DNA of 64,000 nt from Candidatus Fermentithermobacillaceae bacterium (lineage in GTDB: Bacteria > Bacillota > Sulfobacillia > Fermentithermobacillales > Fermentithermobacillaceae). Below, in pieces: positions 1 to 64,000 of the stretch. The notes under the pieces are model-generated. The model saw only the letters and a program-made list of their open reading frames with translations. It ran no database searches and was not told the origin of the DNA. The DNA lies in the NCBI GenBank assembly GCA_012837895.1, contig DUQH01000114.1:1-64000 (forward strand). The letters are read 5' to 3'. The translations under genes were made by a program, and so were the position numbers. Position 1 is the stretch's first letter. Every line of letters begins with the position of its first letter.

Positions 1-1
1 A

Positions 2-78
2 TGGTCGGGGCGACTGGATTTGAACCAGCGGCCTCATGGTCCCGAACCATGCGCGCTGCCAAGCTGCGCTACGCCCCG
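2..78 (-). tRNA. tRNA-Pro (anticodon CGG)
   Basis: Read on the minus strand this folds as a full cloverleaf. The acceptor CGGGGCG pairs with CGCCCCG, the D stem is GCGC/GCGC, the anticodon stem CATGG/CCATG closes the loop TTCGGGA (anticodon CGG), and the T arm is GCTGG/CCAGT around TTCAAAT. The discriminator is A at position 5, and the CCA end is encoded at 2-4. The mature body is 5-78. It reads the proline codon CCG. Confidence 0.96.
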
Positions 79-182
79 ACACCTGAGATTATAACACCTA
101 TCTGGGCGGAAGTTCAAACGATTACGCTTCAGCATTGCCATAGGTTGCGGTTGTAGACATGAAAACCGCCCATCATGGCGCT

Positions 183-662
183 TTATTCATCCGCGCCCTC
201 CTCCGGACCCAGTTTCCTGTATCCTTGAAAGATCCGCTCAACAGGCGCCCAACTTATATATTGTGGTTTGGTCCAGCCTGGGGCAGGCACAAGTTTTTCT
301 ACCTCAAGGTAATTATCAATTCTCACCTTGTCCCAGGCGTGTATCACATTGCCGTCACCAGTAGACAGGCCAACATGTCCCCAGTTCTTATGGCGGCCCT
401 GCAGCGTGCCCCAACAATCGTAGAATACAAACACTCCTGCCGGGGGGATACCTTCTTTCATGGCCACCTCGTACATATCAGCTGACTCTTTTGCCGTATC
501 CGCACCGAAAATCTCGACGTTGTTGCTCATCTCATATGCTTCTTCAACGAAGGCGAGGCATCTAAACCGGTACTCCTCTGAACCCAGCCGGTCTGTTGCC
601 CACTTGATAGCATTTTCACTATAACGACGCATCTCATCTATATTGAGGGAGCTAGTTTTCAT
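183..662 (-). CDS. NlpC/P60- or CHAP-like cysteine hydrolase
   Basis: A 159-aa protein. It resembles the papain-like NlpC/P60-CHAP superfamily, whose members usually cut peptide bonds in cell-wall peptides. A Cys in RCLAFVEEAYE opens a helix, and a His in WGHVGLS lies about 75 residues later, in the order and spacing expected for the Cys-His pair; the segment before that His (GVFVFYDCWG) fits the strand that precedes it. There is no signal peptide in this frame. The frame is open further upstream, but the ATG at 662 has GGGGAG nine bases before it, whereas earlier starts lack a site. The gene diverges from metG. The family call rests on motif spacing only, so the substrate is unknown. Confidence 0.65.
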   Translation of the reverse strand: MKTSSLNIDEMRRYSENAIKWATDRLGSEEYRFRCLAFVEEAYEMSNNVEIFGADTAKESADMYEVAMKEGIPPAGVFVFYDCWGTLQGRHKNWGHVGLSTGDGNVIHAWDKVRIDNYLEVEKLVPAPGWTKPQYISWAPVERIFQGYRKLGPEEGADE

Positions 663-903
663 TGCCGTCATCTCCCCTACTTCGATCTGGCGGTCACAAC
701 AAAGCGGCACATGCTGATGCAGCTTTGCGTAGCCGCCGCTCCAGTACTTCCCCGCGGCCAAGCATATAACCTTCAACGCTAAACGCAAAATGCGTCAGCG
801 GGAATGATTGAAACGTAGCCGATTTGGCTACCCGCCGGAACCTGACGACCTGGTCCAAACTTGACCGGGATCCAACTAGACTAAGCCCCTCCCCATGTTG
901 ACT

Positions 904-932
904 TTGACACAGTATAACGGCAACAATATCAT
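904..932 (+). promoter_or_regulatory. Sigma-A-type promoter of metG
   Basis: TTGACA at 904-909, a 17-bp spacer, then TATCAT at 927-932. One mismatch from the -10 consensus; transcription would start near 939, about 53 nt before metG. No room for a T-box. Confidence 0.75.
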
Positions 933-991
933 AATAGAAACTATTACTAAAGCATTTGAAGGCATTCCGTAAATCGTGAGAGGTGTATTAG

Positions 992-2683
992 ATGACCCGT
1001 TACCTGATTACAAGCGCATTACCATACATAAACGGTATGAAACATCTAGGAAACCTGGTAGGTTCCATGCTCCCGGCCGACGTATACGCAAGGTTTCTCA
1101 GGCTCGAAGGTGAAGAAGTGCTTTACATATGCGCCACAGACGAACACGGCACCCCGGCTGAAATCGCAGCCTTGGAAGAAGGTTTAGATGTCAAGACCTA
1201 CTGCGACATCCAGCACCAAAGGCAAAAGGATGTATACATGCGCTTCGGGTTGTCTTTTGATTATTTCGGCCGCAGTTCCTCACCGCAAAACCATGAACTC
1301 ACACAGCATTTCTACAGGATGCTCAACAAGAACAGTTTCATCGAGGAACGCGGTATCCAGCAAATATATTCTTTGGACGATGAACGTTTTCTCCCCGACA
1401 GGTATGTTATAGGAACGTGCCCAAAATGCGGTTACGACCGGGCAAGGGGCGACCAGTGCGAGAGCTGCGCCAGTTTACTGAACCCGTCAGAATTGGTGGA
1501 ACCCAGGTCTGCTGTGTCCGGCAGCCGCAACCTTGAGTTACGCACATCCAAACACCTATTCTTGAGACTGGACACCCTGAGTTCTGAGATAGAGGCCTGG
1601 GTGAAATCAAACACCCAGTGGCCTAAACTTACTTACTCAGTAGCTATGAAGTGGCTGAATGAGGGCTTGCAGCCGCGCTGCATCACCAGGGATCTCTCTT
1701 GGGGAGTGCCTGTTCCCCGCGAGGGCTACGAGAACAAGGTGTTCTATGTATGGTTCGACGCGCCAATCGAATACGTAGGTGCCACCAAAGAATGGTCTGA
1801 TCAGGATCCCTCCAACCGCGACTGGAAGTCATGGTGGTACGATGCAGACGACGTTTACTATGCCCAGTTTATGGCAAAGGATAACCTTCCCTTCCACACG
1901 ATTGTCTGGCCGGCGACCATACTAGGTACAAGAGAGCCCTGGACCATGGCTGACTACATTAAAGGCTTCAATTGGCTAACGTACTACGGAGGCAAGTTCT
2001 CCACCAGCCAAGGCCGGGGCGTATTTATGGATGACGCGTTAGAAATCTTACCGCCTGACTACTGGAGATACTTCCTGATATCTGTAGCTCCCGAATCTGA
2101 CGATTCTGACTTCACCTGGGATCTGTTTGCTTCTGTAGTCAACAAAGACCTAGCCGGTACCCTGGGCAATTTCGTCAACCGCACCCTCAAACTTGTAGCA
2201 TCCAGGTTCGGAACCGGGATTCCCGATGGGGGCCAGTGGGGCGAACATGAAGATAAACTGCTCGCCCAATGCAAAGACAGTATTGAAGAATACAGAACTG
2301 CTTTGCGGAACTTCGAATTCAGAAAAGCAGCACTCGCTCTTAAGAAACTTTGGACCCACGGTAACGTGTATATCGACGCCCGCGCCCCTTGGAACCTGTT
2401 GAAGGAAGACCGGGATGAAGCCGCCTTGGTACTCCGCACATGCATAAACCTGGTCCGGACATACGCCATAGCCTCATCACCGCTCATACCGTTCACCTCA
2501 GAAGCCCTGTTTGATGTCTTGGGCATGACTGAGGAAGAACGCAAGGCAGGGCTTGATGATGCTCTCGATCTTACAGCGCTTAAGGCCGGACGGCCTTTTG
2601 AGGTACCCCCTATCCTGTTCAGAAGGTTGGATCTGGAAGAAGTAGACGCATACCGGAAGAGGTTTGCAGGGACACAAGACTAG
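992..2683 (+). CDS. metG: Methionyl-tRNA synthetase
   Basis: Charges tRNA-Met with methionine in the cytoplasm. At 563 aa it has the class I core only and no C-terminal tRNA-binding (EMAP-like) domain. The HIGH motif appears as HLGN at residues 18-21. A zinc knuckle has Cys143, Cys146, Cys156 and Cys159. The KMSKS loop appears as KFSTS at 335-339. The anticodon-binding helical domain follows, with the typical DLAGTLGNFVNR segment. The ATG at 992 has GAGAGGTG upstream and a clear promoter at 904-932. The gene stands alone and ends at a strong terminator. The KFSTS form matches the archaeal/E. coli-type MetRS group rather than the B. subtilis type. Confidence 0.95.
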   Translation: MTRYLITSALPYINGMKHLGNLVGSMLPADVYARFLRLEGEEVLYICATDEHGTPAEIAALEEGLDVKTYCDIQHQRQKDVYMRFGLSFDYFGRSSSPQNHELTQHFYRMLNKNSFIEERGIQQIYSLDDERFLPDRYVIGTCPKCGYDRARGDQCESCASLLNPSELVEPRSAVSGSRNLELRTSKHLFLRLDTLSSEIEAWVKSNTQWPKLTYSVAMKWLNEGLQPRCITRDLSWGVPVPREGYENKVFYVWFDAPIEYVGATKEWSDQDPSNRDWKSWWYDADDVYYAQFMAKDNLPFHTIVWPATILGTREPWTMADYIKGFNWLTYYGGKFSTSQGRGVFMDDALEILPPDYWRYFLISVAPESDDSDFTWDLFASVVNKDLAGTLGNFVNRTLKLVASRFGTGIPDGGQWGEHEDKLLAQCKDSIEEYRTALRNFEFRKAALALKKLWTHGNVYIDARAPWNLLKEDRDEAALVLRTCINLVRTYAIASSPLIPFTSEALFDVLGMTEEERKAGLDDALDLTALKAGRPFEVPPILFRRLDLEEVDAYRKRFAGTQD

Positions 2684-2700
2684 TAATGGTTGGACTAACT

Positions 2701-2741
2701 GAAACCCAGGTTTGCCTTTGCTCATGAACCTGGGTTTCTTG
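2701..2741 (+). terminator. Intrinsic terminator of metG
   Basis: A 12-bp stem, GAAACCCAGGTT at 2701-2712 with AACCTGGGTTTC at 2727-2738, followed by TT. Lies 17 bp after the metG stop. Confidence 0.75.
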
Positions 2742-2894
2742 AGGTCTGGGTGATCTACTGGCGGGTGAAACGACAACGTTCAGTCCTAAAGTCCCATTGA
2801 AGTGACTCGTACCCTGTACGATAATTTTAGGTGAACGCGCGGTTTCTGTGACGATCGTTGATTACATTCGTTTCGAGTTCTTCAGTGCAATTGC

Positions 2895-2959
2895 TGTCCC
2901 TGTCAGCGGAAGCGCTAAAAGGGACAGTTGTTTGTCTAAGGGCACGTTCATGTTATGAT
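2895..2959 (+). promoter_or_regulatory. Hairpin and promoter before the diguanylate cyclase gene
   Basis: TGTCCC at 2895-2900 pairs with GGGACA at 2921-2926, and AGCG/CGCT nests inside. A TTGTCT (2932-2937), 16-bp spacer, TATGAT (2954-2959) promoter follows. The hairpin lies just upstream of the -35 box, so it may be an operator-like palindrome rather than an RNA element. Confidence 0.45.
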
Positions 2960-2961
2960 TC

Positions 2962-4281
2962 TTGTTTCAAGAGGTGTCTCAAATACCTAACTTAGGTGAA
3001 CGGCTCACCTCGAAAGGGGCCTTAGAAGAACCGGCGCAGGAGTACGAACTAAGTCCGTCATGGCCTGATAGCCGGCTGATCAAGACCAGGCTTAAGGGCA
3101 GGGACGCCTTGCCTCAGATTGTCCATTTCCTGGTATTTGCAGCTATTGGTTTGCCCCTGTGCATCAAGCTTCTGGCAACCAGACCCCTGCCTGAACCTAA
3201 GACCACTGTGCTCCTAATAGTGCTAGGCCTGATTTCTTATCATCTTCCCGTCACTATGCCATCAAGTGTTCAGTTCAACCCAGGATTCCCGCTGCTCATG
3301 AGCGCACTCTACGTGCATGGCATTTCTGCATGCCTGCTTGTCGTAATCCCATCAATGCTGCTGTATTTTTTCACAAAGAAGCATGGACTCTTTAACTGCT
3401 TGTTCAACGCAGGCCAGTTTACGCTATGTCTTTACGCAGCCGAACTTGTTGCCTTGCAAACAGGCTGGCAACCTGGGATTCCTGCAGACTACAAATCCGT
3501 CTTGACCGTTTGCCTGATGTATCTTACCGCTGACGTTCTCAATGTCCTTCTGGTCGCCGGGTCCGTCGCCATAGTGACAAAACGTCCGCTCTGGGATTGC
3601 TTCAAGCGAACCTTTCTCTTTGAAAGGAGAGCCATTTTGGCTCAACGCACCTTTGTGACAATTGTGGCAATGCTGCTTACGTCATATATGAGAGACATAG
3701 CTTTTCTGATTGTGTTTGTTGGCGTGCTGTCTCTCAGGATCCAAAACCTGTTCCAGAGGGAATTAACCGTAAGGACAGAAGAAGCCGAGACTGACCCGCT
3801 TACAAACGTTTACAACATGCGTTATCTCCACAGATGGCTTAAGCAGGAGGTCAGAGCAATCAACGGCAGCAAAATCCACTATTCGTTCATTTTTGCTGAT
3901 GTGGACGGCCTGAAAACCGTAAACGATATGTACGGCCATGAAACAGGAAATCACCTGCTCATCCATGTAGCTAGACTCCTGGTGTCAAATGTGAGAAGTC
4001 AGGACCGTGTAGCAAGGTACGGCGGGGACGAGTTCGTTATTGTATGTCCCCACACCAACCTGTCCCAAGCCATGTCAATGGCAAAGAGAATCTTAAGGAC
4101 AATAACAAAAGAGCCATTCAGGGCAAACGGCGTGGAAATTCCTTTCGGGATGAGCATGGGCGTAGCCTCGTGGCCTGAGCACGGCGAGACCGTTTTCGAT
4201 ACAATCCGCATGGCAGACAAAGCTATGTACCTTGCCAAAAGAAACGGCGGGGCCAAGATCCATTCAGCTGCAAATCTGTGA
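2962..4281 (+). CDS. Membrane-bound diguanylate cyclase (GGDEF)
   Basis: Makes the second messenger c-di-GMP from two GTP. The N-terminal half (about residues 50-255) is a run of hydrophobic segments that anchors the protein and probably senses a signal; I do not recognise its family. The C-terminal GGDEF domain begins near TDPLTNVYNMRYL and carries an intact GGDEF at 354-358. The inhibitory I-site RSQD sits exactly five residues before it, so the enzyme is probably active and product-inhibited. The start is uncertain. TTG 2962 lies upstream of the predicted transcription start, GTG 2974 lacks a binding site, and TTG 3109 (AGGG five bases upstream) would start just before the first membrane segment. 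Confidence 0.88.
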   Translation: MFQEVSQIPNLGERLTSKGALEEPAQEYELSPSWPDSRLIKTRLKGRDALPQIVHFLVFAAIGLPLCIKLLATRPLPEPKTTVLLIVLGLISYHLPVTMPSSVQFNPGFPLLMSALYVHGISACLLVVIPSMLLYFFTKKHGLFNCLFNAGQFTLCLYAAELVALQTGWQPGIPADYKSVLTVCLMYLTADVLNVLLVAGSVAIVTKRPLWDCFKRTFLFERRAILAQRTFVTIVAMLLTSYMRDIAFLIVFVGVLSLRIQNLFQRELTVRTEEAETDPLTNVYNMRYLHRWLKQEVRAINGSKIHYSFIFADVDGLKTVNDMYGHETGNHLLIHVARLLVSNVRSQDRVARYGGDEFVIVCPHTNLSQAMSMAKRILRTITKEPFRANGVEIPFGMSMGVASWPEHGETVFDTIRMADKAMYLAKRNGGAKIHSAANL

Positions 4282-4415
4282 CAACATTACCGCTGAGAAA
4301 CCGGCCAAATCGCCGTCGTACCCATCTCCGCAACAGGCAGGATATGCACCTTCCATAGCGAATAAGATAGAATTATATCCGGCAGGCAGAATTCAAGGGA
4401 TGCAGGTGAACCCAT

Positions 4416-5153
4416 ATGAAAATCATCGTATCTGCTGATTACATTGAGATGAGCAGGCTAGCTGCCGCACATTTAGCTCGATTGATTAGGGAAAACCCCA
4501 AAATAGTCTTGGGACTTCCAACCGGTAGTACTCCCCTTGGCATGTACCGGAACCTTGTCGAGATGCATAAGCAAAGCAAGCTGTCGTTCAAAGGGGTTAC
4601 CAGTTTCAACCTTGACGAATACATAGGGTTAAGACCTGGCCACAAGAACAGTTACCGGTATTATATGTACGAGAACTTCTTCAAGCATGTGGACATCCTG
4701 GAACACAACATCAACATCCCAGACGGCAACTCAGAAGACCTGGAGCAAGAATGCATTGATTACGAGAAAAAGATCAGCGATGCCGGAGGCATCGACCTCA
4801 TGATACTGGGTCTAGGAAGCAACGGGCATATAGGGTTCAACGAGCCGGCTGACCATTTTCCCGTTGCCACCCACGTAACCGAGCTTGATGAAAGCACCAT
4901 ACAAGCTAACGCGAGATTTTTCGACAGTATTGACCAGGTGCCCAGACTGTCCATTACTATGGGCATAGGCAGCATCATGCGGTGCAGGCAGATACTGCTC
5001 CTGGCCAGCGGAAAGGCAAAAGCCCGTGCCATAGGTGCCGCGCTTGAAGGCCCGGTAACACCCAAGCTCCCTGCTTCCATCCTTCAATTCCATCCGGATG
5101 TTACTGTGATCCTCGATGCTGATGCAGCATCCCAACTCACAAGGCTCCTGTGA
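4416..5153 (+). CDS. nagB: Glucosamine-6-phosphate deaminase
   Basis: Converts glucosamine-6-phosphate to fructose-6-phosphate and ammonia, the last step of amino-sugar use. At 245 aa it has the usual length of Gram-positive NagB. Visible motifs are the phosphate-binding GLPTGSTPLGMY, NLDEYIGL with the proton-transfer Asp67, and LGSNGHIGFNEP with catalytic His138 and Glu143. The ATG at 4416 has AGGTG seven bases upstream. It is not linked to nagA, which lies 42 kb away on the other strand. No regulator of the GntR type is adjacent. Confidence 0.95.
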   Translation: MKIIVSADYIEMSRLAAAHLARLIRENPKIVLGLPTGSTPLGMYRNLVEMHKQSKLSFKGVTSFNLDEYIGLRPGHKNSYRYYMYENFFKHVDILEHNINIPDGNSEDLEQECIDYEKKISDAGGIDLMILGLGSNGHIGFNEPADHFPVATHVTELDESTIQANARFFDSIDQVPRLSITMGIGSIMRCRQILLLASGKAKARAIGAALEGPVTPKLPASILQFHPDVTVILDADAASQLTRLL

Positions 5154-5325
5154 CATCGTAAGGATATTTGCTGTCGAATCCGTTATGCCCAAGCAGGAAT
5201 CAGGAATAGTGTGCCCCTACTTAGAATTATGTAAGCTGCAACACACAACAACGATTTTCAAAAGGTGTCCGTAGGTGTCAGTATGGGCTCATTATCATGG
5301 CAATCAAAGATACGGAGGTATTAGA

Positions 5326-5895
5326 ATGAATATATTGGCGATTTCTGGTAGCCCAAGGCCGGCCAGGAATACTGCAAGCCTCATGAAACTTGTTATTGAG
5401 GCTGCCAAGACACATGTGTCAGATGTGGACGCAATGTGGTGCAACCTTAACGACATGACCTACTCCGGATGCCAGTCATGCCTCGCTTGTAAGGAGCCAA
5501 CTGCCAAATCCTGCGTCCGCAAAGACGCACTTGCCTTTGTCCTTGACGTCATGCTGGCAAGCCAGGCATGGGTTATTGGAACCCCGGTCTACATGGGCAA
5601 TGTTAGTGGGCAGCTCAAGCTCCTCTTAGACAGGATGTACGGATTTATGGGTCCAAATCGTGAAAACCGGCTGCCGTCAGGCAAAAAGGTTGTAGTAGCT
5701 ATAACCCAGGGGGCAGATGAGGAATGTCACAAGGAGCTCCCAGACCAGATCGCGGCATTGCTTGAACGCAGGGGACTGGAAGCCAGGATCATTCGCGCCT
5801 GCAATATGCCTGTTGCTGCTCCTGTACCTGAGTTCAGCCAGTCAATCAAGGAAGAAGCTGCCGCACTGGGAAGGTGGCTGGCCTCTGCCCTGTGA
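5326..5895 (+). CDS. NADPH-dependent FMN reductase / iron-sulfur flavoprotein-like
   Basis: A 189-aa flavodoxin-fold protein. It opens with MNILAISGSPRP followed by an NTASL segment, the phosphate loop of the NADPH-dependent FMN reductase family. A cluster of cysteines (CQSCLACKE, then SCVRKD) sits at about residues 45-65, as in iron-sulfur flavoproteins. GTPVYMGNVSGQLKLLLDR is the typical flavin-contacting segment. It likely shuttles electrons from NAD(P)H through FMN. The ATG at 5326 has GGAGGT seven bases upstream and is much better than the longer frame from 5275. It is the last gene before the A-B-C-D module, separated by a 500-bp gap with its own promoter. Confidence 0.85.
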   Translation: MNILAISGSPRPARNTASLMKLVIEAAKTHVSDVDAMWCNLNDMTYSGCQSCLACKEPTAKSCVRKDALAFVLDVMLASQAWVIGTPVYMGNVSGQLKLLLDRMYGFMGPNRENRLPSGKKVVVAITQGADEECHKELPDQIAALLERRGLEARIIRACNMPVAAPVPEFSQSIKEEAAALGRWLASAL

Positions 5896-6038
5896 TGCAT
5901 GCCAATAACATAATCTTTGCTTTAGGCGCTCTAACGTCGACCATGAGCGTTTGACTAGTTAGGGCTGTGTTTTTTAGGCCAACGCCCCAGCCTAGGTTTC
6001 ATAAAGATTTCGATTTTCTCATAATCATAGAAGGAGTT

Positions 6039-6413
6039 TTGACTACCATCTCGAATAGTGTATAATGAAAGATTGCTCATAAATGATGAGCAACTCAGCT
6101 ACCGCCATCGGGAAGCACATAGGAAGCATGAACCAAACCTAGTCCAAAGAAGTCGACCAAGTAAGCTATGCGGGGGTGATGCTAGCCGGACACCTCAAAT
6201 TTCAAATAGTTCGCTGTACGAAGTCATTACGAAGTCATCATGTCTCAACCTTAAGTCCCAGCACTCGCACTAGTCTTCATTATTAGCCTGCTCTGATCAG
6301 TAGCTGCAGAGGGCTACCTAGCACCCGACTTCCAACACACGTGCCAGCAGACTTGTCACCCTTTTCAAGCAGTCAATACCTGATTTCTCAGCAAACCTTG
6401 GAGGTGAGTCTAA
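6039..6413 (+). promoter_or_regulatory. Promoter and about 340-nt leader of membrane module 1
   Basis: TTGACT (6039-6044), 16 bp, TATAAT (6061-6066) is close to consensus. Transcription would start near 6073, leaving about 340 untranslated nt before gene A. The leader opens with a perfect hairpin, TTGCTCAT (6073-6080) with ATGAGCAA (6086-6093). The rest has no convincing ORF (one 71-codon frame lacks a binding site) and I recognise no known riboswitch class. The 5896-6038 part holds nothing recognisable. Confidence 0.6.
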
Positions 6414-7232
6414 TTGACGATGACTCTGTTGGCGGAAGAAGCTCCGAAAGGTGTCTTCATTTTCGCCCCTGAAATGTTTTGGGACTGCGTCTTAATTGCG
6501 TCTTTGTTCTTTCTGGTATTCTGGATGATTCAAAGAGCACGAGCGGGCCTCCCCATCCCTGAAATCAGACGCATTGCAGGATTGGAAGCTATAGATGAGG
6601 CTCTTGGCCGTGCGACTGAAATGGGCAAACCAGTACACTACTCCCCTGGAATGAGCACCTTTGGATCTGAGATGTACGCAGGACTTGCAGTGTTGTCCTA
6701 TGTGGCCAAGATGGCAGCCCAGTACGACACTCAAATGATAGTCACCACCCGCCGGCCCCAAATCCACCCTGTTGCTGCAGAAATTGTGAAGCAAGCTTAT
6801 CTGGAAGCCGGCCGGCCTGATGCCTACAACCCCGATGACATCAGGTTTGTGTCAGAATGGCAGTTCAGCTACACAGCTGCCGTAATGGGTATTTTCCAGC
6901 GGGAAAAACCGGCTGCTAACTTGATGATTGGTTACTGGATGGCTGAAGCTCTTGTTTTGGCGGAAGCAGGTGCCCAAGCAGGATGCATTCAGATTGGTGC
7001 AAACACCAACATATTCCAGATCCACTTCTTCATTGTAACCTGCGACTACACCTTGATCGGTGAAGAACTCTTTGCAGCATCGGCCTATCTCTCAAGAGAT
7101 CCAATGCTCACTGGAACAGTGGTAGCTCAAGACATGCTCAAAATGGTCGTGGGCGCATTGGTGGTTATAGGAACTATCTTGGCAACAGTCACAGGCAGCG
7201 CTCAGGGCCTGATTGACTTCTTGTCGATCTAG
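6414..7232 (+). CDS. Membrane module 1, protein A (DUF6754-like)
   Basis: Function unknown. A 272-aa protein with one membrane segment near residues 22-40, a soluble middle of about 190 residues, and one or two membrane segments at the C-terminus (about 238-258). The middle contains RRIAGLEAIDEALGRATEMG, GLAVLSYVAKMAAQYDT and AEAGAQAG, all shared with protein A of module 2 (60985-61764). I believe databases hold such proteins as DUF6754, but that is from memory. There is no Walker motif or obvious catalytic triad. The TTG start at 6414 has GGAGGTGA six bases upstream; ATG 6420 is an alternative. It is first in an operon with B, C and D. Confidence 0.8.
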   Translation: MTMTLLAEEAPKGVFIFAPEMFWDCVLIASLFFLVFWMIQRARAGLPIPEIRRIAGLEAIDEALGRATEMGKPVHYSPGMSTFGSEMYAGLAVLSYVAKMAAQYDTQMIVTTRRPQIHPVAAEIVKQAYLEAGRPDAYNPDDIRFVSEWQFSYTAAVMGIFQREKPAANLMIGYWMAEALVLAEAGAQAGCIQIGANTNIFQIHFFIVTCDYTLIGEELFAASAYLSRDPMLTGTVVAQDMLKMVVGALVVIGTILATVTGSAQGLIDFLSI

Positions 7233-7243
7233 GGGGGAACACG

Positions 7244-7867
7244 ATGAAACGTCAACTTCCGCTTATATTAGTAGCTGTCACCGCTGTTTTCATCATGGCC
7301 ATGAAATTCTTCAATTTTGGTCCCTTCGGTGCAGCCGCTATTACAGAAGCTGACATATGGATCCAGGTAACATACGAATTTGCATTCCTTCTTGGCGCGA
7401 TCAACTTCACCCTGTTGCACTATGGAAACGTGTCAAGGCAAAAGCCCAGATGGATTTACAGTGCTATTGCCCTGGTAGCTATGGTGCTTACCTGCATAAT
7501 CACGTTGGTTGACGGCGTCAATGGGGAAATTGCCGTGTTCTTGTACGAAAACATTGCCAACAGGATTGACAGTGCAATCTACGCCCTCTTGGGTTTCTAT
7601 GTGTGTTCAGCTGCGTACCGTTCTTTCAAACTTAAGAACCTGGAAGCGGGCATTTTGCTTGTGTCTGCAGTGCTCCTCATGCTTGCCCAGGCTCCTATCG
7701 GTGATGCCATATTCCCAGGCATATCTAAATTGGGTGAATGGATCTTGAACGTCCCGAACTCAGCAGGCATGCGGGGAATCCGTCTGGGTGCAGGAATCGG
7801 AGCATACGCTGCATCCATCAGGGTTATCCTCGGACTCGAACGTAGCTGGACCGGCTCGGGTTCATAA
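7244..7867 (+). CDS. Membrane module 1, protein B (polytopic)
   Basis: Function unknown. A 207-aa integral membrane protein with about five or six hydrophobic segments (roughly 5-22, 37-55, 70-90, 110-127, 134-151 and a C-terminal one). The C-terminal half carries AAYRSF, an APIG turn, PNSAGMRGIRLGAG and LGLERS, all matched by protein B of module 2 (AAYRSF, APIG, PNTAGMRAIMMGAA, LGLDRT). Twelve bases separate it from gene A, and GGGGGG precedes the ATG. The charged motif AAYRSF between two membrane segments is the likeliest functional site. Confidence 0.8.
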   Translation: MKRQLPLILVAVTAVFIMAMKFFNFGPFGAAAITEADIWIQVTYEFAFLLGAINFTLLHYGNVSRQKPRWIYSAIALVAMVLTCIITLVDGVNGEIAVFLYENIANRIDSAIYALLGFYVCSAAYRSFKLKNLEAGILLVSAVLLMLAQAPIGDAIFPGISKLGEWILNVPNSAGMRGIRLGAGIGAYAASIRVILGLERSWTGSGS

Positions 7868-7884
7868 CGAAAGGAGGGTACGGT

Positions 7885-8724
7885 ATGGATTGGGAAAAAC
7901 TACAAAACATAGATATAAGAATCCTGTATGTGATCATCTTATTCTGCATGGCGATACCGATGTTCAAACCGATTGGTTTGCCTGTAGCTGTGTCTGAAAA
8001 CTCCCGGAAGGTGTTCCAGGTCATCGAAGACCTGCCAGACGGCTCAGTCATATGGGTCTCTCACGATACAGGCTCAGGAAACGCTCCAGAGCTCAACCCA
8101 ATGATATCAGCGCTTGCAAGGCAAGCTTTCCGCAAGAACTGCAAACTTGTAGGAACTGCCTTCTTCAGCGAGACTGTAGGCCCTACCTTGCTGTACGATT
8201 ACATCAATGAAGTAGCCCAGGAAATGGGCAAAGAATACGGCGTTGACTGGATTAACCTCGGATACAGGATTAACGCACCGGCCACATTGAAAATAATGGT
8301 AGACGATGTATGGCAAGGCGCCGGTGGTGTTGATTGGGCCGGAGACCCCCTTGACAAGTTCCCCCTGATGCAGCAAGTGAGATCCATCCGCAATGATGTA
8401 GATCTCCTGTTTGTTACTACCGTGGGATCCCCGGGGTACGGTGATTGGATGCAATATGTAGCTGAACCCTTGAACAAGCCGCTCACCGGTGGCGCTTCAC
8501 TCACCATGTATTCCGGTGTTCAGCACTACATCCGTTCAGGACAGCTTAAAGGGTTCCTGGGCGGACTCAGAGGGGCGGCCGAATACGAACAGCTAGTGGA
8601 TCATCCAGGCCAAGGCCTGGCCGGCATGGACGCTCAGTCTATGGGACATATCACAGTACTCGTGTTCCTACTCCTTGGCAACATAGGCTACTTCATGGCT
8701 CGCAGCAAGAATGGCCGGCAATAG
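7885..8724 (+). CDS. Membrane module 1, protein C (anchored soluble domain)
   Basis: Function unknown. 279 aa, with a membrane segment at about 12-32, a soluble alpha/beta-like domain of about 210 residues, and a second membrane segment at the end (HITVLVFLLLGNI). The two anchors place the soluble domain on one side of the membrane. Motifs kept in the module 2 copy are YGVDWINLGYR in the middle and, near the C-terminus, GGLRGAAEYEQL followed by PGQ and MDAQS. That last block is the most conserved stretch of the whole module. AAGGAGGG lies seven bases before the ATG. Confidence 0.8.
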   Translation: MDWEKLQNIDIRILYVIILFCMAIPMFKPIGLPVAVSENSRKVFQVIEDLPDGSVIWVSHDTGSGNAPELNPMISALARQAFRKNCKLVGTAFFSETVGPTLLYDYINEVAQEMGKEYGVDWINLGYRINAPATLKIMVDDVWQGAGGVDWAGDPLDKFPLMQQVRSIRNDVDLLFVTTVGSPGYGDWMQYVAEPLNKPLTGGASLTMYSGVQHYIRSGQLKGFLGGLRGAAEYEQLVDHPGQGLAGMDAQSMGHITVLVFLLLGNIGYFMARSKNGRQ

Positions 8725-8739
8725 AAAGGGGGCATAGCT

Positions 8740-9339
8740 GTGGAACAGTTTGGAAATATAGTCTCCTCAATCTGCATTCTAATGGCATGGTCATACCTGA
8801 TTAAGGAAAATGCCGTTTACAACTTCGCTGAGCACTTGTTGGTTGGTATGGCAGTAGGCAGAGGGATAGCTTATACAATTGAAGTCCAGCTGCAACCAAG
8901 GATCGTCGACGGCATAATCGGTCAAGGGCGTTGGAGCCTTATTATCCCGGCAATCATAGGCTGCCTTATCTACTTCCGGTTCGTTAGAGGGTATGAATGG
9001 GTAAGTAGGATCTGTATGGCTGTCTGGATTGGCTACGGTGCCGGTAACTTCCTGGCTTTTAACCCCGCGACCTACATGCCACAGATATTTGACTCCTTCT
9101 TCAAGCTGGACAGCATAGACAATGTCATCTACTTCCTGGTAGTCATCAGCATCGTCTGGTACTTCATCTTTACGGTGCGCAAAGACTCAGGCTTCGGGCA
9201 GCAGTTCTCCATGATCGGCAGGTACGCGCTGATGATCGCGTTCGGATCTGCTTACGGGTCCATTACAATGGCATACCTGTCCTTGATCATCGGGCAGCTG
9301 CAGATTATTCTGAGGGATACACTGCATCTGGTGAAGTAA
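8740..9339 (+). CDS. Membrane module 1, protein D (polytopic)
   Basis: Function unknown. 199 aa, about six membrane segments. It shares with the module 2 copy an N-terminal KENAVYNFAEHLLVGMAVG (KENPFYRIAEHLYVGISAG in the other), the IIP..IGCLIYFRF segment, and a C-terminal IGRYALMIAFGSAYGS (LGRTVLMVAFGAAFGT). The AEHL motif at the second membrane segment is a candidate functional site. GTG start at 8740 with GAAAGGGGG upstream, 15 bp after gene C. Last gene of the operon, ending at the terminator 9365-9397. Confidence 0.8.
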   Translation: MEQFGNIVSSICILMAWSYLIKENAVYNFAEHLLVGMAVGRGIAYTIEVQLQPRIVDGIIGQGRWSLIIPAIIGCLIYFRFVRGYEWVSRICMAVWIGYGAGNFLAFNPATYMPQIFDSFFKLDSIDNVIYFLVVISIVWYFIFTVRKDSGFGQQFSMIGRYALMIAFGSAYGSITMAYLSLIIGQLQIILRDTLHLVK

Positions 9340-9364
9340 CAAAGGGTGCTTTGTTAAGAATTGA

Positions 9365-9397
9365 GGCCGGGAGGCTGTTACAAGGCCTCCCGGCCTT
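9365..9397. terminator. Bidirectional terminator between module 1 and the CoA-transferase
   Basis: Perfect 11-bp stem GGCCGGGAGGC (9365-9375) with GCCTCCCGGCC (9385-9395), followed by TTCT on the plus strand. The two flanking genes converge on it. Confidence 0.8.
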
Positions 9398-9422
9398 CTG
9401 TATCCACTAAGACCCACCGCAA

Positions 9423-10766
9423 TTACCTGATCCTGTTGCTCCGTCTCCATATGTTCATCTTCCCGGCGTGGCGTATCAGGTCATCCCTGAAGTCCGGATG
9501 GGCAATGGAGATAATCATCTCTGCCCTCTCCCAGGTACTACGGCCTGCCAAGTTGACCATTCCCCATTCAGTTACAATGTACATAGCTTGACTCCTGGGA
9601 TCTGTCACTATGCTCCCTGAAGGCAATACCGGCACCACACGTGATGTTACTTCCCCCGTGCGGCGGTTAGTATAGGTAGACGACATGCACACCAAAGATT
9701 TCCCTTCCCTGGCCATGAGCGCACCTGTGACAAAATCCAACTGGCCTCCGGTACCGCTTATGTGCCTGCTACCAACAGATTCTGCGCTCACCTGGCCGTA
9801 CAGGTCCACTTCTATGCATCCGTTGATGGCAATCAAACGATCGTGCTGGGCCATTACCCATGGCGAATTGGTATATTCTACAGGGTAAGATGCAAGCCCC
9901 GGGTTATGGTCTACCCAGTCGTACAGTTCTTTGCTGCCTAAGCCAAACGACCATACGCCCTTGCCCCAGTCAATCGATTTGTTCCTGTTTGTGAGTTTAC
10001 CCGCCTTGTACATGTCAAGATAAGCGTCGCACAGCATTTCTGTATGCATTCCAAGATCTTTGACGTCGGATTCTGCGAGCATCTTGCCAACCAGGTTTGG
10101 CATAGCCCCGATTCCAAGTTGGATCACTGAACCGTCTCTCACCTGACTGCATATCATTTCTGCTATCTTCATGTCTGCTTCTGTAGGCTCGACCGGGCTT
10201 AACACTGCAAGCGGTTCATGCGGCCCTTCAACCACCGCGTCCACTTCTGAAATGTGGACCAATTCCCCATAGCCTCCGCATGCCCAAGGCAGATGCTCGT
10301 TGACTTCCAAGATAACCGTCTTGGCCTTATCTATTACAGCTCTTGTCGACGAGTTGGTAAGCGACAGGTTGAAATACCCGTGCTTATCCATTGGCGTAAC
10401 TGCAATACAAGCTACATCCACCTCAAGATACTTGCGATAGAATGTTGCTTGGCTGCGGTACGTCATGGGCAAGTAATTACACAGTCCTTTATCGTGATAT
10501 CTTCGTTCAGGAGTGCTGAAATGCCAGCTGTTGTATATGAAACTTGTACGTTCAGGGTCTGCTTCCACTATTTTCAATGGCTTTGGCATGACTCCGCCCC
10601 GGACTTTCACATCCCTGAGTTCGCCCACGCGTTTTGATAATGCCTCATCCAGCAGTTCTGGCATATTGTGGTTCATCCCGTAATCTACCCAATCGCCGCT
10701 CTTGACTAACTGTACCGCTTCATCCGGGGTCTTTAGTTTCAGTCTGTATTCGCTATGGTAATCCAC
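9423..10766 (-). CDS. Acyl-CoA:acetate/4-hydroxybutyrate CoA-transferase family protein
   Basis: Moves CoA between carboxylic acids, such as butyryl-CoA to acetate, the energy-saving last step of many fermentations. The 447-aa protein follows the family I acetyl-CoA hydrolase/transferase layout: an N-terminal half with [11 protein letters not shown], then the glycine-rich [13 protein letters not shown] loop, [10 protein letters not shown] in the catalytic region, and the C-terminal signature [17 protein letters not shown]. The best match from memory is to clostridial butyryl-CoA and 4-hydroxybutyrate CoA-transferases. The frame is open from TTG 10805, but GTG 10766 has GGGGAG seven bases upstream and is preferred. 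The exact acyl substrate cannot be read from sequence. Confidence 0.88.
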
Positions 10767-10898
10767 TGCAGCTCTCCCCTCTCCCCCATATGGATCTTGG
10801 CTCAAGCACTTCCGGTTGTTGGGGCGGAGGTATATTCTATGCTTGGAACAAAGAATCCTCCAGTTCAGTCAAAAATCCCTATCATTGCAAACTTAATG

Positions 10899-10908
10899 CT
10901 GCTATAAT
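10899..10908 (+). promoter_or_regulatory. Extended -10 promoter before the DUF3795-type gene
   Basis: TGC followed by TATAAT (10903-10908) is a perfect extended -10. No good -35 is present. It would give a leader of about 125 nt. Confidence 0.5.
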
Positions 10909-11040
10909 ACACCGTATTCACAGGCCGCCGGTTTAAGCAGGGCTGTGAAGGGATGCAGGAAAACCCGGCGGCTTGTGAGAATTACGGTGCAAATAGGTGA
11001 CCAAGTAGATCGTCTTATACCAAAAGGGGGCAGCTCCAGT

Positions 11041-11391
11041 ATGCTGCATATAATGAATGCAATCTGCGGTCCACGCTGTGACCGGTGCCCCGCATACATT
11101 GCGACTAAGGCCAAGGACTATAGCGCCCTTCACTCCATCGCCGGTGAATGGACGCAGAACACCGGGCGTACTTTCACTCCCGAAGACATAATGTGCGAGG
11201 GATGCAGAGTTGAAGGCGCCCGCCTGTCATCGTACTGCAATGATTGCGACATCCGGTTGTGTGCAACAGCCCAGGGCCATCCCACCTGCGCCCACTGCAA
11301 TGAGTTTCCGTGCGACAAGATCCGCGCGCCTCAGGCAAGGCAAGCCCTGGAGGAAATCCGGAAGTGGCTTCATATACAAGGTAAATCATGA
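11041..11391 (+). CDS. DUF3795-type cysteine-rich protein
   Basis: A 116-aa protein with about a dozen cysteines arranged as in DUF3795 proteins: CGPRCDRCPAY at the start, CEGC in the middle, YCNDCDIRLCA, then CAHCNEFPC near the end. It likely binds zinc or an iron-sulfur cluster. The function is unknown; these proteins are common in anaerobes. Start ATG 11041 with GGGGG about ten bases before; the frame is open further up but that part lacks family similarity. Ogt follows 28 bp downstream in the same direction, so the two may be co-transcribed. Confidence 0.8.
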   Translation: MLHIMNAICGPRCDRCPAYIATKAKDYSALHSIAGEWTQNTGRTFTPEDIMCEGCRVEGARLSSYCNDCDIRLCATAQGHPTCAHCNEFPCDKIRAPQARQALEEIRKWLHIQGKS

Positions 11392-11419
11392 AGACAAATC
11401 ATGAAAGGCGTGTTCTCAT

Positions 11420-11938
11420 ATGATATCCCGGCTAGTCATGAGCCCGATTGGGGCTCTTAAACTAACCGTAGACAATGGTTTTGTTACCGGGCTTGAATTC
11501 CACAAAAATGCCGGCGCATTGAATCAACCTGTAGGTCCAGGAGTTGTTTTCATTCACACTGAATCTGATGGCAACACTGATGAGAAAGATCAAGAGATCC
11601 TGAATCAAGCAATTGAGGAACTTGAAGCATATTTCGCAGGCAGGCTACGAAACTTCAGCGTCCCAGTCAAGGTCTCCGGCACCCAGTTCCAACAAGCAGT
11701 GTGGCAGGCAATGCAAGCGATCGGTTACGGGGAAACCAAGACCTATCGTGACCTGGCTGTGGCAGCCGGTTCTCCCGGGGCTGCCCGCGCAGTGGGGAAT
11801 GCATGTGCCGCAAATCCTGTAGCCATTATCATCCCCTGTCACAGGGTGGTAGCCCAGAACGGGCTCGGCGGCTTCGGAGGAGGCCTTGACACCAAACAAT
11901 GGCTGCTTGAGCTGGAAAAGCAAAATGCGCAAGGGTAA
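11420..11938 (+). CDS. ogt: Methylated-DNA--protein-cysteine methyltransferase
   Basis: Suicide repair protein that takes the methyl group from O6-methylguanine onto its own cysteine. At 172 aa it has the full family length. The acceptor motif PCHRVV has Cys140. The DNA-binding helix segment, with GETKTYRDLA and AVGNACAANP, precedes it, and GLGGFGGGLDTKQWLL closes the domain. There is no Ada N-terminal regulatory domain. Start ATG 11420 lies 8-12 bases after GAAAGG. Confidence 0.94.
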   Translation: MISRLVMSPIGALKLTVDNGFVTGLEFHKNAGALNQPVGPGVVFIHTESDGNTDEKDQEILNQAIEELEAYFAGRLRNFSVPVKVSGTQFQQAVWQAMQAIGYGETKTYRDLAVAAGSPGAARAVGNACAANPVAIIIPCHRVVAQNGLGGFGGGLDTKQWLLELEKQNAQG

Positions 11939-11992
11939 TACTTAGGGCCAGGCGTTCACCCGGCCCTGCAACTGACGTTCAGAAAACAGGCA

Positions 11993-13408
11993 CTAGCTAA
12001 AGAACCTGTCCAACGGGAACTCCTTGTCCTTTGGAAACGGGCACCTGTAAGGCGAGTCTTTCGTCTTCTCCCTGAATTCTTCCCAGGCCTTTTGTATGAG
12101 TTCCGGGTTTTCAACAAGTTTGAGCCCACATAAGGCCATGGTCTTTGCAGCTACCAGCATTCCCTTGTGACCTATGGAACTCCCTGATGATGCGCAATGT
12201 TGCCATGAATGTCCAGGGCATCCAATCGGCACAGTTGCAGCTGACATTTGTACTGTAGGCACTATCCAGCTTACGTCACCAACATCGGTGGAGCCGCCAC
12301 CGGACCTGCCCTTGCCCCTGGGTGGCAATAAGGACGTGTGAACCACTTGTTCCCTCAGTTCGGGGAACTCCTGAAAATCCGGGCTCTTGTACAAGTTCTC
12401 CATCTGAGCCTTATCGAAAGTCTCAGCCAGTTTCTTTGCGAATTCCAGATCTTTTTCGTCAAACTGAGGCGGGCCGACTTCCTGCAAGCAATCCCACATG
12501 ACGTCAGCCAACGCTTCATTAAGAAGCACCTCGTAGCATCCGGTCAGGAAATCGATTTCAAAGGTAGTCTCAGTCATAAGGGCAGCGCCCCTAGCCACAT
12601 TGACTAGCCTCTCATAGATCTCTTCCACCTGGTTCCTCCTGGGGGCCCTAACAAAATACCACACTTCGGCAAACGAAGGTACTACGTTGGGCTGCCCGCC
12701 ACCAGACGTAATCACGTAATGGATGGTGGCATCTTTTATCACGTGCTCCCGCAAGTAATTGGCACCCACGTTCATGAGTTCCACGGCGTCCAAGGCTGAT
12801 CTGCCGTTATGAGGATCCCCTGCTGCGTGTGCTGTTTTGCCAAAGAACTGAAACTTGGCTGAGTTCAACCCAGTCCCACTGCCTAACCTGACTGTATTCA
12901 TCGAACCGGGATGCCACGTAATCGCGATATCCAGATCCGAAAACAACTCTTCTCTGGCCATATACACCTTGCCGGCCAGGAGTTCTTCAGCCGGGCAGCC
13001 ATAGTATCGTACTGTGCCTGGGAGATTCTTCTCCATAAGAGCTTGCTTGAGTGCAACAGCCGCTCCCATGGCAGCGGTCCCAAGGAGGTTGTGCCCGCAT
13101 CCGTGGCCTGGCCCACCGTCTTCTCTAGGCTGTCGCTCAGCCGATACTTCCTGGGATACGCCTGCCAGGGCGTCGTACTCGCCTAAGAACCCTATGTATG
13201 GCCCTCCATCTCCCCACTCTGCGACAAAAGCGGTGGGAATGCCTCCGGCTTCCCTTGTAACCCTAAAGCCTTGTTCCTCAAGATAATCTGCCTGTATCTT
13301 TGCTGATCGTACTTCACGGAAACCTAGTTCTGCGAAATCCCAAATCGCATCTGCAATCCGTATCAGGTCTGATGCTTTGTCATCAACAAGTTTCAAAATA
13401 TCCGCCAA
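11993..13408 (-). CDS. M20 amidohydrolase, AbgB-like
   Basis: A zinc-dependent amide hydrolase of the M20 family. The layout is nearest to AbgB, the p-aminobenzoyl-glutamate hydrolase subunit B. Visible are the GEYDALAG segment, the metal-site GHGCGHN, PAEE with the catalytic Glu, HPGS, the dimerisation-domain HAAGDPHNGRSALDA, and the late GGGSTDVGDVS. 471 aa from the TTG at 13408, which has GGGGAGG eight bases upstream; the longer frame to 13480 has no site. The substrate is probably an N-acyl or folate-derived amide. A second, shorter M20 hydrolase lies at 57405-58589. Confidence 0.88.
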   Translation of the reverse strand: MADILKLVDDKASDLIRIADAIWDFAELGFREVRSAKIQADYLEEQGFRVTREAGGIPTAFVAEWGDGGPYIGFLGEYDALAGVSQEVSAERQPREDGGPGHGCGHNLLGTAAMGAAVALKQALMEKNLPGTVRYYGCPAEELLAGKVYMAREELFSDLDIAITWHPGSMNTVRLGSGTGLNSAKFQFFGKTAHAAGDPHNGRSALDAVELMNVGANYLREHVIKDATIHYVITSGGGQPNVVPSFAEVWYFVRAPRRNQVEEIYERLVNVARGAALMTETTFEIDFLTGCYEVLLNEALADVMWDCLQEVGPPQFDEKDLEFAKKLAETFDKAQMENLYKSPDFQEFPELREQVVHTSLLPPRGKGRSGGGSTDVGDVSWIVPTVQMSAATVPIGCPGHSWQHCASSGSSIGHKGMLVAAKTMALCGLKLVENPELIQKAWEEFREKTKDSPYRCPFPKDKEFPLDRFFS

Positions 13409-13552
13409 ATGATCGCCTCCCCTGGAGTCAACAAAATCCCAACAAACACTGTGTCTCCCTAAACAATAACCAAACACCAAGGCATTATCCTGGCCCCATG
13501 ATCTTCTCCGTCGCGTTGTGTTTTCCTGCAGTGCTTTTGGGTACGAAATAAC

Positions 13553-15760
13553 TTAACCCAGACCTGTCAAACGAACGGCCAGTTGGAGGAAGACAAGTAC
13601 AATGCATGCGAAAACCAGAGGTATTACGATGGACAGCAGCGCCCATTTCTTGCTGCCTGTTTCTTTGTATACAGTGTAAACGGTAGTTCCACACGGGAAA
13701 TGAAGCACTGAAAACAACATGGCCGACAGCGCAGTGAGCCACGTCCATCCATGTGAAAATAATACCGAGTGCACAGCACCTAATGATGCAGGCTGGCACA
13801 TAGTGCCTTGAGAGAGATAAGCCATTAGAGCGATGGGAATTACGATCTCATTGGCAGGAAACCCCAATATGAAGGCAAGCAGGATGACCCCATCCAAGCC
13901 CAGCATCCGTCCCACAGGGTTCAACAAGGCAGCTAATGCTCCTAGCAAAGTTTGCCCCCCCAACCAGGTGTTGGCCAACAGCCACGTTATTGCACCGCAG
14001 GGAGCTGCTACCCATACCGCACGCTGAAGCACAAACACAGTCCGATCCTTGAAAGCGCGGACCAACACTTGAATCACCTTGGGTTTGCGGTAAGGAGGGA
14101 GTTCCATGATGAAGGATGACGGAACTCCTTTGAGTACTGTCTTAGATAGCAGATACGACACAATGAAGGTGCTTATCACTCCGATGGAAATAGCACCTAG
14201 GACTGCAGCTCCTGACACTGCTGCTGATACTGCCGGTGACATTTCCGGTGACACTGCCGGCAACACCGCTGCTAACTCAGGCGGTGACACCACAGATAAC
14301 TTCCCTGTGCAGACTCCTGAAGTAAGCGCATGTCCTGCAGCATGTGTGGCAGGCTGGGAGCCCCACCTAATGCCGTGGTAAAACACTGATGAGAACAAGA
14401 GCAAGCTTGGAAACCGCCCGTTACATGGAACAAACGTGTTGGTCAACATGGCAATAAGGCGTTCCCTAGGGGACTCGATGATCCTTGCGGCAACAACACC
14501 TGCAGCGTTACACCCAAATCCCATGGCCATAGCTAATGCTTGCTTGCCGTGGCCGTTGCATTTCTGGAAAAGATGGTCCAGGTTAAAGGCAACCCTTGGA
14601 AGATACCCTGCATCCTCTAGCAGCGTGAATATGGGAAAGAAGATGGCCATTGGAGGAAACATCACTGCTGTTACCCATGCCACAGTCCGGTACACACCAA
14701 GCACCAACATCCCGTGAATCCAGGGGCTGATGCCAAACTCAACAAACAGGGCAGTAAGGCGCCCTTCAAGTTGTGAAAACAAAGAAAACAAGAGATCAGA
14801 AGGGTAATTGCTCAGGTACAACGTAATGAAAAACACCATACCCAGTAACGCCAGCATCAAGGGCACGCCAAACCTTCTTGAAGTCACTAGGTCGTCAATG
14901 TATGCGGTGAAGTCTTTTTGTTGCAGGGGTTTTTCAGAAGCAACCTGCGAAACGATTCTGGAGGCTTCCTGATAAGCAGCTTGGATCCGCCGTTCCGCAA
15001 GATCCATACAGTCTGAAGGCTCCGCCCCCTCTATTTCCTCTCGATAAAGCTCCTCTATCTCAAATTCCTCTATGTGGCTGCTGCATTTGCCTGGAGGGCC
15101 GGCGCTTTCCCTTCTACCTCCCGTTCCTCCTCCCGTCTGGAAGCCTGCTCTTGCCTGGGAGCTACAGGTATTCCGGGCAACCGCTGCGATCGTGCTCATT
15201 AGTTGTTCAAGGCCAGTTCCTTCTCGTGCTATTGCCGGAACTACAGGCAAACCCAGCTCTTGCTCCAAGCGAGCCGCGTCTATGCGAATTCCCCTGAAAG
15301 CAGCTTCATCCATGAGGTTCAAACACACCACGCAATTGGGTGTGAGATCGCGCACTTGAAACACCAGGTTCAAATTCCGTTCCAGGTTGGTTGCATCCAC
15401 TACGCAAACAGTGACATCAGGCGCTTCATTTACTATGAAATCGCGGGCAACTTGTTCTTCAAGTGACGATGCCCGTAGAGAGTAAGTGCCTGGTAGATCC
15501 ACCAGGCAATACTTCTCCCCTTGATATTCAACCATCCCATAGAAGAGATCCACGGTCTTGCCAGGCCAGTTGCCCGTATGCTGGTTCAGCCCTGTCAGTG
15601 AATTGAACACTGTGCTCTTACCCACATTGGGGTTGCCTGCCAAAGCTACAACTACGATTTGTCTTCTACCAGCCTTATCCCTGGATTTGAAGGAGCCGCC
15701 GTGGGCAGTTGCTTCCCCCACCCTGCTCCCCTTCATCTTTCCAATACCGCTCCCACCCAT
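13553..15760 (-). CDS. feoB: Ferrous iron transport protein B
   Basis: Inner-membrane Fe(II) transporter with an N-terminal G domain. G1 is GNPNVGKST at residues 42-50, followed by the DLPG and NLMD motifs. The membrane part has the two Gate-type halves (FFITLYLSNY onward; PCGAITWLL onward). Oddities: about 35 extra residues precede the G domain, a Gly/Ser/Arg-rich linker follows it, and the loop between the Gate halves carries a Pro-Ala-Val-Ser-rich segment encoded by imperfect short repeats at about 14190-14300. AGGAGG lies 13 bases before the ATG, so a later start (the Met at residue 9) is possible. feoA lies 175 bp upstream on the same strand. Confidence 0.93.
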   Translation of the reverse strand: MGGSGIGKMKGSRVGEATAHGGSFKSRDKAGRRQIVVVALAGNPNVGKSTVFNSLTGLNQHTGNWPGKTVDLFYGMVEYQGEKYCLVDLPGTYSLRASSLEEQVARDFIVNEAPDVTVCVVDATNLERNLNLVFQVRDLTPNCVVCLNLMDEAAFRGIRIDAARLEQELGLPVVPAIAREGTGLEQLMSTIAAVARNTCSSQARAGFQTGGGTGGRRESAGPPGKCSSHIEEFEIEELYREEIEGAEPSDCMDLAERRIQAAYQEASRIVSQVASEKPLQQKDFTAYIDDLVTSRRFGVPLMLALLGMVFFITLYLSNYPSDLLFSLFSQLEGRLTALFVEFGISPWIHGMLVLGVYRTVAWVTAVMFPPMAIFFPIFTLLEDAGYLPRVAFNLDHLFQKCNGHGKQALAMAMGFGCNAAGVVAARIIESPRERLIAMLTNTFVPCNGRFPSLLLFSSVFYHGIRWGSQPATHAAGHALTSGVCTGKLSVVSPPELAAVLPAVSPEMSPAVSAAVSGAAVLGAISIGVISTFIVSYLLSKTVLKGVPSSFIMELPPYRKPKVIQVLVRAFKDRTVFVLQRAVWVAAPCGAITWLLANTWLGGQTLLGALAALLNPVGRMLGLDGVILLAFILGFPANEIVIPIALMAYLSQGTMCQPASLGAVHSVLFSHGWTWLTALSAMLFSVLHFPCGTTVYTVYKETGSKKWALLSIVIPLVFACIVLVFLQLAVRLTGLG

Positions 15761-15935
15761 CTGTCAAATACGTCCTCCTGCCTAACTCGCCCTTAACCTG
15801 GTCTTGCAGGTCCCTATTGTCCTCTTGGTTCCTATGGTCCTTACAGCCCTCTTATAGCCCTTGTGTGCCTTATGAGTCTGCACTACCAGACAAGGTCCGC
15901 CCCACTCAAACCCCCAGCTTTAGCCCTCCAGGCTC

Positions 15936-16205
15936 CTATCCGGATGTGCCTGTTCTGCCCCTGGCAACAAGCAGCCTTAATGCATCGTTGTGTCTAATTG
16001 CCATCACAGTACCCCTGACCCGCACGGCGAGTAATCTTCCTCCTGGCCCCTTTCTCACCACTTCAATTAAGACACCGTGGGTAAATCCTAGATCCATTAA
16101 CCTTAAGCGCAAGATACCAGAAAGGTTGATGTAGTGAAGGGTGCCTGTTTCTCCAGGCGATAGTTCACATAATGCTACGCACGCATTAGACAGCATCCCT
16201 GACAT
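15936..16205 (-). CDS. feoA: Ferrous iron transport protein A
   Basis: A small SH3-like cytoplasmic partner of FeoB. The FeoA fold is seen in ALCELSPGETGTLHYINL, then RLRLMDLGFTHGVLIEVVRKGPGG, and a closing VRGTVMAIRHNDALRLLV. Start ATG 16205 is preceded by GGTGAG and gives 89 aa, close to family length; the frame runs open to 16274 without a better site. The 175-bp gap to feoB (15761-15935) has no ORF on this strand and is strongly purine-rich when read as the transcript. Confidence 0.85.
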   Translation of the reverse strand: MSGMLSNACVALCELSPGETGTLHYINLSGILRLRLMDLGFTHGVLIEVVRKGPGGRLLAVRVRGTVMAIRHNDALRLLVARGRTGTSG

Positions 16206-16428
16206 GTTCTCACCACTCTGAAACCATACCCGCATACAACCGTTTGGTATCATGGCGTGGTACGGTTGTTTCACGTGTTGCTTTAGTGGATCTTATGTAG
16301 GGTATTGCAAATTTGCTACAGCTAAGATTGTTGCAGGCAGCTAAGTTTTGAATGCTAGTACGTCAAAAGGTGCAAGCAGCTACTCTTCCGCATGCTTGCA
16401 CCTTACCGTCTACAGCACCCGGCCAAGT

Positions 16429-17787
16429 TCAGCCTAGTCTCAGGATCTTGGACGCAACAGCAAAATAGATGATCAGGCCTGTGGTATCGACAATCGTCGT
16501 GATTAGGGGGGCTGAAAACACAGCCGGATCCACTCCAAAACAACCACCAATTAGTGGCAATACCGCCCCGATAGTCGAACTCACAACTAGTACGACCACC
16601 AGCGTTATAGCAACTGTAAGCGCAACCGCCTGGGAACCACCCACAACCCATGAGAAAATGAATCCCACTGTGCCCATAACCAAACCCAGTGTTGCCCCGA
16701 TCCTGAGCTCTTTCCAGAGAATCCTGCCCAGATCTTTGAGAGTTACTTCGCCCAAGGCCATAGCTCTGATGACCAGGGTTGAAGCCTGGGAACCAGAGTT
16801 CCCGCCTGTGTCAGTCAGCAAGGGAATAAAGAACGTCAGTGCTACTATCTGGGCAAGCATGCCCTCATAGTTTTTCATTATATTCCCTGTAAACCCTTGA
16901 CCCACAAACAATACCAAGAGCCAGCCAATGCGTTTCCTAATCAGGTCAAATAAACTTGAACTCATATATGGTTCATCTAGAGGTAAGCTTCCGCCCAACC
17001 TATGGATATCTTCAGTGTCCTCTTCTTCAATAACGTCCAAGATATCGTCTACTGCAATGACACCTACAAGACGCCCGCTATTGTCTGTTACAGGAAGCGC
17101 CACAAAATCGTAGTGGCTCAAAAGCTTAGCTGCCTCTTCTTGATGGGTATCCGCGGGCACCGATACTATCTTGGTGTACATGATGTCTGAAACAAGTGTA
17201 TCAGGATCGCTCAGGAGCACTTCCTTAAGAGAAGTTACCCCGGCCAAGCGCCCCTGCTGGTCAACTACGTAAACGTAGCTGGTGACAGTTGCTTTTCCTC
17301 CCACTTTCCGGAAATGATTGATTACACGGTTGACGCTCCAATCTTCCCTAACTGCAATGTAGTCGAGGGACATGATACCACCGGCAGAATCGGGGGGATA
17401 TGTCATAAGCTGCTTGATGCCTGCAAGGTCCTCCTTAGGGACGCGCCGTAGAATCTCTTGAGCTTGGCGCGGGTGTATAGCCATGACCAAGTCCGCCACA
17501 GCATCATCTGACATGCGTGCCAGCAAGTCCCGCGTCACATTGTCAGGCGAATGATCTAGCAGCCTGTACTGCTCATCGTAATCCAGATGTTCTAATGTCT
17601 CTGCGGCAATATCCGGATCTGATAAACGAAGTATCTTCAGCTGGTCCGGTTCTTCAAACTCTACAAGCAACGTAGCAATGTCAAAGGGCTGCAATTCATT
17701 GAGAAATTCCATGAGCTTTTCGTCATCTGCTGCAACAAGGAGATCCTGAATAGCTTGTTTCAAGGAACCATTGACCAAGTGCTTCAA
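16429..17787 (-). CDS. mgtE: Magnesium transporter MgtE
   Basis: A Mg2+ channel-transporter. It has an N-terminal superhelical domain rich in acidic residues (MEFLNELQPFDIATLLVEFEEPD), then two CBS domains at roughly 130-255 (PPDSAGGIMSLDYIAV; VSDIMYTKIVSVPA). The connecting helix and five membrane segments follow, with the selectivity-region DTGGNSGSQAS. TTG 17787 has GGAGGTGA upstream and gives 452 aa. The gene has its own promoter at 18216-18243 and an unusually long, structured leader, so expression is probably controlled at the RNA level. Confidence 0.94.
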   Translation of the reverse strand: MKHLVNGSLKQAIQDLLVAADDEKLMEFLNELQPFDIATLLVEFEEPDQLKILRLSDPDIAAETLEHLDYDEQYRLLDHSPDNVTRDLLARMSDDAVADLVMAIHPRQAQEILRRVPKEDLAGIKQLMTYPPDSAGGIMSLDYIAVREDWSVNRVINHFRKVGGKATVTSYVYVVDQQGRLAGVTSLKEVLLSDPDTLVSDIMYTKIVSVPADTHQEEAAKLLSHYDFVALPVTDNSGRLVGVIAVDDILDVIEEEDTEDIHRLGGSLPLDEPYMSSSLFDLIRKRIGWLLVLFVGQGFTGNIMKNYEGMLAQIVALTFFIPLLTDTGGNSGSQASTLVIRAMALGEVTLKDLGRILWKELRIGATLGLVMGTVGFIFSWVVGGSQAVALTVAITLVVVLVVSSTIGAVLPLIGGCFGVDPAVFSAPLITTIVDTTGLIIYFAVASKILRLG

Positions 17788-18243
17788 GGGAATCACCTCC
17801 AGCTTACAAGCACAAGCTCACACAGGCTGAGCCCGTACCCGTCTTATTAGTATGCTTAGACGGTGAACAGCCTAACGTGACTCCCAGAGGTTGTGCTGCT
17901 AGATATGAGGTCAGGTTAGCCGTTAGGCTTCATTTACCGCGGCGCCAATAAGCGAACATACGCCGAAGCTGGCAACCGCCCCTCCGTACCTTGCAGCCCT
18001 TGACTGCGTGGGTTTATATCAAAGGAGGCAAGCACGAAAGGCAGCAGTCATGGCGCAGACAACCTCCAAGAGCCAAGACATGCCACAAACTCCGAACAAC
18101 ACGGAAACCACAACACTTTGCCGGAATTTCTGACTACTAGGCCCAGGGTCCACTCCATACCACCACCTTTTCTTGCATGAATGGCTATTAGTGGGGAAAT
18201 GTCTATACCTTATCAATTATACAATACCGTGAACCTTTATCAA
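17788..18243 (-). promoter_or_regulatory. Promoter and about 400-nt structured leader of mgtE
   Basis: TTGATA (18238-18243), 16 bp, TATAAT (18216-18221) on the minus strand. The transcript then runs about 420 nt before mgtE. AGCCTAACG and CGTTAGGCT in the leader, about 43 nt apart, pair perfectly, which points to a stable fold. I could not match it to the M-box or yybP-ykoY consensus. A 44-codon hydrophobic frame (18019-18153) lies at the start of the leader. Confidence 0.5.
18019..18153 (-). CDS. Possible small membrane/leader peptide upstream of mgtE
   Basis: A 44-codon frame starting at GTG with AAGGTGG nine bases before it. The peptide has one hydrophobic stretch (QSVVVSVLFGVCGMSWLLEV). 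It lies inside the mgtE transcript. It could be a leader peptide or a small membrane protein, or chance. No homolog is recognised. Confidence 0.25.
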   Translation of the reverse strand: MDPGPSSQKFRQSVVVSVLFGVCGMSWLLEVVCAMTAAFRACLL

Positions 18244-18336
18244 GGCACCTTGAACCTTTATCAGGGCGTTGTTCAATGATACCAAAGGCGTTGCTCAACA
18301 ATGTCTGAACCGGACCGGAACGGGGACCAAGAGCTC

Positions 18337-19092
18337 CTACATAAATCCAAATGCTTTTGCAAGCCCCACCACGATGAGAATAATCCCTGCCAGGACCTGA
18401 TTCCGCCTAGGGTTGTTCTTACCCCTTGCTGCGTTCCCTGCTGTGATTCCAAGATAAACAAAGGCAGGCGAAGCTATTGCGGAAATCACTATGAGCAGCA
18501 TGGGGAATCCTGCTACAGATGCGCCAAGCCCCGCTGCAAAGGCGTCGAGCCCCAACGCTATGCTTAGAACCCAAGCTTCAGTGGTGTCAATACTGCCCGA
18601 GAGATCCCTGTCAGCCTTGAGGGGCTCTTTGAACACCGCCAGTACGGTTTTTATCGCATCAACAATACAGTTACGTTTAGAAGAATCGGGTCTCGACCTG
18701 GCAGTTACATGGGACACGTCTGCGGTTGGCGTATGGCGGTTAAGCTCAACCTGCAAATCCACAGAAGGACTTGCTTCTTGAGAAGAATGTGCTTGTAGCA
18801 ACCTTCTGTTCTCACGAGGGGGAGCTTCTTGGATAACGTTCCATACTCCCAGGCCAACAAGGATTGCCGCGCCTATTACTGATTCCATGTTATCAGGCAT
18901 CACTGACGCGAGGAGTTTTCCGAATACCATGGAGATCCCCATCATTGTGCCTGTACAAAAACCAATCATCCAATAGTGTCCATAGTTAATCCGGAGCCCC
19001 TTGATGGAATAGGCTATACCCGTCATGAACCCGTCAAAACTTGAAGCAAATACAACTCCACCAGATGCCAAGACCCAATGCCACAAGCTCAA
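18337..19092 (-). CDS. ytaF: YtaF/MntP-family membrane protein
   Basis: A 251-aa polytopic membrane protein of the MntP/YtaF group of putative cation exporters. YtaF is a sporulation-associated member. The two half-repeats are recognisable: FASSFDGFMTGIAYSIKGL at the N-terminus and ALGLDAFAAGLGASVAG at the C-terminus, each with the Asp-Ala/Gly core. ADRDLSGSIDTTEAWVL, an EF-hand-like segment typical of YtaF, lies between them. A hydrophilic linker of about 70 residues separates the halves. TTG 19092 has AGGAGG seven bases upstream and is preferred over ATG 19113. The substrate (Mn2+, Cd2+ or other) is inferred only. Confidence 0.8.
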   Translation of the reverse strand: MSLWHWVLASGGVVFASSFDGFMTGIAYSIKGLRINYGHYWMIGFCTGTMMGISMVFGKLLASVMPDNMESVIGAAILVGLGVWNVIQEAPPRENRRLLQAHSSQEASPSVDLQVELNRHTPTADVSHVTARSRPDSSKRNCIVDAIKTVLAVFKEPLKADRDLSGSIDTTEAWVLSIALGLDAFAAGLGASVAGFPMLLIVISAIASPAFVYLGITAGNAARGKNNPRRNQVLAGIILIVVGLAKAFGFM

Positions 19093-19215
19093 AGCAAGAC
19101 CTCCTGCCTGCATTGTTGAAATCTATCCAATGTATGGCAGGAGGTACTTCAAGGTTACCTAATATCAGCTTTACATGAACCTGATGCAGCCGTGGTGTTA
19201 CCTACCGGTACCACC

Positions 19216-20550
<1,335 letters not shown>

Positions 20551-20758
20551 TTACGCCACACTGGCTGACCTATCCTTATCACTTGTTTCGCCACATCCGT
20601 ATCCGTATGATATAGCGTGTCATCTATCTAATCACAAAATGCCCGATTTCTCTCCAACACGATAAACATAGCCCAATCAATTGCCCAGTGCAAGGGCAAC
20701 ACAGGTGCCCCAGGTATGTAATCCACCACTCTCATTCTTCATTTCTCGTCGTTTCTCT

Positions 20759-21271
20759 TCATTTCTCTTCACTTCTGTCCTCGGCCACCAGCTCTTGGTT
20801 GCTCTTGCGCGCATCCCGGCACTGGGCTTCTTTGATCTCCCTGATAGCTAACTCCAGGGCAACTGTTACTGCCTGTTTGCATTTAGGGTTTATCTGCCTT
20901 GGCTGCCCAGGGCTTCTCGGCCTGTTCCATGGTATGTAGCCGAGTATTTCCTTACATAGCTGTGACCCCATTTCGTTAACAAAACCCCTGACAATCGCAC
21001 GGCTAATAGCATCGCACCTGGCCTTAGCTTCATTGTCTTCAGGTTCAGTTCTTCCTGCATAGATTCCTGCAGCAGCGATTGCGCCGCAAAGCGCACCGCA
21101 GACTGAACCACTCCCACCTATGCCTCCTCCGAAACCTGTGATACACGAAACAGGAACGTCAAGGCCTATGCTACGGGTTACGCCCCAAAGTACTCCTTCT
21201 GCACAGTTAAAGCCGGATAAGCGCTTATTGTGAACTTCTTCCATTATCCGGACCAGTTCTCCGTATTCCAT
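20759..21271 (-). CDS. C_GCAxxG_C_C family protein
   Basis: A 170-aa cysteine-rich protein of the C_GCAxxG_C_C family, thought to be redox-active and often found in anaerobes next to redox enzymes. The signature is seen as FNCAEGVL, then GFGGGIGGSGSVCGALCGAI, and later Cys residues in QLCKEIL and NPKCKQ. The C-terminus is charged and is encoded by a simple CTTCATTTCTC-type repeat. ATG 21271 has GGGGAGGG upstream. The physiological partner is unknown. Confidence 0.8.
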   Translation of the reverse strand: MEYGELVRIMEEVHNKRLSGFNCAEGVLWGVTRSIGLDVPVSCITGFGGGIGGSGSVCGALCGAIAAAGIYAGRTEPEDNEAKARCDAISRAIVRGFVNEMGSQLCKEILGYIPWNRPRSPGQPRQINPKCKQAVTVALELAIREIKEAQCRDARKSNQELVAEDRSEEK

Positions 21272-21329
21272 TTTTCACCCTCCCCGTCCGAGATTCTAGA
21301 CCAAACCTCCGGTAGTTTTCATTTAACCG

Positions 21330-21905
21330 GGATTCCTTGTTGTATCTGTACGAAAATTATGCACATTACGCCAGAAGCTGCATTGAAATTACACAGGTTC
21401 CAGTCAAACCTGTAGTGTTTTCATACAGCCGTCAAAAATTCATACAACTTCCGTCAACACCTGCCCAAAAAAGACGCAATTTTTCGGAAACCTGATGCAG
21501 AATGAGGCGGTTTTTTAGGAAGCTGCGGGTTTTTGATGCAGCTGTCCGAAAACCATACAGCCTTCTCCGCTACCTGTATGAAAAAGGTGCAGGTTTCCGA
21601 AAAGTTATATGATAATCAGGCAGGTTCCCGAAAGGACTGCGCTTTATTGACACAGCTGTCCGAAAACCATACAGCCTTCTCCGCTACCTGCATGAAAAGG
21701 ATGCAGGTTTCCGAAAAGCTATATGATAATCAGGCAGGTTCCCGAAAGGACTGCAGTTTCTTGCTACAGCCGTCTGAAAACCATACAGCCTTCTCCCCTA
21801 CCTGTATGAAAAGGATGCAGGTTTCCGAAAAGTTATATGATAATCAGGCAGGTTCCCGAAAGGACTGCGCTTTATTGACACAGCTGTCCGAAATCCAAAC
21901 AGCTT
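21330..21905. repeat. Repeat locus 1: 114-bp tandem array
   Basis: Three complete units and the start of a fourth. The landmark CAGCTGTCCGAAAACC (or a one- to three-base variant) begins at 21539, 21653, 21767 and 21881, a constant 114-bp step. Each unit also contains ACCTGTATGAAAA (or ACCTGCATGAAAA) and GCAGGTTTCCGAAAAG. A more degenerate unit lies at 21330-21530. The same core words recur at 28.8 kb and 62.1-62.5 kb. Because 114 is a multiple of three, a spurious 137-codon frame appears. Confidence 0.85.
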
Positions 21906-22056
21906 CCGGAACAGCTGTTTTGGTATCAGACAACCCGGCAAAGTAGGAGCCACCCCATACCTTAGCTTTTTGCTTAAGTGGTATGATATAGTAACTCGAT
22001 GAGAGATTAGAGACAAAAATTCGTATTCCGGTTTAGAACTCTTGGACGGTGATAAT

Positions 22057-22707
22057 ATGAACTACTACATAATAAGGCACGGACAAACCTCGGCTAACAG
22101 AGAAGGGATTATCCAGGGACACCTAAATGTCCCTCTCTCAGACCACGGCAGGCTTCAAGCCAGACTGGTCGGAGAAGCATTGTCAAAGGTCAAAATAGAT
22201 GCAGTATACTCCAGCGATCTGGACAGGGCAAGAGATACCGCCATGGAAATAGTCAAGAATCACAACTGCAAGCTCATCCTCGACAGACGCCTAAGGGAAG
22301 TTCACTGCGGTGTTATGCAGGGAAAAACTCTGGAGCAATGCAGGGAACTATACCCTGAGTTTTGGGAAGCCCGTAAGACTGATCCGGAACCCGTTCCAAG
22401 GCCCGGCGGTGGGGAGTCCGACAGTGACCTCTATCAAAGAGTGATGCGTGCTTTCATGGATATCCAGCGTGAATGTCCGGGGCTGGATGTGGCAATAGTC
22501 ACCCACGGCGGACCGGTAAGGTGCCTGTTGTCATATGCCCTCAAAGGGGAATTCGACCCCAGCTTGCCAACAGTCGCCAATACATCCATAACCGTGATCT
22601 CAAACAGGGATGGCAAGTGGAAGGTAGTTAAGGCTAACGACCGGGCTCACCTGGAGCCGATTGGCGAGCACGAGGCCAGCTCATCCAAGGACTTCTATTG
22701 CTGGTAA
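22057..22707 (+). CDS. Histidine phosphatase (phosphoglycerate mutase-like)
   Basis: A 216-aa member of the RHG histidine phosphatase superfamily. The phospho-acceptor is in YIIRHGQTSANREG (His8). The acidic residue is in LREVHCGVMQGKT, and the second histidine in VTHGGPVRCLL. It lacks the long insertions of true dPGM and is nearer to CobC/PhoE-like broad phosphatases. The natural substrate is not evident. ATG 22057 with GGTGA four bases upstream is preferred over TTG 22042. The gene stands alone between the repeat array and uraA. Confidence 0.85.
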   Translation: MNYYIIRHGQTSANREGIIQGHLNVPLSDHGRLQARLVGEALSKVKIDAVYSSDLDRARDTAMEIVKNHNCKLILDRRLREVHCGVMQGKTLEQCRELYPEFWEARKTDPEPVPRPGGGESDSDLYQRVMRAFMDIQRECPGLDVAIVTHGGPVRCLLSYALKGEFDPSLPTVANTSITVISNRDGKWKVVKANDRAHLEPIGEHEASSSKDFYCW

Positions 22708-22737
22708 ATCTCAGATTCATATACCCGGAATAATGGA

Positions 22738-22755
22738 TCCTGCCTCCTGGCAGGA
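22738..22755 (+). terminator. Weak terminator after the phosphatase gene
   Basis: TCCTGCC (22738-22744) pairs with GGCAGGA (22749-22755) around TCCT; followed by TTCCTATATT, only partly T-rich. Confidence 0.45.
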
Positions 22756-23020
22756 TTCCTATATTCGTGCCTAATAGTCAGACAATCCCTTGGACATACC
22801 CTATGTGTGCGTTATTATCCCGCCACGGTTCAAGACAAAACATGAAGCTTTTCGCGACTTCTTGTTGACTAAACACGACTGCTGCGATATCGTTCCAAAT
22901 TAGAGGAACTCACTCCGCCTGGTTGATACAGTGGTGAGTCATAGCCTACTGTAGCAACCAAACGAAGGTCCGTACTTAATTAAACCGTGCCGGCGAGCAC
23001 GGTATTAAGGAGGAAAGCAA
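22756..23020 (+). promoter_or_regulatory. Leader region of the uracil permease gene
   Basis: A hairpin ACCGTGC (22984-22990) with GCACGGT (22997-23003) lies directly before the GGAGG of uraA. A weaker ACTCAC/GTGAGT pairing lies upstream. No purine riboswitch core or clear PyrR site was recognised. Confidence 0.35.
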
Positions 23021-24253
23021 ATGGAAATTGACTGGACCAAACGCATCTTGTTCGGGTTTCAACATGCCCTCGCCATGTTCGGAGCCACCGTCTTAGTACC
23101 CTACCTTACAGGCCTCGACATCTCAGTCACGCTTTTTGCAGCAGGTGTCGGAACCTTACTTTTCCACGTACTCACAAAGAGAAGGGTTCCTGTCTTCCTG
23201 GGAAGCTCTTTCGCCTTCATCCCTGCAATACTGAGTGTAAAGGCCATGTACGCAACTCCCGGTGACCCCAATGCCGGCCTTCCTTATGCTACAGGCGGCA
23301 TTATTGTCGCAGGACTTGTGTACGCGCTGGCAGCTGGGCTAATCAAGCTCTTCGGACCGGATGTGATGAAGAGACTACTGCCTCCGGTCGTTATCGGCCC
23401 CATTATCATCACTATCGGTTTGACTTTGACACCTGTTGCGTATGATATGGCCCAAAGCCACTGGGGGGTCGCATTGATTGCCATGTTGACGGTAGCACTG
23501 GTAACGGTGTTCGGAAAGGGGATCTACAAGAGTCTCCCTATTTTGCTGGGCGTATGTACAGGCTATGTTGCAGCTTTGTTGTTTAAGCTAGTAGATGTGC
23601 AGCCGATAATTGACGCTCAGTTCCTGGCTCTTCCCCGCTTCATGGCACCCAAGTTCTCTATGGAGGCTATAGCTGTGGTCGCACCCATTGCCCTTGTAAC
23701 CATGGTCGAGCACCTGGGAGACATTACAACCATCGGAGCTACTGTAGGAAAAGACTTTATTACAGACCCTGGGCTCCACAGGACACTGCTAGGCGACGGA
23801 CTGGCCACGGCTTTGGCAGGGCTGATCGGCGGGCCCGCAAACACCACTTACAGTGAGAATACAGGAGTACTGGCAGTCACGAGAGTATATAACCCTTCGG
23901 TACTCAGAGTTGCCGGCGTGATTGCACTGCTCATGTCTGTCATGGGCAAGTTCGGAGCCTTGGTCTCCACAATCCCCACGCCTGTGATGGGCGGAATCTC
24001 TATCATTCTTTTCGGAATGATAGCATCTGTCGGTATGCGCGTAATGGTCGAGAACAAGATTGACTTCTCCAGCGGGAGAAACATGCTAATCGCCGCTTTT
24101 GTATTGACAATCGGTATGATGTCAGTCCTGGGCGAAGCCAACCCCGCTGTAGTTGGCCTCGGGTTCATTCAACTTGAAGGGCTGAGCCTGGCCACACTGG
24201 TCGGCATCGTACTCAACCTTATTCTGCCTGAGGACAAACCAGAATCTAAGTAA
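23021..24253 (+). CDS. uraA: Uracil/xanthine permease (NCS2 family)
   Basis: Proton-coupled nucleobase transporter in the cell membrane. At 410 aa with about 14 hydrophobic segments it has the UraA layout. It opens with ILFGFQHALAMFGATVLVPYLTG, the classical start of uracil permeases. FLGSSFAFIPAI follows, then MVEHLGDITTIGA with the substrate-binding Glu region, and GGPANTTYSENTGVLAVTR, the UraA signature on the second repeat. Substrate uracil is more likely than xanthine because of that segment. AAGGAGGAAAG precedes the ATG. Confidence 0.92.
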   Translation: MEIDWTKRILFGFQHALAMFGATVLVPYLTGLDISVTLFAAGVGTLLFHVLTKRRVPVFLGSSFAFIPAILSVKAMYATPGDPNAGLPYATGGIIVAGLVYALAAGLIKLFGPDVMKRLLPPVVIGPIIITIGLTLTPVAYDMAQSHWGVALIAMLTVALVTVFGKGIYKSLPILLGVCTGYVAALLFKLVDVQPIIDAQFLALPRFMAPKFSMEAIAVVAPIALVTMVEHLGDITTIGATVGKDFITDPGLHRTLLGDGLATALAGLIGGPANTTYSENTGVLAVTRVYNPSVLRVAGVIALLMSVMGKFGALVSTIPTPVMGGISIILFGMIASVGMRVMVENKIDFSSGRNMLIAAFVLTIGMMSVLGEANPAVVGLGFIQLEGLSLATLVGIVLNLILPEDKPESK

Positions 24254-24333
24254 GTACGGACTGTGAGGACGGTAGGGAGAGTACAGAGAGTACAGAGAGT
24301 ACGGCAATACAGACACTATAAGCAGAGATGAAA

Positions 24334-24365
24334 CAGGCCCTCTCTCCTTAGTGCGAGAGGGCCTG
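24334..24365. terminator. Bidirectional terminator between uraA and the GerMN gene
   Basis: Perfect 11-bp stem CAGGCCCTCTC (24334-24344) with GAGAGGGCCTG (24355-24365), then TTGT. A short GAGAGTACA triplicate lies just before it (about 24277-24303). Confidence 0.75.
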
Positions 24366-24425
24366 TTGTAGTCTGACCTGTTTCTAACCCGGATATGACG
24401 TGTCCAGCCCCGGTATTGCCAGGTG

Positions 24426-25355
24426 CTATTCGTCAAGCAAGCTTATTCTGTCAATCACCCAAATTCCCGCATCGCCTTTGGTTTCAGGTTGATAGAGACT
24501 TATAACATAGATGTTATCCTCGTATTCCACTTCGACCAACTGGTAACCTTGCTTTGACCGGCTCAACTCATAATCCAGGTTGGGTAACAACCCACGCGCG
24601 GGGGCTTCCCTCCTGGCTACTTCCAGCGGATCTTTGCGCCAAGTCTCTTCTCCTGCATCTACACGTTCTTGAAGCGCCTTTGAACGCTCCTCGCTGACAA
24701 AGAAGTCCCCCAGACGGATTTTACGCGCCAGTTCGCCGCTTACAGTTGCATGGCCTGCAATAGTCTCAATCTTCTGGCCTTCGACCAAGATCTGCACCCG
24801 GTCTATGTTAGGCAGACACGTAAGCGAATTCACCAGGGACAATATTGTCATGATTTCTCCTGTGCTTCCTCCTGGATGCTTGGTCACAAATTCTTTCGAA
24901 AAATTGACAAGCGCCAGGCCGTCGGTAACCTGGATGGAAATCAGCTTAGCTTCTGCGGGCAAGGTTTTTTTCAACAAGGGGTCATTAGGGCCTTTCAATA
25001 GTTCAGTGACTACCAACTCTTCAACAGGGGGCCTCTGGGCCGGATCAGCAGGCACCTCTACTTCCCGTCTCTCGGGCAAAACTTCCATTGCCTGGTCGTC
25101 TGCAAAATAGAGGTCCACTGTGACTGTATCTTGAGACGGGACAGGCACCACAGGATCCTCTGGTGCTTCGCCGGTGGCTCTGGGTGCACATCCTGAAAGC
25201 ACCCCAAACATCAAGGCCACAAGGGTTAGCAGGGCCCAGCTCAGGCCCTTCCGGTATGGCCTTCCCTCTCCCCTGCCCTGCACCCTGCCCTGTACCTTGG
25301 CCTGCACCTTGCTCTGCGCATCCTGTTCTTGGACGATTCTCACTAAGTGCCTCAT
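24426..25355 (-). CDS. GerMN-domain lipoprotein
   Basis: A membrane-anchored lipoprotein on the outer face of the cytoplasmic membrane. The lipobox LSGC follows a hydrophobic stretch near residue 50. A GerMN domain follows, with LYFADDQAMEVLPERREVEV, TELLKGPNDPLL, ADGLALVNFSKEF-like strands and RVQILVEGQKIE. GerM acts in sporulation and germination in Bacillus, but many GerMN proteins have no known role. Unusual: about 35 basic residues with KVQAKVQGRVQGRGEG repeats precede the signal sequence. A C-terminal part of about 90 residues is not recognised. It is the third gene after the response regulator and kinase, with paired GTTACAC repeats in front of it. Confidence 0.78.
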   Translation of the reverse strand: MRHLVRIVQEQDAQSKVQAKVQGRVQGRGEGRPYRKGLSWALLTLVALMFGVLSGCAPRATGEAPEDPVVPVPSQDTVTVDLYFADDQAMEVLPERREVEVPADPAQRPPVEELVVTELLKGPNDPLLKKTLPAEAKLISIQVTDGLALVNFSKEFVTKHPGGSTGEIMTILSLVNSLTCLPNIDRVQILVEGQKIETIAGHATVSGELARKIRLGDFFVSEERSKALQERVDAGEETWRKDPLEVARREAPARGLLPNLDYELSRSKQGYQLVEVEYEDNIYVISLYQPETKGDAGIWVIDRISLLDE

Positions 25356-25453
25356 TATCACATCACTCCCAACTTGCTATCCTATGAAGGCGTCTGGGTC
25401 GCCGTTCCTCACAGTTCTATTGTGTCAAGACAATCTTTCATATCGTTCTCTTA

Positions 25454-25472
25454 GTGTAACAGTTGTGTAACA
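25454..25472 (-). promoter_or_regulatory. PhoP/OmpR-type direct repeat upstream of the GerMN gene
   Basis: Read on the minus strand, TGTTACAC occurs twice with an 11-bp step (25465-25472 and 25454-25461). One-turn repeats of TTACA type are the usual sites of OmpR/PhoB-family regulators, and such a regulator is encoded two genes upstream. It lies in the gap between the kinase and lipoprotein genes. Confidence 0.45.
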
Positions 25473-25554
25473 AAGGCTCTTCCCAGAGAAAAAGGTTTTT
25501 CATGAAGCAAGGGAGTTCAACGCAGACGCAAACAAGTTTGCTGTTCCAGCAGCG

Positions 25555-27090
25555 CTACAAATCACCGGGCCTCTTGTTCCGCCACCTCACTGTGAAGATG
25601 GTCCCGCCTCCAGGGCGGGTCTCTACTTCTATCATCCCACCTGATTTTTCGCATGCTTCCTTCACTATGGCCAGCCCCAGGCCGGCTCCGCCCGTGGATT
25701 TCTGCCTTGCAGGGTCTATGCGGTAGAAACGGTCGAATATCCTGTCCAGATGCTCAGGCGGTATACCTGGGCCCGTATCTGAAACCTTAAGCACCATCTC
25801 GTCGCCATTTTCCGGGAAATCCATGCTGACAACAACAGTTCCTCCAGGAGGCGTAAACTTGACAGCATTGTCGAAAAGATTGGCCACAATGAGCCGGAAC
25901 AACAATGGGTCCATTTGTACCTTGGCGCCTGAGAGATGCTGCTGCTGACCTTCTCGCTCATGTACAACGGTGGCCTGATTTGAGGAGTCCACTGCAGCCA
26001 TTGGTCTTGGCTCCACTATGCCCTTGTCTTGCCGGCTACCTTGAAGTATTACCTTCAGATTTTGCTTAACTCCGCCTAAAACGCGGGATCTAATCACTTC
26101 TCCAATAATCTCCGCCGGATCGATCATTTCTTCGTCAGAGACGGCACCTCCGCTTCTGGTACGAAGCAGGGATAGTATGCTTTCTGAGATGCCCTGCAAG
26201 TCCAAGATCTCACGGAGAACATCATTTATGAGTTCCGAGAGTTCTTCGGCTTCAGGAGGACATATCTGCATGGATTCAACCAGGGCCCGCATGGATGCGA
26301 GAGGTGCCCTCAGCTCATGGGCGGCGGCCATTAGAAACTGTTCCTGCCCTTCCACTGTTTTCTCAATCTCCGTAGCCATATAATTGAATGAAGCCCCGAG
26401 TTCACGTGTTTCCAATGGGCCTTTGGGAGACACCCTCGAATCCAGCCTGCCTGAAGCCATCATCCGGGCAGCCCTTGAAAGGTCTGATATAGGTTCTGAG
26501 ATCGTGCGGGATAAGTACCACGCAAACACCAAAGCAACCATAGAAGCGATTATCCCGCCTGAGGCTACCATCCGCATGACATTTTGATATTGGATAACGA
26601 TGTCCTTCAAATCCTGTGCAATGAATACAGCTCCGCCGTTTCCGTCCCAATCAGCGGGAACGGCAACATACATCACAAAACTCCCATCAGGGAGGTAATA
26701 CGTGTTGGACCCTTCCCTCCCGGACAAAGCAGCTCCTACTTCTTGAAATTCCAACTTTCTTAGAACCATGTCAGGATCAGATGCTGAGTCGTCAAGCACC
26801 CGCCCGTAGCCGTCAAGCACCATCACCCTTGCATTAAGCGGCATGCCGCCTATAGCAACGAGCCTGGCTTCAAAGGGGCCTCCCCTGGCACGAATGGCCG
26901 ATGCGATAAGGTGAGCCTGGGCATACAACGAAGCTCTTCTGGCTCCGATTATGGAGGTTTCCAGGAAACGGGACATAAACACCACCAGGACCGCAAGGAT
27001 CACCCAAATCACAAGCAGGTATGACAAACCTAAGCGCCACCTGAGCCCCAGGACCCGTTTGTGTCCCGCCTCGCGGCCACCTTCATTCAC
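25555..27090 (-). CDS. Sensor histidine kinase (HAMP, HisKA, HATPase)
   Basis: Membrane sensor kinase of a two-component pair. The first membrane segment is at about 20-40, an extracellular sensor of about 130 residues follows, and the second segment is at about 175-193. HAMP follows (SRTISEPISDLSRAA). The phospho-acceptor is His258 in AAAHELRAPL. The ATP domain has NLFDNAVKF (N box), DTGPGIP (G1) and GGAGLGLAI (G2). About 50 poorly conserved residues separate the dimer helices from the ATP domain. GTG start at 27090 overlaps the regulator stop by eight bases, so the two are translationally coupled. Confidence 0.92.
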   Translation of the reverse strand: MNEGGREAGHKRVLGLRWRLGLSYLLVIWVILAVLVVFMSRFLETSIIGARRASLYAQAHLIASAIRARGGPFEARLVAIGGMPLNARVMVLDGYGRVLDDSASDPDMVLRKLEFQEVGAALSGREGSNTYYLPDGSFVMYVAVPADWDGNGGAVFIAQDLKDIVIQYQNVMRMVASGGIIASMVALVFAWYLSRTISEPISDLSRAARMMASGRLDSRVSPKGPLETRELGASFNYMATEIEKTVEGQEQFLMAAAHELRAPLASMRALVESMQICPPEAEELSELINDVLREILDLQGISESILSLLRTRSGGAVSDEEMIDPAEIIGEVIRSRVLGGVKQNLKVILQGSRQDKGIVEPRPMAAVDSSNQATVVHEREGQQQHLSGAKVQMDPLLFRLIVANLFDNAVKFTPPGGTVVVSMDFPENGDEMVLKVSDTGPGIPPEHLDRIFDRFYRIDPARQKSTGGAGLGLAIVKEACEKSGGMIEVETRPGGGTIFTVRWRNKRPGDL

Positions 27091-27766
27091 AGTAGTATCC
27101 TACTCCCCTCTTGGTCAGTATGATTTTGGGAAACCCGGGGTCATCTTCGATCTTCTCCCTTAACCGGGAGATCTGAATGTCAACAGCCCTGGAGCTTCCC
27201 AGGAAGTCATATCCCCAGACGATCTCCAGCAGTTTCTCACGGGTAAATACTATCCCAGGCTGTCTGAAGAAAGTGGCCAGCAAATCGAATTCCTTGGGGG
27301 TGAGGCTGATTTCCATCTTGCCTTTCCACACCCGTCTTTGGTTCAAGTCTATCAGGATGTCGCGCCGCCTAAGCTGGTTTCTTGATACCGGATTCATCGA
27401 GGTCCGCCTGGATACTGTCTTTATCCTGGCTTCCAGCTCTCTCATGCTGAAGGGTTTGGATACGTAATCGTCAGCTCCCATCTCAAGCCCCACTACAATA
27501 TCAATGTCCTCGGATCTTGCGGTCAGCATTATCACTGGAAGGCCGGGAAACCTCTCCCGTACTTCCTTTAGTACAGTCAGACCATCTTTTCCCGGAAGCA
27601 TTATGTCGAGGAGGACCATATCAGGCTTTTCCTTCTCGATCACTTCCAAGACAGGCCCCCCTTCATAACACATGACAACCTCATACCCGAGGCTTTGAAA
27701 ACTCCGGCGTATCCCCTTGACCAAGGTCTCGTCGTCATCTACCAACAGAATCTTCATCATGTCCAT
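27083..27766 (-). CDS. OmpR/PhoB-family response regulator
   Basis: DNA-binding partner of the downstream kinase. The receiver domain has the acidic pocket LLVDDDE, phospho-acceptor Asp54 in VLLDIMLPG, and the Thr/Lys switch residues in LTAR and SKPFS. The winged-helix output domain at about 130-227 ends in DIQISRLREKIEDDP and KRGVGYYCE. The start is 27766 or the ATG nine bases later. Upstream, GGTGGTCAAAA/GGCGGTCAAAA direct repeats about 31 bp apart may be a regulatory site. Confidence 0.93.
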   Translation of the reverse strand: MDMMKILLVDDDETLVKGIRRSFQSLGYEVVMCYEGGPVLEVIEKEKPDMVLLDIMLPGKDGLTVLKEVRERFPGLPVIMLTARSEDIDIVVGLEMGADDYVSKPFSMRELEARIKTVSRRTSMNPVSRNQLRRRDILIDLNQRRVWKGKMEISLTPKEFDLLATFFRQPGIVFTREKLLEIVWGYDFLGSSRAVDIQISRLREKIEDDPGFPKIILTKRGVGYYCE

Positions 27767-27923
27767 ACTAACCTCTCTCGACTAGACAGTCTTTCTCAAG
27801 ACACCTCCTTGACTAAGTCATCCCGGTTCCGGTGATTTTGTTGACGAATCTGGTCCACCGATAAGTTTTGACCGCCAATAGATCTGGGCCTTTTGACCAC
27901 CGAGCGACGTGTCTTGTTCCACC

Positions 27924-28658
27924 CTACTGCCTTCGCCTGATGTTGTCCATTGTTGTGATGTGTTCCCAGCAGATTTCCTCCAACTTCCTGAGATAGAGCG
28001 ATTGACGATTCAGACGTCTTATCGGGAGTGAAGGGGGAACTTTTGCCATCATAGTATCTATAGTCAAATCCCGGTCTGTAACCTCCACAATGGTGATACC
28101 ATATCTTACACCAAGTCCTTGTTTTATGATATCCCTGGTTACCTGCTTCCTGACAGTCTGCTGGTCATATTTCGCTGTTGGCCTGTAGTGTTGTTCTCCG
28201 TTGTATTCAAATCCTACCCCTTCACGGTACAACCTGTCTATTTCAAGAGGTTGTCCGGTTTCAGGATTTATCAGGAAAGACGGCCTGGCATTGTCCATGT
28301 AGGTTGAAGATGCGATGATTTCGTCTAGAATCTTCCGCATAAGGAATTCTCCCAGGAAGGGTGCCATGTCTTTTTCCCACAACAACAGCTCTACCCGCAG
28401 TTTTTCAACTTCATCTGGGTAGCAGGGGACTGCTATTCTTGAGTTCTTGGTGCTATGCCATCCAATCCAACCTTGAGCAGCTAAGTGTTGGCAAGCTCTC
28501 GACGCTGTAGACCGGCTCATACCGGCGATTCTCGCGAGTTCCGATAGAGACCGGTGACTTTTCACTTCTGCTATAGTTCGCAGGAATCTGGCGCTGATCG
28601 TTAAGTCTCTTGTGTCAATGAGAGTGTCAGGAATCAACACGATTCTCAATATCCGCAA
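27924..28658 (-). CDS. Winged-helix protein fused to a PD-(D/E)XK nuclease-like domain
   Basis: A 244-aa protein I cannot name. Residues 20-75 form a helix-turn-helix (SLSELARIAGMSRSTASRAC) with a wing. Residues 100-200 look like a PD-(D/E)XK fold: LEIDRL (Asp141), FEYNGEQHY (Glu151, Gln156, His157), then a helix with TRDIIKQG and a last strand YGITIVEV. That order matches DUF559/Vsr-like nucleases. The TTG at 28658 follows GGGGAGG. Its promoter is overlapped by two 24-bp direct repeats, suggesting self-control. It may be a repressor with a degenerate nuclease domain, or a nuclease. No methylase or toxin partner is adjacent. Confidence 0.6.
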   Translation of the reverse strand: MRILRIVLIPDTLIDTRDLTISARFLRTIAEVKSHRSLSELARIAGMSRSTASRACQHLAAQGWIGWHSTKNSRIAVPCYPDEVEKLRVELLLWEKDMAPFLGEFLMRKILDEIIASSTYMDNARPSFLINPETGQPLEIDRLYREGVGFEYNGEQHYRPTAKYDQQTVRKQVTRDIIKQGLGVRYGITIVEVTDRDLTIDTMMAKVPPSLPIRRLNRQSLYLRKLEEICWEHITTMDNIRRRQ

Positions 28659-28672
28659 CAGACCTCCCCAGA

Positions 28673-28737
28673 ATTTGGCAATATCTGACTATATTTATAT
28701 CACAGGGACAATGATTTGGCAATATATGGTTATGTTT
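28673..28737 (-). promoter_or_regulatory. Promoter and paired operator of the winged-helix/nuclease gene
   Basis: Minus-strand promoter TTGCCA (28717-28722), 17 bp, TATAAA (28694-28699). Two 24-bp direct repeats, each starting ATTTGGCAATAT on the plus strand, lie at 28673-28696 and 28714-28737, identical at 20 of 24 positions. One covers the -35 box and the other the transcription start. Their 41-bp step is close to four helical turns. Confidence 0.7.
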
Positions 28738-28789
28738 GTGAGAAGGCTATGGGTTAATTCTGAACCTGGTGTATCTGGTGTCCGTTTTT

Positions 28790-28975
28790 GATACAGTTCT
28801 TTGAAAACCTGTATCTTTTTCATACAGGTTCAGGCGATGGGTGTATCAATTCCGTACAGCCGTATGAAAAAGAAGCAGGTCTTCAGAAAAACTGCCTGAT
28901 TTTGATTCAGGTTCCATAGGAAGGTGTGCGATTATCGGACAGCCGTATGAAAAAGCTACACCGTTGCAAAGAAAA
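28790..28975. repeat. Repeat locus 2: CAGCCGTATGAAAAAG family
   Basis: CAGCCGTATGAAAAAG begins at 28858 and CAGCCGTATGAAAAAG again at 28940, an 82-bp step. An inverted form, CTTTTTCATACAGG, lies just before (about 28816-28830). Word content matches repeat loci 1 and 3. Confidence 0.75.
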
Positions 28976-28987
28976 ACGAAAAGATAG

Positions 28988-29076
28988 GAGGCCGCGGGAA
29001 ACGGCCTCTCACTGAAATCTACTCTAATCTGCTGAAACAGATTTTCGCCCTGACTCGGGCTGTTTCAGCAGGTTAG
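28988..29076 (-). terminator. Two stem-loops after the amidohydrolase gene
   Basis: Nearest the stop, CTAATCTGCTGAAACAG (29024-29040) pairs with CTGTTTCAGCAGGTTAG (29060-29076) with one mismatch-type position. Beyond it, GAGGCCG (28988-28994) pairs with CGGCCTC (29002-29008) and is followed on the minus strand by CTATCTTTTCG. Together they should end the M14-amidohydrolase transcript. Confidence 0.65.
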
Positions 29077-29094
29077 CACCCTAGGGTTGCCACC

Positions 29095-30291
29095 CTAGCA
29101 GCAAGCCGGTACCGGCTCTTTCCTCTCGTACACAAGGTCTCCTTCAATGAAGACCTTCTCTGCAGCCGTCAGCGTCTGGAACGGATGGCCGCTCCAAATC
29201 ACTACGTCAGCATCTTTGCCTGCCTCAAGGCTTCCAACCCTGTCGTCTATTCCGAGGATCTGGGCCGGAATGATAGTTATGGCCTTGAAAGCAAGATCTA
29301 TGGGCATTCCTTCACGCACAGCGATACCTGCATGGTTCGCTAGCCAGCGGGTGTTCTTAGTAGTGTCGCACTGTATTGCAACGGTAACGCCGGCTTTGGC
29401 CAGGATACCCGGGTTGGCAAGGGATACATCCAGGAGCTCCATCTTGGAACGGCTCATGAGAAGCGGGCCGACGGTAGCCCTGACCTTCTTAGCCGCCAGC
29501 ACATCCGCAATCTTGTAGCCTTCGGTGCAATGCTCAATAACGTAGTCAAGATTGAATTCTTCGGCTATACGTATGGCGGTCATAATGTCGTCAGCCCTGT
29601 GGGCATGCATTCTAGCCTGTATCTCCCGCTTCAGCACCCGGCACAAGGCCTCCAATTTGAGATCCCTGTCTGGATAGTCAGGAGTCTCTCCTGCCTCTTC
29701 CTTCTTCTTGGCTTTCTCAACCTTCTTGAGGTAGTTTTGGGCTTTCACGAGAGCTTCACGTAGCACAGCAGCATTGGCCATACGGGTCTTGGGCGTCTTC
29801 TTCTGCATATCCCCGTAGACTCTCTTCGGGTTCTCCCCAAGAGCCATCTTCATACCCTCGGTATTGGGAATAACCATTTCATCCACAGTCTTGCCCCGGA
29901 GCTTCATGGCAAAACCTGTACCACCGATGATGTTGGCGCTGCCGGGCCCTGTGTAAACAGTTGTGACACCGCCTGTAAGCACATCGGCGATGGCAGGATC
30001 TTCAGGGTTCAAAGAGTCAATGCCCCTGAGCTGGGGTGTTATCGGATCACTTGTTTCATTTCCGTCTGCGTTAGCCCACACAGAAGGCTCTCCAAAGACT
30101 GCAAGGTGGCTGTGAGCGTCGATCAGGCCGGGAGTAACCCACTTGCCCTTGGCATCTATGACCTGTGCCCCATCAGGTATTCCAATATCTTTTCCGACAG
30201 CCTTTATTTTGCCGTTCTCGATCAGTACGACACCTTCATCGATGGGGCCATTGGTGATGGTAAGCACTTTACCGTTGATGATCGCTAACAC
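29095..30291 (-). CDS. Metal-dependent amidohydrolase (imidazolonepropionase-like)
   Basis: A 398-aa TIM-barrel hydrolase of the amidohydrolase superfamily. The first metal site is in LIDAHSHLAVFG; later sites lie in MHAHRADDI, YVIEHCTEG and, for the last Asp, in IQCDTTKNT. The C-terminal part GSLEAGKDADVVIWSGHP is typical of secondary-metabolite or dipeptide amidohydrolases. The closest general group is imidazolonepropionase-like/prolidase-like hydrolases, and the substrate is unknown. A Lys/Glu-rich insertion (KKVEKAKKKEEAGE) lies mid-protein. GTG 30291 is preferred, with AAGGAGG 11 bases upstream. It follows the M14 peptidase gene by about 100 bp on the same strand. Confidence 0.82.
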   Translation of the reverse strand: MLAIINGKVLTITNGPIDEGVVLIENGKIKAVGKDIGIPDGAQVIDAKGKWVTPGLIDAHSHLAVFGEPSVWANADGNETSDPITPQLRGIDSLNPEDPAIADVLTGGVTTVYTGPGSANIIGGTGFAMKLRGKTVDEMVIPNTEGMKMALGENPKRVYGDMQKKTPKTRMANAAVLREALVKAQNYLKKVEKAKKKEEAGETPDYPDRDLKLEALCRVLKREIQARMHAHRADDIMTAIRIAEEFNLDYVIEHCTEGYKIADVLAAKKVRATVGPLLMSRSKMELLDVSLANPGILAKAGVTVAIQCDTTKNTRWLANHAGIAVREGMPIDLAFKAITIIPAQILGIDDRVGSLEAGKDADVVIWSGHPFQTLTAAEKVFIEGDLVYERKEPVPACC

Positions 30292-30389
30292 CTGGCAACA
30301 AACCTCCTTTACCAATTAATGTACAACTTGGATTTCGATAGCCCGTTTCTCTAATCCTCCAACCTGCCACTCAAGATCGCTGCTCAAAG

Positions 30390-33008
30390 TCACTGATCAA
30401 AACCGGCTTGACCGAACAGGCAATTGAACAGCAGTTTGAACGTTCCATGTGTTTGAGCGCGGAAAAGGGGCCTGAAGCCAAGCAATACCACTTCACCCTC
30501 ACCGCACTTCGCTGAAACAATACAAGGTTTCTTGGCGAGCAGTTGCTCCCCTACAAGCCAGCCGCTCTGCAACAGGTCTTTATCAGGATACTCCGCAATA
30601 ACTGTGTAATCGTGAGTAGCAAATCTGTCTCTTACTTCAAACGCCTGTCCACCCCAGATAAGGGCCAAGAACTCACGGGGCATACCATATGCCACCGGAT
30701 GATTAGTATCGGCGTTGACCCTGAGGGTTGAGCCATGACAATAGTAGTCCTCGAAAGTGAGCCCTTCCACCACATTGGTCACCTTAAGTTTGCATGCATC
30801 TATCGCAAATTTGCACGATGCATCAAAAGCTACGAGCTTCCCGCCTGACCTCACAAACTCGTCAACCGCCTGGGCGCCTTCTTTGCCTATACCGCTGCGG
30901 TACTCAGGTGGAACAACTGTTATATCAAATCTCCCTAGAGTGGACTGCTTCTCGTCAGGCCCCAGGATGAGTTCGGGCCTGTCGCTGGGCAGTATTATCA
31001 CGTCCACTTTTTCTTTCAAGTTACCTTGCCTGAAATCTTCATCTTTAAGAGTGATGTACGGAAAACCGAAGTTCTCCAGCACCAGGCGGCTCCATCCCTC
31101 ATCCATATTGCCGCCCCAGTATCTCTGGTACATTCCAACCCTCAAACGTCTAACCCTGTGCCGTGGCAGTTCGGCAACGTATGGTACCGGATAACACGGT
31201 ACTCCCGTCTGCTTGCACAGCTTGACGAGTCTTGAGGCGGTTGCCGCAGTGTGTTCAACGTAGAAGGCGCCAGGAGGTATATCAGGATAGTTGGGATGCT
31301 CATTGGAGCACAAAGCCTTCTCGAATCTCCAGATGGTCGCAGACTCATTGCCATCTTCTGACAAGAGACCGTTTATTACTTGAAAAGTATCGTTGAGCCT
31401 GGGGTCAAGTAGATATCCTTGAATCTGGTAATAAATGCAGTCAGGCACCTTGTTAGGTTCAGAAAACCCCGGTTCAACCTGCCCAACCACTTCCAGATCT
31501 TGATCACTGATGTCAAGGATATCTGCAGGTTCGACTTCGACTCCCATGAATTCGGCAATGGTATCAGTGGCAGTGTCGTACATTATGGGCGAGCCGTCGG
31601 GATTCCTGGTCCAGTAATTGTCAGGGAAGAACGTCCTGCCAAGAAGGGACCTGATCACTCCCATCTTGGGCTGGGCCAGCGAAATCACAAACGACCCTTC
31701 GGGATACACACGCCCATCAGCCACAAAACCTTTCGCAGCCCGCTTCACTTCAATGCCCTGGGCCAGCATCAAATCAACAAGTTTCAGGGCAGTGAGCTGA
31801 TCGTGCTGTTTTCCCGGAATCACATAAGCTTTGGGCGAACCTTCAGCACCACGCCTGGCCTGGCGGGATGCTTTAAGGTAGGCATTCCACAAGATCTTCT
31901 CCCTGAACCTGGCGCAAATCTCAAGCAGCGACCAAGCAGCTATTTTTTGCTGCTCTACTATGTCGCGTAGATTCCACCATCCACCAGGCCAAGGGTTTGG
32001 GAAGTTGGTCTGAGGTTCGTACTCAGGCATGGTCTTAGGGCATGCCCCCTTAAGCTGGTGTGGATGAATGTACATCGGCGTAGCGAGTTTTGCAGAGGCA
32101 GATTCAGTGAGCATTCCGGCTATGTTGTGGTGATTGGCAAGCCAGTGAAATCCGAAATGGCCCCATCCGGGGAATTGGGCTCCGTTAAGGATACCCGTCT
32201 TGCCCGCCTGCTCAAGCGAATACGCCATATGGCCTCCGTACCATGAGAGTTCCCGCCATACAAGAGGATCAACATGCGGCCGGATTACATCGCAATACGG
32301 GGCTACGTAAAGCCTGGCACCAGTGCTCCCCATATGGTGATGGTCCTGGAACGCATGGGGGTGCCATTCGGTGAAAAGTATGCGGGCCACATACCTGGAC
32401 TCAACCAAGTTCAGGGCGAAAGCGTCCCGGTTATTATCGTGCCCTGCATACTTGTGATACAGGTACGGAAGCATGGTCCCTTCAAACTCGGTACCAAGGT
32501 ACTTGTTGTACCAATCGGTGACCATTATTTGGCCATCAGGGGTGAAACACGGCACCATTAGGAAGATTACATTATCTAGGATCTGTTTTGTGGTGCATGA
32601 ATCACACGACAACAGGTCATACGCCAGTTCCGGGGCCATCTGGGTCCCGCCAATCTCAGTGGCGTGGAGGCTCATGGTCTGGCACACTACTGCCTTGCCC
32701 TCCTGCACCAGCTGTCTGACCTCTTCATTGGATAAGCCCCTAGGGTCTGCTATCCTGGAGTTGACTTGTCTGTAATGCTCCAACTTGGCAAGGTTTTCAG
32801 GAGATGAAATGATCACCAATAAGAACGGGTTGCCTTCTGTGGATTTGCCCAACTCCTTAACTTTTATCCTGTCTGATTCAGATTCAAGTTTGTAGAAGTA
32901 TTCCGTTATTTTGTCCCACCGGGCAATCTTGCGGTCACTGCCAAGTTTGAACCCAAAAAACTCTTCAGGTGGTGTTATCCTTGCTGCACGGATTCTTGCA
33001 TCAGCCAT
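30390..33008 (-). CDS. Large M14-family zinc carboxypeptidase-like protein
   Basis: 872 aa, far longer than a normal M14 peptidase of about 300. The catalytic domain fills about residues 15-330. Zinc ligands are His and Glu in SLHATEIGG, and a histidine in the EWHPHAFQDHHHMG region; the substrate-binding GHDNNRDAF is also present. The last 400 residues contain a flavodoxin/amidotransferase-like segment (LRVGMYQRYWGGNMDEGW; VDVIILPSD) and a domain ending in GEGEVVLLGFRPLFRAQT. No signal peptide is visible, so it is probably cytosolic and acts on imported peptides. The ATG has GGAGGG 13 bases upstream. The downstream amidohydrolase may be its functional partner. Confidence 0.82.
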   Translation of the reverse strand: MADARIRAARITPPEEFFGFKLGSDRKIARWDKITEYFYKLESESDRIKVKELGKSTEGNPFLLVIISSPENLAKLEHYRQVNSRIADPRGLSNEEVRQLVQEGKAVVCQTMSLHATEIGGTQMAPELAYDLLSCDSCTTKQILDNVIFLMVPCFTPDGQIMVTDWYNKYLGTEFEGTMLPYLYHKYAGHDNNRDAFALNLVESRYVARILFTEWHPHAFQDHHHMGSTGARLYVAPYCDVIRPHVDPLVWRELSWYGGHMAYSLEQAGKTGILNGAQFPGWGHFGFHWLANHHNIAGMLTESASAKLATPMYIHPHQLKGACPKTMPEYEPQTNFPNPWPGGWWNLRDIVEQQKIAAWSLLEICARFREKILWNAYLKASRQARRGAEGSPKAYVIPGKQHDQLTALKLVDLMLAQGIEVKRAAKGFVADGRVYPEGSFVISLAQPKMGVIRSLLGRTFFPDNYWTRNPDGSPIMYDTATDTIAEFMGVEVEPADILDISDQDLEVVGQVEPGFSEPNKVPDCIYYQIQGYLLDPRLNDTFQVINGLLSEDGNESATIWRFEKALCSNEHPNYPDIPPGAFYVEHTAATASRLVKLCKQTGVPCYPVPYVAELPRHRVRRLRVGMYQRYWGGNMDEGWSRLVLENFGFPYITLKDEDFRQGNLKEKVDVIILPSDRPELILGPDEKQSTLGRFDITVVPPEYRSGIGKEGAQAVDEFVRSGGKLVAFDASCKFAIDACKLKVTNVVEGLTFEDYYCHGSTLRVNADTNHPVAYGMPREFLALIWGGQAFEVRDRFATHDYTVIAEYPDKDLLQSGWLVGEQLLAKKPCIVSAKCGEGEVVLLGFRPLFRAQTHGTFKLLFNCLFGQAGFDQ

Positions 33009-33115
33009 TGGTTTAGGATTTCCCTCCTTTCAAAGTAGCTGTCTAACACAAGGGGCGGACTTACCGATTACTCATTCGCTACGGAGGACGAAATTCCTTT
33101 GGGCCAGGCCTCCAC

Positions 33116-33144
33116 TTGCCGAACATGCCAAATACTTGTATGAT
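33116..33144 (+). promoter_or_regulatory. Promoter of the MATE transporter gene
   Basis: TTGCCG (33116-33121), 17 bp, TATGAT (33139-33144). It sits in the divergent gap between the M14 and MATE genes and rules out translation from the upstream part of the open frame. Confidence 0.65.
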
Positions 33145-33186
33145 GATAAAAGGATTATTTTGTACTACGAAATACAGGTGAATACA

Positions 33187-34623
33187 TTGAACGAACCAGA
33201 TTCTGTAACTGACCTTGCGGACGATACGAGAGACGAAGAATTGTCCTTGCGGGAACGGGTCCGGTCCCGTCCCAGATATCTTGATCTAGAACACCATACA
33301 ATAGAGCAGAACATCCTCGTGCTTGCAGTGCCTCTCATAGCCGAGAGGATCTTACAAGCTATAGTCAATGCGGCTGACATAGCTATGGTGGGACGGGTTG
33401 GGGCATCCGCAGTGGTTGCCGTAGGCCTTTCCAACCAGATTTCCATGATCGCCACCGGTGTCTATGACGCTATCCGTGTAGGCACTACTTCAGTTGTCGC
33501 CCGCCGCATCGGGGCTGGCCAACATGAGGAAGCCCAGCAAACTTTGAGGCAATCATTGCTCGTTGCGATAGTCCTGGGCACTGTGGCGGCCCTCCTGATC
33601 GGTGCGTTCGCAGGGCCAAGCCTCCGCCTGATGGGAGCAGAACCAGACGTAATCCAACAGGGAATTCCGTATTCATATTGGAAAGGCTTGTCAATGCTGT
33701 TTGAATTCGTAACAATGACCTTTACTGCAGCTCTCAGAGGCGCAGGCAATACCCGGCTGCCGATGTTTTCGGGCATACTGGTCAACATCACCAATGTTAT
33801 CGGCAACTACGCACTCATTGGCGGAAACTTCGGCTTCCCCGCTATGGGAGCAGAAGGAGCCGGGCTTGCCACAGCTGTTGCCCACTTCATAGGTATGGTA
33901 GTGGTGATGGCGCTTACCATAAGGCAAGCTAACCCAATAAGTGATTTCTACAAAGGGTCATTCCGTCCCCATAAGGATACTTTGAGCAGCGTCCTAACCA
34001 TAGGAGTGCCTGCTTCAGGCGAAAGGCTTTCGTTGAGAGGCGCACAGCTGCTCTATGCCAGAGCTATTGCGGGCCTTGGCACCAACGCTTACGCGGCCCA
34101 TCAAGTAGCTCTCCGGATAGAATCATTGTCGCTTGTTATCGGTTTCAGTCTTGGTGTCTCTGCCACTACACTGGTTGGACAGTATCTAGGATACGGTAAC
34201 CCGGATAAAGCAGAAGAGGCGACATGGAAGTGCCAGAAAATCGCTTCCGTGTTGATGGGATGTACTGGCGTGGCGCTGTTCCTGACCGCCCCCTATATCG
34301 TCCGGTTATTCGTTCCTGATAATCCCGAGGTCATGACGCTTGGGGCAACTGTGCTCAGAATAGTAGCAGTGGCTCAACCTATAATGGGCATGAACCACGT
34401 ACTTGCAGGAAGCCTAAGGGGTGCCGGAGACACTGCATGGACTATGCTCATAACCGGAGGCAGCGCATGGATCGTTAGGGTTGGGCTGACATACTTGTTT
34501 GTCGGAATGCTTGGGCTTCACCTGCCAGGCGCCTGGTATGCCATGGTAACCGACCTTTCTGTAAGGTGCCTGCTGTTTAGGAGACGCTTTAAGGCAGGCC
34601 ATTGGAAAGAGATCAAAGTATGA
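33187..34623 (+). CDS. MATE-family efflux transporter
   Basis: A 478-aa multidrug/cation antiporter-type membrane protein with 12 hydrophobic segments. The two MatE halves begin at LAVPLIAERILQAIVNAADIAMVGR and at TIGVPASGERLSLRGAQLL; GAGNTRLPMFSGI and GAGDTAWTMLITG occupy equivalent places in each half. About 45 charged residues precede the first segment. TTG 33187 has AGGTG six bases upstream, and the promoter lies just before it; the open frame extends to 32911 but that part overlaps the divergent gene. The substrate is unknown. Confidence 0.88.
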   Translation: MNEPDSVTDLADDTRDEELSLRERVRSRPRYLDLEHHTIEQNILVLAVPLIAERILQAIVNAADIAMVGRVGASAVVAVGLSNQISMIATGVYDAIRVGTTSVVARRIGAGQHEEAQQTLRQSLLVAIVLGTVAALLIGAFAGPSLRLMGAEPDVIQQGIPYSYWKGLSMLFEFVTMTFTAALRGAGNTRLPMFSGILVNITNVIGNYALIGGNFGFPAMGAEGAGLATAVAHFIGMVVVMALTIRQANPISDFYKGSFRPHKDTLSSVLTIGVPASGERLSLRGAQLLYARAIAGLGTNAYAAHQVALRIESLSLVIGFSLGVSATTLVGQYLGYGNPDKAEEATWKCQKIASVLMGCTGVALFLTAPYIVRLFVPDNPEVMTLGATVLRIVAVAQPIMGMNHVLAGSLRGAGDTAWTMLITGGSAWIVRVGLTYLFVGMLGLHLPGAWYAMVTDLSVRCLLFRRRFKAGHWKEIKV

Positions 34624-34685
34624 GCCCGGTGATCAGTCTGCGACCGTCCAATACTTGGTGAAAGGGTACTTGGTGACCGGGTGGG

Positions 34686-35264
34686 TCACTTGATTAGTAG
34701 TGCTCCTGCGTCTGCCATTTCGGCAATAGCTTTATCCCCGTCTCCCTCATTTACGTCCACGGCACGTATGCCATTGGTTAGCAAGACAACCTCAAATCCG
34801 CATTGTATGGCGTCAAGCACTGTAGCCCTTACGCAATAATCGGTGGCAAGGCCGCCTACATAAATCCGCTTGACTCCCTTTTCTTTGAGCCATTGGTCAA
34901 GGGCTGGCCCGTCAGGCTCGCCTATTCTCCCGTCGAAACCTGAATATGCTTCCCTGTCGCTTAAGAAGCCCTTGCGGCAGATCTCGCCGCTAACTACCAG
35001 GTCCGGATGGAAGTTTGCACCTTTTGTGCCTTGAACACAGTGGGGCGGCCATATCCCACCGTTTTCTACAAAGGAAACATGGTCCTGGGGGTGCCAGTCC
35101 TGGGTGTAGACAACAGGCAGATCTCTATCATTGAACTCCTTGATCAATGAATTGAGCACCGGCACAACCTGGTCTCCTTCAGCCACTCCCAAAGCTCCGC
35201 CTGGACAGAAATCATTCTGCACATCGACAACCACCAGGCAATCGCCCTTCCGGATGTCAAACAC
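34686..35264 (-). CDS. pncA: Nicotinamidase / isochorismatase-family hydrolase
   Basis: Probably hydrolyses nicotinamide to nicotinic acid for NAD salvage. 192 aa. The catalytic Asp is in VVVDVQNDFCPGGAL, the metal-binding set in TQDWHPQDHVSF, the Lys in EICRKGFLSDREAYSGF, and the nucleophilic Cys in GLATDYCVRATVLDA. These are the standard PncA motifs. GTG 35264 has GGGAGG seven bases upstream and is better than the ATG at 35300. A pyrazinamidase name would be equivalent. Confidence 0.9.
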   Translation of the reverse strand: MFDIRKGDCLVVVDVQNDFCPGGALGVAEGDQVVPVLNSLIKEFNDRDLPVVYTQDWHPQDHVSFVENGGIWPPHCVQGTKGANFHPDLVVSGEICRKGFLSDREAYSGFDGRIGEPDGPALDQWLKEKGVKRIYVGGLATDYCVRATVLDAIQCGFEVVLLTNGIRAVDVNEGDGDKAIAEMADAGALLIK

Positions 35265-35327
35265 ATGGGTCCCTCCCTTACAGTTGCTTTTCATACCCAA
35301 GTCGGGCCAACAGATCCTCTAACGTGA

Positions 35328-35585
35328 TCACAGGATCAAGATCAGCAATATCCCTAAGACCACTCCAACGACTAACCCAATTGTAGGATACTCCCCATGG
35401 GCGCAAAAGTGAGCTTCAGGGATTAGTTCGTCGCTTACCACATACATCATAGCTCCTGCGGCAAAGCCCAAGCAGACTGACAAGACAGCCGGAGACACCT
35501 GGCCAATCCAAGCTCCCAGAAGGGCGCCTATCCCCACTGGCAAGCCTGCCAGCACAGTGGACAAGACCACGCTGCCTCCTCCCAT
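35328..35585 (-). CDS. ZIP metal transporter, C-terminal fragment
   Basis: 85 residues matching the C-terminal third of ZupT/GufA-type ZIP transporters: LAGLPVGIGALLGAWIG, then LGFAAGAMMYVVSDELIPEAH, and a final hydrophobic segment. It is in the same frame as the gene just upstream, from which one TAA codon and three further codons separate it. GGGAGGAGG at its start could allow re-initiation at GTG 35570 or TTG 35564. Either a split but working transporter or the tail of a dead one. Confidence 0.75.
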   Translation of the reverse strand: MGGGSVVLSTVLAGLPVGIGALLGAWIGQVSPAVLSVCLGFAAGAMMYVVSDELIPEAHFCAHGEYPTIGLVVGVVLGILLILIL

Positions 35586-35594
35586 CTCTCCTGC

Positions 35595-36098
35595 TTACAA
35601 TGGCACTGCCATCGCCATTCCTTCAGGGATATTGTGAATGGCAATCATCAGCGCCACTCCAAAACCCAAAGATTGCTGGTGGGCATAAGCAGCACCGATA
35701 GCTAATCCCTCAGGCAAGTTATGAAGCGCGATCCCCAATCCTATCAATAGCCCGGCTGATCTCAACTTGGCAGCCCTTTCGCCGTGGTACACCCCGGATT
35801 TCCCCCGCACAACCAAAGAACTGTGGGTGTGGGGCAGCCACATATCCAAGACAAACAAGATTACAACACCAAGGAGCAAACCCAAAGCTGCCCATCCTTG
35901 GCTTCCGACCTCAACAGCTTCAGGGACAAGTTCCATAAGTGAAACGCTTATCATTATTCCCCCTGAAGCTGCCAGCAAGAAACTAAGACAAGCACCTGCA
36001 CTGAAATCTATCAAGAGAACCAACAGGCCACCTGCCCCTGTGCCCAAAATTCCTGCCAGGATCCCTACCAAGGTCGCATGAGTGACGCCCAATTGCAT
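35595..36098 (-). CDS. ZIP metal transporter, N-terminal fragment
   Basis: 167 residues covering roughly the first five membrane segments of a ZIP transporter (Zn2+, Fe2+ or other divalent metals). The metal-site motifs HNLPEGLAIGAAY and HNIPEGMAMAVP are intact. Translation then stops at TAA (35595-35597), where family members continue with a short loop. The remaining segments are encoded in the same frame directly downstream. ATG 36098 has GGAGGGG upstream. Confidence 0.85.
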   Translation of the reverse strand: MQLGVTHATLVGILAGILGTGAGGLLVLLIDFSAGACLSFLLAASGGIMISVSLMELVPEAVEVGSQGWAALGLLLGVVILFVLDMWLPHTHSSLVVRGKSGVYHGERAAKLRSAGLLIGLGIALHNLPEGLAIGAAYAHQQSLGFGVALMIAIHNIPEGMAMAVPL

Positions 36099-36356
36099 CC
36101 CCTCCGATCATGTTATGTCGCCGCAAATATGTGCAAGCATGGTGCCAGGTAACTTCAGAATCCAAACTCGTGGGCAACGGACACCCTGCCAATCCCATCC
36201 CGATTCTCAATATACATCAATATGTTAGTTGTATCTCATATTTTAGGACAAGACGCAACCCGGAAGTTAGTCACAGCTACACTCTTGTGCTCAGGCCTAT
36301 TGCTCAAACCGGTCCTGCAAGGGTGTCCCAGCTTGCCCGGAAGATGCTTACAACTT

Positions 36357-36491
36357 CAAGTGCGGTTTGAGATCACCGCGTTCATAGGAGTGATAGTGCT
36401 CGCAGGGGTGGTAGTAGTACCCATGACCCTGAGGCTTGGCGAAGGTGCGGAAATAGGGTCACAATATCACTGGCCGGTAGCAAACGTTCAA
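36357..36491 (+). pseudogene. Remnant of an RND-family efflux pump gene
   Basis: An open frame here translates to FEITAFIGVIVLAGVVV directly joined to PMTLRLGEGAEIGS. In AcrB/RND pumps, nearly identical strings (SITAFIGVIMLAGIVV and LPMALGLGEGAE) flank a conserved stretch of a few tens of residues that is missing here. The frame (open 36222-36515) has no binding site, and nothing else of a 1000-residue pump is present. It is best read as a decayed fragment. Recognition is by eye from family memory. Confidence 0.5.
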
Positions 36492-36498
36492 TCGGCTG

Positions 36499-36527
36499 TT
36501 GCATATTCTTGCTAGTATGAGTATAAT
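36499..36527 (+). promoter_or_regulatory. Promoter of the riboswitch-SNF transporter transcript
   Basis: TTGCAT (36499-36504), 17 bp, TATAAT (36522-36527). Transcription would start about 40 nt before the riboswitch aptamer. Confidence 0.75.
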
Positions 36528-36574
36528 AGTCGACAATATTCAGAAGTTGCTTGTTGTCGTAAGTTTCAGGGAAG

Positions 36575-36757
36575 AGTATCTTAGGGTTCCGCGTTGATTC
36601 CGGTACTGGCTGCCTGCATCTTGGGCGGTTCTGCTTCCTATAGAGATAATAAGTCAGGCAAAAGGCGGGCAGAGGCAAACCGGTACAACGGACTGGTCCG
36701 AGCGATACAGCTTTGCAGGTCAAATGCGAAGTACACCGTGGGTAGAAAAGACCCGTG
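36575..36757 (+). ncRNA. ykkC-class riboswitch
   Basis: TTAGGGTTCCGCG (36581-36593), GACTGGTCCGAGC (36691-36703) and the closing CACCGTGGGTAGAAAAGACCC (here GGGT 36740-36743 pairs with ACCC 36751-36754) are the three conserved blocks of the ykkC class, in order. CGTTG (36592-36596) pairs with CAACG (36686-36690). The arm between them is about 90 nt, much longer than usual, and contains its own CTGCCTGC/GCGGGCAG helix. The class includes guanidine, ppGpp, PRPP and nucleoside-diphosphate sensors; the subtype cannot be fixed by eye, though the GAGCGATACAG junction looks closer to subtype 2. Confidence 0.8.
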
Positions 36758-36806
36758 CGGCAAGTTCCTTGAGAAGTACTTTGGAACTGCCCACGGGTCT
36801 TCTCAA
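36750..36806 (+). terminator. Riboswitch-controlled terminator before the SNF gene
   Basis: GACCCGTG then GGCAAGTTCC (36750-36770) pairs with GGAACTGCC then CACGGGTC (36783-36799), followed by TTCTC. Its 5' strand starts with the ACCC that closes the aptamer's last helix, so ligand-bound aptamer and terminator exclude each other; this predicts an ON switch. Confidence 0.75.
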
Positions 36807-36852
36807 TAGACACAAGCAACCTATCACTTGATGAAAGGAGAATCATGACGTC

Positions 36853-38244
36853 ATGGCTACAGCTGATAGAGCAGAATCTGTGCCGCATCATGGCACAGTA
36901 TCGCGGGACGTTTTCACAACGAGACTCGGCGTTATCACTGCGACTCTTGGGTCAGCAGTGGGCTTGGGTAACATCTGGAAGTTCCCGTACCTGGCAGGAG
37001 CTAACGGAGGAGCAGCATTCATAATAGTCTACTTACTCTGCACATTGGTAGTCGGCCTTCCGGTTATGATTACAGAACATGTTATCGGCCGCACAGCAAG
37101 AGGAGATGCCATAGCAAGCCTTAAGAAGTTGGCACCTGGGAAATCATGGTGGTTGATAGGGGCCTCGGGTATACTTGCGTCATTCCTTATAATGGCTTTC
37201 TACACTGAAGTGGCGGCCTGGGTATTTGCGTATATCGTTAAAGCTATTCAAGGCGCCGTTTTGTCAACTGACCCTGCAGTAACTGAGGCAGCTTTTGCAG
37301 AGCTTGTTACAAGCCCTGTTCAATCACTGGTATGGCAATGGATCGTACTTGCGTTCATAGCGTTCATCATAGCACTCGGCGTATCCAAAGGTATTGAGCG
37401 TATGACCAAGCGGCTTATGCCGGCGCTTTTCGCGATCCTGATTATTGTGGTCATTAGGAGCGTCACTCTACCCGGCGCAGCACAAGGGTTGGAATTCCTC
37501 CTGAAGCCGGACTTCTCAAAAGTCACAGGTGCCACCGTGCTTACCGCACTAGGGCTCTCCTTCTTCAAACTGTCAGTGGGGATGGGTACAATGATCACCT
37601 ACGGAAGCTATTTCTTAGATGACCAAGACATCCCTGCAACAGCAACAAGAGTCATGCTCTCAGACGTTCTCGTTTCAGCTCTTGCGGGCCTGGCAGTCTT
37701 CCCTGCCGTTTTTGCATTTGGATTCCAGCCGGAATCAGGCCCTTCCCTGCTCTTCATAACGATCCCGGCAGTATTTAGTTCCATGCCGTTTGGCCAGATA
37801 TTCATGATTCTCTTTTTCGTGTTGACTGCTATAGCTGCAACCGGTGCCATGTTGTCATTGTTCGAGGTTCCTGTTGCGTACCTGGCAGGTACGTTGAACT
37901 GGGACCGGAAAAAAGCTACCGTGGCAGTGTTGATAGGACTGGCGGTAGTAGGCTCAACAGCAGCGCTCTCCAACAGCTTGCTTGCAGATGTTGTGTTCCC
38001 AGGAATAGGCACGTTCTTCGACTTGTGGGACTATCTCACATCAAACATACTCCTGCCTGTGGGAGGCCTGTTCTTGTGCCTGTTCGCTGGATGGGTCTTG
38101 AAGTGGGATAAGCTGAAAACCTGGCTCACAAACAATGGAAATCTTGACAATCAAGGGATCATCCGTGCGTTCTACTTGGTGGTCAAATATGTCACTCCCC
38201 CGTTGGTACTCATAATCCTTCTTTCAGGGCTGAACCTGTTCTAG
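36853..38244 (+). CDS. SNF-family sodium-dependent transporter
   Basis: A sodium-coupled symporter of the neurotransmitter:sodium symporter family, which in bacteria carries amino acids such as leucine, tryptophan or tyrosine. The first segment has the sodium and substrate signature ATLGSAVGLGNIWKFPYLAG with GGAAFIIVYLL after it. LSFFKLSVGMGTMITYGSYF is the sixth segment with the unwound region. 463 aa with 11 to 12 hydrophobic segments, normal for bacterial members. ATG 36853 has AAGGAG 12 bases upstream. The ykkC-class riboswitch and terminator in its leader imply ligand control, so the cargo may relate to the ligand. Confidence 0.93.
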   Translation: MATADRAESVPHHGTVSRDVFTTRLGVITATLGSAVGLGNIWKFPYLAGANGGAAFIIVYLLCTLVVGLPVMITEHVIGRTARGDAIASLKKLAPGKSWWLIGASGILASFLIMAFYTEVAAWVFAYIVKAIQGAVLSTDPAVTEAAFAELVTSPVQSLVWQWIVLAFIAFIIALGVSKGIERMTKRLMPALFAILIIVVIRSVTLPGAAQGLEFLLKPDFSKVTGATVLTALGLSFFKLSVGMGTMITYGSYFLDDQDIPATATRVMLSDVLVSALAGLAVFPAVFAFGFQPESGPSLLFITIPAVFSSMPFGQIFMILFFVLTAIAATGAMLSLFEVPVAYLAGTLNWDRKKATVAVLIGLAVVGSTAALSNSLLADVVFPGIGTFFDLWDYLTSNILLPVGGLFLCLFAGWVLKWDKLKTWLTNNGNLDNQGIIRAFYLVVKYVTPPLVLIILLSGLNLF

Positions 38245-38273
38245 CGGAGGGTATAGAAACTGGCGGACCGTAC

Positions 38274-38322
38274 GGGTTGCCTGCCTGGTTACTTAGCCGG
38301 GCCGGGCAACCCTTCTTTATTT
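38274..38322 (+). terminator. Terminator after the SNF transporter gene
   Basis: GGGTTGCC (38274-38281) pairs with GGCAACCC (38305-38312), then TTCTTTATTTC. The opposing MATE-like gene ends just beyond it. Confidence 0.8.
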
Positions 38323-38324
38323 CT

Positions 38325-39659
38325 CTAGAGTAATTGCCTGCACACAGGGAGGCGCCTCACCATGAGCCAACAGATCAGAGCCTCAACACCGCTCCCCGCA
38401 GCTAAACTGATTGCCCCTATGGCTGCCCCCATGACAGGACAAAACCGGGCAAGCGTAATGACCAAGAGCGAACTTGCCAGCATATTCCCGGATTTCGCTA
38501 CTGTAACCCAAACAGCTTGCCTGCTCAACATAAGAATGCCTCCGAAACACTCAGCCAAAGAGGCGAAAAAGGGCATCATCGCAACAGAAGCCACTGCCTT
38601 GAGGGCTTCGGGAACAACCTCTTGAGGAACTTTTATGATGGAACCGAAAATCCATGTCCCTATTTGCGGTACACTGCTAATCCACAAACAAGCCAAAGCC
38701 ATTGTGCCCAACACCACGGAAAACGTCCGGATCTGCTTGAAAGAATCCTTATCTTTCACATATACAACCACCAGTTGGTAGATGTTGTAGGTAAGCGACG
38801 TAAAAATAAAGGAAAAACTCGTGGCAACCTGATATCCAGCAAGGGCAACTTCAGGATTGATAGTCTTGGACAGGGAGGCTGTGATAATCGGCCTTCCCAA
38901 TGTCTGGACTGAAGATGCGATTGCCAAAGGCAGGCCGAATTTTAGCAGAACAGCTGATCTTGGGATTATCTTATCAGGCGTTTCTTCCTCTAGCGGCCCG
39001 ATAATCTTGCTTGATGCCACCAACGCGAGGAGTGACTCGGCAGCTAGTCCCAACATCAAGATAGATGCCCCCACAGGCCCCACAGGCCACAATCCGGGAA
39101 GGATGGCGGCAGCTATGAACATCACAATTACCCTGACAACCATGTTGATCGTAAGCCAAACAGTCTGCTTCTTGATAACGATAGGAACTTGGAATACGGA
39201 CCTGAAAGCCGACCATATGGGCCACAGCATGAGCACTCGCATAGACGGCACTGCCATTTTATACACTTCTTCTGATACACCCAGCATGCCCTTGAAAACC
39301 GGCCCGGACACCGGAGTCCAGCAGATAACTGCAAGCACAAGAAGCAGAACACCAAGTACCATAAAGGTAACCTGACCCGCTTTCCGGAAAGACTTCCTCC
39401 CCTGGGTAAAGGTAAGGCACATCCGGCCCATGCCGTAAATAGGCGATTCCAATACCGCTACTATGCTGTACGATGCAGAATAGGCAGCAAGGGCAACTGT
39501 CGGATAGGATGTCCTGGCCATAGCCCCGCTGACAACAGAATGGGTTAACATCATCAGCATTGAAGCAGCTGCCAAGGGTACGTAAAACTTGAGCAGCGCC
39601 GCTAAAGGTTGCCGGAAGGAAGAAGCGTATACACTGCTTGTCTCAGGTGAATAGTCCAA
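38325..39659 (-). CDS. MATE/MOP-superfamily membrane protein
   Basis: 444 aa with about 12 hydrophobic segments in two halves, beginning FYVPLAAASMLMMLTHSVVSG and LKFGLPLAIASSVQTLGRPI. The fold is that of multidrug/polysaccharide exporters (MOP superfamily), but classical MATE motifs are weak, and it is quite different from the MATE at 33187-34623. It may export lipids, small metabolites or drugs; the ANK-like subgroup is another possibility. TTG 39659 has GAGAGG eight bases upstream. No linked operon partner. Confidence 0.72.
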   Translation of the reverse strand: MDYSPETSSVYASSFRQPLAALLKFYVPLAAASMLMMLTHSVVSGAMARTSYPTVALAAYSASYSIVAVLESPIYGMGRMCLTFTQGRKSFRKAGQVTFMVLGVLLLVLAVICWTPVSGPVFKGMLGVSEEVYKMAVPSMRVLMLWPIWSAFRSVFQVPIVIKKQTVWLTINMVVRVIVMFIAAAILPGLWPVGPVGASILMLGLAAESLLALVASSKIIGPLEEETPDKIIPRSAVLLKFGLPLAIASSVQTLGRPIITASLSKTINPEVALAGYQVATSFSFIFTSLTYNIYQLVVVYVKDKDSFKQIRTFSVVLGTMALACLWISSVPQIGTWIFGSIIKVPQEVVPEALKAVASVAMMPFFASLAECFGGILMLSRQAVWVTVAKSGNMLASSLLVITLARFCPVMGAAIGAISLAAGSGVEALICWLMVRRLPVCRQLL

Positions 39660-40165
39660 AAGCGGTTCCTCTCTCTCCAGTTACAACTGTCGTATCAGAT
39701 CTATTGTACCACTAACCACCAAGAAATCTACTCTATTACACTTACATACAGGAGTTTTGGTTGCTGCGGACGCCACAGACTGAGGCTTTGTACACAGCCT
39801 GTCTGCAGAAATGCCGGGTTCTTGCCTATTCAATGCTAAAATTAGCTGGTTAATTGACCTAAATCCTGCTCACGCAAGAGGAATTCTAGGGGATTCGTAG
39901 AATGTTAGAAAGGGACGAGTAATAATTCATTTTATGCGAACCTATCGCCGTAGCTTTGTTCACAAATAGCTTGGTTGGGATACAAGACGTTTGAAGGAGG
40001 TGACTTCGGCAAACAAGAAAACGCTCAAGCACGATCCGGCATCGATTAAAGCAAACACCCCAGTCAAGACGCATCACGTCACAAACCAGCCTTCCTAGCA
40101 GGTGCTCCTGAGTTACTTGTATTGAAATCTACGCTAGTTTTCTCCACAGAATTTTCCTGAGGAAG
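39660..40165 (+). other. 506-bp gap before the oligopeptide ABC operon
   Basis: No convincing gene. It holds a perfect anti-SD match, GAAGGAGGTGA at about 39993-40003, with no normal start codon behind it; a 35-codon frame from TTG 39991 to TAG 40098 overlaps that site. A clear promoter for the ABC operon was not found, although it must lie here. Confidence 0.4.
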
Positions 40166-40177
40166 GTGTCTATCTTG

Positions 40178-42055
40178 ATGAAAGTGTTAAAGAGAGTGAT
40201 ACCAGTTTTGCTGATGGCCGTGGTTTTGCTGGCCGGATGCACCCCAACGGCTGAAGAAACGGACACGCCACCTGAGTCCAAACTAAGGGAGTCAGGCGAC
40301 GTCTACAGCGTCTATTCAGGCGAGATCACAACCATTAACTACTTAGTCACTTCCACAACCGCAGAGTTTTCCGTCGCAGCCAACGTAGTAGACTGTCTCG
40401 TCGAATACGACCATCTCGGCATCGTCAGACCCGCATTGGCGGAATCGTGGGAAGTCTCTGATGACGGTCTCGTGTGGACCTTCAAGATCAGAGAAGGCGT
40501 GAAGTGGTACACCTATCAAGGTGAAGAATACGCCGACGTTACCGCTCAGGACTGGATGGACGCTGCCAGGTACCTCTTGAATCCTGACAATGCGTCTGCA
40601 ACTGCAAACATCTTTTACAGCGTGGTCAAGAACGCCGAAGAGTATTACCTCGGCGAAATCGATGACTTCGAGCAAGTAGGCGTAAAAGCAGTAGACGACT
40701 ATACATTGGAATACACGTTGAAACACCCGGTTCCCTATTTCTTGAGCATGCTCACTTACTGCCCCTTCATGCCAGCTAACGGTGACTTCCTGGAAGAAGT
40801 GGGCGACCAGTTCGGAACCGATCACACAAAGATCCTCTACTGCGGTGCATACATCCTCTCTGAATGGCGCCACCAGGATGAGCGGATTTACGAGAAGAAC
40901 GAGAATTACTGGGATGCTGACAACATCCACATCAAGAAGATTGTGTCCAGGTACAACAAGGAAGCTGCTACCCTGGCACCTGAGATGTTCCTCAGAGGCG
41001 AGATCACCGGTGCAACCATCCCCACTGCATCCTTGGACGAGTGGATGAACGATCCGGAAAAATCCAAGATGGTACGCCCGGCCGAAACAAGCTTCTACTC
41101 CTACTGGTACACATTCAACTTTGACCCGAACTTCCCAGACGAATACGAGCCTGAAAACTGGAAGATAGCTGTCAACAACAAGAACTTCAGAAAAGCTATT
41201 TTCCACGGACTTGACAGGGTCTCGGCTCTGTTGACACTTGATCCTTACGAGCCCGAAAGAATGCTCAACAACACCATTACTCCAAAGAACTTCGTAGCTG
41301 CCGGCGGTAAGGACTACACCATGATAGGCGACCTGGCTAAGTGGACCGCCAGTGACAGCTTCGATCCTGATCTTGCCCTTGAGTATCGCGACAAGGCTAG
41401 AGAAGAACTTGAAGGCAAGTGTACCTTCCCGATTAAGGTCATGATGCCTTACAACACATCAGGAACCCAGTGGGCCAACGAGTCACAGGTTGTCGAGCAA
41501 CAGCTGGAAGGCCTCTTGGGCGAGGACTTCATCGACATCATTCCGGTAGGATTCCCGCCAACAGGCTTCCTTAATGCGACACGTAGGGCCGGTAACTACG
41601 CTCTCCAGAACTGCAACTGGGGTCCTGACTATGCCGACCCTGAGACTTATACAGAGCCCTTCTATCCCGATGGAACCTACAACTGGCCGGAAAAAGCTAC
41701 CGATCCGGCATATCTCCTGGAAGACGGCAGGACTGTGTACCAGAAGATGGTTGACGATGCAAAAGCTGAAGTGCTAGATATAGAAAGGCGTCTCGAACTG
41801 TTCGCTGCGGCTGAAGCATATGTTATCGAGGAAGCATGGGTCATCCCCTTCCGTGTAGGTGGCGGTGGCTACGTTGCCACGAAGCTGGAACCGTTTGCTT
41901 CGCCCTATGCACCCTTCGGCGTTTCATCACTCCAGTACAAGGGACAAATCGTGATGGAAGAACCGATGGGCATGGAAGAGTACAAGGCTGCACGCGAGAA
42001 ATGGGAGAAGGACCGGGCTGCTGCGCTTGAAGCAGAAGCTGCGGCAGGCAGGTAA
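40178..42055 (+). CDS. Oligopeptide ABC transporter substrate-binding lipoprotein
   Basis: Extracellular binding protein (family 5, Opp/Dpp type) that captures peptides for import. A signal peptide with lipobox LLAGC places it on the outer face of the membrane. The N-terminal lobe shows LAESWEVSDDGLVWTFKIRE, the family signature, and DYTLEYTLKHPVPYF. About 625 aa, at the long end for the family. The start is ATG 40178 or TTG 40175 (GGAAGG eight bases before the latter). It is the first of five genes (binding protein, two permeases, two ATPases). Two hairpins follow it and probably reduce read-through to the permeases. Confidence 0.92.
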   Translation: MKVLKRVIPVLLMAVVLLAGCTPTAEETDTPPESKLRESGDVYSVYSGEITTINYLVTSTTAEFSVAANVVDCLVEYDHLGIVRPALAESWEVSDDGLVWTFKIREGVKWYTYQGEEYADVTAQDWMDAARYLLNPDNASATANIFYSVVKNAEEYYLGEIDDFEQVGVKAVDDYTLEYTLKHPVPYFLSMLTYCPFMPANGDFLEEVGDQFGTDHTKILYCGAYILSEWRHQDERIYEKNENYWDADNIHIKKIVSRYNKEAATLAPEMFLRGEITGATIPTASLDEWMNDPEKSKMVRPAETSFYSYWYTFNFDPNFPDEYEPENWKIAVNNKNFRKAIFHGLDRVSALLTLDPYEPERMLNNTITPKNFVAAGGKDYTMIGDLAKWTASDSFDPDLALEYRDKAREELEGKCTFPIKVMMPYNTSGTQWANESQVVEQQLEGLLGEDFIDIIPVGFPPTGFLNATRRAGNYALQNCNWGPDYADPETYTEPFYPDGTYNWPEKATDPAYLLEDGRTVYQKMVDDAKAEVLDIERRLELFAAAEAYVIEEAWVIPFRVGGGGYVATKLEPFASPYAPFGVSSLQYKGQIVMEEPMGMEEYKAAREKWEKDRAAALEAEAAAGR

Positions 42056-42069
42056 TCTTGTGAACTTAA

Positions 42070-42143
42070 GGCCGGGTTAAGTCCCCGGCCTGTAAACCGG
42101 AACGCCGGAAGAAGAGGCTCCCGCACAGGTCTTTTCTTCCGGC
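42070..42143 (+). terminator. Two stem-loops between the binding protein and permease genes
   Basis: GGCCGGG (42070-42076) with CCCGGCC (42084-42090), then GCCGGAAGAA (42104-42113) with TTCTTCCGGC (42134-42143). Neither has a strong T-run, so they look like partial terminators or mRNA stabilisers that keep binding-protein transcript in excess. Confidence 0.6.
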
Positions 42144-42227
42144 TTCGGCCCCTCACACAAGATTATTACAGGGTCTACAGAACAACTGACTTGAAAGGAT
42201 AAGCCGCGTGGGAGAGGGTATTCAATA

Positions 42228-43187
42228 ATGCTAAAGTACAGTATCAAAAGGCTATTACAGTCACTGGTGACAGTTTTCATAGTTATCACGCTTGTTTTTC
42301 TCCTGATGAGACTCCTACCCGAAGAAGGCTACTTCGGCGACGGTTACGATAAGTTAACCCCGGAGCAACGTGAGAATATACTCCGCAAGTTCGGCTTGCT
42401 GGACCCGTGGTACATTCAATTAAGAAACTTCTACTCTTCGCTTCTCAAGGGTGACCTGGGTAAGTCTATCATCTACCGGCCGGATGTGCCCGTGATTGAT
42501 ATCATAAAACTCAAGATCCCGTTTTCTGCTGCCTTTGGCTTGGCTGCCATTTGCGTGTCCCTGTTTTTCGGTCTTACTATGGGAATCCATATGGCGCGCA
42601 ACAAAGGCAGGTTCTGGGACAAGGTCTGGTCAAGTTATGTGGTATTCATCAACGCAGTCCCGGCAGCGGTTTACCTGCTATTCATCCAGCTGTACATTAC
42701 AGGCTTGAAGTTCCGTGGCAGATCAATCTTCCCTATGCTGTTCAACCGGCATGACCCTCGCAGCTGGATCTTGCCGCTTATCTCCATGTCCCTTGGTGGT
42801 ATCGCCGGTTACGCGTTATGGATGAGACGTTACATGGTTGACCAACTCAATCAGGACTATATCCGTCTTGCCAGGGCAAAGGGAATGTCAGATAAGCAGA
42901 TCATGGTTAAGCACGTAATGCGGAATGCTTTTGTACCAATGGCTCAATACCTGCCCGCTTCAGTACTGCTAACCATCTCCGGTTCCATCTATATCGAATC
43001 ATTGTACTCAATACCCGGGATGGGCGGACTCTTGGTGGACGTGATTCAAAGGCAAGATAACGTAATGGTACAAGCCCTGGTCCTGATATATTCGACCCTG
43101 GGGATTTGGGGCCTTTTCCTGGGAGACATATTGATGGCCATCTTTGATCCCCGCATCAGGCTTGAGAAGAGAGAGGGGGCCAGGTAA
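42228..43187 (+). CDS. Oligopeptide ABC transporter permease 1 (DppB/OppB-like)
   Basis: Membrane subunit of the peptide importer. 319 aa with six hydrophobic segments; it opens with YSIKRLLQSLVTVFIVITLVFLLMRLLP, the normal DppB start. The EAA loop facing the ATPases is DYIRLARAKGMSDKQIMVKHVMRNAF. The loop after the first segment is acidic and somewhat long. It abuts the next permease with no gap. Confidence 0.93.
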   Translation: MLKYSIKRLLQSLVTVFIVITLVFLLMRLLPEEGYFGDGYDKLTPEQRENILRKFGLLDPWYIQLRNFYSSLLKGDLGKSIIYRPDVPVIDIIKLKIPFSAAFGLAAICVSLFFGLTMGIHMARNKGRFWDKVWSSYVVFINAVPAAVYLLFIQLYITGLKFRGRSIFPMLFNRHDPRSWILPLISMSLGGIAGYALWMRRYMVDQLNQDYIRLARAKGMSDKQIMVKHVMRNAFVPMAQYLPASVLLTISGSIYIESLYSIPGMGGLLVDVIQRQDNVMVQALVLIYSTLGIWGLFLGDILMAIFDPRIRLEKREGAR

Positions 43188-44156
43188 ATGTCACAGAAGG
43201 AACAACAAGTTATTCAAGCAATCGAAGACGAAGCCCTGTTTACCTTTGCCGAATATGACCCTGAGGCAGCAGAAAGGGTTGGATATTCGGACTACTCTTA
43301 TTGGGGTTCTACGCTCAAAATTTTCCTTAAGAACAAGACAGCCATATTCTTGCTGGCGCTGATGGCATCTTTGATTTTGTTCACTACAATCCAGCCTTAC
43401 CTGCCAAATCAGAAATCCCCCACTAAGATCCATGTAGATCCGGCAACCGGCCACCCTCTCAGGAACCAAAAGCCCAGTAACGAATACTGGTTCGGCACTA
43501 ACGTGATCGGCCAGGACCTTTGGGCCCGGATTTGGAGCGGCACAAGGACATCGTTGCTCATAGCTATCATTGTCGGGATATGGGAAGTGGGTTTTGGGAT
43601 CTTCATCGGAGCAGTATGGGGTTATGTAAGACAGATCGATGCCTTCATGACAGAAGCGTATAACGTGATAAACAACGTACCCACAACGATTCTGCTCATG
43701 TTGCTCGCCTACATATTGAGACCCAGTTTCAGAACTATGGTAATCGCCATGTGCGCCACAGGATGGCTTGGGATGGCCCGGTTTGTGCGCAACCAGATAG
43801 TGATTATCAGGGACCGTGAGTACAACTTGGCTTCACGGTGTCTGGGCACCCCAACGTCCCGGATCATCACGAAAAACCTTCTGCCCTATCTGGTGTCGGT
43901 GATCGTAATGCGCATAGCGTTGTCAATTCCCGGAACCATCGGTTGGGAAGTGTTCCTGACATATATCGGATTGGGTCTGCCGATAGACACCCCTTCACTG
44001 GGAAATCTGCTGAACGAAGGGCGCCAGGTAATGATGGCACCTGCGCTCAGGTATCAGCTGGTTTTCCCGGCAGTAGTGCTTTCTGTAATAACGATATCAT
44101 TCTACGTACTGGGAAATGCGTTTGCTGACGCTTCAGATCCCAGGAACCACTACTAG
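43188..44156 (+). CDS. Oligopeptide ABC transporter permease 2 (DppC/OppC-like)
   Basis: Second membrane subunit. 322 aa. About 50 hydrophilic residues precede the first membrane segment (FLLALMASLILFTTI). The periplasm-facing NEYWFGTNVIGQDLWARIWSGTRTSL is the DppC hallmark, and the EAA loop is YNLASRCLGTPTSRIITKNLLP. ATG directly after the previous stop, with GAGAGGGGG inside the end of that gene. Confidence 0.93.
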   Translation: MSQKEQQVIQAIEDEALFTFAEYDPEAAERVGYSDYSYWGSTLKIFLKNKTAIFLLALMASLILFTTIQPYLPNQKSPTKIHVDPATGHPLRNQKPSNEYWFGTNVIGQDLWARIWSGTRTSLLIAIIVGIWEVGFGIFIGAVWGYVRQIDAFMTEAYNVINNVPTTILLMLLAYILRPSFRTMVIAMCATGWLGMARFVRNQIVIIRDREYNLASRCLGTPTSRIITKNLLPYLVSVIVMRIALSIPGTIGWEVFLTYIGLGLPIDTPSLGNLLNEGRQVMMAPALRYQLVFPAVVLSVITISFYVLGNAFADASDPRNHY

Positions 44157-44168
44157 GAGGCGGAGCAA

Positions 44169-45212
44169 TTGACTGAACCAATCCTTTCAGTAAGAGACCT
44201 GGTCGTCAAGTTCAGCCTACGCGGACAGATTTTGACGGCCATAAGAGAAGCTTCTTTGGACCTATACCCGGCAGAAACTGTGGCAATTGTAGGCGAATCG
44301 GGTTCTGGGAAGAGCGTTTTCACCAAGACGTGGATTGGAATGCTGGACGCCAACGGGTGGGCAGATTCAGGTTCGATACTTTTTGAAGGCAGAGATATTG
44401 CCAAGTTTACCACCGAACGCGAATGGCTGACCATCCGGGGCAAGAAAATCGCCATGGTCTTCCAAGATCCGATGACTGCTCTAAACCCGCTGAGGACCGT
44501 GGGTATGCAAATCCAGGAAGCTCTTGAACTCCACCAGGGTATGCGTGGAGAACAAGCAAAAGCCAGGACTATAGAGATTCTAGCTGAAGTAGGCATAGAT
44601 ATGCCGGATGTGCGCTATCACCAGTATCCACACGAGTTTTCAGGTGGAATGCGCCAAAGGGTCGTGATTGCCATTGCGGTCGCATGCAATCCGAGAATTC
44701 TGATTTGCGATGAGCCCACGACGGCGCTTGACGTAACCATCCAAGCCCAGATCTTAGAGCTCATCAGGAGCCTCCAGAAAAAGATGGGTGTTACCCTTGT
44801 ATATATAACCCACGACCTCGGTGTAGTGGCAAACGTGGCTGACAGGGTAGCTGTGATGTATGCAGGCGAAATCATCGAGTACGGCACAGTAGAGGAGATT
44901 TTCTATGATCCCAGACACCCGTATACCTGGGCTCTTCTCTCCTCCCTCCCACAGTTGGGAATCAAAGGCCAACCCCTGTACTCGATTGCAGGAACCCCTC
45001 CCAACCTGTTTACCGATATTCCAGGCGATGCTTTCGCCCCGCGCAACCCGAAGGCGCTCAAGCTCGACTTTGTAAAAAGGCCGCCTTTTTTCCAGGTCAG
45101 CCCCACCCATTATGCCAAGACGTGGCTTCTGGATCCCAGGGCACCCAAGGTAGAGCCGCCGGAGACTATCAAAGCTTTGCGAGCTAAGCACGACGAGAGG
45201 TATGCACTATGA
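44169..45212 (+). CDS. Oligopeptide ABC transporter ATPase 1 (DppD/OppD-like)
   Basis: Cytoplasmic ATPase that drives import. Walker [11 protein letters not shown]-loop [11 protein letters not shown], signature FSGGMRQRV, Walker [15 protein letters not shown]-loop YITHDLGVV. The C-terminal oligopeptide-transporter extension follows (about 260-347). In many homologs this part carries four Cys for an iron-sulfur cluster; I do not see that set here. 347 aa. The TTG start follows AGGAGGCGGAGC. It overlaps the next gene by four bases. Confidence 0.94.
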
Positions 45213-46150
45213 CACAGAATGAAAGGGAAGTAATCATAGAAATCAAGAACCTACGGGTTGAATTTAAGGGCAAGGGCAGAAAGCCCTTTAGGGCAGTAGA
45301 CGATGTATCTTTCGAGATCTACAAAGGTGAAACGTTCGGCCTTGTTGGGGAAACTGGGTCAGGTAAGACTACTATCGGGAGAGCCATAGTCAGGATTAAC
45401 CCGACAGCCGCAGGAGAGATCTTGTTTAAGGGCCGCAGAATTAACGGGGTAATCCCAAAGGAGCTTGACCGGGAAGTCACCCGCAAGATACAGATGATAT
45501 TCCAGGATCCAATGGCATCCCTGAATGAAAGGTCGAAAGTTGACTACATCGTGTCAGAGGGGCTTTACAACATAAAGGGGTTCAAAGACGAACAAGACAG
45601 AATGGCAAAGGTATCTAGGGCCCTGTTGGAAGTTGGCCTCTTGCCTGAATTTGCCTCACGCTTTCCCCATGAGTTCTCTGGAGGACAGAGACAGCGCATT
45701 GGCGTAGCGCGTGCTCTTATTATGGAGCCTGAATTTATCATTGCCGACGAACCAATATCTTCACTGGACGTGTCTATCAGGGCTCAAGTACTCAACTTGC
45801 TTTCTGACCTACAGAAAACCAAGGGGTTAACGTACTTGTTCATCTCCCACGACCTTTCTGTAGTGCGCTTTATCGCAGATCGCATAGGGGTAATTCATAA
45901 GGGTAGACTTGTAGAGTTGGCCGAAACTGAAGAACTCTTCGGACGACCGTTCCATCCTTACACAAGGGCACTGCTTTCAGCAATCCCGATTCCTGACCCC
46001 CAGATCGAAAAGAAGAAGAAGGTCCTGGTATATGACCCCACTTGTCACGATTATTCGAAGGATAAACCAAAGTGGGTTGAAATCACACCAGGCCACTTTG
46101 TACTTGCAAATGAAGAGGAACTAAGACAATACGAAGCAATGGCCGGATAA
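45209..46150 (+). CDS. Oligopeptide ABC transporter ATPase 2 (DppF/OppF-like)
   Basis: Second ATPase subunit. 313 aa. Walker [11 protein letters not shown]-loop [11 protein letters not shown], signature FSGGQRQRI, Walker [15 protein letters not shown]-loop FISHDLSVV. The family C-terminus is shortened and ends in an acidic tail ([16 protein letters not shown]). The start overlaps the previous stop as ATGA, a coupled pair. Last gene of the operon, ending at the hairpin 46180-46212. Confidence 0.94.
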
Positions 46151-46179
46151 GGCAGGCTATCGACTGGCCATTTGACTCT

Positions 46180-46212
46180 GAGCGTGTAACTGCATAATGC
46201 GGTTGCACGCTC
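46180..46212. terminator. Terminator at the end of the ABC operon
   Basis: GAGCGTG (46180-46186) pairs with CACGCTC (46206-46212), with AAC/GTT continuing inside. Opposing genes meet here. Confidence 0.65.
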
Positions 46213-46240
46213 ATTCATTGGCCTTTATTACCAGGGTTTT

Positions 46241-46747
46241 TCAGTAGAAAGACGCGCCTATGCCCAACCAGTGGTAGAGTACTGTAGCCAGAACAGCAAG
46301 CTGGCAAGCTGACCATAGCAGAATTCTAATCGCCGTGGCAGGTGAACCCGGGGGCGTCTTATCACCGCCGGGGCTTCGTTCCAAGCCTGTCAAATCATCC
46401 TGGTCCCTTTCCTGCCTGAAAATAAAGCCTGCTTCATCTCTCAAATAACGGAGCTCCCGGCCTGATGCCTTGTCCTCAGGAAGGTCTCGGGCTAATTCGC
46501 TTTCATGGTGCCCAAGCACATTGGAAGAGGGTTTTTTCCGCCCAAGCCGCGCAAATGCACCTTCATGCCGCAAGTATATAAACCAGGCAATGGTGACGTA
46601 AAACACCATGCACAGTGGCAACAGCTGTGCCATGTAATAGATGTTTCCGAATCCCCACCTTGCCAAAGCGAAGGAAACCAATACTGCAAAAGCTGTAGGC
46701 AACAGCGCGTACACAAATGCCGCCAATGGTTCACTCCGACCTTTCAC
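46241..46747 (-). CDS. Membrane protein of unknown function downstream of nagA
   Basis: 168 aa. Three hydrophobic segments (about 8-28, 35-58, and 142-162) flank a charged cytoplasmic loop of some 80 residues rich in Arg, Glu and Asp (SELARDLPEDKASGRELRYLRDE). I do not recognise the family. It starts 27 bp after the nagA stop on the same strand, so the two are probably co-transcribed, but nothing in the sequence ties it to amino-sugar use. Confidence 0.65.
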   Translation of the reverse strand: MKGRSEPLAAFVYALLPTAFAVLVSFALARWGFGNIYYMAQLLPLCMVFYVTIAWFIYLRHEGAFARLGRKKPSSNVLGHHESELARDLPEDKASGRELRYLRDEAGFIFRQERDQDDLTGLERSPGGDKTPPGSPATAIRILLWSACQLAVLATVLYHWLGIGASFY

Positions 46748-46773
46748 TAACGTATTCCCCTCGACTTTCCAAG

Positions 46774-48090
46774 CTAGCCATCCTGATCCCGGCTGGCGAC
46801 TATCTTGCCATTCACCATGGTGAATACCACATTGTACTCGTTGTCCAGCACAACAAGGTCTGCATGCTTCCCTGGCGCCAGAGACCCCTTGCGTTCCGAT
46901 ACCCCGGCCAATAGCGCCGGGTTAGTGGTAGCCATGGGAAGCATATCCTCCAAAGCGCTTCCAGTCCACCGGATAATGTTTTTCAGGCCATCCAAGAGGC
47001 TTGCGATGCTGCCGGCAAGAGCCCCATTTGCCAGGCATGCCCTCCCCTGTTGGTCAACGGTGATTTCATGCCCAAGTGAACTGTATGAACCTGGAGGCAA
47101 ACCTGCAGGTGCCAGTGCGTCAGATACAAGGTATACCCTATCCGCACCTTTGCAAGCCAGTACTACCATTAAAGCGGCGGGATGGACGTGGATCCCATCG
47201 CATATGACTTCTGCCCAGATCCGGCTGTCAGTCAGAACTGCCCCTATTATACCAGGCTCTCTATGATGAAACTCCCTCATAGCGTTATACACATGGGTGG
47301 CGGCGCTGACTCCCCAAGATATTGAGTCTAGCGCCTCCTGGTAGGTTGCCATTGTATGCCCGGCGGCCACTGCTACGCCCCTATCGGCCAGCAATGAAAT
47401 CAAGTCGCGGGCTCCGCGGAGTTCCGGGGCAATAGTAACCCGCTTGACCGTGCCCTTCCCCAGGTCCAACCATCTTGCCATAAGGCTAACTGATGGTTCA
47501 AGCAAATACTCTTCACGCATGGCTCCCTTTTTGTGTGGGTTTAGGAAAGGACCCTCCATGTGCAATCCCAGGATATGGGCTCCAGGAAGGTTTTTCTCCG
47601 CCTCGGTACTGTCTTCAGAAACGCCCGTCCCCTCCTTATTGGATGCCAGTTGGCTAACTCTTGATATCACGCGTTCAATGTCATCCACAGGCATGGCACC
47701 TATGGTAGGCAGGAATGAAGTAGTACCGGTTCGGATCAAATGACCGGCAAGGGCCTGTATGGCATCAGGATCAGGAGAGCTTACATCGAATCCAAATGAG
47801 CCATGGATATGTATATCGACAAGGCCAGGGATGATGATGTTATCGCCTAAATCTACTACGGGTAAGCCGTGCTGAGCCCCAGGCCCCTTACTGCTTTCGT
47901 CTCCAGTGGTTGGGTTTGCTTGCGGTTCAGGGACTCCCGGAGCCATCTCCACAATAATGCCGCCAGACACTTTGAGGTATCCGGCAAAAGGCGCAGCATC
48001 GCCAGGATATATCTTACTTGAAACAAGAATGACATCAGACGTATCCTGCTTACCTAATGCATCCCATGAAACATTGCCCATACTCTTCAC
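46774..48090 (-). CDS. nagA: N-acetylglucosamine-6-phosphate deacetylase
   Basis: Removes acetate from GlcNAc-6-phosphate, producing the substrate of NagB. Motifs: metal-site PGLVDIHIHGSFG, LGLHMEGPFLNPHKKGA with the catalytic-site Glu, AAGHTMATYQEALD, THVYNAMREFHHREPG, and ICDGIHVHP; YLVSDALAPAG bears the catalytic Asp. 438 aa, slightly long because of two loops rich in Gly, Ser and Glu (about 55-75 and 150-170). GTG 48090 has GGAGG nine bases upstream. The MFS transporter gene precedes it on the same strand with a 35-bp gap. Confidence 0.94.
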   Translation of the reverse strand: MKSMGNVSWDALGKQDTSDVILVSSKIYPGDAAPFAGYLKVSGGIIVEMAPGVPEPQANPTTGDESSKGPGAQHGLPVVDLGDNIIIPGLVDIHIHGSFGFDVSSPDPDAIQALAGHLIRTGTTSFLPTIGAMPVDDIERVISRVSQLASNKEGTGVSEDSTEAEKNLPGAHILGLHMEGPFLNPHKKGAMREEYLLEPSVSLMARWLDLGKGTVKRVTIAPELRGARDLISLLADRGVAVAAGHTMATYQEALDSISWGVSAATHVYNAMREFHHREPGIIGAVLTDSRIWAEVICDGIHVHPAALMVVLACKGADRVYLVSDALAPAGLPPGSYSSLGHEITVDQQGRACLANGALAGSIASLLDGLKNIIRWTGSALEDMLPMATTNPALLAGVSERKGSLAPGKHADLVVLDNEYNVVFTMVNGKIVASRDQDG

Positions 48091-48125
48091 ACTGGAACCC
48101 CTCCCGGAAGCTGTTCATACTAGTT

Positions 48126-49415
48126 TCATGCAACCTTCCTTGCTCCGCCACCAGAGCACTCTTGATTGTTCCCGGTTCTCTCCGCAAAAAACCAACCAGC
48201 AGCTAGAGCTACACCGATTCTGATCAAGAACGCAATATCTAGAGTACGTGTCATTCCGATAGCTTGGTACAGGGATACTCCCACCAGCGGCCATACTACA
48301 CTAGACAAACCCATTGCCATATTGTACACAGCAACATACGCCGGCCTTGTTGCATCCGGAGTTACGTCAAGTAGGACATTGAATGTTGACAAGTTGAGTC
48401 CTGCCCCAAATGTTCCCGTCAGCACATGAATCAGTAGATGCACATAAGGGTTCCTGAAACGGCCATACGCCAAAGGAACAATCGCGTGAGCTCCGGCTGT
48501 CAGCAAGAGCACCTTTTGAGCACCGTGTCTTTCTACCAGTCTTCCCCACTGCTTGTATGTGAGAAATGACATGATTCCCGAAGTTATCGAAAACATACCA
48601 AGCCATGTGTTGGAAAGCCCCATTATCTTTACCCATAGAATGGTCCAGAGCGCGGCCGTAAAGTGAAACCCTATGTAGATGATCAGCAGCCCGGCCACAA
48701 ACTTCATGAACCTCCTATCTCCACGGACTTCCGTAAAAGCTTTGAGCCCTGCCGGGGCATTGGTGCGCTCTTCTTTTGAAAGGGGTAATTCCTTATGCCG
48801 GGTCAAGTAGTACCAGGATCCCATTACAAACCCGTACCCAACCAAGTACAGGGCGGCAAAATTTGAAGGCCATGGCACAAGGTCAAGCATCTGCCCTGCT
48901 CCGATAGTTGCGAGCAGCGAAATGAGGGTAGTGACCATGTTTCTCTCAGCAAATATCCTGGCTCTAAGGCGCGGACTGAACATCTCCCCCATCATGGCAG
49001 TCCACGCTATATTACACATGTTCTCAGGAAAACTCCTAATAGCAAAGGTCAAAATGAAACACCATGCGCGCACATTGAGCGGCAGCGGAACTATGGCCAG
49101 GAAAGCAAACAACAGTAGAAAACTCCTTGAAACGAAAGCAGCTCTTAGTGTGGGCTTGAGCCTGTTATCGTAACGGTCAATCAAAATAGCTGACGGCACC
49201 TGTGCCGCGAGGTTCATCAGGGCGGGAAGTGACGTCAGGAGCCCTACCATATAATCTGAAGCACCCAGTTGGACAGCAAATGCGCCCCAGAAAGGTTGGG
49301 TTAACCCGGACATGACAGAGAACAGTGAGCCATCTATCAAACTGTTGACAGCGTTTTCTCTTTCCACCGGATCCGCAATATAGTCGTAAGACCTGAGTCT
49401 TTTCAAGCGTGCCAC
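48126..49415 (-). CDS. MFS transporter
   Basis: Secondary transporter with 12 hydrophobic segments in two halves. 429 aa from GTG 49415 (AAAGGCGGG about ten bases before) or 437 from TTG 49439. The opening NSLIDGSLFSVMSGLTQPFWGAF, and the loop IDRYDNRLKPTL in place of the usual MFS loop 2-3 motif, mark a subgroup often found in Firmicutes and Chloroflexi with unknown cargo. Its place directly upstream of nagA suggests, without proof, a role with amino sugars. Confidence 0.82.
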   Translation of the reverse strand: MARLKRLRSYDYIADPVERENAVNSLIDGSLFSVMSGLTQPFWGAFAVQLGASDYMVGLLTSLPALMNLAAQVPSAILIDRYDNRLKPTLRAAFVSRSFLLLFAFLAIVPLPLNVRAWCFILTFAIRSFPENMCNIAWTAMMGEMFSPRLRARIFAERNMVTTLISLLATIGAGQMLDLVPWPSNFAALYLVGYGFVMGSWYYLTRHKELPLSKEERTNAPAGLKAFTEVRGDRRFMKFVAGLLIIYIGFHFTAALWTILWVKIMGLSNTWLGMFSITSGIMSFLTYKQWGRLVERHGAQKVLLLTAGAHAIVPLAYGRFRNPYVHLLIHVLTGTFGAGLNLSTFNVLLDVTPDATRPAYVAVYNMAMGLSSVVWPLVGVSLYQAIGMTRTLDIAFLIRIGVALAAGWFFAERTGNNQECSGGGARKVA

Positions 49416-49702
49416 GAGTATTGGTTCCCGCCTTTGCAAACAGCTATTGCTACACTACATAAGACAACCCATGTATCTTGCCGCTGCACCTCCTGTTATG
49501 GGCCCGCAGGTACGATTGCTCACTGCCAATATAGGCAATTCTACAAGAGGCTGCATTGTCCTGCTTTCGCAAGTCTTTGACGTACGGCTAAGAACGCACA
49601 AAGTGGTTATCGCCACCTTATTCCAGAGGATACTGTGGAGATTTGCGTTTCATGCCGGAAGTAGTGATAGAATATAACATGATGTAACCCGGAGGAGTAT
49701 GT

Positions 49703-50239
49703 ATGCCGAAAAATGTCCCAGACAAACAATTCAAACATAATGATCCGTTCAGGCCATTTACTGAGCTTACGTGGCAATTGGTAGCGTCAATGTTGTATCA
49801 AGACAAAGCTACCCCTGAAAGAATCGCGTCGCTGTTTAACAGGGATGTGAATCACGTAACCAACAAGATTCAAGAGGCCCGCGCTTCGGGACGCCTCCAA
49901 AAAATCATTCGCAGCCTTCCTGATGACATACCGGAACAAAGCTACAGGGAGTTTGCCGCAAGGATACTTGCGGACACTTACAAGGACGCCATGAAAGTCA
50001 ACAAGAAGCGTAAGCAGACGGTGAAAGCGTGTAAGACAGCTGTCAGGATAGCAACAGAGATAGGGAACTTCATTAGCTCAGATTGGGCAGAGACTCTATG
50101 TACAACTGCAAATGTAGATTTCGAAGCTTACAGGGATACTGTAGAACGCCAACTGGACAAGTTCTGGGACTGTCCCTTAGCACAGAAAACTTCACAGTGG
50201 CCGGAACTCATCAGAGAAGACCAGGAACAGTTTGAGTGA
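49703..50239 (+). CDS. Hypothetical protein with a possible N-terminal helix-turn-helix
   Basis: 178 aa, not recognised. Residues 18-55 (TWQLVASMLYQDKATPERIASLFNR, written here in part) look like a helix-turn-helix. The rest is helical and charged, with a basic patch VNKKRKQTVKACK near 100. No membrane segment or signal peptide. CGGAGGAG eight bases before the ATG gives a sure start. Single-gene unit; the 260-bp gap upstream (49440-49702) shows nothing recognisable. It may be a DNA-binding regulator. Confidence 0.65.
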   Translation: MPKNVPDKQFKHNDPFRPFTELTWQLVASMLYQDKATPERIASLFNRDVNHVTNKIQEARASGRLQKIIRSLPDDIPEQSYREFAARILADTYKDAMKVNKKRKQTVKACKTAVRIATEIGNFISSDWAETLCTTANVDFEAYRDTVERQLDKFWDCPLAQKTSQWPELIREDQEQFE

Positions 50240-50332
50240 CCCCTGCGCGTTCTGCACGCACCTTTCCTCATCGCCCCAACCTTTTCCACGGATTCTTAAA
50301 ACAACAGTTCTGGCCTATTGGCTGCGGGTTTT

Positions 50333-51388
50333 TTAACAGGAGATTTCCCTCGAAAACCTGTCTGCATAGACCCTGCCTATTTCCAGAGGAGAAAACACCC
50401 CTCTGTCGGTCACAATTGCACCAATCAAGGTTGGCGGGGTTATGTCAAACGCCGGGTAATATCCCTTCACACCCGGAGCTCCGGTGCGTACCCCCCTGCA
50501 ATACAAGACCTCCTCAGGGTCCCGTTCCTCGATTTCAATGTCTCCAGCCGTCAATGTGTTGGTCTGCGGACCGTCATAGCCTAGCACTATGAAGGGAATC
50601 CGGTGGAGATTTGCGCATATTGCGTACTGGTAAGTACCCACCTTATTTGCTATATGCCCGTCCATGGTAATCCTGTCGCACGCAGTAACAAACTTGTGGA
50701 TCTTGCCCTGGGCCATAAGAAACGCGCCCATATTGTCAGTTACAATTGTGACTGGAACTCCAAGTCTGTGGACTGACGCCGCAGTCAGCCTTGCGCCCTG
50801 AAGGTATGGACGTGTTTCGCTGCAATACACCCTCACTTGCTTCCCCTGCTGCTTTACATAGTCAAGCATGTACAACAGGGCTCCTCCGGGGTAGCAGTGG
50901 GTCAGAATCCCATCGCCGTCAGCTATAAGGTGGGATGCATACATCCCGCACTTCCTGGTAAGCTCGTCGTCTTGAGCCATGAGCTTCTCTGTGTTGAAGA
51001 CTACGGCCTGGACGGGATCAGTTCCCTCAGCATGGGCCTCAATGGCAATCTGTAGCATTTTATCCACCAAAGGGATCAGGTACTCACCGGTTGGCCGGGT
51101 AGATTTTAGCCTCCCGGCTGCTTTGAACAGCTTGTTTTCAAATTCAGCATGAGACCGGCTTGAGTAACAGCCGGCCGCAAGCGCCAGTCCAAAGCATGCG
51201 GCAAAAGCTACACTGCCTGCGCCCTGGATTACCATGTCTTCAATGGCAGAAGCTACTTGTTCGTAGTTTGAACACCGCTGCCAGACCTCACGTTCTGGAA
51301 ACTGACGCCTGTCGAGCATCAGCACCTGGTTATCCTCGTATCTTAAAGTGTTTGAAGTGCGGATAAGTATTGCATCTTCAAGGCCCAC
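50333..51388 (-). CDS. MtnA/eIF2B-like sugar-phosphate isomerase family protein, altered active site
   Basis: Belongs to the aIF-2B/MtnA family, whose enzymes isomerise methylthioribose-1-phosphate or ribose-1,5-bisphosphate. 351 aa, normal for MtnA. The catalytic Cys is present (Cys165 in ILTHCYPGG), but the proton-transfer Asp of the NGDxANKIGTY motif is His245 here (DGHIANKVGTY), and HCNxG is HCYPG. So either the chemistry differs or the protein is regulatory. GTG 51388 has GGGGGG seven bases upstream, better than TTG 51451. No other methionine-salvage gene is nearby. Confidence 0.82.
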   Translation of the reverse strand: MGLEDAILIRTSNTLRYEDNQVLMLDRRQFPEREVWQRCSNYEQVASAIEDMVIQGAGSVAFAACFGLALAAGCYSSRSHAEFENKLFKAAGRLKSTRPTGEYLIPLVDKMLQIAIEAHAEGTDPVQAVVFNTEKLMAQDDELTRKCGMYASHLIADGDGILTHCYPGGALLYMLDYVKQQGKQVRVYCSETRPYLQGARLTAASVHRLGVPVTIVTDNMGAFLMAQGKIHKFVTACDRITMDGHIANKVGTYQYAICANLHRIPFIVLGYDGPQTNTLTAGDIEIEERDPEEVLYCRGVRTGAPGVKGYYPAFDITPPTLIGAIVTDRGVFSPLEIGRVYADRFSREISC

Positions 51389-51515
51389 CCTAAGTCCCCC
51401 CTGTATTCTTGCTCCATAAACTACTACCCCGCTTCGATTGTGCCGCGGCAAAACCCTTTTCCCTGCATTCCATATTGAACCCCTATCTCGGTTATGTCAG
51501 AAAAGGCTGCAGCGG

Positions 51516-52118
51516 TTACTGCTTCAGCACAGGAGATAATCTCTTGTAGACCAGAACCGCCGCCAGGGATGCCCCTGTACCCTTGAGCAAATTAAAGGGC
51601 ACAACCGCGAACAACATCAGCGTCTTATAGTCGACCACGTGCTTATTAACTGCGCTTCCCATACGGACCAAGGTATCCAGGTCCAACCCCAGGACTCTGG
51701 CATACAGCGGAAACATTACGAAGTAATTGTTGAGAGTTGCAAATACAGTCATGGCAATAATCCCAATCCCTAAACCTGACAAGGCACCTTTGAACGTCCT
51801 GTTCCGCTTATACACACACCCGGCAACAAATGCCATGACGCTGCCTACGAGAAAATTGGTGAACTCGCCCACTCCGTTGGTAACAGAACCCTCTACCAGC
51901 AAGTTGAGCAAATTCTTCACAAGTTGCACCCATATTCCTGTCACAGGGCCCATGGCAAATGCGCCCAATAACGACGGCAAGTCAGAAATGTCGAATTTCA
52001 TGAAAGGCGGAGCAAACCACACGGGCATTTTGAAGAACATGAGCACAAATGAAACCACTCCCAGTGCCGAGATCTTGACCAGAGTCTGCACTGTCCAAAC
52101 TTGATTATCCCGAACCAT
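51516..52118 (-). CDS. ribU: Riboflavin ECF transporter substrate-specificity subunit
   Basis: Membrane S component that binds riboflavin and docks on a shared ECF energising module encoded elsewhere. 200 aa, about six hydrophobic segments. The family signature is MKFDISDLPSLLGAFAMGP, with GVGEFTNFLVGS and the late NLLKGTGAS. Control by an FMN riboswitch directly upstream (52215-52329) confirms the vitamin. ATG 52118. Confidence 0.95.
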   Translation of the reverse strand: MVRDNQVWTVQTLVKISALGVVSFVLMFFKMPVWFAPPFMKFDISDLPSLLGAFAMGPVTGIWVQLVKNLLNLLVEGSVTNGVGEFTNFLVGSVMAFVAGCVYKRNRTFKGALSGLGIGIIAMTVFATLNNYFVMFPLYARVLGLDLDTLVRMGSAVNKHVVDYKTLMLFAVVPFNLLKGTGASLAAVLVYKRLSPVLKQ

Positions 52119-52163
52119 TCTCCGTCATATCCTCCCCGCATTTTTTGTATCTTTGCCCAATAC

Positions 52164-52190
52164 AAAAACCCCGAAGACGAATCTTCGGGG
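52164..52190 (-). terminator. Terminator of the ribU FMN riboswitch
   Basis: Minus strand: CCCCGAAGA and TCTTCGGGG (52169-52190) with a TTTTT tail (52164-52168). Its 5' strand is complementary to TCTTCGGGG at the start of the aptamer, giving the antiterminator when FMN is absent. Confidence 0.92.
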
Positions 52191-52214
52191 CTACAAAGTC
52201 CCAGTCAACTGCTT

Positions 52215-52329
52215 GTATCTTCTCCCATCCAGACTGTAACTGTCGGCCCTGGAATTCCACCAGGTCAACCGGTTTCCCGGCTCGCGGGCTTTAGCCGCCG
52301 GTGAGGAATTGCACCCCGCCCCGAAGATA
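52215..52329 (-). ncRNA. FMN riboswitch (RFN element)
   Basis: All hallmark blocks occur in order on the minus strand: CTTCGGGGCGGGGTGCAATT, CACCGGCGG, AAAGCCCGCGAGC, TGACCTGGTG with TTCCAGGGCCGACAGT, and CAGTCTGGATGGGAGAAGAT. It is an OFF switch for ribU through the downstream terminator. Confidence 0.96.
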
Positions 52330-52376
52330 CGCTACCTATTCCATTCTTGCCTACATACACCCTGAAGTCAAGGGCA

Positions 52377-53756
52377 TTATCTCGCCAGGGGCACGCTTAC
52401 TAAGCTGTACTCTCTACCATCTTTCATGTCTATGAGGTAAATCTCCAAGACCATAGCTTCGTCAGCATCCAACAACCGGTGATCAATGCACAGCCCGAAA
52501 GCTCCCCAACCTAATCCATGAGTTGAAGTGGTATAGTTATGACTGATCACATCAGTACCTGATGCAGTCTTGACCCGCCAGTTGACATTAGCTTCAAATG
52601 CGGTTGTAAACCCTACGGCGAAAATATCAGAACCGTCCCAGGTGAACCCTGGTTTAGGACCTACCAGAAGTACCCTGTCCCCCTGAATCCCCTGCATCCT
52701 TGTGAGGATGGCACAAGCTTCTGCCCTGGTAAGCGTAGCGGTCGGCTGGAAAGTGCCATCGGGGTAGCCCTGGATGAATCCGCGCTTGACACACTCTCTT
52801 ACCGGGTCCAGATACTTGCTCTGGATGCTAGTTTCATCTTTGAATCCGGATACCGTCTCTCCCGGCTCAATAAGGAGTTCCGGGTGGTTTGCCAGGTAAA
52901 TGTCTGAGGCCTTAAGCAAGAGGTAACATGCCTCTTCCCTGGACAAATCCTCGTCCGGGTTAAGCCTCTTGCCATAATCCTCTACGGTGATCAATCCGGC
53001 ACTAAGCGCCCTTTGGACGTAATAGCGGCACCAGTGGCCGTCCACATCATCAAAGGGAACCGGTTCCTGAGTTGCCGCATGGGGCAATTTAGCCGTTTCA
53101 ACCAGCATCTTGAGGAACTCAGCGCGAGTCAGGGTTCTGTCTGGCTGGAAGGTGTTATCGGGATATCCGCCTACAATATCTGAAATCTGAAGAATCGAAA
53201 TGGCGCCTCCCCCCCAGTGCTGTTGAGCGTCAGGGAAGGTGGTGAATCTCTCGATTTCGCCCCTGCCAAGAGGTTGTGTAGTATCCACATGCCCTGCCAG
53301 GCTCTCGGCCGGCTCCCCGTCGATGAGAAGCTTGATAGCATCTATGTGGGCGAATTGACACAATGTCTCAACCATGGCGCTGATCAGAGCAAGCTCGCCC
53401 GCCGAGCCCACTGAGACACCCCTGATATCACCTGAGAAATCTACCGTACACACGCCGTATTCAACATTCATATCAAGCACTTTGGTTTGCTTGGGCAAGG
53501 AAACAACCATCATTCCTGAAGATCCGGCAATATAGTCTGGCAAGCCCGCTATAAGAGCTTCAATCGCTTCTCTCGCAGGGTCCGCACTTGACGGCACCAA
53601 GTACTCAACTGGCAAGAGATAGATACCTGTTTCAAGGCTCAAGGGAAAGAATACGAAGAACCTTGACATTGAGGGAGCCGAAAAAACGGGGGATGCCACA
53701 AGCACAAGGGCAAGAAAGGTACCCAGGACTACTCTGGGAATCCGGACGCATCTCAC
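52377..53756 (-). CDS. Secreted GerMN protein with S-layer homology domains
   Basis: A 459-aa exported protein. The GTG at 53756, with AAGGAGG eight bases upstream, puts a classical signal peptide (VVLGTFLALVLVASPVFSA) at the very N-terminus; the longer frame to 53801 would bury it. Then a GerMN domain (about 40-170), and two or three SLH repeats (about 180-360; GGYPDNTFQPDRTLTRAEFL and QGYPDGTFQPTATLTRAEA) that bind cell-wall polymers. The C-terminus is a beta-rich domain similar to Gmad2 of germination proteins. It should sit on the cell wall. Role unknown. Confidence 0.85.
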   Translation of the reverse strand: MRCVRIPRVVLGTFLALVLVASPVFSAPSMSRFFVFFPLSLETGIYLLPVEYLVPSSADPAREAIEALIAGLPDYIAGSSGMMVVSLPKQTKVLDMNVEYGVCTVDFSGDIRGVSVGSAGELALISAMVETLCQFAHIDAIKLLIDGEPAESLAGHVDTTQPLGRGEIERFTTFPDAQQHWGGGAISILQISDIVGGYPDNTFQPDRTLTRAEFLKMLVETAKLPHAATQEPVPFDDVDGHWCRYYVQRALSAGLITVEDYGKRLNPDEDLSREEACYLLLKASDIYLANHPELLIEPGETVSGFKDETSIQSKYLDPVRECVKRGFIQGYPDGTFQPTATLTRAEACAILTRMQGIQGDRVLLVGPKPGFTWDGSDIFAVGFTTAFEANVNWRVKTASGTDVISHNYTTSTHGLGWGAFGLCIDHRLLDADEAMVLEIYLIDMKDGREYSLVSVPLAR

Positions 53757-54024
53757 ATCAAACGCCTCCTTAGGTAACATATTAGTTTTCATAGCCGGCA
53801 TCCCACAATGGGAGCTTGCCGGGTATGTGGTGATACCTGGAGCGGCACCAGGAACTCTGCAGGATATCTAAGTCCATCTAGACTGTATCTGTCTCTTTCC
53901 GAAAACCGTCTTCACTGGAATATAAGACGATACGCTGACGGTGGAAGTTCCTAGCCTGACCAAATGTAAATTTCGCACCTTGCCCTTTACTTTCCTACCG
54001 CAACCTGATATATATTCTTCCAAA

Positions 54025-54290
54025 GCCAATGATAGGGACAGGTAGCCCGCTGTAAGGCCCAGAGAGTCGCCGGCCGGTGAAAGGCGATGCCCCAAAGCAG
54101 GTGACAGCACCCTGGAGGCGTCGGCACAAAGGGACAGTGCTCATTGCACAGCCTGAGTATGCTGGACCGGCTCCCGCCGTTATCCGGGATAAAGGCTTTG
54201 AGCATGCCAGACAGATAGGGCAAGTTCAGGGCAAACCAAGGTGGCACCACGGGCAGGTGTGTCTCGTCCTTGAGACGGCCTGCCTTTTTG
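54025..54290 (+). ncRNA. T-box leader of serS (tRNA-Ser sensing)
   Basis: Stem I begins near AATGATAGGGACAG and includes the AG-rich and GGTGAAA distal elements. GTGAC-AGC-ACC at 54101-54110 offers a serine specifier (AGC 54106-54108). The T-box AAGGTGGCACCACGG is at 54238-54252. Its TGGC bulge would pair with GCCA, which fits the G73 of tRNA-Ser. Terminator: GGCAGG (54252-54257) with CCTGCC (54279-54284), inner GTCTC/GAGAC, then TTTTT. Confidence 0.92.
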
Positions 54291-54315
54291 TTTGATTACT
54301 TAGGGGGGTTCAAAC

Positions 54316-55584
54316 ATGTTCGATGTAGCATTAATCCGTAATGACCGCAAGGCCGTAGAGGAAATGCTGGCCAAACGGAATACACAAGCACCTTTGGATA
54401 CCATTCTCTCCCTTGATGACAAGAGGCTGGAACTTGTCAGGCAGATCAACGTACTGCGTGAACAAAGAAACAGAGTTACACAGCAGATCCCAGCATGTAA
54501 AGATCCCGGAGAAAAGCAAGCTCTAATCGAGTCCAACCGTAAACTCCGCGAGCAGATCCTGGACTTAGAGGCACAACTCCGTGATGTAGAGCATGAGCTT
54601 AGAGGACTGCTGCTGACAGTGCCAAACCTGATAGCGCCCGACGTGCCCTACGGCGAAGATGAATCCGGCAATGTCGAAATCAGAAGATGGGGCGAACCAC
54701 GGGATCTTGGCTTTGAACCGCTGGACCACGTTGAACTAGGTGCCCGCCTGGGGCTCATAGACATTCCCAGGGCAGCGAAAATCATGGGATCAAGGAGTTA
54801 CGTGCTTACAGCAGATGCCGTCTATCTCGAGTTCGCTCTGGTAAGGTTTGCCCTTGACCTCTTGGCCGCAGAAGGATTTACCCCTATTATCCCGCCGGTT
54901 TTGGTTAAAGAAGAAGTGCTGGTAGGCACCAGGCATTATCCCTTCTTCAGAGACCAGGTTTACAGGATCGAAGGGGAAAACCTTGGCCTGGTGGGAACGT
55001 CTGAGATTCCGTTAGCTGCACTGCACAAAGATGAAATCCTCTCAGCAGAACAGCTTCCGGTCAAGTACGCGGGATTCTCGTCCTGCTTTAGAACTGAAGT
55101 AGGCAGCGGCGGCAGGGATATCAGGGGACTCATCAGGGTTCACCAGTTTGACAAGGTGGAAATGTTCGTGTTTTCTGAGCCATCTAAGTCTGACGAGATG
55201 CACGACTACATGCTTTCACTGGAAGAACGGATTTATCAATCACTAAATATCCCCTACCGTGTAATGAAAATGTGTTCAGGGGATCTGGGTCCCATCGCCT
55301 ATAAGAAATACGACATCGAGTTCTGGCACCCGTCAGAGGGTGTGTACCGGGAAATCACCTCATGCAGCAACTGTACTGACTTCCAGGCCCGGGGACTAAA
55401 CATCAGGTACCGGCCGGAAGACGGTGGGAAACCACAGTTTGTGCACACCTTGAACGGAACGGCCATTGCCATAGGCCGGACCCTGGTTGCCATATTTGAA
55501 AATTATCAGGAAGCAGACGGAAGCATTACCGTGCCGGAAGTGCTGCGGCCGTACATGCCCGGCAACAAGGAGCGGATTTGCTGA
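54316..55584 (+). CDS. serS: Seryl-tRNA synthetase
   Basis: Class II synthetase that charges tRNA-Ser. 422 aa: an N-terminal coiled-coil arm at about 30-105 (LRQINVLREQRNRVTQQI type) that grips the long variable arm of tRNA-Ser. The class II core follows, with motif 2 CFRTEVGSGGRDIRGLIRVHQFDKVE and motif 3 GTAIAIGRTLVAIFENYQ. Expression is controlled by the T-box in its leader. GGGGGG lies before the ATG. L-serine dehydratase genes lie just downstream on the other strand, so serine supply and use are encoded side by side. Confidence 0.97.
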   Translation: MFDVALIRNDRKAVEEMLAKRNTQAPLDTILSLDDKRLELVRQINVLREQRNRVTQQIPACKDPGEKQALIESNRKLREQILDLEAQLRDVEHELRGLLLTVPNLIAPDVPYGEDESGNVEIRRWGEPRDLGFEPLDHVELGARLGLIDIPRAAKIMGSRSYVLTADAVYLEFALVRFALDLLAAEGFTPIIPPVLVKEEVLVGTRHYPFFRDQVYRIEGENLGLVGTSEIPLAALHKDEILSAEQLPVKYAGFSSCFRTEVGSGGRDIRGLIRVHQFDKVEMFVFSEPSKSDEMHDYMLSLEERIYQSLNIPYRVMKMCSGDLGPIAYKKYDIEFWHPSEGVYREITSCSNCTDFQARGLNIRYRPEDGGKPQFVHTLNGTAIAIGRTLVAIFENYQEADGSITVPEVLRPYMPGNKERIC

Positions 55585-55603
55585 AACATCCGGAGCACTT
55601 AGG

Positions 55604-55633
55604 GCGGCCCGGTAGCACCTGGGCCGCTTATCT
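55604..55633 (+). terminator. Terminator of serS
   Basis: GCGGCCC (55604-55610) pairs with GGGCCGC (55621-55627), followed by TTATCTATTTC. Confidence 0.7.
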
Positions 55634-55682
55634 ATTTCACACACATATCTTGACTCCGACGGGTACCTCGCTCTCTTGCTTA

Positions 55683-56564
55683 CTAAATCTGTATGGTGCC
55701 TGCATCGCCGGTCAGACCTTCTGTGATCTGTTTCGCAGTCTTCGAAACAGCTATACCGCCTAAAGCTGTCTCCCTGAGCGCTTCAGGCAACATCTTCCCT
55801 ACCCGGAACAATGCCTCAATTACTTCGTCTGCTGGTATAACACTGCGTTGCCCTGCCAGGGCCATGTCAGCGCTGATAATAGCGTTGACCGCCTGGGAAG
55901 CGTTGCGAAAAGCACAGGGCAGCTGCACCATGCCTGCAACAGGGTCGCACACAAGCCCCATGCAGTTCATCAGAGCTATGGCGACTGCATTGGCGCAGGC
56001 CTCAGGAGTTCCACCTGCCAAGGTCACAACCGCAGCTGCCCCCATGGCTGCTGCCGCACCGCACTCAGCTTGACATCCGCCTTCAGCACCGGACACAGTC
56101 GCGTCCTTGGTTATCACTGCACCTACACCGGCTGCCACAAGCAAAGCATCGAGCGCTTGCCTCTTTGTGGATTGTAACTTCCCGGCGGTGCCCAACAAAA
56201 CCGCCGGCAAAACCCCACTGGCCCCGCCTGTTGGTGCAGCGCAAACCAACCCCATTGATGCATTCACTTCACTGCTGGACAAAGCCATCGCCATTACGTC
56301 ATTCAAGTACTTGCCGGCTAAGGGGGTCTCGTATCCATACTGTTTGGCTGCCATGCCGGTGATGAGCCCGCCTATCATCTGTTGTGGCTGCGTCAATGCC
56401 TTCTTGGCGCTGGACACCATCACGTCATAATGCCGCTCCAGGAGTGTGTAAACCTCTTGTTCAGACTTCTCGGTAAGCGCCATCTCGCTTTCAAGTATGA
56501 CCTGGGAGAGAGGCAGTTGGCGGCTGTTAGCTTGCCCGACTAAGTCTTGTATAGAAGAGTACAA
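55683..56564 (-). CDS. sdaAA: L-serine dehydratase, alpha subunit
   Basis: Iron-sulfur enzyme that converts L-serine to pyruvate and ammonia, a fermentation entry point. 293 aa. The catalytic core shows AAPTGGASGVLPA, then the cluster cysteines in AEGGCQAECGAAAAMG and MGLVCDPVAGMVQLPC. TTG 56564 with GGAGG upstream. It follows sdaAB by 13 bp as the two-subunit form typical of Gram-positive anaerobes. Confidence 0.95.
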   Translation of the reverse strand: MYSSIQDLVGQANSRQLPLSQVILESEMALTEKSEQEVYTLLERHYDVMVSSAKKALTQPQQMIGGLITGMAAKQYGYETPLAGKYLNDVMAMALSSSEVNASMGLVCAAPTGGASGVLPAVLLGTAGKLQSTKRQALDALLVAAGVGAVITKDATVSGAEGGCQAECGAAAAMGAAAVVTLAGGTPEACANAVAIALMNCMGLVCDPVAGMVQLPCAFRNASQAVNAIISADMALAGQRSVIPADEVIEALFRVGKMLPEALRETALGGIAVSKTAKQITEGLTGDAGTIQI

Positions 56565-56577
56565 TGTTTCCCACCTC

Positions 56578-57237
56578 CTACTGAATCACCCTAACCAACA
56601 ACACATCATCTAGTGTAGCTAATCTTTGTACAACTTCAGGTGGGATCTTCTGGTCAGTTTCGAGAACACTGGTCGCCACATCCCGCTTTGCCACACGCGA
56701 AAACCGCATAAGCCCGATATTGATGCTGTTTTCAGCCAGCACCCGGCTGATCCGGGCAATAACTCCCGGTTTGTCCAGTTGCTGGATGATCATAGTTGGT
56801 TGTTCTGCCGACACTTCAACATCTACGCCGTTAATGTTGGTGATCAATATCCTGCCGCCGCCTACACTGCACCCTGTAATCTGGGTTGACGTATTATCAT
56901 CATGGGTAAAGGTAATCATTGCAGCGTTTTCGTGAACATCATCCAGTTCCACTTCACGGAAAGTGTAAGTGATGCCCCTAGCCTTGGCAATATCAAGGCT
57001 GTGCTTTATTCTTTCATCCTCTTCGGTAATGCCCAGAACTCCTGCCAGAAGCGCAAGGTGAGTACCGTGGCCTTTTCCGGTCTTGGCGAAGGAACCGTGT
57101 AAACCAAACTCCACATGTTTGAAGGGTTTGCCAGCAATAAGCGCGGACACCCTCGCCAGTTTGACCGCCCCTGCGGTATGGCTGGAACTGGGGCCTATCA
57201 TTATAGGGCCGATCACGTCAAAGATGCTGAGATTCAA
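56578..57237 (-). CDS. sdaAB: L-serine dehydratase, beta subunit
   Basis: 219-aa partner of the alpha subunit. It has FDVIGPIMIGPSSSHTAGAVKLA at the N-terminus and a C-terminal ACT domain at about 145-219 (PTMIIQQLDKPGVIARISRVL), expected to bind serine. TTG 57237 with GGAGG nine bases upstream. First gene of the pair. Confidence 0.95.
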   Translation of the reverse strand: MNLSIFDVIGPIMIGPSSSHTAGAVKLARVSALIAGKPFKHVEFGLHGSFAKTGKGHGTHLALLAGVLGITEEDERIKHSLDIAKARGITYTFREVELDDVHENAAMITFTHDDNTSTQITGCSVGGGRILITNINGVDVEVSAEQPTMIIQQLDKPGVIARISRVLAENSINIGLMRFSRVAKRDVATSVLETDQKIPPEVVQRLATLDDVLLVRVIQ

Positions 57238-57346
57238 CAGTCTGTTCCTCCGTGTACCGCCATTATTTCAAGAACTAGCTCAACTCTATGGTACCAACAA
57301 AGCATCAGCCCTGGTTTCAGGATTAGGATTGTGATCGATGTAGAAA

Positions 57347-57371
57347 GGCCCGTGTTTCACATCACACGGGC
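57347..57371 (-). terminator. Terminator after the second M20 hydrolase gene
   Basis: GCCCGTGT (57348-57355) pairs with ACACGGGC (57364-57371); on the minus strand CTTTCT follows. Confidence 0.7.
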
Positions 57372-57404
57372 TTGATTACTACTACTTCTGTTTCATGGTG
57401 GTTT

Positions 57405-58589
57405 CTATTCCTGGTTCTGGCGAATTTGCTCCAGGTGATCTTGGGCTTGCTTCGGAAGTTCTGGCTTGTAAACCAGTTCCATCGCAGACAGGGCCAATAC
57501 CTTTGCGGCCATCAAAGTCGCATCAATGGCCCTTGGCTTGACTGTGTCATCTGCCATCTCCCTGGAGTGTCCCCGGGCATCGGTCATGCCAAACCCGATT
57601 TGGATGCACGGAGTCTCCCAGGTAACGTTACCCACGTCAGTGACTCCACCGCCTCCGCGCTTAATCTCAGGGAGTTTCTGTCCCAGGTACTCAAAGTTCT
57701 TCTTGGCAAGATCCCGCAGCACAGGGTGTTCCAGGGTTTCCTTAAAGAGGGGTTCGTAGTGATGGAACTCCACTGTGGCGCCAACTGCTGCAGCTGCGCC
57801 TTCGGCGATCTGCCTAACCTTGGGCAACACTACCTCTTCGAGATAATGGGAACTCTTGGACCTCACAGTGAACCTTGCCACTGCGCGTTCCGGAACAATG
57901 TTAGGAGCGTCGCCACCATGGGTTATGATTCCTGCAAGACGGACGTCATCCAGCAGGTGGTTTTTCATCATCCTGATAGCTGTGTACGCTGAGACACAGG
58001 CATCAAGTGCATTTATGCCTGCCTGGGGATTGCCGCCTGCGTGAGCTGTCCGCCCGCGAAAAGTGATCTCAATGGGGTGAGACGCCCAAGACGAGCCACC
58101 TAATCCGTTAAGTTGGCCCGGATGAGCTATGAATGCAGCATCTATGTCAGAAAACACGCCTGCTTCTGCCATGACCACTTTGCCACCGATTGTCTCTTCG
58201 GCAGGAGTACCGAGCACAATCCACGTTGCTTCCGCTTCATCAGGCGGGAAAGCGTTCTTGATCCCGATGCCTGCAGCAAGGGCGACAGCTGCCATGAGGT
58301 TATGCCCACATCCGTGGCCAATCTCGGGCAAGGCATCGTATTCTGCCATGAAGGCAATCCGAGGCCCCTGACTGCCGGCTTGAGCTCTAAACGATGTGGG
58401 CAGGCCAGCTATCTCTTTCTCCACTTGGAAACCCTTGGATTCCAGGATTCCAGTGAGCTTTGACACGGCAAAGACTTCCTGAAGCCCAAGTTCAGGGTTC
58501 TCGTACAATGATTTGGCTATATCTTCAACAACCGGCCTGAGTGAGTCGATTTCCTGAACGAGTTTCTCACGTCTTTCTTCAAACTTCAT
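57405..58589 (-). CDS. M20 amidohydrolase
   Basis: 394-aa zinc hydrolase of the M20 family, in the AbgB/aminoacylase-like group. Motifs: GLQEVFAVSKL at the N-terminus, MAEYDALPEIGHGCGHNL, TPAEET, AHPGQL, then RGRTAHAGGNPQAGINALDA, and GGGVTDVGNVTWETP. It shares layout with the 471-aa enzyme at 11993-13408 but lacks the long insertion between MAEYDAL and GHGCGHN, so the two are diverged paralogs. Start ATG 58589 with AAGGTGG eight bases before. The substrate is probably an N-acyl amino acid, dipeptide or folate-derived amide. Confidence 0.88.
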   Translation of the reverse strand: MKFEERREKLVQEIDSLRPVVEDIAKSLYENPELGLQEVFAVSKLTGILESKGFQVEKEIAGLPTSFRAQAGSQGPRIAFMAEYDALPEIGHGCGHNLMAAVALAAGIGIKNAFPPDEAEATWIVLGTPAEETIGGKVVMAEAGVFSDIDAAFIAHPGQLNGLGGSSWASHPIEITFRGRTAHAGGNPQAGINALDACVSAYTAIRMMKNHLLDDVRLAGIITHGGDAPNIVPERAVARFTVRSKSSHYLEEVVLPKVRQIAEGAAAAVGATVEFHHYEPLFKETLEHPVLRDLAKKNFEYLGQKLPEIKRGGGGVTDVGNVTWETPCIQIGFGMTDARGHSREMADDTVKPRAIDATLMAAKVLALSAMELVYKPELPKQAQDHLEQIRQNQE

Positions 58590-58806
58590 ATCAGCTACCA
58601 CCTTCATTCTTAAGTATGCTACCGGTAGTTTCCGGCCCAGGGAATCAGAGCTTGGAAGCTAACTTATCTCCCTTTCTACAATAAGCTGTTATTATCCTTC
58701 CTCGTCATTGATGAAGTTTACACAGCAGATTCCAGAGCCAACAACTACCACTTGGTGCTTAGCGTTCTACAATCCCTTCACAAGAACTCCGCCTTAGTAA
58801 CTTGGC

Positions 58807-58840
58807 ATAAAAAAGGCTGGCTCCCAAAGAAGCCAGCCTT
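58807..58840 (-). terminator. Terminator of membrane module 2
   Basis: Minus strand: AAGGCTGGCT and AGCCAGCCTT (58813-58840) followed by TTTTTTAT (58807-58814). Strong. Confidence 0.9.
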
Positions 58841-58860
58841 CCTTTCACGAACGGGACATG

Positions 58861-59457
58861 TTACTTCATTATCCCTAGCCAGTCTCCAAGCACAAACTGG
58901 ATCCGGCCAATAAGCAGCGCCATTCTTCCCATTACGGTGGTACCGAAAGCGGCACCGAAAGCTACCATAAGGACCGTTCTTCCGAGTTGGGGTACTGTGC
59001 CCATAGGCCCCTTTAGTTCTCTCGAGAAGAAGAAGTAACTCAGAGATGCGATCACAAAGACCAGCAGCAGGATATCGTTTACACTGCCCACGCTTATAGT
59101 AGCCGAGATTTGCTGCACAAAGTCACCATGGATAGCTCCCCTCACAGCAACTCCGGTTCCGATACCGACCATTACGGCTACAGGATATCTGGCAATCCAA
59201 GATATCCCTTTGAAATACCTGGAGTACAGCAGCACACCTAGCAGGATAGGAATAATCCATACGAGCTGGCCTTCTTCCTGCATTGGCTTTACTGCTGCGT
59301 CCCTGATATTGCCCCATGCCATTACAACTGCATGACCGGCACTAATGCCCACATACAAGTGTTCCGCAATGCGGTAAAAGGGATTTTCTTTCCAGACGTA
59401 GCTTAGCATTGCAATTGTAACTAAGCCTTCTACCCAAATACCAAAATCCAGACTCAT
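58861..59457 (-). CDS. Membrane module 2, protein D (polytopic)
   Basis: Function unknown. 198 aa, about six hydrophobic segments, homologous to 8740-9339: WKENPFYRIAEHLYVGISAG, then IIPILLGVLLYSRYFKGI, and at the end LGRTVLMVAFGAAFGT. The start overlaps the end of gene C by four bases (ATGA). Last gene of its operon, as in module 1. Confidence 0.8.
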   Translation of the reverse strand: MSLDFGIWVEGLVTIAMLSYVWKENPFYRIAEHLYVGISAGHAVVMAWGNIRDAAVKPMQEEGQLVWIIPILLGVLLYSRYFKGISWIARYPVAVMVGIGTGVAVRGAIHGDFVQQISATISVGSVNDILLLVFVIASLSYFFFSRELKGPMGTVPQLGRTVLMVAFGAAFGTTVMGRMALLIGRIQFVLGDWLGIMK

Positions 59458-60317
59458 GAACGCCCACCCCTTCCTGCCTTTTGTGCGCTGCCGCTCATCG
59501 ACTGTGCACGAGCTTCTTTTGCTTTGAAAAAGCTCGGTATATTCCGGAAAGCAATCAGAACAATAATCAGCAAGTGAGCCAGCGATTGAGCGTCCATCGC
59601 TGCTACAGCCTGTCCGGGTTTCTCCACCAGAATCTCATACTCAGCTGCGCCGGGAAGACCGCCAAGTATCCCTTCGATCTGACCCGCCTGTACATACGGC
59701 GCTACCTGGGTGATAGCTACTGCAGGTACGCCAGCAATTATCCTGGTCTTGTAGGTGCCATATACCTGGCGGACATAGTCTTCAGGACCAGGCTGTCCAG
59801 GCGCAATGGTGATGATCATGTCGATGTCCGCAGCAGTCTTGATACCCTGCATAATGGGGAAAGACGAGCTGGGCTTTCCTGTATAGTCAGTGCTGAAGGT
59901 TCCAGGGATGTCCGTGGCAAAAGCTGCAACTGCCGCTTGTCCACCCGCCCTGTAACCCAGGTTGACATAATCTACACCGTATTCCTTTTCAGCCCAACTG
60001 GTAGCGCTGAAGGCCTTTGTGGCCATCTCAGGGCCTTGAGCCTGGAATGAGATGCCGATAACTTTGACTTGCTTCTCAGCGAGATGCTCCAAGATCGCCA
60101 TCGCTTGCGGCTCCATTTCAGCTGCGCTGCCCGGTGAGTAGTCAAAGCCGAACACCACAACTGAGCCGGGAGCCAGACTGTCTACGGCCTCGAAAGACTT
60201 CCTGATGTCAGAGCTAATTGGAATGGGTATTCCAATCGGTCTCAAAAGAGGACCGGCCAAAACAATCAACAGAATCACATATATCCATGACTTTGGAATT
60301 GATTGCAAGCGTTCCAT
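59454..60317 (-). CDS. Membrane module 2, protein C (anchored soluble domain)
   Basis: Function unknown. 287 aa from ATG 60317 (AGGAGG six bases before). N-terminal membrane segment (WIYVILLIVLAGPLLRPIG), an alpha/beta-like soluble domain, and a C-terminal membrane segment. Shared with the module 1 copy are LRPIG (KPIG there), YGVDYVNLGYR, and the LGGLPGAAEYE, PGQ, MDAQS block. The C-terminal tail is extended, basic and Gly/Ser/Ala-rich. Confidence 0.8.
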   Translation of the reverse strand: MERLQSIPKSWIYVILLIVLAGPLLRPIGIPIPISSDIRKSFEAVDSLAPGSVVVFGFDYSPGSAAEMEPQAMAILEHLAEKQVKVIGISFQAQGPEMATKAFSATSWAEKEYGVDYVNLGYRAGGQAAVAAFATDIPGTFSTDYTGKPSSSFPIMQGIKTAADIDMIITIAPGQPGPEDYVRQVYGTYKTRIIAGVPAVAITQVAPYVQAGQIEGILGGLPGAAEYEILVEKPGQAVAAMDAQSLAHLLIIVLIAFRNIPSFFKAKEARAQSMSGSAQKAGRGGRS

Positions 60318-60331
60318 GTTCTCCCTCCTCT

Positions 60332-60964
60332 TCAATCACGAAGCCCCAGATAGGTTCTGTCCAGTCCAAGGAACATCTTGACTGCACTGGATACAACACC
60401 TAGAGCAGCGCCCATCATGATAGCACGCATACCTGCAGTATTGGGTATGGCCTGTATCCAATCAGCTGCTGTCGGGAAGAAGCCAGAAATGACTGAACCA
60501 ATAGGGGCTTTACCTAGCATGACGATTACTGCAGTGATCAACAGCACCCAGCTCTCAAAACTCCTAGCATGGAAAGACCTGTAAGCCGCAGTGACAATGT
60601 AGAACGCAATCGATGCATACATTGTGGCTGAGGCAGGAGAAAGAATGTTAGAGAACAGGAAACTGTAGGTTGGGTGATCCGAACCATAAGCTATCCCCAG
60701 AATGATAATGATTACCATTGAGCCAACCAACACTACGCTGTAGAGAGCTTCAGGCTCACGCCTGGAAATGGCCACAGTGTGCCTTCGCAACAGGTTAACA
60801 GCACCGAGACCCATAGCGAAAGCGGCTATAACGATACCCCATGACCTCAAGACCAAACCGGACTGCTTGATCCACTGTACTGACGGGGCATCAGCGACAA
60901 AGAAGTCCAATATGATTATCAGTGCAATCACTGTCATTATTGCCACAGGCAAAGAATTCTTCAA
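60332..60964 (-). CDS. Membrane module 2, protein B (polytopic)
   Basis: Function unknown. 210 aa, about six hydrophobic segments, homologous to 7244-7867 mainly in the C-terminal half: TAAYRSF, then APIG, PNTAGMRAIMMGAALG and FLGLDRTYLG. The N-terminal half is weakly alike. TTG start with GGAGGTGA upstream. It lies 20 bp after gene A. Confidence 0.8.
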   Translation of the reverse strand: MKNSLPVAIMTVIALIIILDFFVADAPSVQWIKQSGLVLRSWGIVIAAFAMGLGAVNLLRRHTVAISRREPEALYSVVLVGSMVIIIILGIAYGSDHPTYSFLFSNILSPASATMYASIAFYIVTAAYRSFHARSFESWVLLITAVIVMLGKAPIGSVISGFFPTAADWIQAIPNTAGMRAIMMGAALGVVSSAVKMFLGLDRTYLGLRD

Positions 60965-60984
60965 GTCACTTCACCTCCGAATGT

Positions 60985-61764
60985 TTACTTTGTAATCAGC
61001 TGCAGAATTGCTTCGCTTCCAAATGCTAACAACACAGATCCGACACACATCAATGCGATAACAGCGACCTTGGCGAGGTCTTGTCCCCTAACCACTGCTA
61101 GTTCAACAGGGTTCTGTGACAGGTACGCACTGGCCGCATAGATCTCCTCACCAATTAGACAGTAGTCAGATGCTACCACTAAGAAGGGCAGCTGGGCGAC
61201 TGTCGCTGAACCGGTAACCTGGATACCGCCTGTCTGAGCGCCTGCTTCTGTAAGCAATAGCGCTTCCGCCAGCCATGAACCGATCATGATGTTGGCTGCT
61301 ACCTGTTCGCGGTACATAATTCCCACGGCAGCAGCGGCATAAGCGAACTGCTCGGCTCCGATAAAACGAACCATTTCGCCACTGAACCGGTCCGGCTTGC
61401 CTTCTTCCAGAAAACTCTGTTTTACGATTTCTTCAGCAACTACATAAACGTCAGGTTTCATTATTGTAGTCACCAGATCAGTGTCGTACCTGGCGCACAA
61501 CTTCGCGACGTAAGAAAGCACTGAAAGTCCAGCCAGAGTCTGCGCTGAACGCTCGTGTGTCAATTCAATGATTCCAGGGCTGAAGTGAACCGGACGTCCT
61601 ACCTCAGTAGCCCTTCCTACTGCTTCTTCAATAGCATCGAGGGCAGCCAACTTCCTGATTTGAGGCACTTTACCTCTTCTTGCTTCACGTATGCAGTAGA
61701 TGAACAGAACAAACAATAAGAACAGTGATGCAAAGGAGAATTGCTTGCCAACTTCTATCAACAT
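60985..61764 (-). CDS. Membrane module 2, protein A (DUF6754-like)
   Basis: Function unknown. 259 aa. One N-terminal membrane segment (FASLFLLFVLFIYCI), a soluble middle, and a C-terminal membrane segment. Homologous along its length to 6414-7232: LAALDAIEEAVGRATEVGR, PVHFSPG, GLSVLSYVAKL, AEAL/EAGAQ and DYCLIGEEIYAASAYLS. AGGAGG is five bases before ATG 61764; TTG 61761 or the upstream GTG 61770 are alternatives. First gene of the operon. Confidence 0.8.
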   Translation of the reverse strand: MLIEVGKQFSFASLFLLFVLFIYCIREARRGKVPQIRKLAALDAIEEAVGRATEVGRPVHFSPGIIELTHERSAQTLAGLSVLSYVAKLCARYDTDLVTTIMKPDVYVVAEEIVKQSFLEEGKPDRFSGEMVRFIGAEQFAYAAAAVGIMYREQVAANIMIGSWLAEALLLTEAGAQTGGIQVTGSATVAQLPFLVVASDYCLIGEEIYAASAYLSQNPVELAVVRGQDLAKVAVIALMCVGSVLLAFGSEAILQLITK

Positions 61765-62100
61765 GGACACCTCCTGGGATGTTCATTTCTGGGACCAACA
61801 CCACTACAATGAAAACTTTGGTCGTGCTCCAAATACTTCTTCATCTTGCCACGTTTTACCGCCCCCTCGTCAGTAGCGAGCAATTTTGCCCAACGGTCAG
61901 TATTCTGGATCCGTCTGTGAAGTCCTTCTCCATTCGTCCTTGTTCTGAGAAGTTTTTCGTCGAAGTCGTCTGTGCTGCAGTTCCTATTGTACAATAATCA
62001 CAAGGACAAACCCATGCCACTTTAGTCCTTATCTTGCTGCTACACCCCTAAACCGCTTGTTATTTCCATATGTGGCATTTGATCCTCGCCTGACTCTGAG
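61765..62100 (-). promoter_or_regulatory. Upstream region of membrane module 2
   Basis: About 335 bp with no gene. A perfect ATTGTACAAT palindrome lies at about 61986-61995 and includes a possible -10 (TACAAT); no good -35 was found. CTTCTC/GAGAAG could form a hairpin in the transcript (about 61925-61955). It has no visible likeness to the module 1 leader. Confidence 0.35.
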
Positions 62101-62117
62101 CCTGAGGACTGGGATTG

Positions 62118-62550
62118 TATGAATTCTTGCGCGGATGTATGAAAAAGCTACAGCACCTTCAAGAAGCTGCTCAATTTTCGTGCAGGTTTGAACGGGAACT
62201 GCGTAAGTTTCAGACGGCTGTATGAAAAAACTGCGCCTTCGCAAAGGACCTGTCTGATTTTGCTGCAGGTTTCCGAAAAGCTGCAGCTTTTTTGAGCAGG
62301 TTAGATGAGGACCTGTATCGATATTGTACGGCTGTATGAAAAAACTGCGCCTTCGCGAAGGACTTGTCTGATCTTGCTGCAGGTTTCCCGAAAAGCTGCA
62401 GCTTTTTTGAGCAGGTTAGATGAGGACCTGTATCGATATTGTACGGCTGTATGAAAAAACTGCCCGTTCACGGGAAACCTGCCTGGTTTTCCCACAGCTT
62501 TTCGAAAACCTGGATCCTTTTTGTACAGGTTGGAAAGGGAACCGTGCAAA
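62118..62550. repeat. Repeat locus 3: 114/115-bp tandem units
   Basis: CGG(A/C)TGTATGAAAAA begins at 62132, 62215, 62329 and 62444. The steps are 83, 114 and 115 bp, matching the 82-bp step at 28.8 kb and the 114-bp step at 21.5 kb. Units also share GCAGGTTTCCGAAAAGCTGC. Two of the units are nearly identical over their full length. Confidence 0.85.
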
Positions 62551-62573
62551 TATCAAACAGCCGCTAAATAAAG

Positions 62574-62598
62574 GCGCAGCTTCCCAAAGGAGCTGCGC
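62574..62598 (-). terminator. Terminator of the gamma-glutamyltransferase gene
   Basis: GCGCAGCT and AGCTGCGC (62574-62598); on the minus strand CTTTATTT follows. Confidence 0.8.
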
Positions 62599-62626
62599 GT
62601 CGAACAACCCGGCCTGGTCCTGGGAA

Positions 62627-64000
62627 CTAAAACCCTAGAGCTACTCCCCCTATCCTGCTGTCAGAACCGGCCAGAAGTGCACCGGTTTCCTGGTCTTTCA
62701 TTATAATCTGAGCTCCACCGCCCCCTGAATATGGGCCCACAACATGCACATCATGTCCCATATCGGCTAGCCGGGCTATGGTATCTACCGGAAACCGGGA
62801 CTCGAGAGTAAGCTTGGGCGGCTGCTTGAGGGCAATCATATCTGTACCAGGGATTGAAATCCACCTCGGGAAATCTGCCGCTTCTTGCGGGCCTGCCCTG
62901 TGATCCAGCATAAGGCTTAGCATCTGCATGTTCCACTGTGGTTGTCCGTCTCCTCCAGGGGTGCCGCCGACGATAAAGGGCACACCTTCTTCTAGCACCA
63001 TGTAACAGTTGAGAGTGTGCATAGGACGCTTCCCAGGCTCCAAGCAGTTCGGGTGGCCTGGAATCATGTTGAAAGACCTGCCTGCCCGGTTATTGAGAAT
63101 CACTCCTGTTCCAGGCACCACGACTCCGGACCCAAACGAAAACGCAATGCTTTGTATAAAGGAACAACAGTTGCCGGCTTCGTCCCATGCTACAAACGAA
63201 GTAGTATCGCCTTCTGCAGGGTTGCCCTGAGACATCATATATTGAGTCCCGTCCTGGATCCGCCCCACTGCCTCCCGGGCATATTCCTCTGATATAAACC
63301 TGGAAACATCGAAGCCGGATACTGCAGGATCCCCTGCAAAGGTATTGCGATCCGAAAATGCTACCTTCTTAATCCGGACCATGAGGTCAGTTGAATCAGC
63401 CGACTTAGGGTCAAGTTTTTCTACATCGAAATGCTCCAAGAGATTCATTTGCTCTAAGACCATGAACCCGGCAGACACAGGAGCAGTCTCCAGCACAGTA
63501 TAGTTTCTATAATCAGTCCTTATGGGCTCGTACCACCCAGGTGAATCCTCAAGATGTCTTGCAAACTCGCCTCCCAGGAAAGTCCCGCCCATCCGCCTAC
63601 TCATCTCATAGAACTTCTCCGCAAACGCTCCTTTATAGAAGTACCCTGCGCCTTGAGCCCCGAACTCGCGGAGGGTACGCGCAAGGTCCTCCTGTCTGAA
63701 CAAGGTCCCTGCTCTGGGTGGATTTCCACCGGGCAGGAAAACCCGGAAAGTTTCTTCGCACTGCGACAACTTATTCTTCCCCGCGTAAACCGCTTTCTCA
63801 AAACGGTCAGATACCACAAAGCCCTCTTCTGCGATTTTTGCCCCTGCTTCGAAACACTGCGCCAGAGAAAAGGTGCCAAACCTCCTGCAGGCAAGATCGT
63901 ACACCAGAGGCGCCCCGGGGACGGCAACCGAATGAATTCCATGTTGCGGCAAGATCTCGCCTTGGCCGGCGAACCTCTCCAGCGTAGAATCGTCACCGGG
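62627..64000 (-). CDS. ggt: Gamma-glutamyltransferase (cut by the window edge)
   Basis: Transfers or hydrolyses gamma-glutamyl groups, for example from glutathione or gamma-glutamyl peptides. 457 residues are visible; the frame is open to 64000, so the N-terminus lies outside. The autoprocessing site is GDTTSF (nucleophile Thr about residue 266 of the visible part). Downstream are the NNRAGRSFNMIPGHPN and PMHTLNCYMV segments and the glycine-rich GGTPGGDGQPQ. VLP-HGIHSVAVPGAP-type residues upstream mark the large-subunit start. Whether it carries a signal peptide cannot be seen. Confidence 0.92.
   Translation of the reverse strand, partial: PGDDSTLERFAGQGEILPQHGIHSVAVPGAPLVYDLACRRFGTFSLAQCFEAGAKIAEEGFVVSDRFEKAVYAGKNKLSQCEETFRVFLPGGNPPRAGTLFRQEDLARTLREFGAQGAGYFYKGAFAEKFYEMSRRMGGTFLGGEFARHLEDSPGWYEPIRTDYRNYTVLETAPVSAGFMVLEQMNLLEHFDVEKLDPKSADSTDLMVRIKKVAFSDRNTFAGDPAVSGFDVSRFISEEYAREAVGRIQDGTQYMMSQGNPAEGDTTSFVAWDEAGNCCSFIQSIAFSFGSGVVVPGTGVILNNRAGRSFNMIPGHPNCLEPGKRPMHTLNCYMVLEEGVPFIVGGTPGGDGQPQWNMQMLSLMLDHRAGPQEAADFPRWISIPGTDMIALKQPPKLTLESRFPVDTIARLADMGHDVHVVGPYSGGGGAQIIMKDQETGALLAGSDSRIGGVALGF

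Follow-up and report, generated by a model that had tools for sequence, protein, structure and literature searches.

A recurrent four-gene membrane module containing DUF6754, its genomic link to MutL-like and barrel-sandwich proteins, and a possible role in import

Introduction

What is the function of four membrane-associated proteins whose genes, designated here A, B, C, and D, occur twice in the same order within a single stretch of bacterial DNA? The stretch in question, referred to throughout as the window, comprises 64,000 nucleotides from Candidatus Fermentithermobacillaceae bacterium (assembly GCA_012837895.1, contig DUQH01000114.1, positions 1 to 64,000 of the forward strand). An initial reading, made from the sequence alone, had described the two sets as a duplicated module of unknown function, the products of which most likely form one complex. 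The computational analysis that followed is presented here.

Results and discussion

The two modules of the window

The open reading frames of both modules were located at the positions, and with the order and sizes, given by the original prediction (Table 1). Its claim that every pair is visibly homologous also held. The identities between copies 1 and 2 are 114/230 (50%) for A, 70/208 (34%) for B, 96/275 (35%) for C, and 62/198 (31%) for D, and the Z-scores of these like pairs against shuffled sequence range from 35 to 122. Unlike pairs among the A to D proteins of the two copies display no homology, with Z-scores at the noise level of ~2 or less. Both A proteins score far beyond the 27-bit curated threshold for DUF6754, at 298.3 and 279.6 bits, and thus the family that had been guessed for the module was correct for A. 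No credible match for B, C, or D was obtained in Pfam or NCBIfam, and profile searches of the PDB with all four proteins returned nothing. The possibility that B and D are homologues of one another was not supported by a profile comparison (P 0.017, probability 2.7%). That A and C might be homologues of inverted topology is suggestive only (P 0.013, probability 3%); their predicted secondary structures are in register across the first half.

Table 1. Coordinates of the module genes and of selected neighboring genes in the window.
Feature	Positions	Strand	Length (aa)	Remarks
Copy 1, gene A	6414-7232	+	272	TTG start; DUF6754 (PF20539), Pfam E 4.9e-89
Copy 1, gene B	7244-7867	+	207	Polytopic, ~6 TM (averaged hydropathy); homologous to copy 2 B
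Copy 1, gene C	7885-8724	+	279	Predicted TM, Rossmann-like extracytoplasmic domain, TM; homologous to copy 2 C
Copy 1, gene D	8740-9339	+	199	GTG start; polytopic, ~5 TM or more (hydropathy)
Copy 2, gene A	60985-61764	-	259	DUF6754 (PF20539), Pfam E 2.6e-83; alternative GTG start at 61770; Z 122 versus copy 1 A
Copy 2, gene B	60332-60964	-	210	Z 47 versus copy 1 B
Copy 2, gene C	59454-60317	-	287	Z 74 versus copy 1 C
Copy 2, gene D	58861-59457	-	198	4-base overlap with the end of C; Z 35 versus copy 1 D
M20-family amidohydrolase/peptidase	57405-58607	-		Just downstream of copy 2; Pfam Peptidase_M20 E 7.5e-11
L-serine dehydratase alpha and beta (two genes)	55683-57237	-		Downstream of copy 2; by sequence reading, no family search
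Gamma-glutamyltranspeptidase	62627-63952	-		Upstream of copy 2; Pfam G_glu_transpept E 5e-95; extends beyond the window end

Predicted architecture and conservation

The topology and hydropathy analyses agree with the architecture that had been proposed for the module. A and C are alike in having a soluble domain flanked by a single helix at either end, and B and D are polytopic. On the basis of positive charge averaged over 82 sequences, the domain of A is predicted to be cytoplasmic and that of C to lie outside. Most of the A proteins from beyond the window's lineage begin with an apparent signal peptide and an extra domain that precede the first helix, and as such the N-terminus of A is independently placed outside. 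The extra domain is weakly fn3-like (E 0.001-0.003, below the cut-off). Both termini of B are predicted to lie inside; for D, hydropathy provides no clear orientation.

The AlphaFold models of A and C (pLDDT 92.6 and 95.6, respectively) are both characterized by alternating alpha/beta, Rossmann-like domains. A fold search with these models yielded no PDB match better than an E-value of 0.002 and a TM-score of ~0.3, and only generic Rossmann-like hits. When C was compared with substrate-binding proteins of known structure using Foldseek, there was no match with E <0.001 and the best TM-score was ~0.33; a match may still exist in predicted-structure libraries, which were outside of this search. 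The mean column identity is highest for A at 52%, as compared to 38% for B, 34% for C, and 37% for D, which fits with A contacting a common partner. Many polar residues are invariant in A, including Glu 62, Arg 66, Thr 68, Glu 69, Glu 184, Asp 211, Glu 218, and Asp 240. Invariant residues in C are few.

ABCD as one inherited unit

Of the 97 module runs at the 91 loci from the window's class, 87 consist of exactly ABCD. The genes lie close together, with median gaps of 18, 11, and 6 bp between them. This order, including tandem ABCDABCD runs, also predominates across many bacterial phyla and holds in one archaeon. In 86 unique complete modules, the pairwise distances between A proteins correlate with those between C proteins at an r of 0.83. 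In a control that re-paired A and C among the modules of each genome, the mean r fell to 0.04 with a maximum of 0.12 in 200 trials. As the co-divergence is lost upon re-pairing, the four genes have been inherited together rather than mixed, and the integrity of ABCD as a unit is well supported. The original prediction would have been refuted had the four families occurred mostly apart, but they are found together and in the same order almost everywhere. Co-occurrence and conserved order thus support its proposal of one four-protein complex. The obvious interpretation is that the four proteins associate physically, although this remains an inference without physical data. No natural fusions among A to D, which would indicate contact, were found; the long open reading frames at these loci were explained by extended N-termini, by insertions, or by errors of the gene caller.

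Copy number and distribution

The term "duplicated" employed in the original prediction understates the situation. A and C each have 12 matches in the window's genome, a 2.05 Mb draft that is 96% complete and was examined only as stretches around modules. In a tree of the modules, the two window copies fall into separate orthologous groups, each common to several other genera, and they are therefore ancient paralogues. The named records nearest to the window A proteins, at 91% and 86% identity, are from Candidatus Fermentithermobacillaceae. DUF6754 is carried by 22 of 31 relatives and is absent from all 14 well-known control genomes. Its copy number is 5 to 15 within the family of the window's genome and reaches 27 in one member of the class. 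DUF6754 is also found in Symbiobacteria, anammox planctomycetes, WOR-3, Eisenbacteria, Latescibacteria, Zixibacteria, Coatesbacteria, and Sumerlaeota, and in one archaeon (Methanomethylicota).

Two modules in the window's genome are apparently decaying. The first, at L022:7322-8785 (C121), consists of a split B and a shortened C without A and D, and lies beside an intact module. The second, at L025 ~9757-10350 (C73), retains a 91-residue remnant of A and a fragment of B.

Partner proteins encoded with or apart from the modules

Clustering of the neighboring genes across loci revealed three recurrent genes besides ABCD. These encode a barrel-sandwich protein of ~378 residues (23 loci, in 15 of which it immediately precedes A), a MutL-like ASKHA protein of ~610 residues (range ~610-640; 18 loci), and a small protein, Sml, of ~120 residues (13 loci). 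Outside of the window's lineage a frequent operon order is small-MutL-barrel-A-B-C-D. The system is larger than the four genes noted originally, which make up its membrane part alone. With an E-value of 1.7e-126, the MutL-like protein matches PF13941, the MutL/GlmL superfamily, and alignment shows that its nucleotide motifs DxGSTTTK, DxGGATTDV, and GSGG are intact. It falls below the NCBIfam cut-offs for GlmL (223 versus 475 bits), ornithine Or-4 (201.5 versus 600), and glmL_fam (163 versus 204). The barrel protein belongs to no recognized family besides a partial RnfC_N match in some members, the scores against a cut-off of 25.6 being 18.1 bits for L071, 30.3 bits for L038, and none for L107. 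Its identification as the RnfC subunit of an Rnf complex was rejected given that the match is partial at most and no other Rnf domain is present.

The association of the MutL-barrel pair with ABCD is well supported as genomic co-occurrence. Among the 31 relatives, the barrel protein is encoded by 22 of the 22 genomes with DUF6754; in those without, it is present in two and absent in seven (Fisher p 1e-5). Of 20 genomes with DUF6754 from other lineages, 19 also encode it. In a phylum sample of 119 genomes, seven contain both, two DUF6754 only, one the barrel only, and 109 neither; of the two DUF6754-only genomes, one is 78% complete and the other has a weak fragment. The p-values for co-occurrence are optimistic because the genomes are related, but the pattern recurs across distant lineages. 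At approximately half of the loci from outside the Firmicutes, no MutL-barrel pair was present within the stretch examined.

The window's genome has five PF13941 matches, four of them of the long form, and four MutL-barrel pairs on three contigs. These pairs lie apart from the 12 modules, and none is beside the window modules. From the numbers of modules and of unlinked pairs it is inferred that each pair may be common to several modules. A further small membrane protein, possibly an extra operon member, adjoins the MutL-barrel genes in the window's genome and in distant lineages (L121:11960-12649, L105:5938-6381, and L107:5697-6257).

The catabolic neighborhood

Beyond the original prediction, gene context points to the catabolism of amino acids and peptides. 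In the window's genome the modules neighbor hutU-hutH-M20-ftcD, D-aminoacylases, DUF885 proteins, an M81 metallopeptidase, an S9 peptidase, and a D-cysteine desulfhydrase-like gene, several of these identities having been assigned by reading the sequence. One module (L026) precedes hutU-hutH-M20-ftcD. For the 91 loci, the directly downstream, same-strand genes are devoted to amino-acid, peptide, or amide catabolism in 17 of 25 cases (14/22 when orthologues are removed), whereas the background genes of these stretches fall into this category in 10 of 79 cases (Fisher p 3e-7 and 5e-6, respectively). Note that the catabolic category was assigned by reading, in part after the hypothesis had been formed, and the enrichment is support rather than proof. 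No close same-strand partner gene is present at 45 of the 91 loci. Complete operons lie directly after glycine-cleavage genes in L068, L105, and L107, which represent three unrelated lineages outside the class, and a lipoate-ligase-like gene lies behind the operon in the latter two.

Within the window, the M20 gene listed in Table 1 has orthologues that are kept downstream of the orthologous module in two other genomes (G001 and G002), and its product is, from this context, a likely catabolic partner of copy 2. A different M20-family enzyme is encoded at 11993-13480, on the opposite strand relative to the nearby copy 1, such that there is one such gene near each module. An acetyl-CoA hydrolase/transferase-family gene (9423-10805) converges on copy 1, and a GGDEF protein is encoded at 2962-4281.

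A proposed importer

In the best reading of these data, the four proteins may be the membrane component of a new type of importer with several parts, which would take up amino acids and peptides as well as N-acyl and other derivatives. We consider this proposal at most as apt to hold as to fail, and transport, its direction, its coupling to ATP, and its substrates are all inferred. It is put forward because uptake systems usually show this arrangement, in which copies of a single membrane unit occur next to catabolic enzymes of many unrelated kinds. The case for transport depends solely on gene context, as none of the components resembles a solved transporter in fold or sequence. According to this scheme, the Rossmann-like domain of C, tethered at both ends to the outer face of the membrane, would capture the substrate, and B and D would provide the path through the membrane. 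The domain of A on the cytoplasmic face would function as the docking and coupling piece. The separate cytoplasmic pair, composed of the MutL/GlmL-like ASKHA protein and the barrel-sandwich protein, would serve several modules and would probably drive or reset the transport cycle with ATP. Counting against the importer reading, relatives of the GlmL type are known as reactivation chaperones rather than transport motors (PMC4682846). The 45 loci without a close partner gene, and those outside the Firmicutes with no MutL-barrel pair in the stretch examined, also weigh against it. That ABCD simply replaces the ABC peptide importers is not supported, given that the window's genome retains seven conventional peptide-binding proteins (SBP_bac_5).

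In a bolder version, ABCD would represent a new class of primary active transporters, the interchangeable importer modules of which are powered by an ASKHA ATPase (Hsp70/actin-like fold) via the barrel-sandwich adaptor. The balance of the evidence tips against this version. That such a class would import amino acids and peptides in organisms ranging from Bacillota to anammox planctomycetes and archaea is, likewise, rather more open to doubt than to belief. To our knowledge, no transporter powered by an ASKHA ATPase has been described.

Alternative explanations

The main rival to the importer reading, and a possible one, is that ABCD is an ion-coupled (secondary) transporter for which the MutL-barrel pair serves only as an assembly or repair chaperone. 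In its favor, the literature assigns GlmL/MutL a chaperone role in the reactivation of glutamate mutase (PMC4682846), the module itself lacks an ATPase gene, and a single chaperone set could serve many modules. Against it, a helper protein would not usually co-occur with its client as tightly as the barrel protein does with ABCD across many lineages, and the high conservation of the cytoplasmic protein A is left unexplained.

A second explanation, which we regard as unlikely, is that ABCD and the MutL-barrel pair form a membrane-bound enzyme complex that has amino acids or peptides as its substrates and in which A and C are catalytic. Rossmann-like folds are often enzymatic or nucleotide-binding, A contains many invariant polar residues, and the neighboring genes encode catabolic enzymes. 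However, the adjacent enzymes belong to many unrelated classes while ABCD remains constant, a transporter-like pattern; the outward-facing C has few invariant residues, and neither a cofactor motif nor an enzyme family match was observed. A sensory complex, in which C would detect an extracellular amino compound and A would signal to the MutL-barrel pair inside, would account for extracytoplasmic and cytoplasmic domains connected across the membrane, and dedicated sensors often accompany catabolic genes, but it is very unlikely in that two conserved polytopic proteins exceed the needs of a sensor and no output domain (kinase, cyclase, or DNA-binding) is present in A, the MutL-like protein, or the barrel protein.

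Comparison with known systems

The importer reading can be set against transporters that have been characterized. The original assertion that the module is neither an ABC nor a P-type system held for the four proteins. None of A to D shows an ABC_tran match, and no gene for a nucleotide-binding subunit is present in the ABCD runs. By analogy, and in its working only, the proposed arrangement resembles the ECF transporters, in which a single ATPase module is competed for by the various membrane components (PMC7755397); here, many substrate-specific membrane modules would depend upon a common ATP-using cytoplasmic engine encoded elsewhere. ABCD differs from these in that A to D have no EcfT, S-component, or EcfA match and no ABC ATPase, the candidate engine is an ASKHA protein with a barrel-sandwich protein, and there are four membrane proteins with two large soluble domains. 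The TRAP and tripartite tricarboxylate transporters are similar in working, with an extracytoplasmic binding domain and two polytopic proteins that are multiplied beside catabolic genes. B, C, and D, however, have no Pfam or NCBIfam match to the membrane or binding-protein families of these systems, and in ABCD the C protein is tethered at both ends, an additional cytoplasmic domain is provided by A, and ASKHA and barrel proteins are linked. The MutL-like protein, with its nucleotide motifs, is a member of the GlmL/MutL ASKHA family (PF13941; glutamate mutase reactivating factor), but it is distinguished by an extra C-terminal region and by its location with barrel and membrane proteins rather than with a mutase.

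No clear match to a characterized transporter or enzyme complex, which would have counted against the original prediction, emerged from the Pfam, NCBIfam, and PDB profile and fold searches. Only A, a clear member of a family that carries no function, and the MutL-like protein, from a known superfamily, match described families, and there is no related solved structure. Full-text literature searches, from which subscription papers and preprints were excluded, revealed no paper naming DUF6754, a MutL-linked transporter, or such a system. The claim of an undescribed system held within that literature, although an unseen description is possible. If the importer reading is true, a whole class of transport has been overlooked because it occurs mainly in uncultured lineages. 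It would account for the feeding of the amino-acid-fermenting Fermentithermobacillaceae, and would assign a role to DUF6754, to three nameless families, and to a distinct branch of the MutL family.

Variant modules

Three complete ABCD modules of ~3.3 kb each are arranged in direct tandem at L058:6128-16525 and L063:5967-16747 (WOR-3 and TA06 records). Small genes, read as encoding four-helix-bundle (S23-like), REP-transposase-like, or DUF559-like proteins, are inserted within or just before some operons (L056:7607-7993, 9182-9580, and 10967-11425; L058:5697-6107; L063:5526-5921). In other cases the insertion is within a module gene itself, with C containing a long, repeat-like segment that reads as HEAT repeats, or B or D containing extra hydrophilic segments (L082:4075-6009, L069:1988-2896, L102:9407-10546, and L084:9549-10499). 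The insertions in L069 and L102 resemble a stretch of the A protein from the same module.
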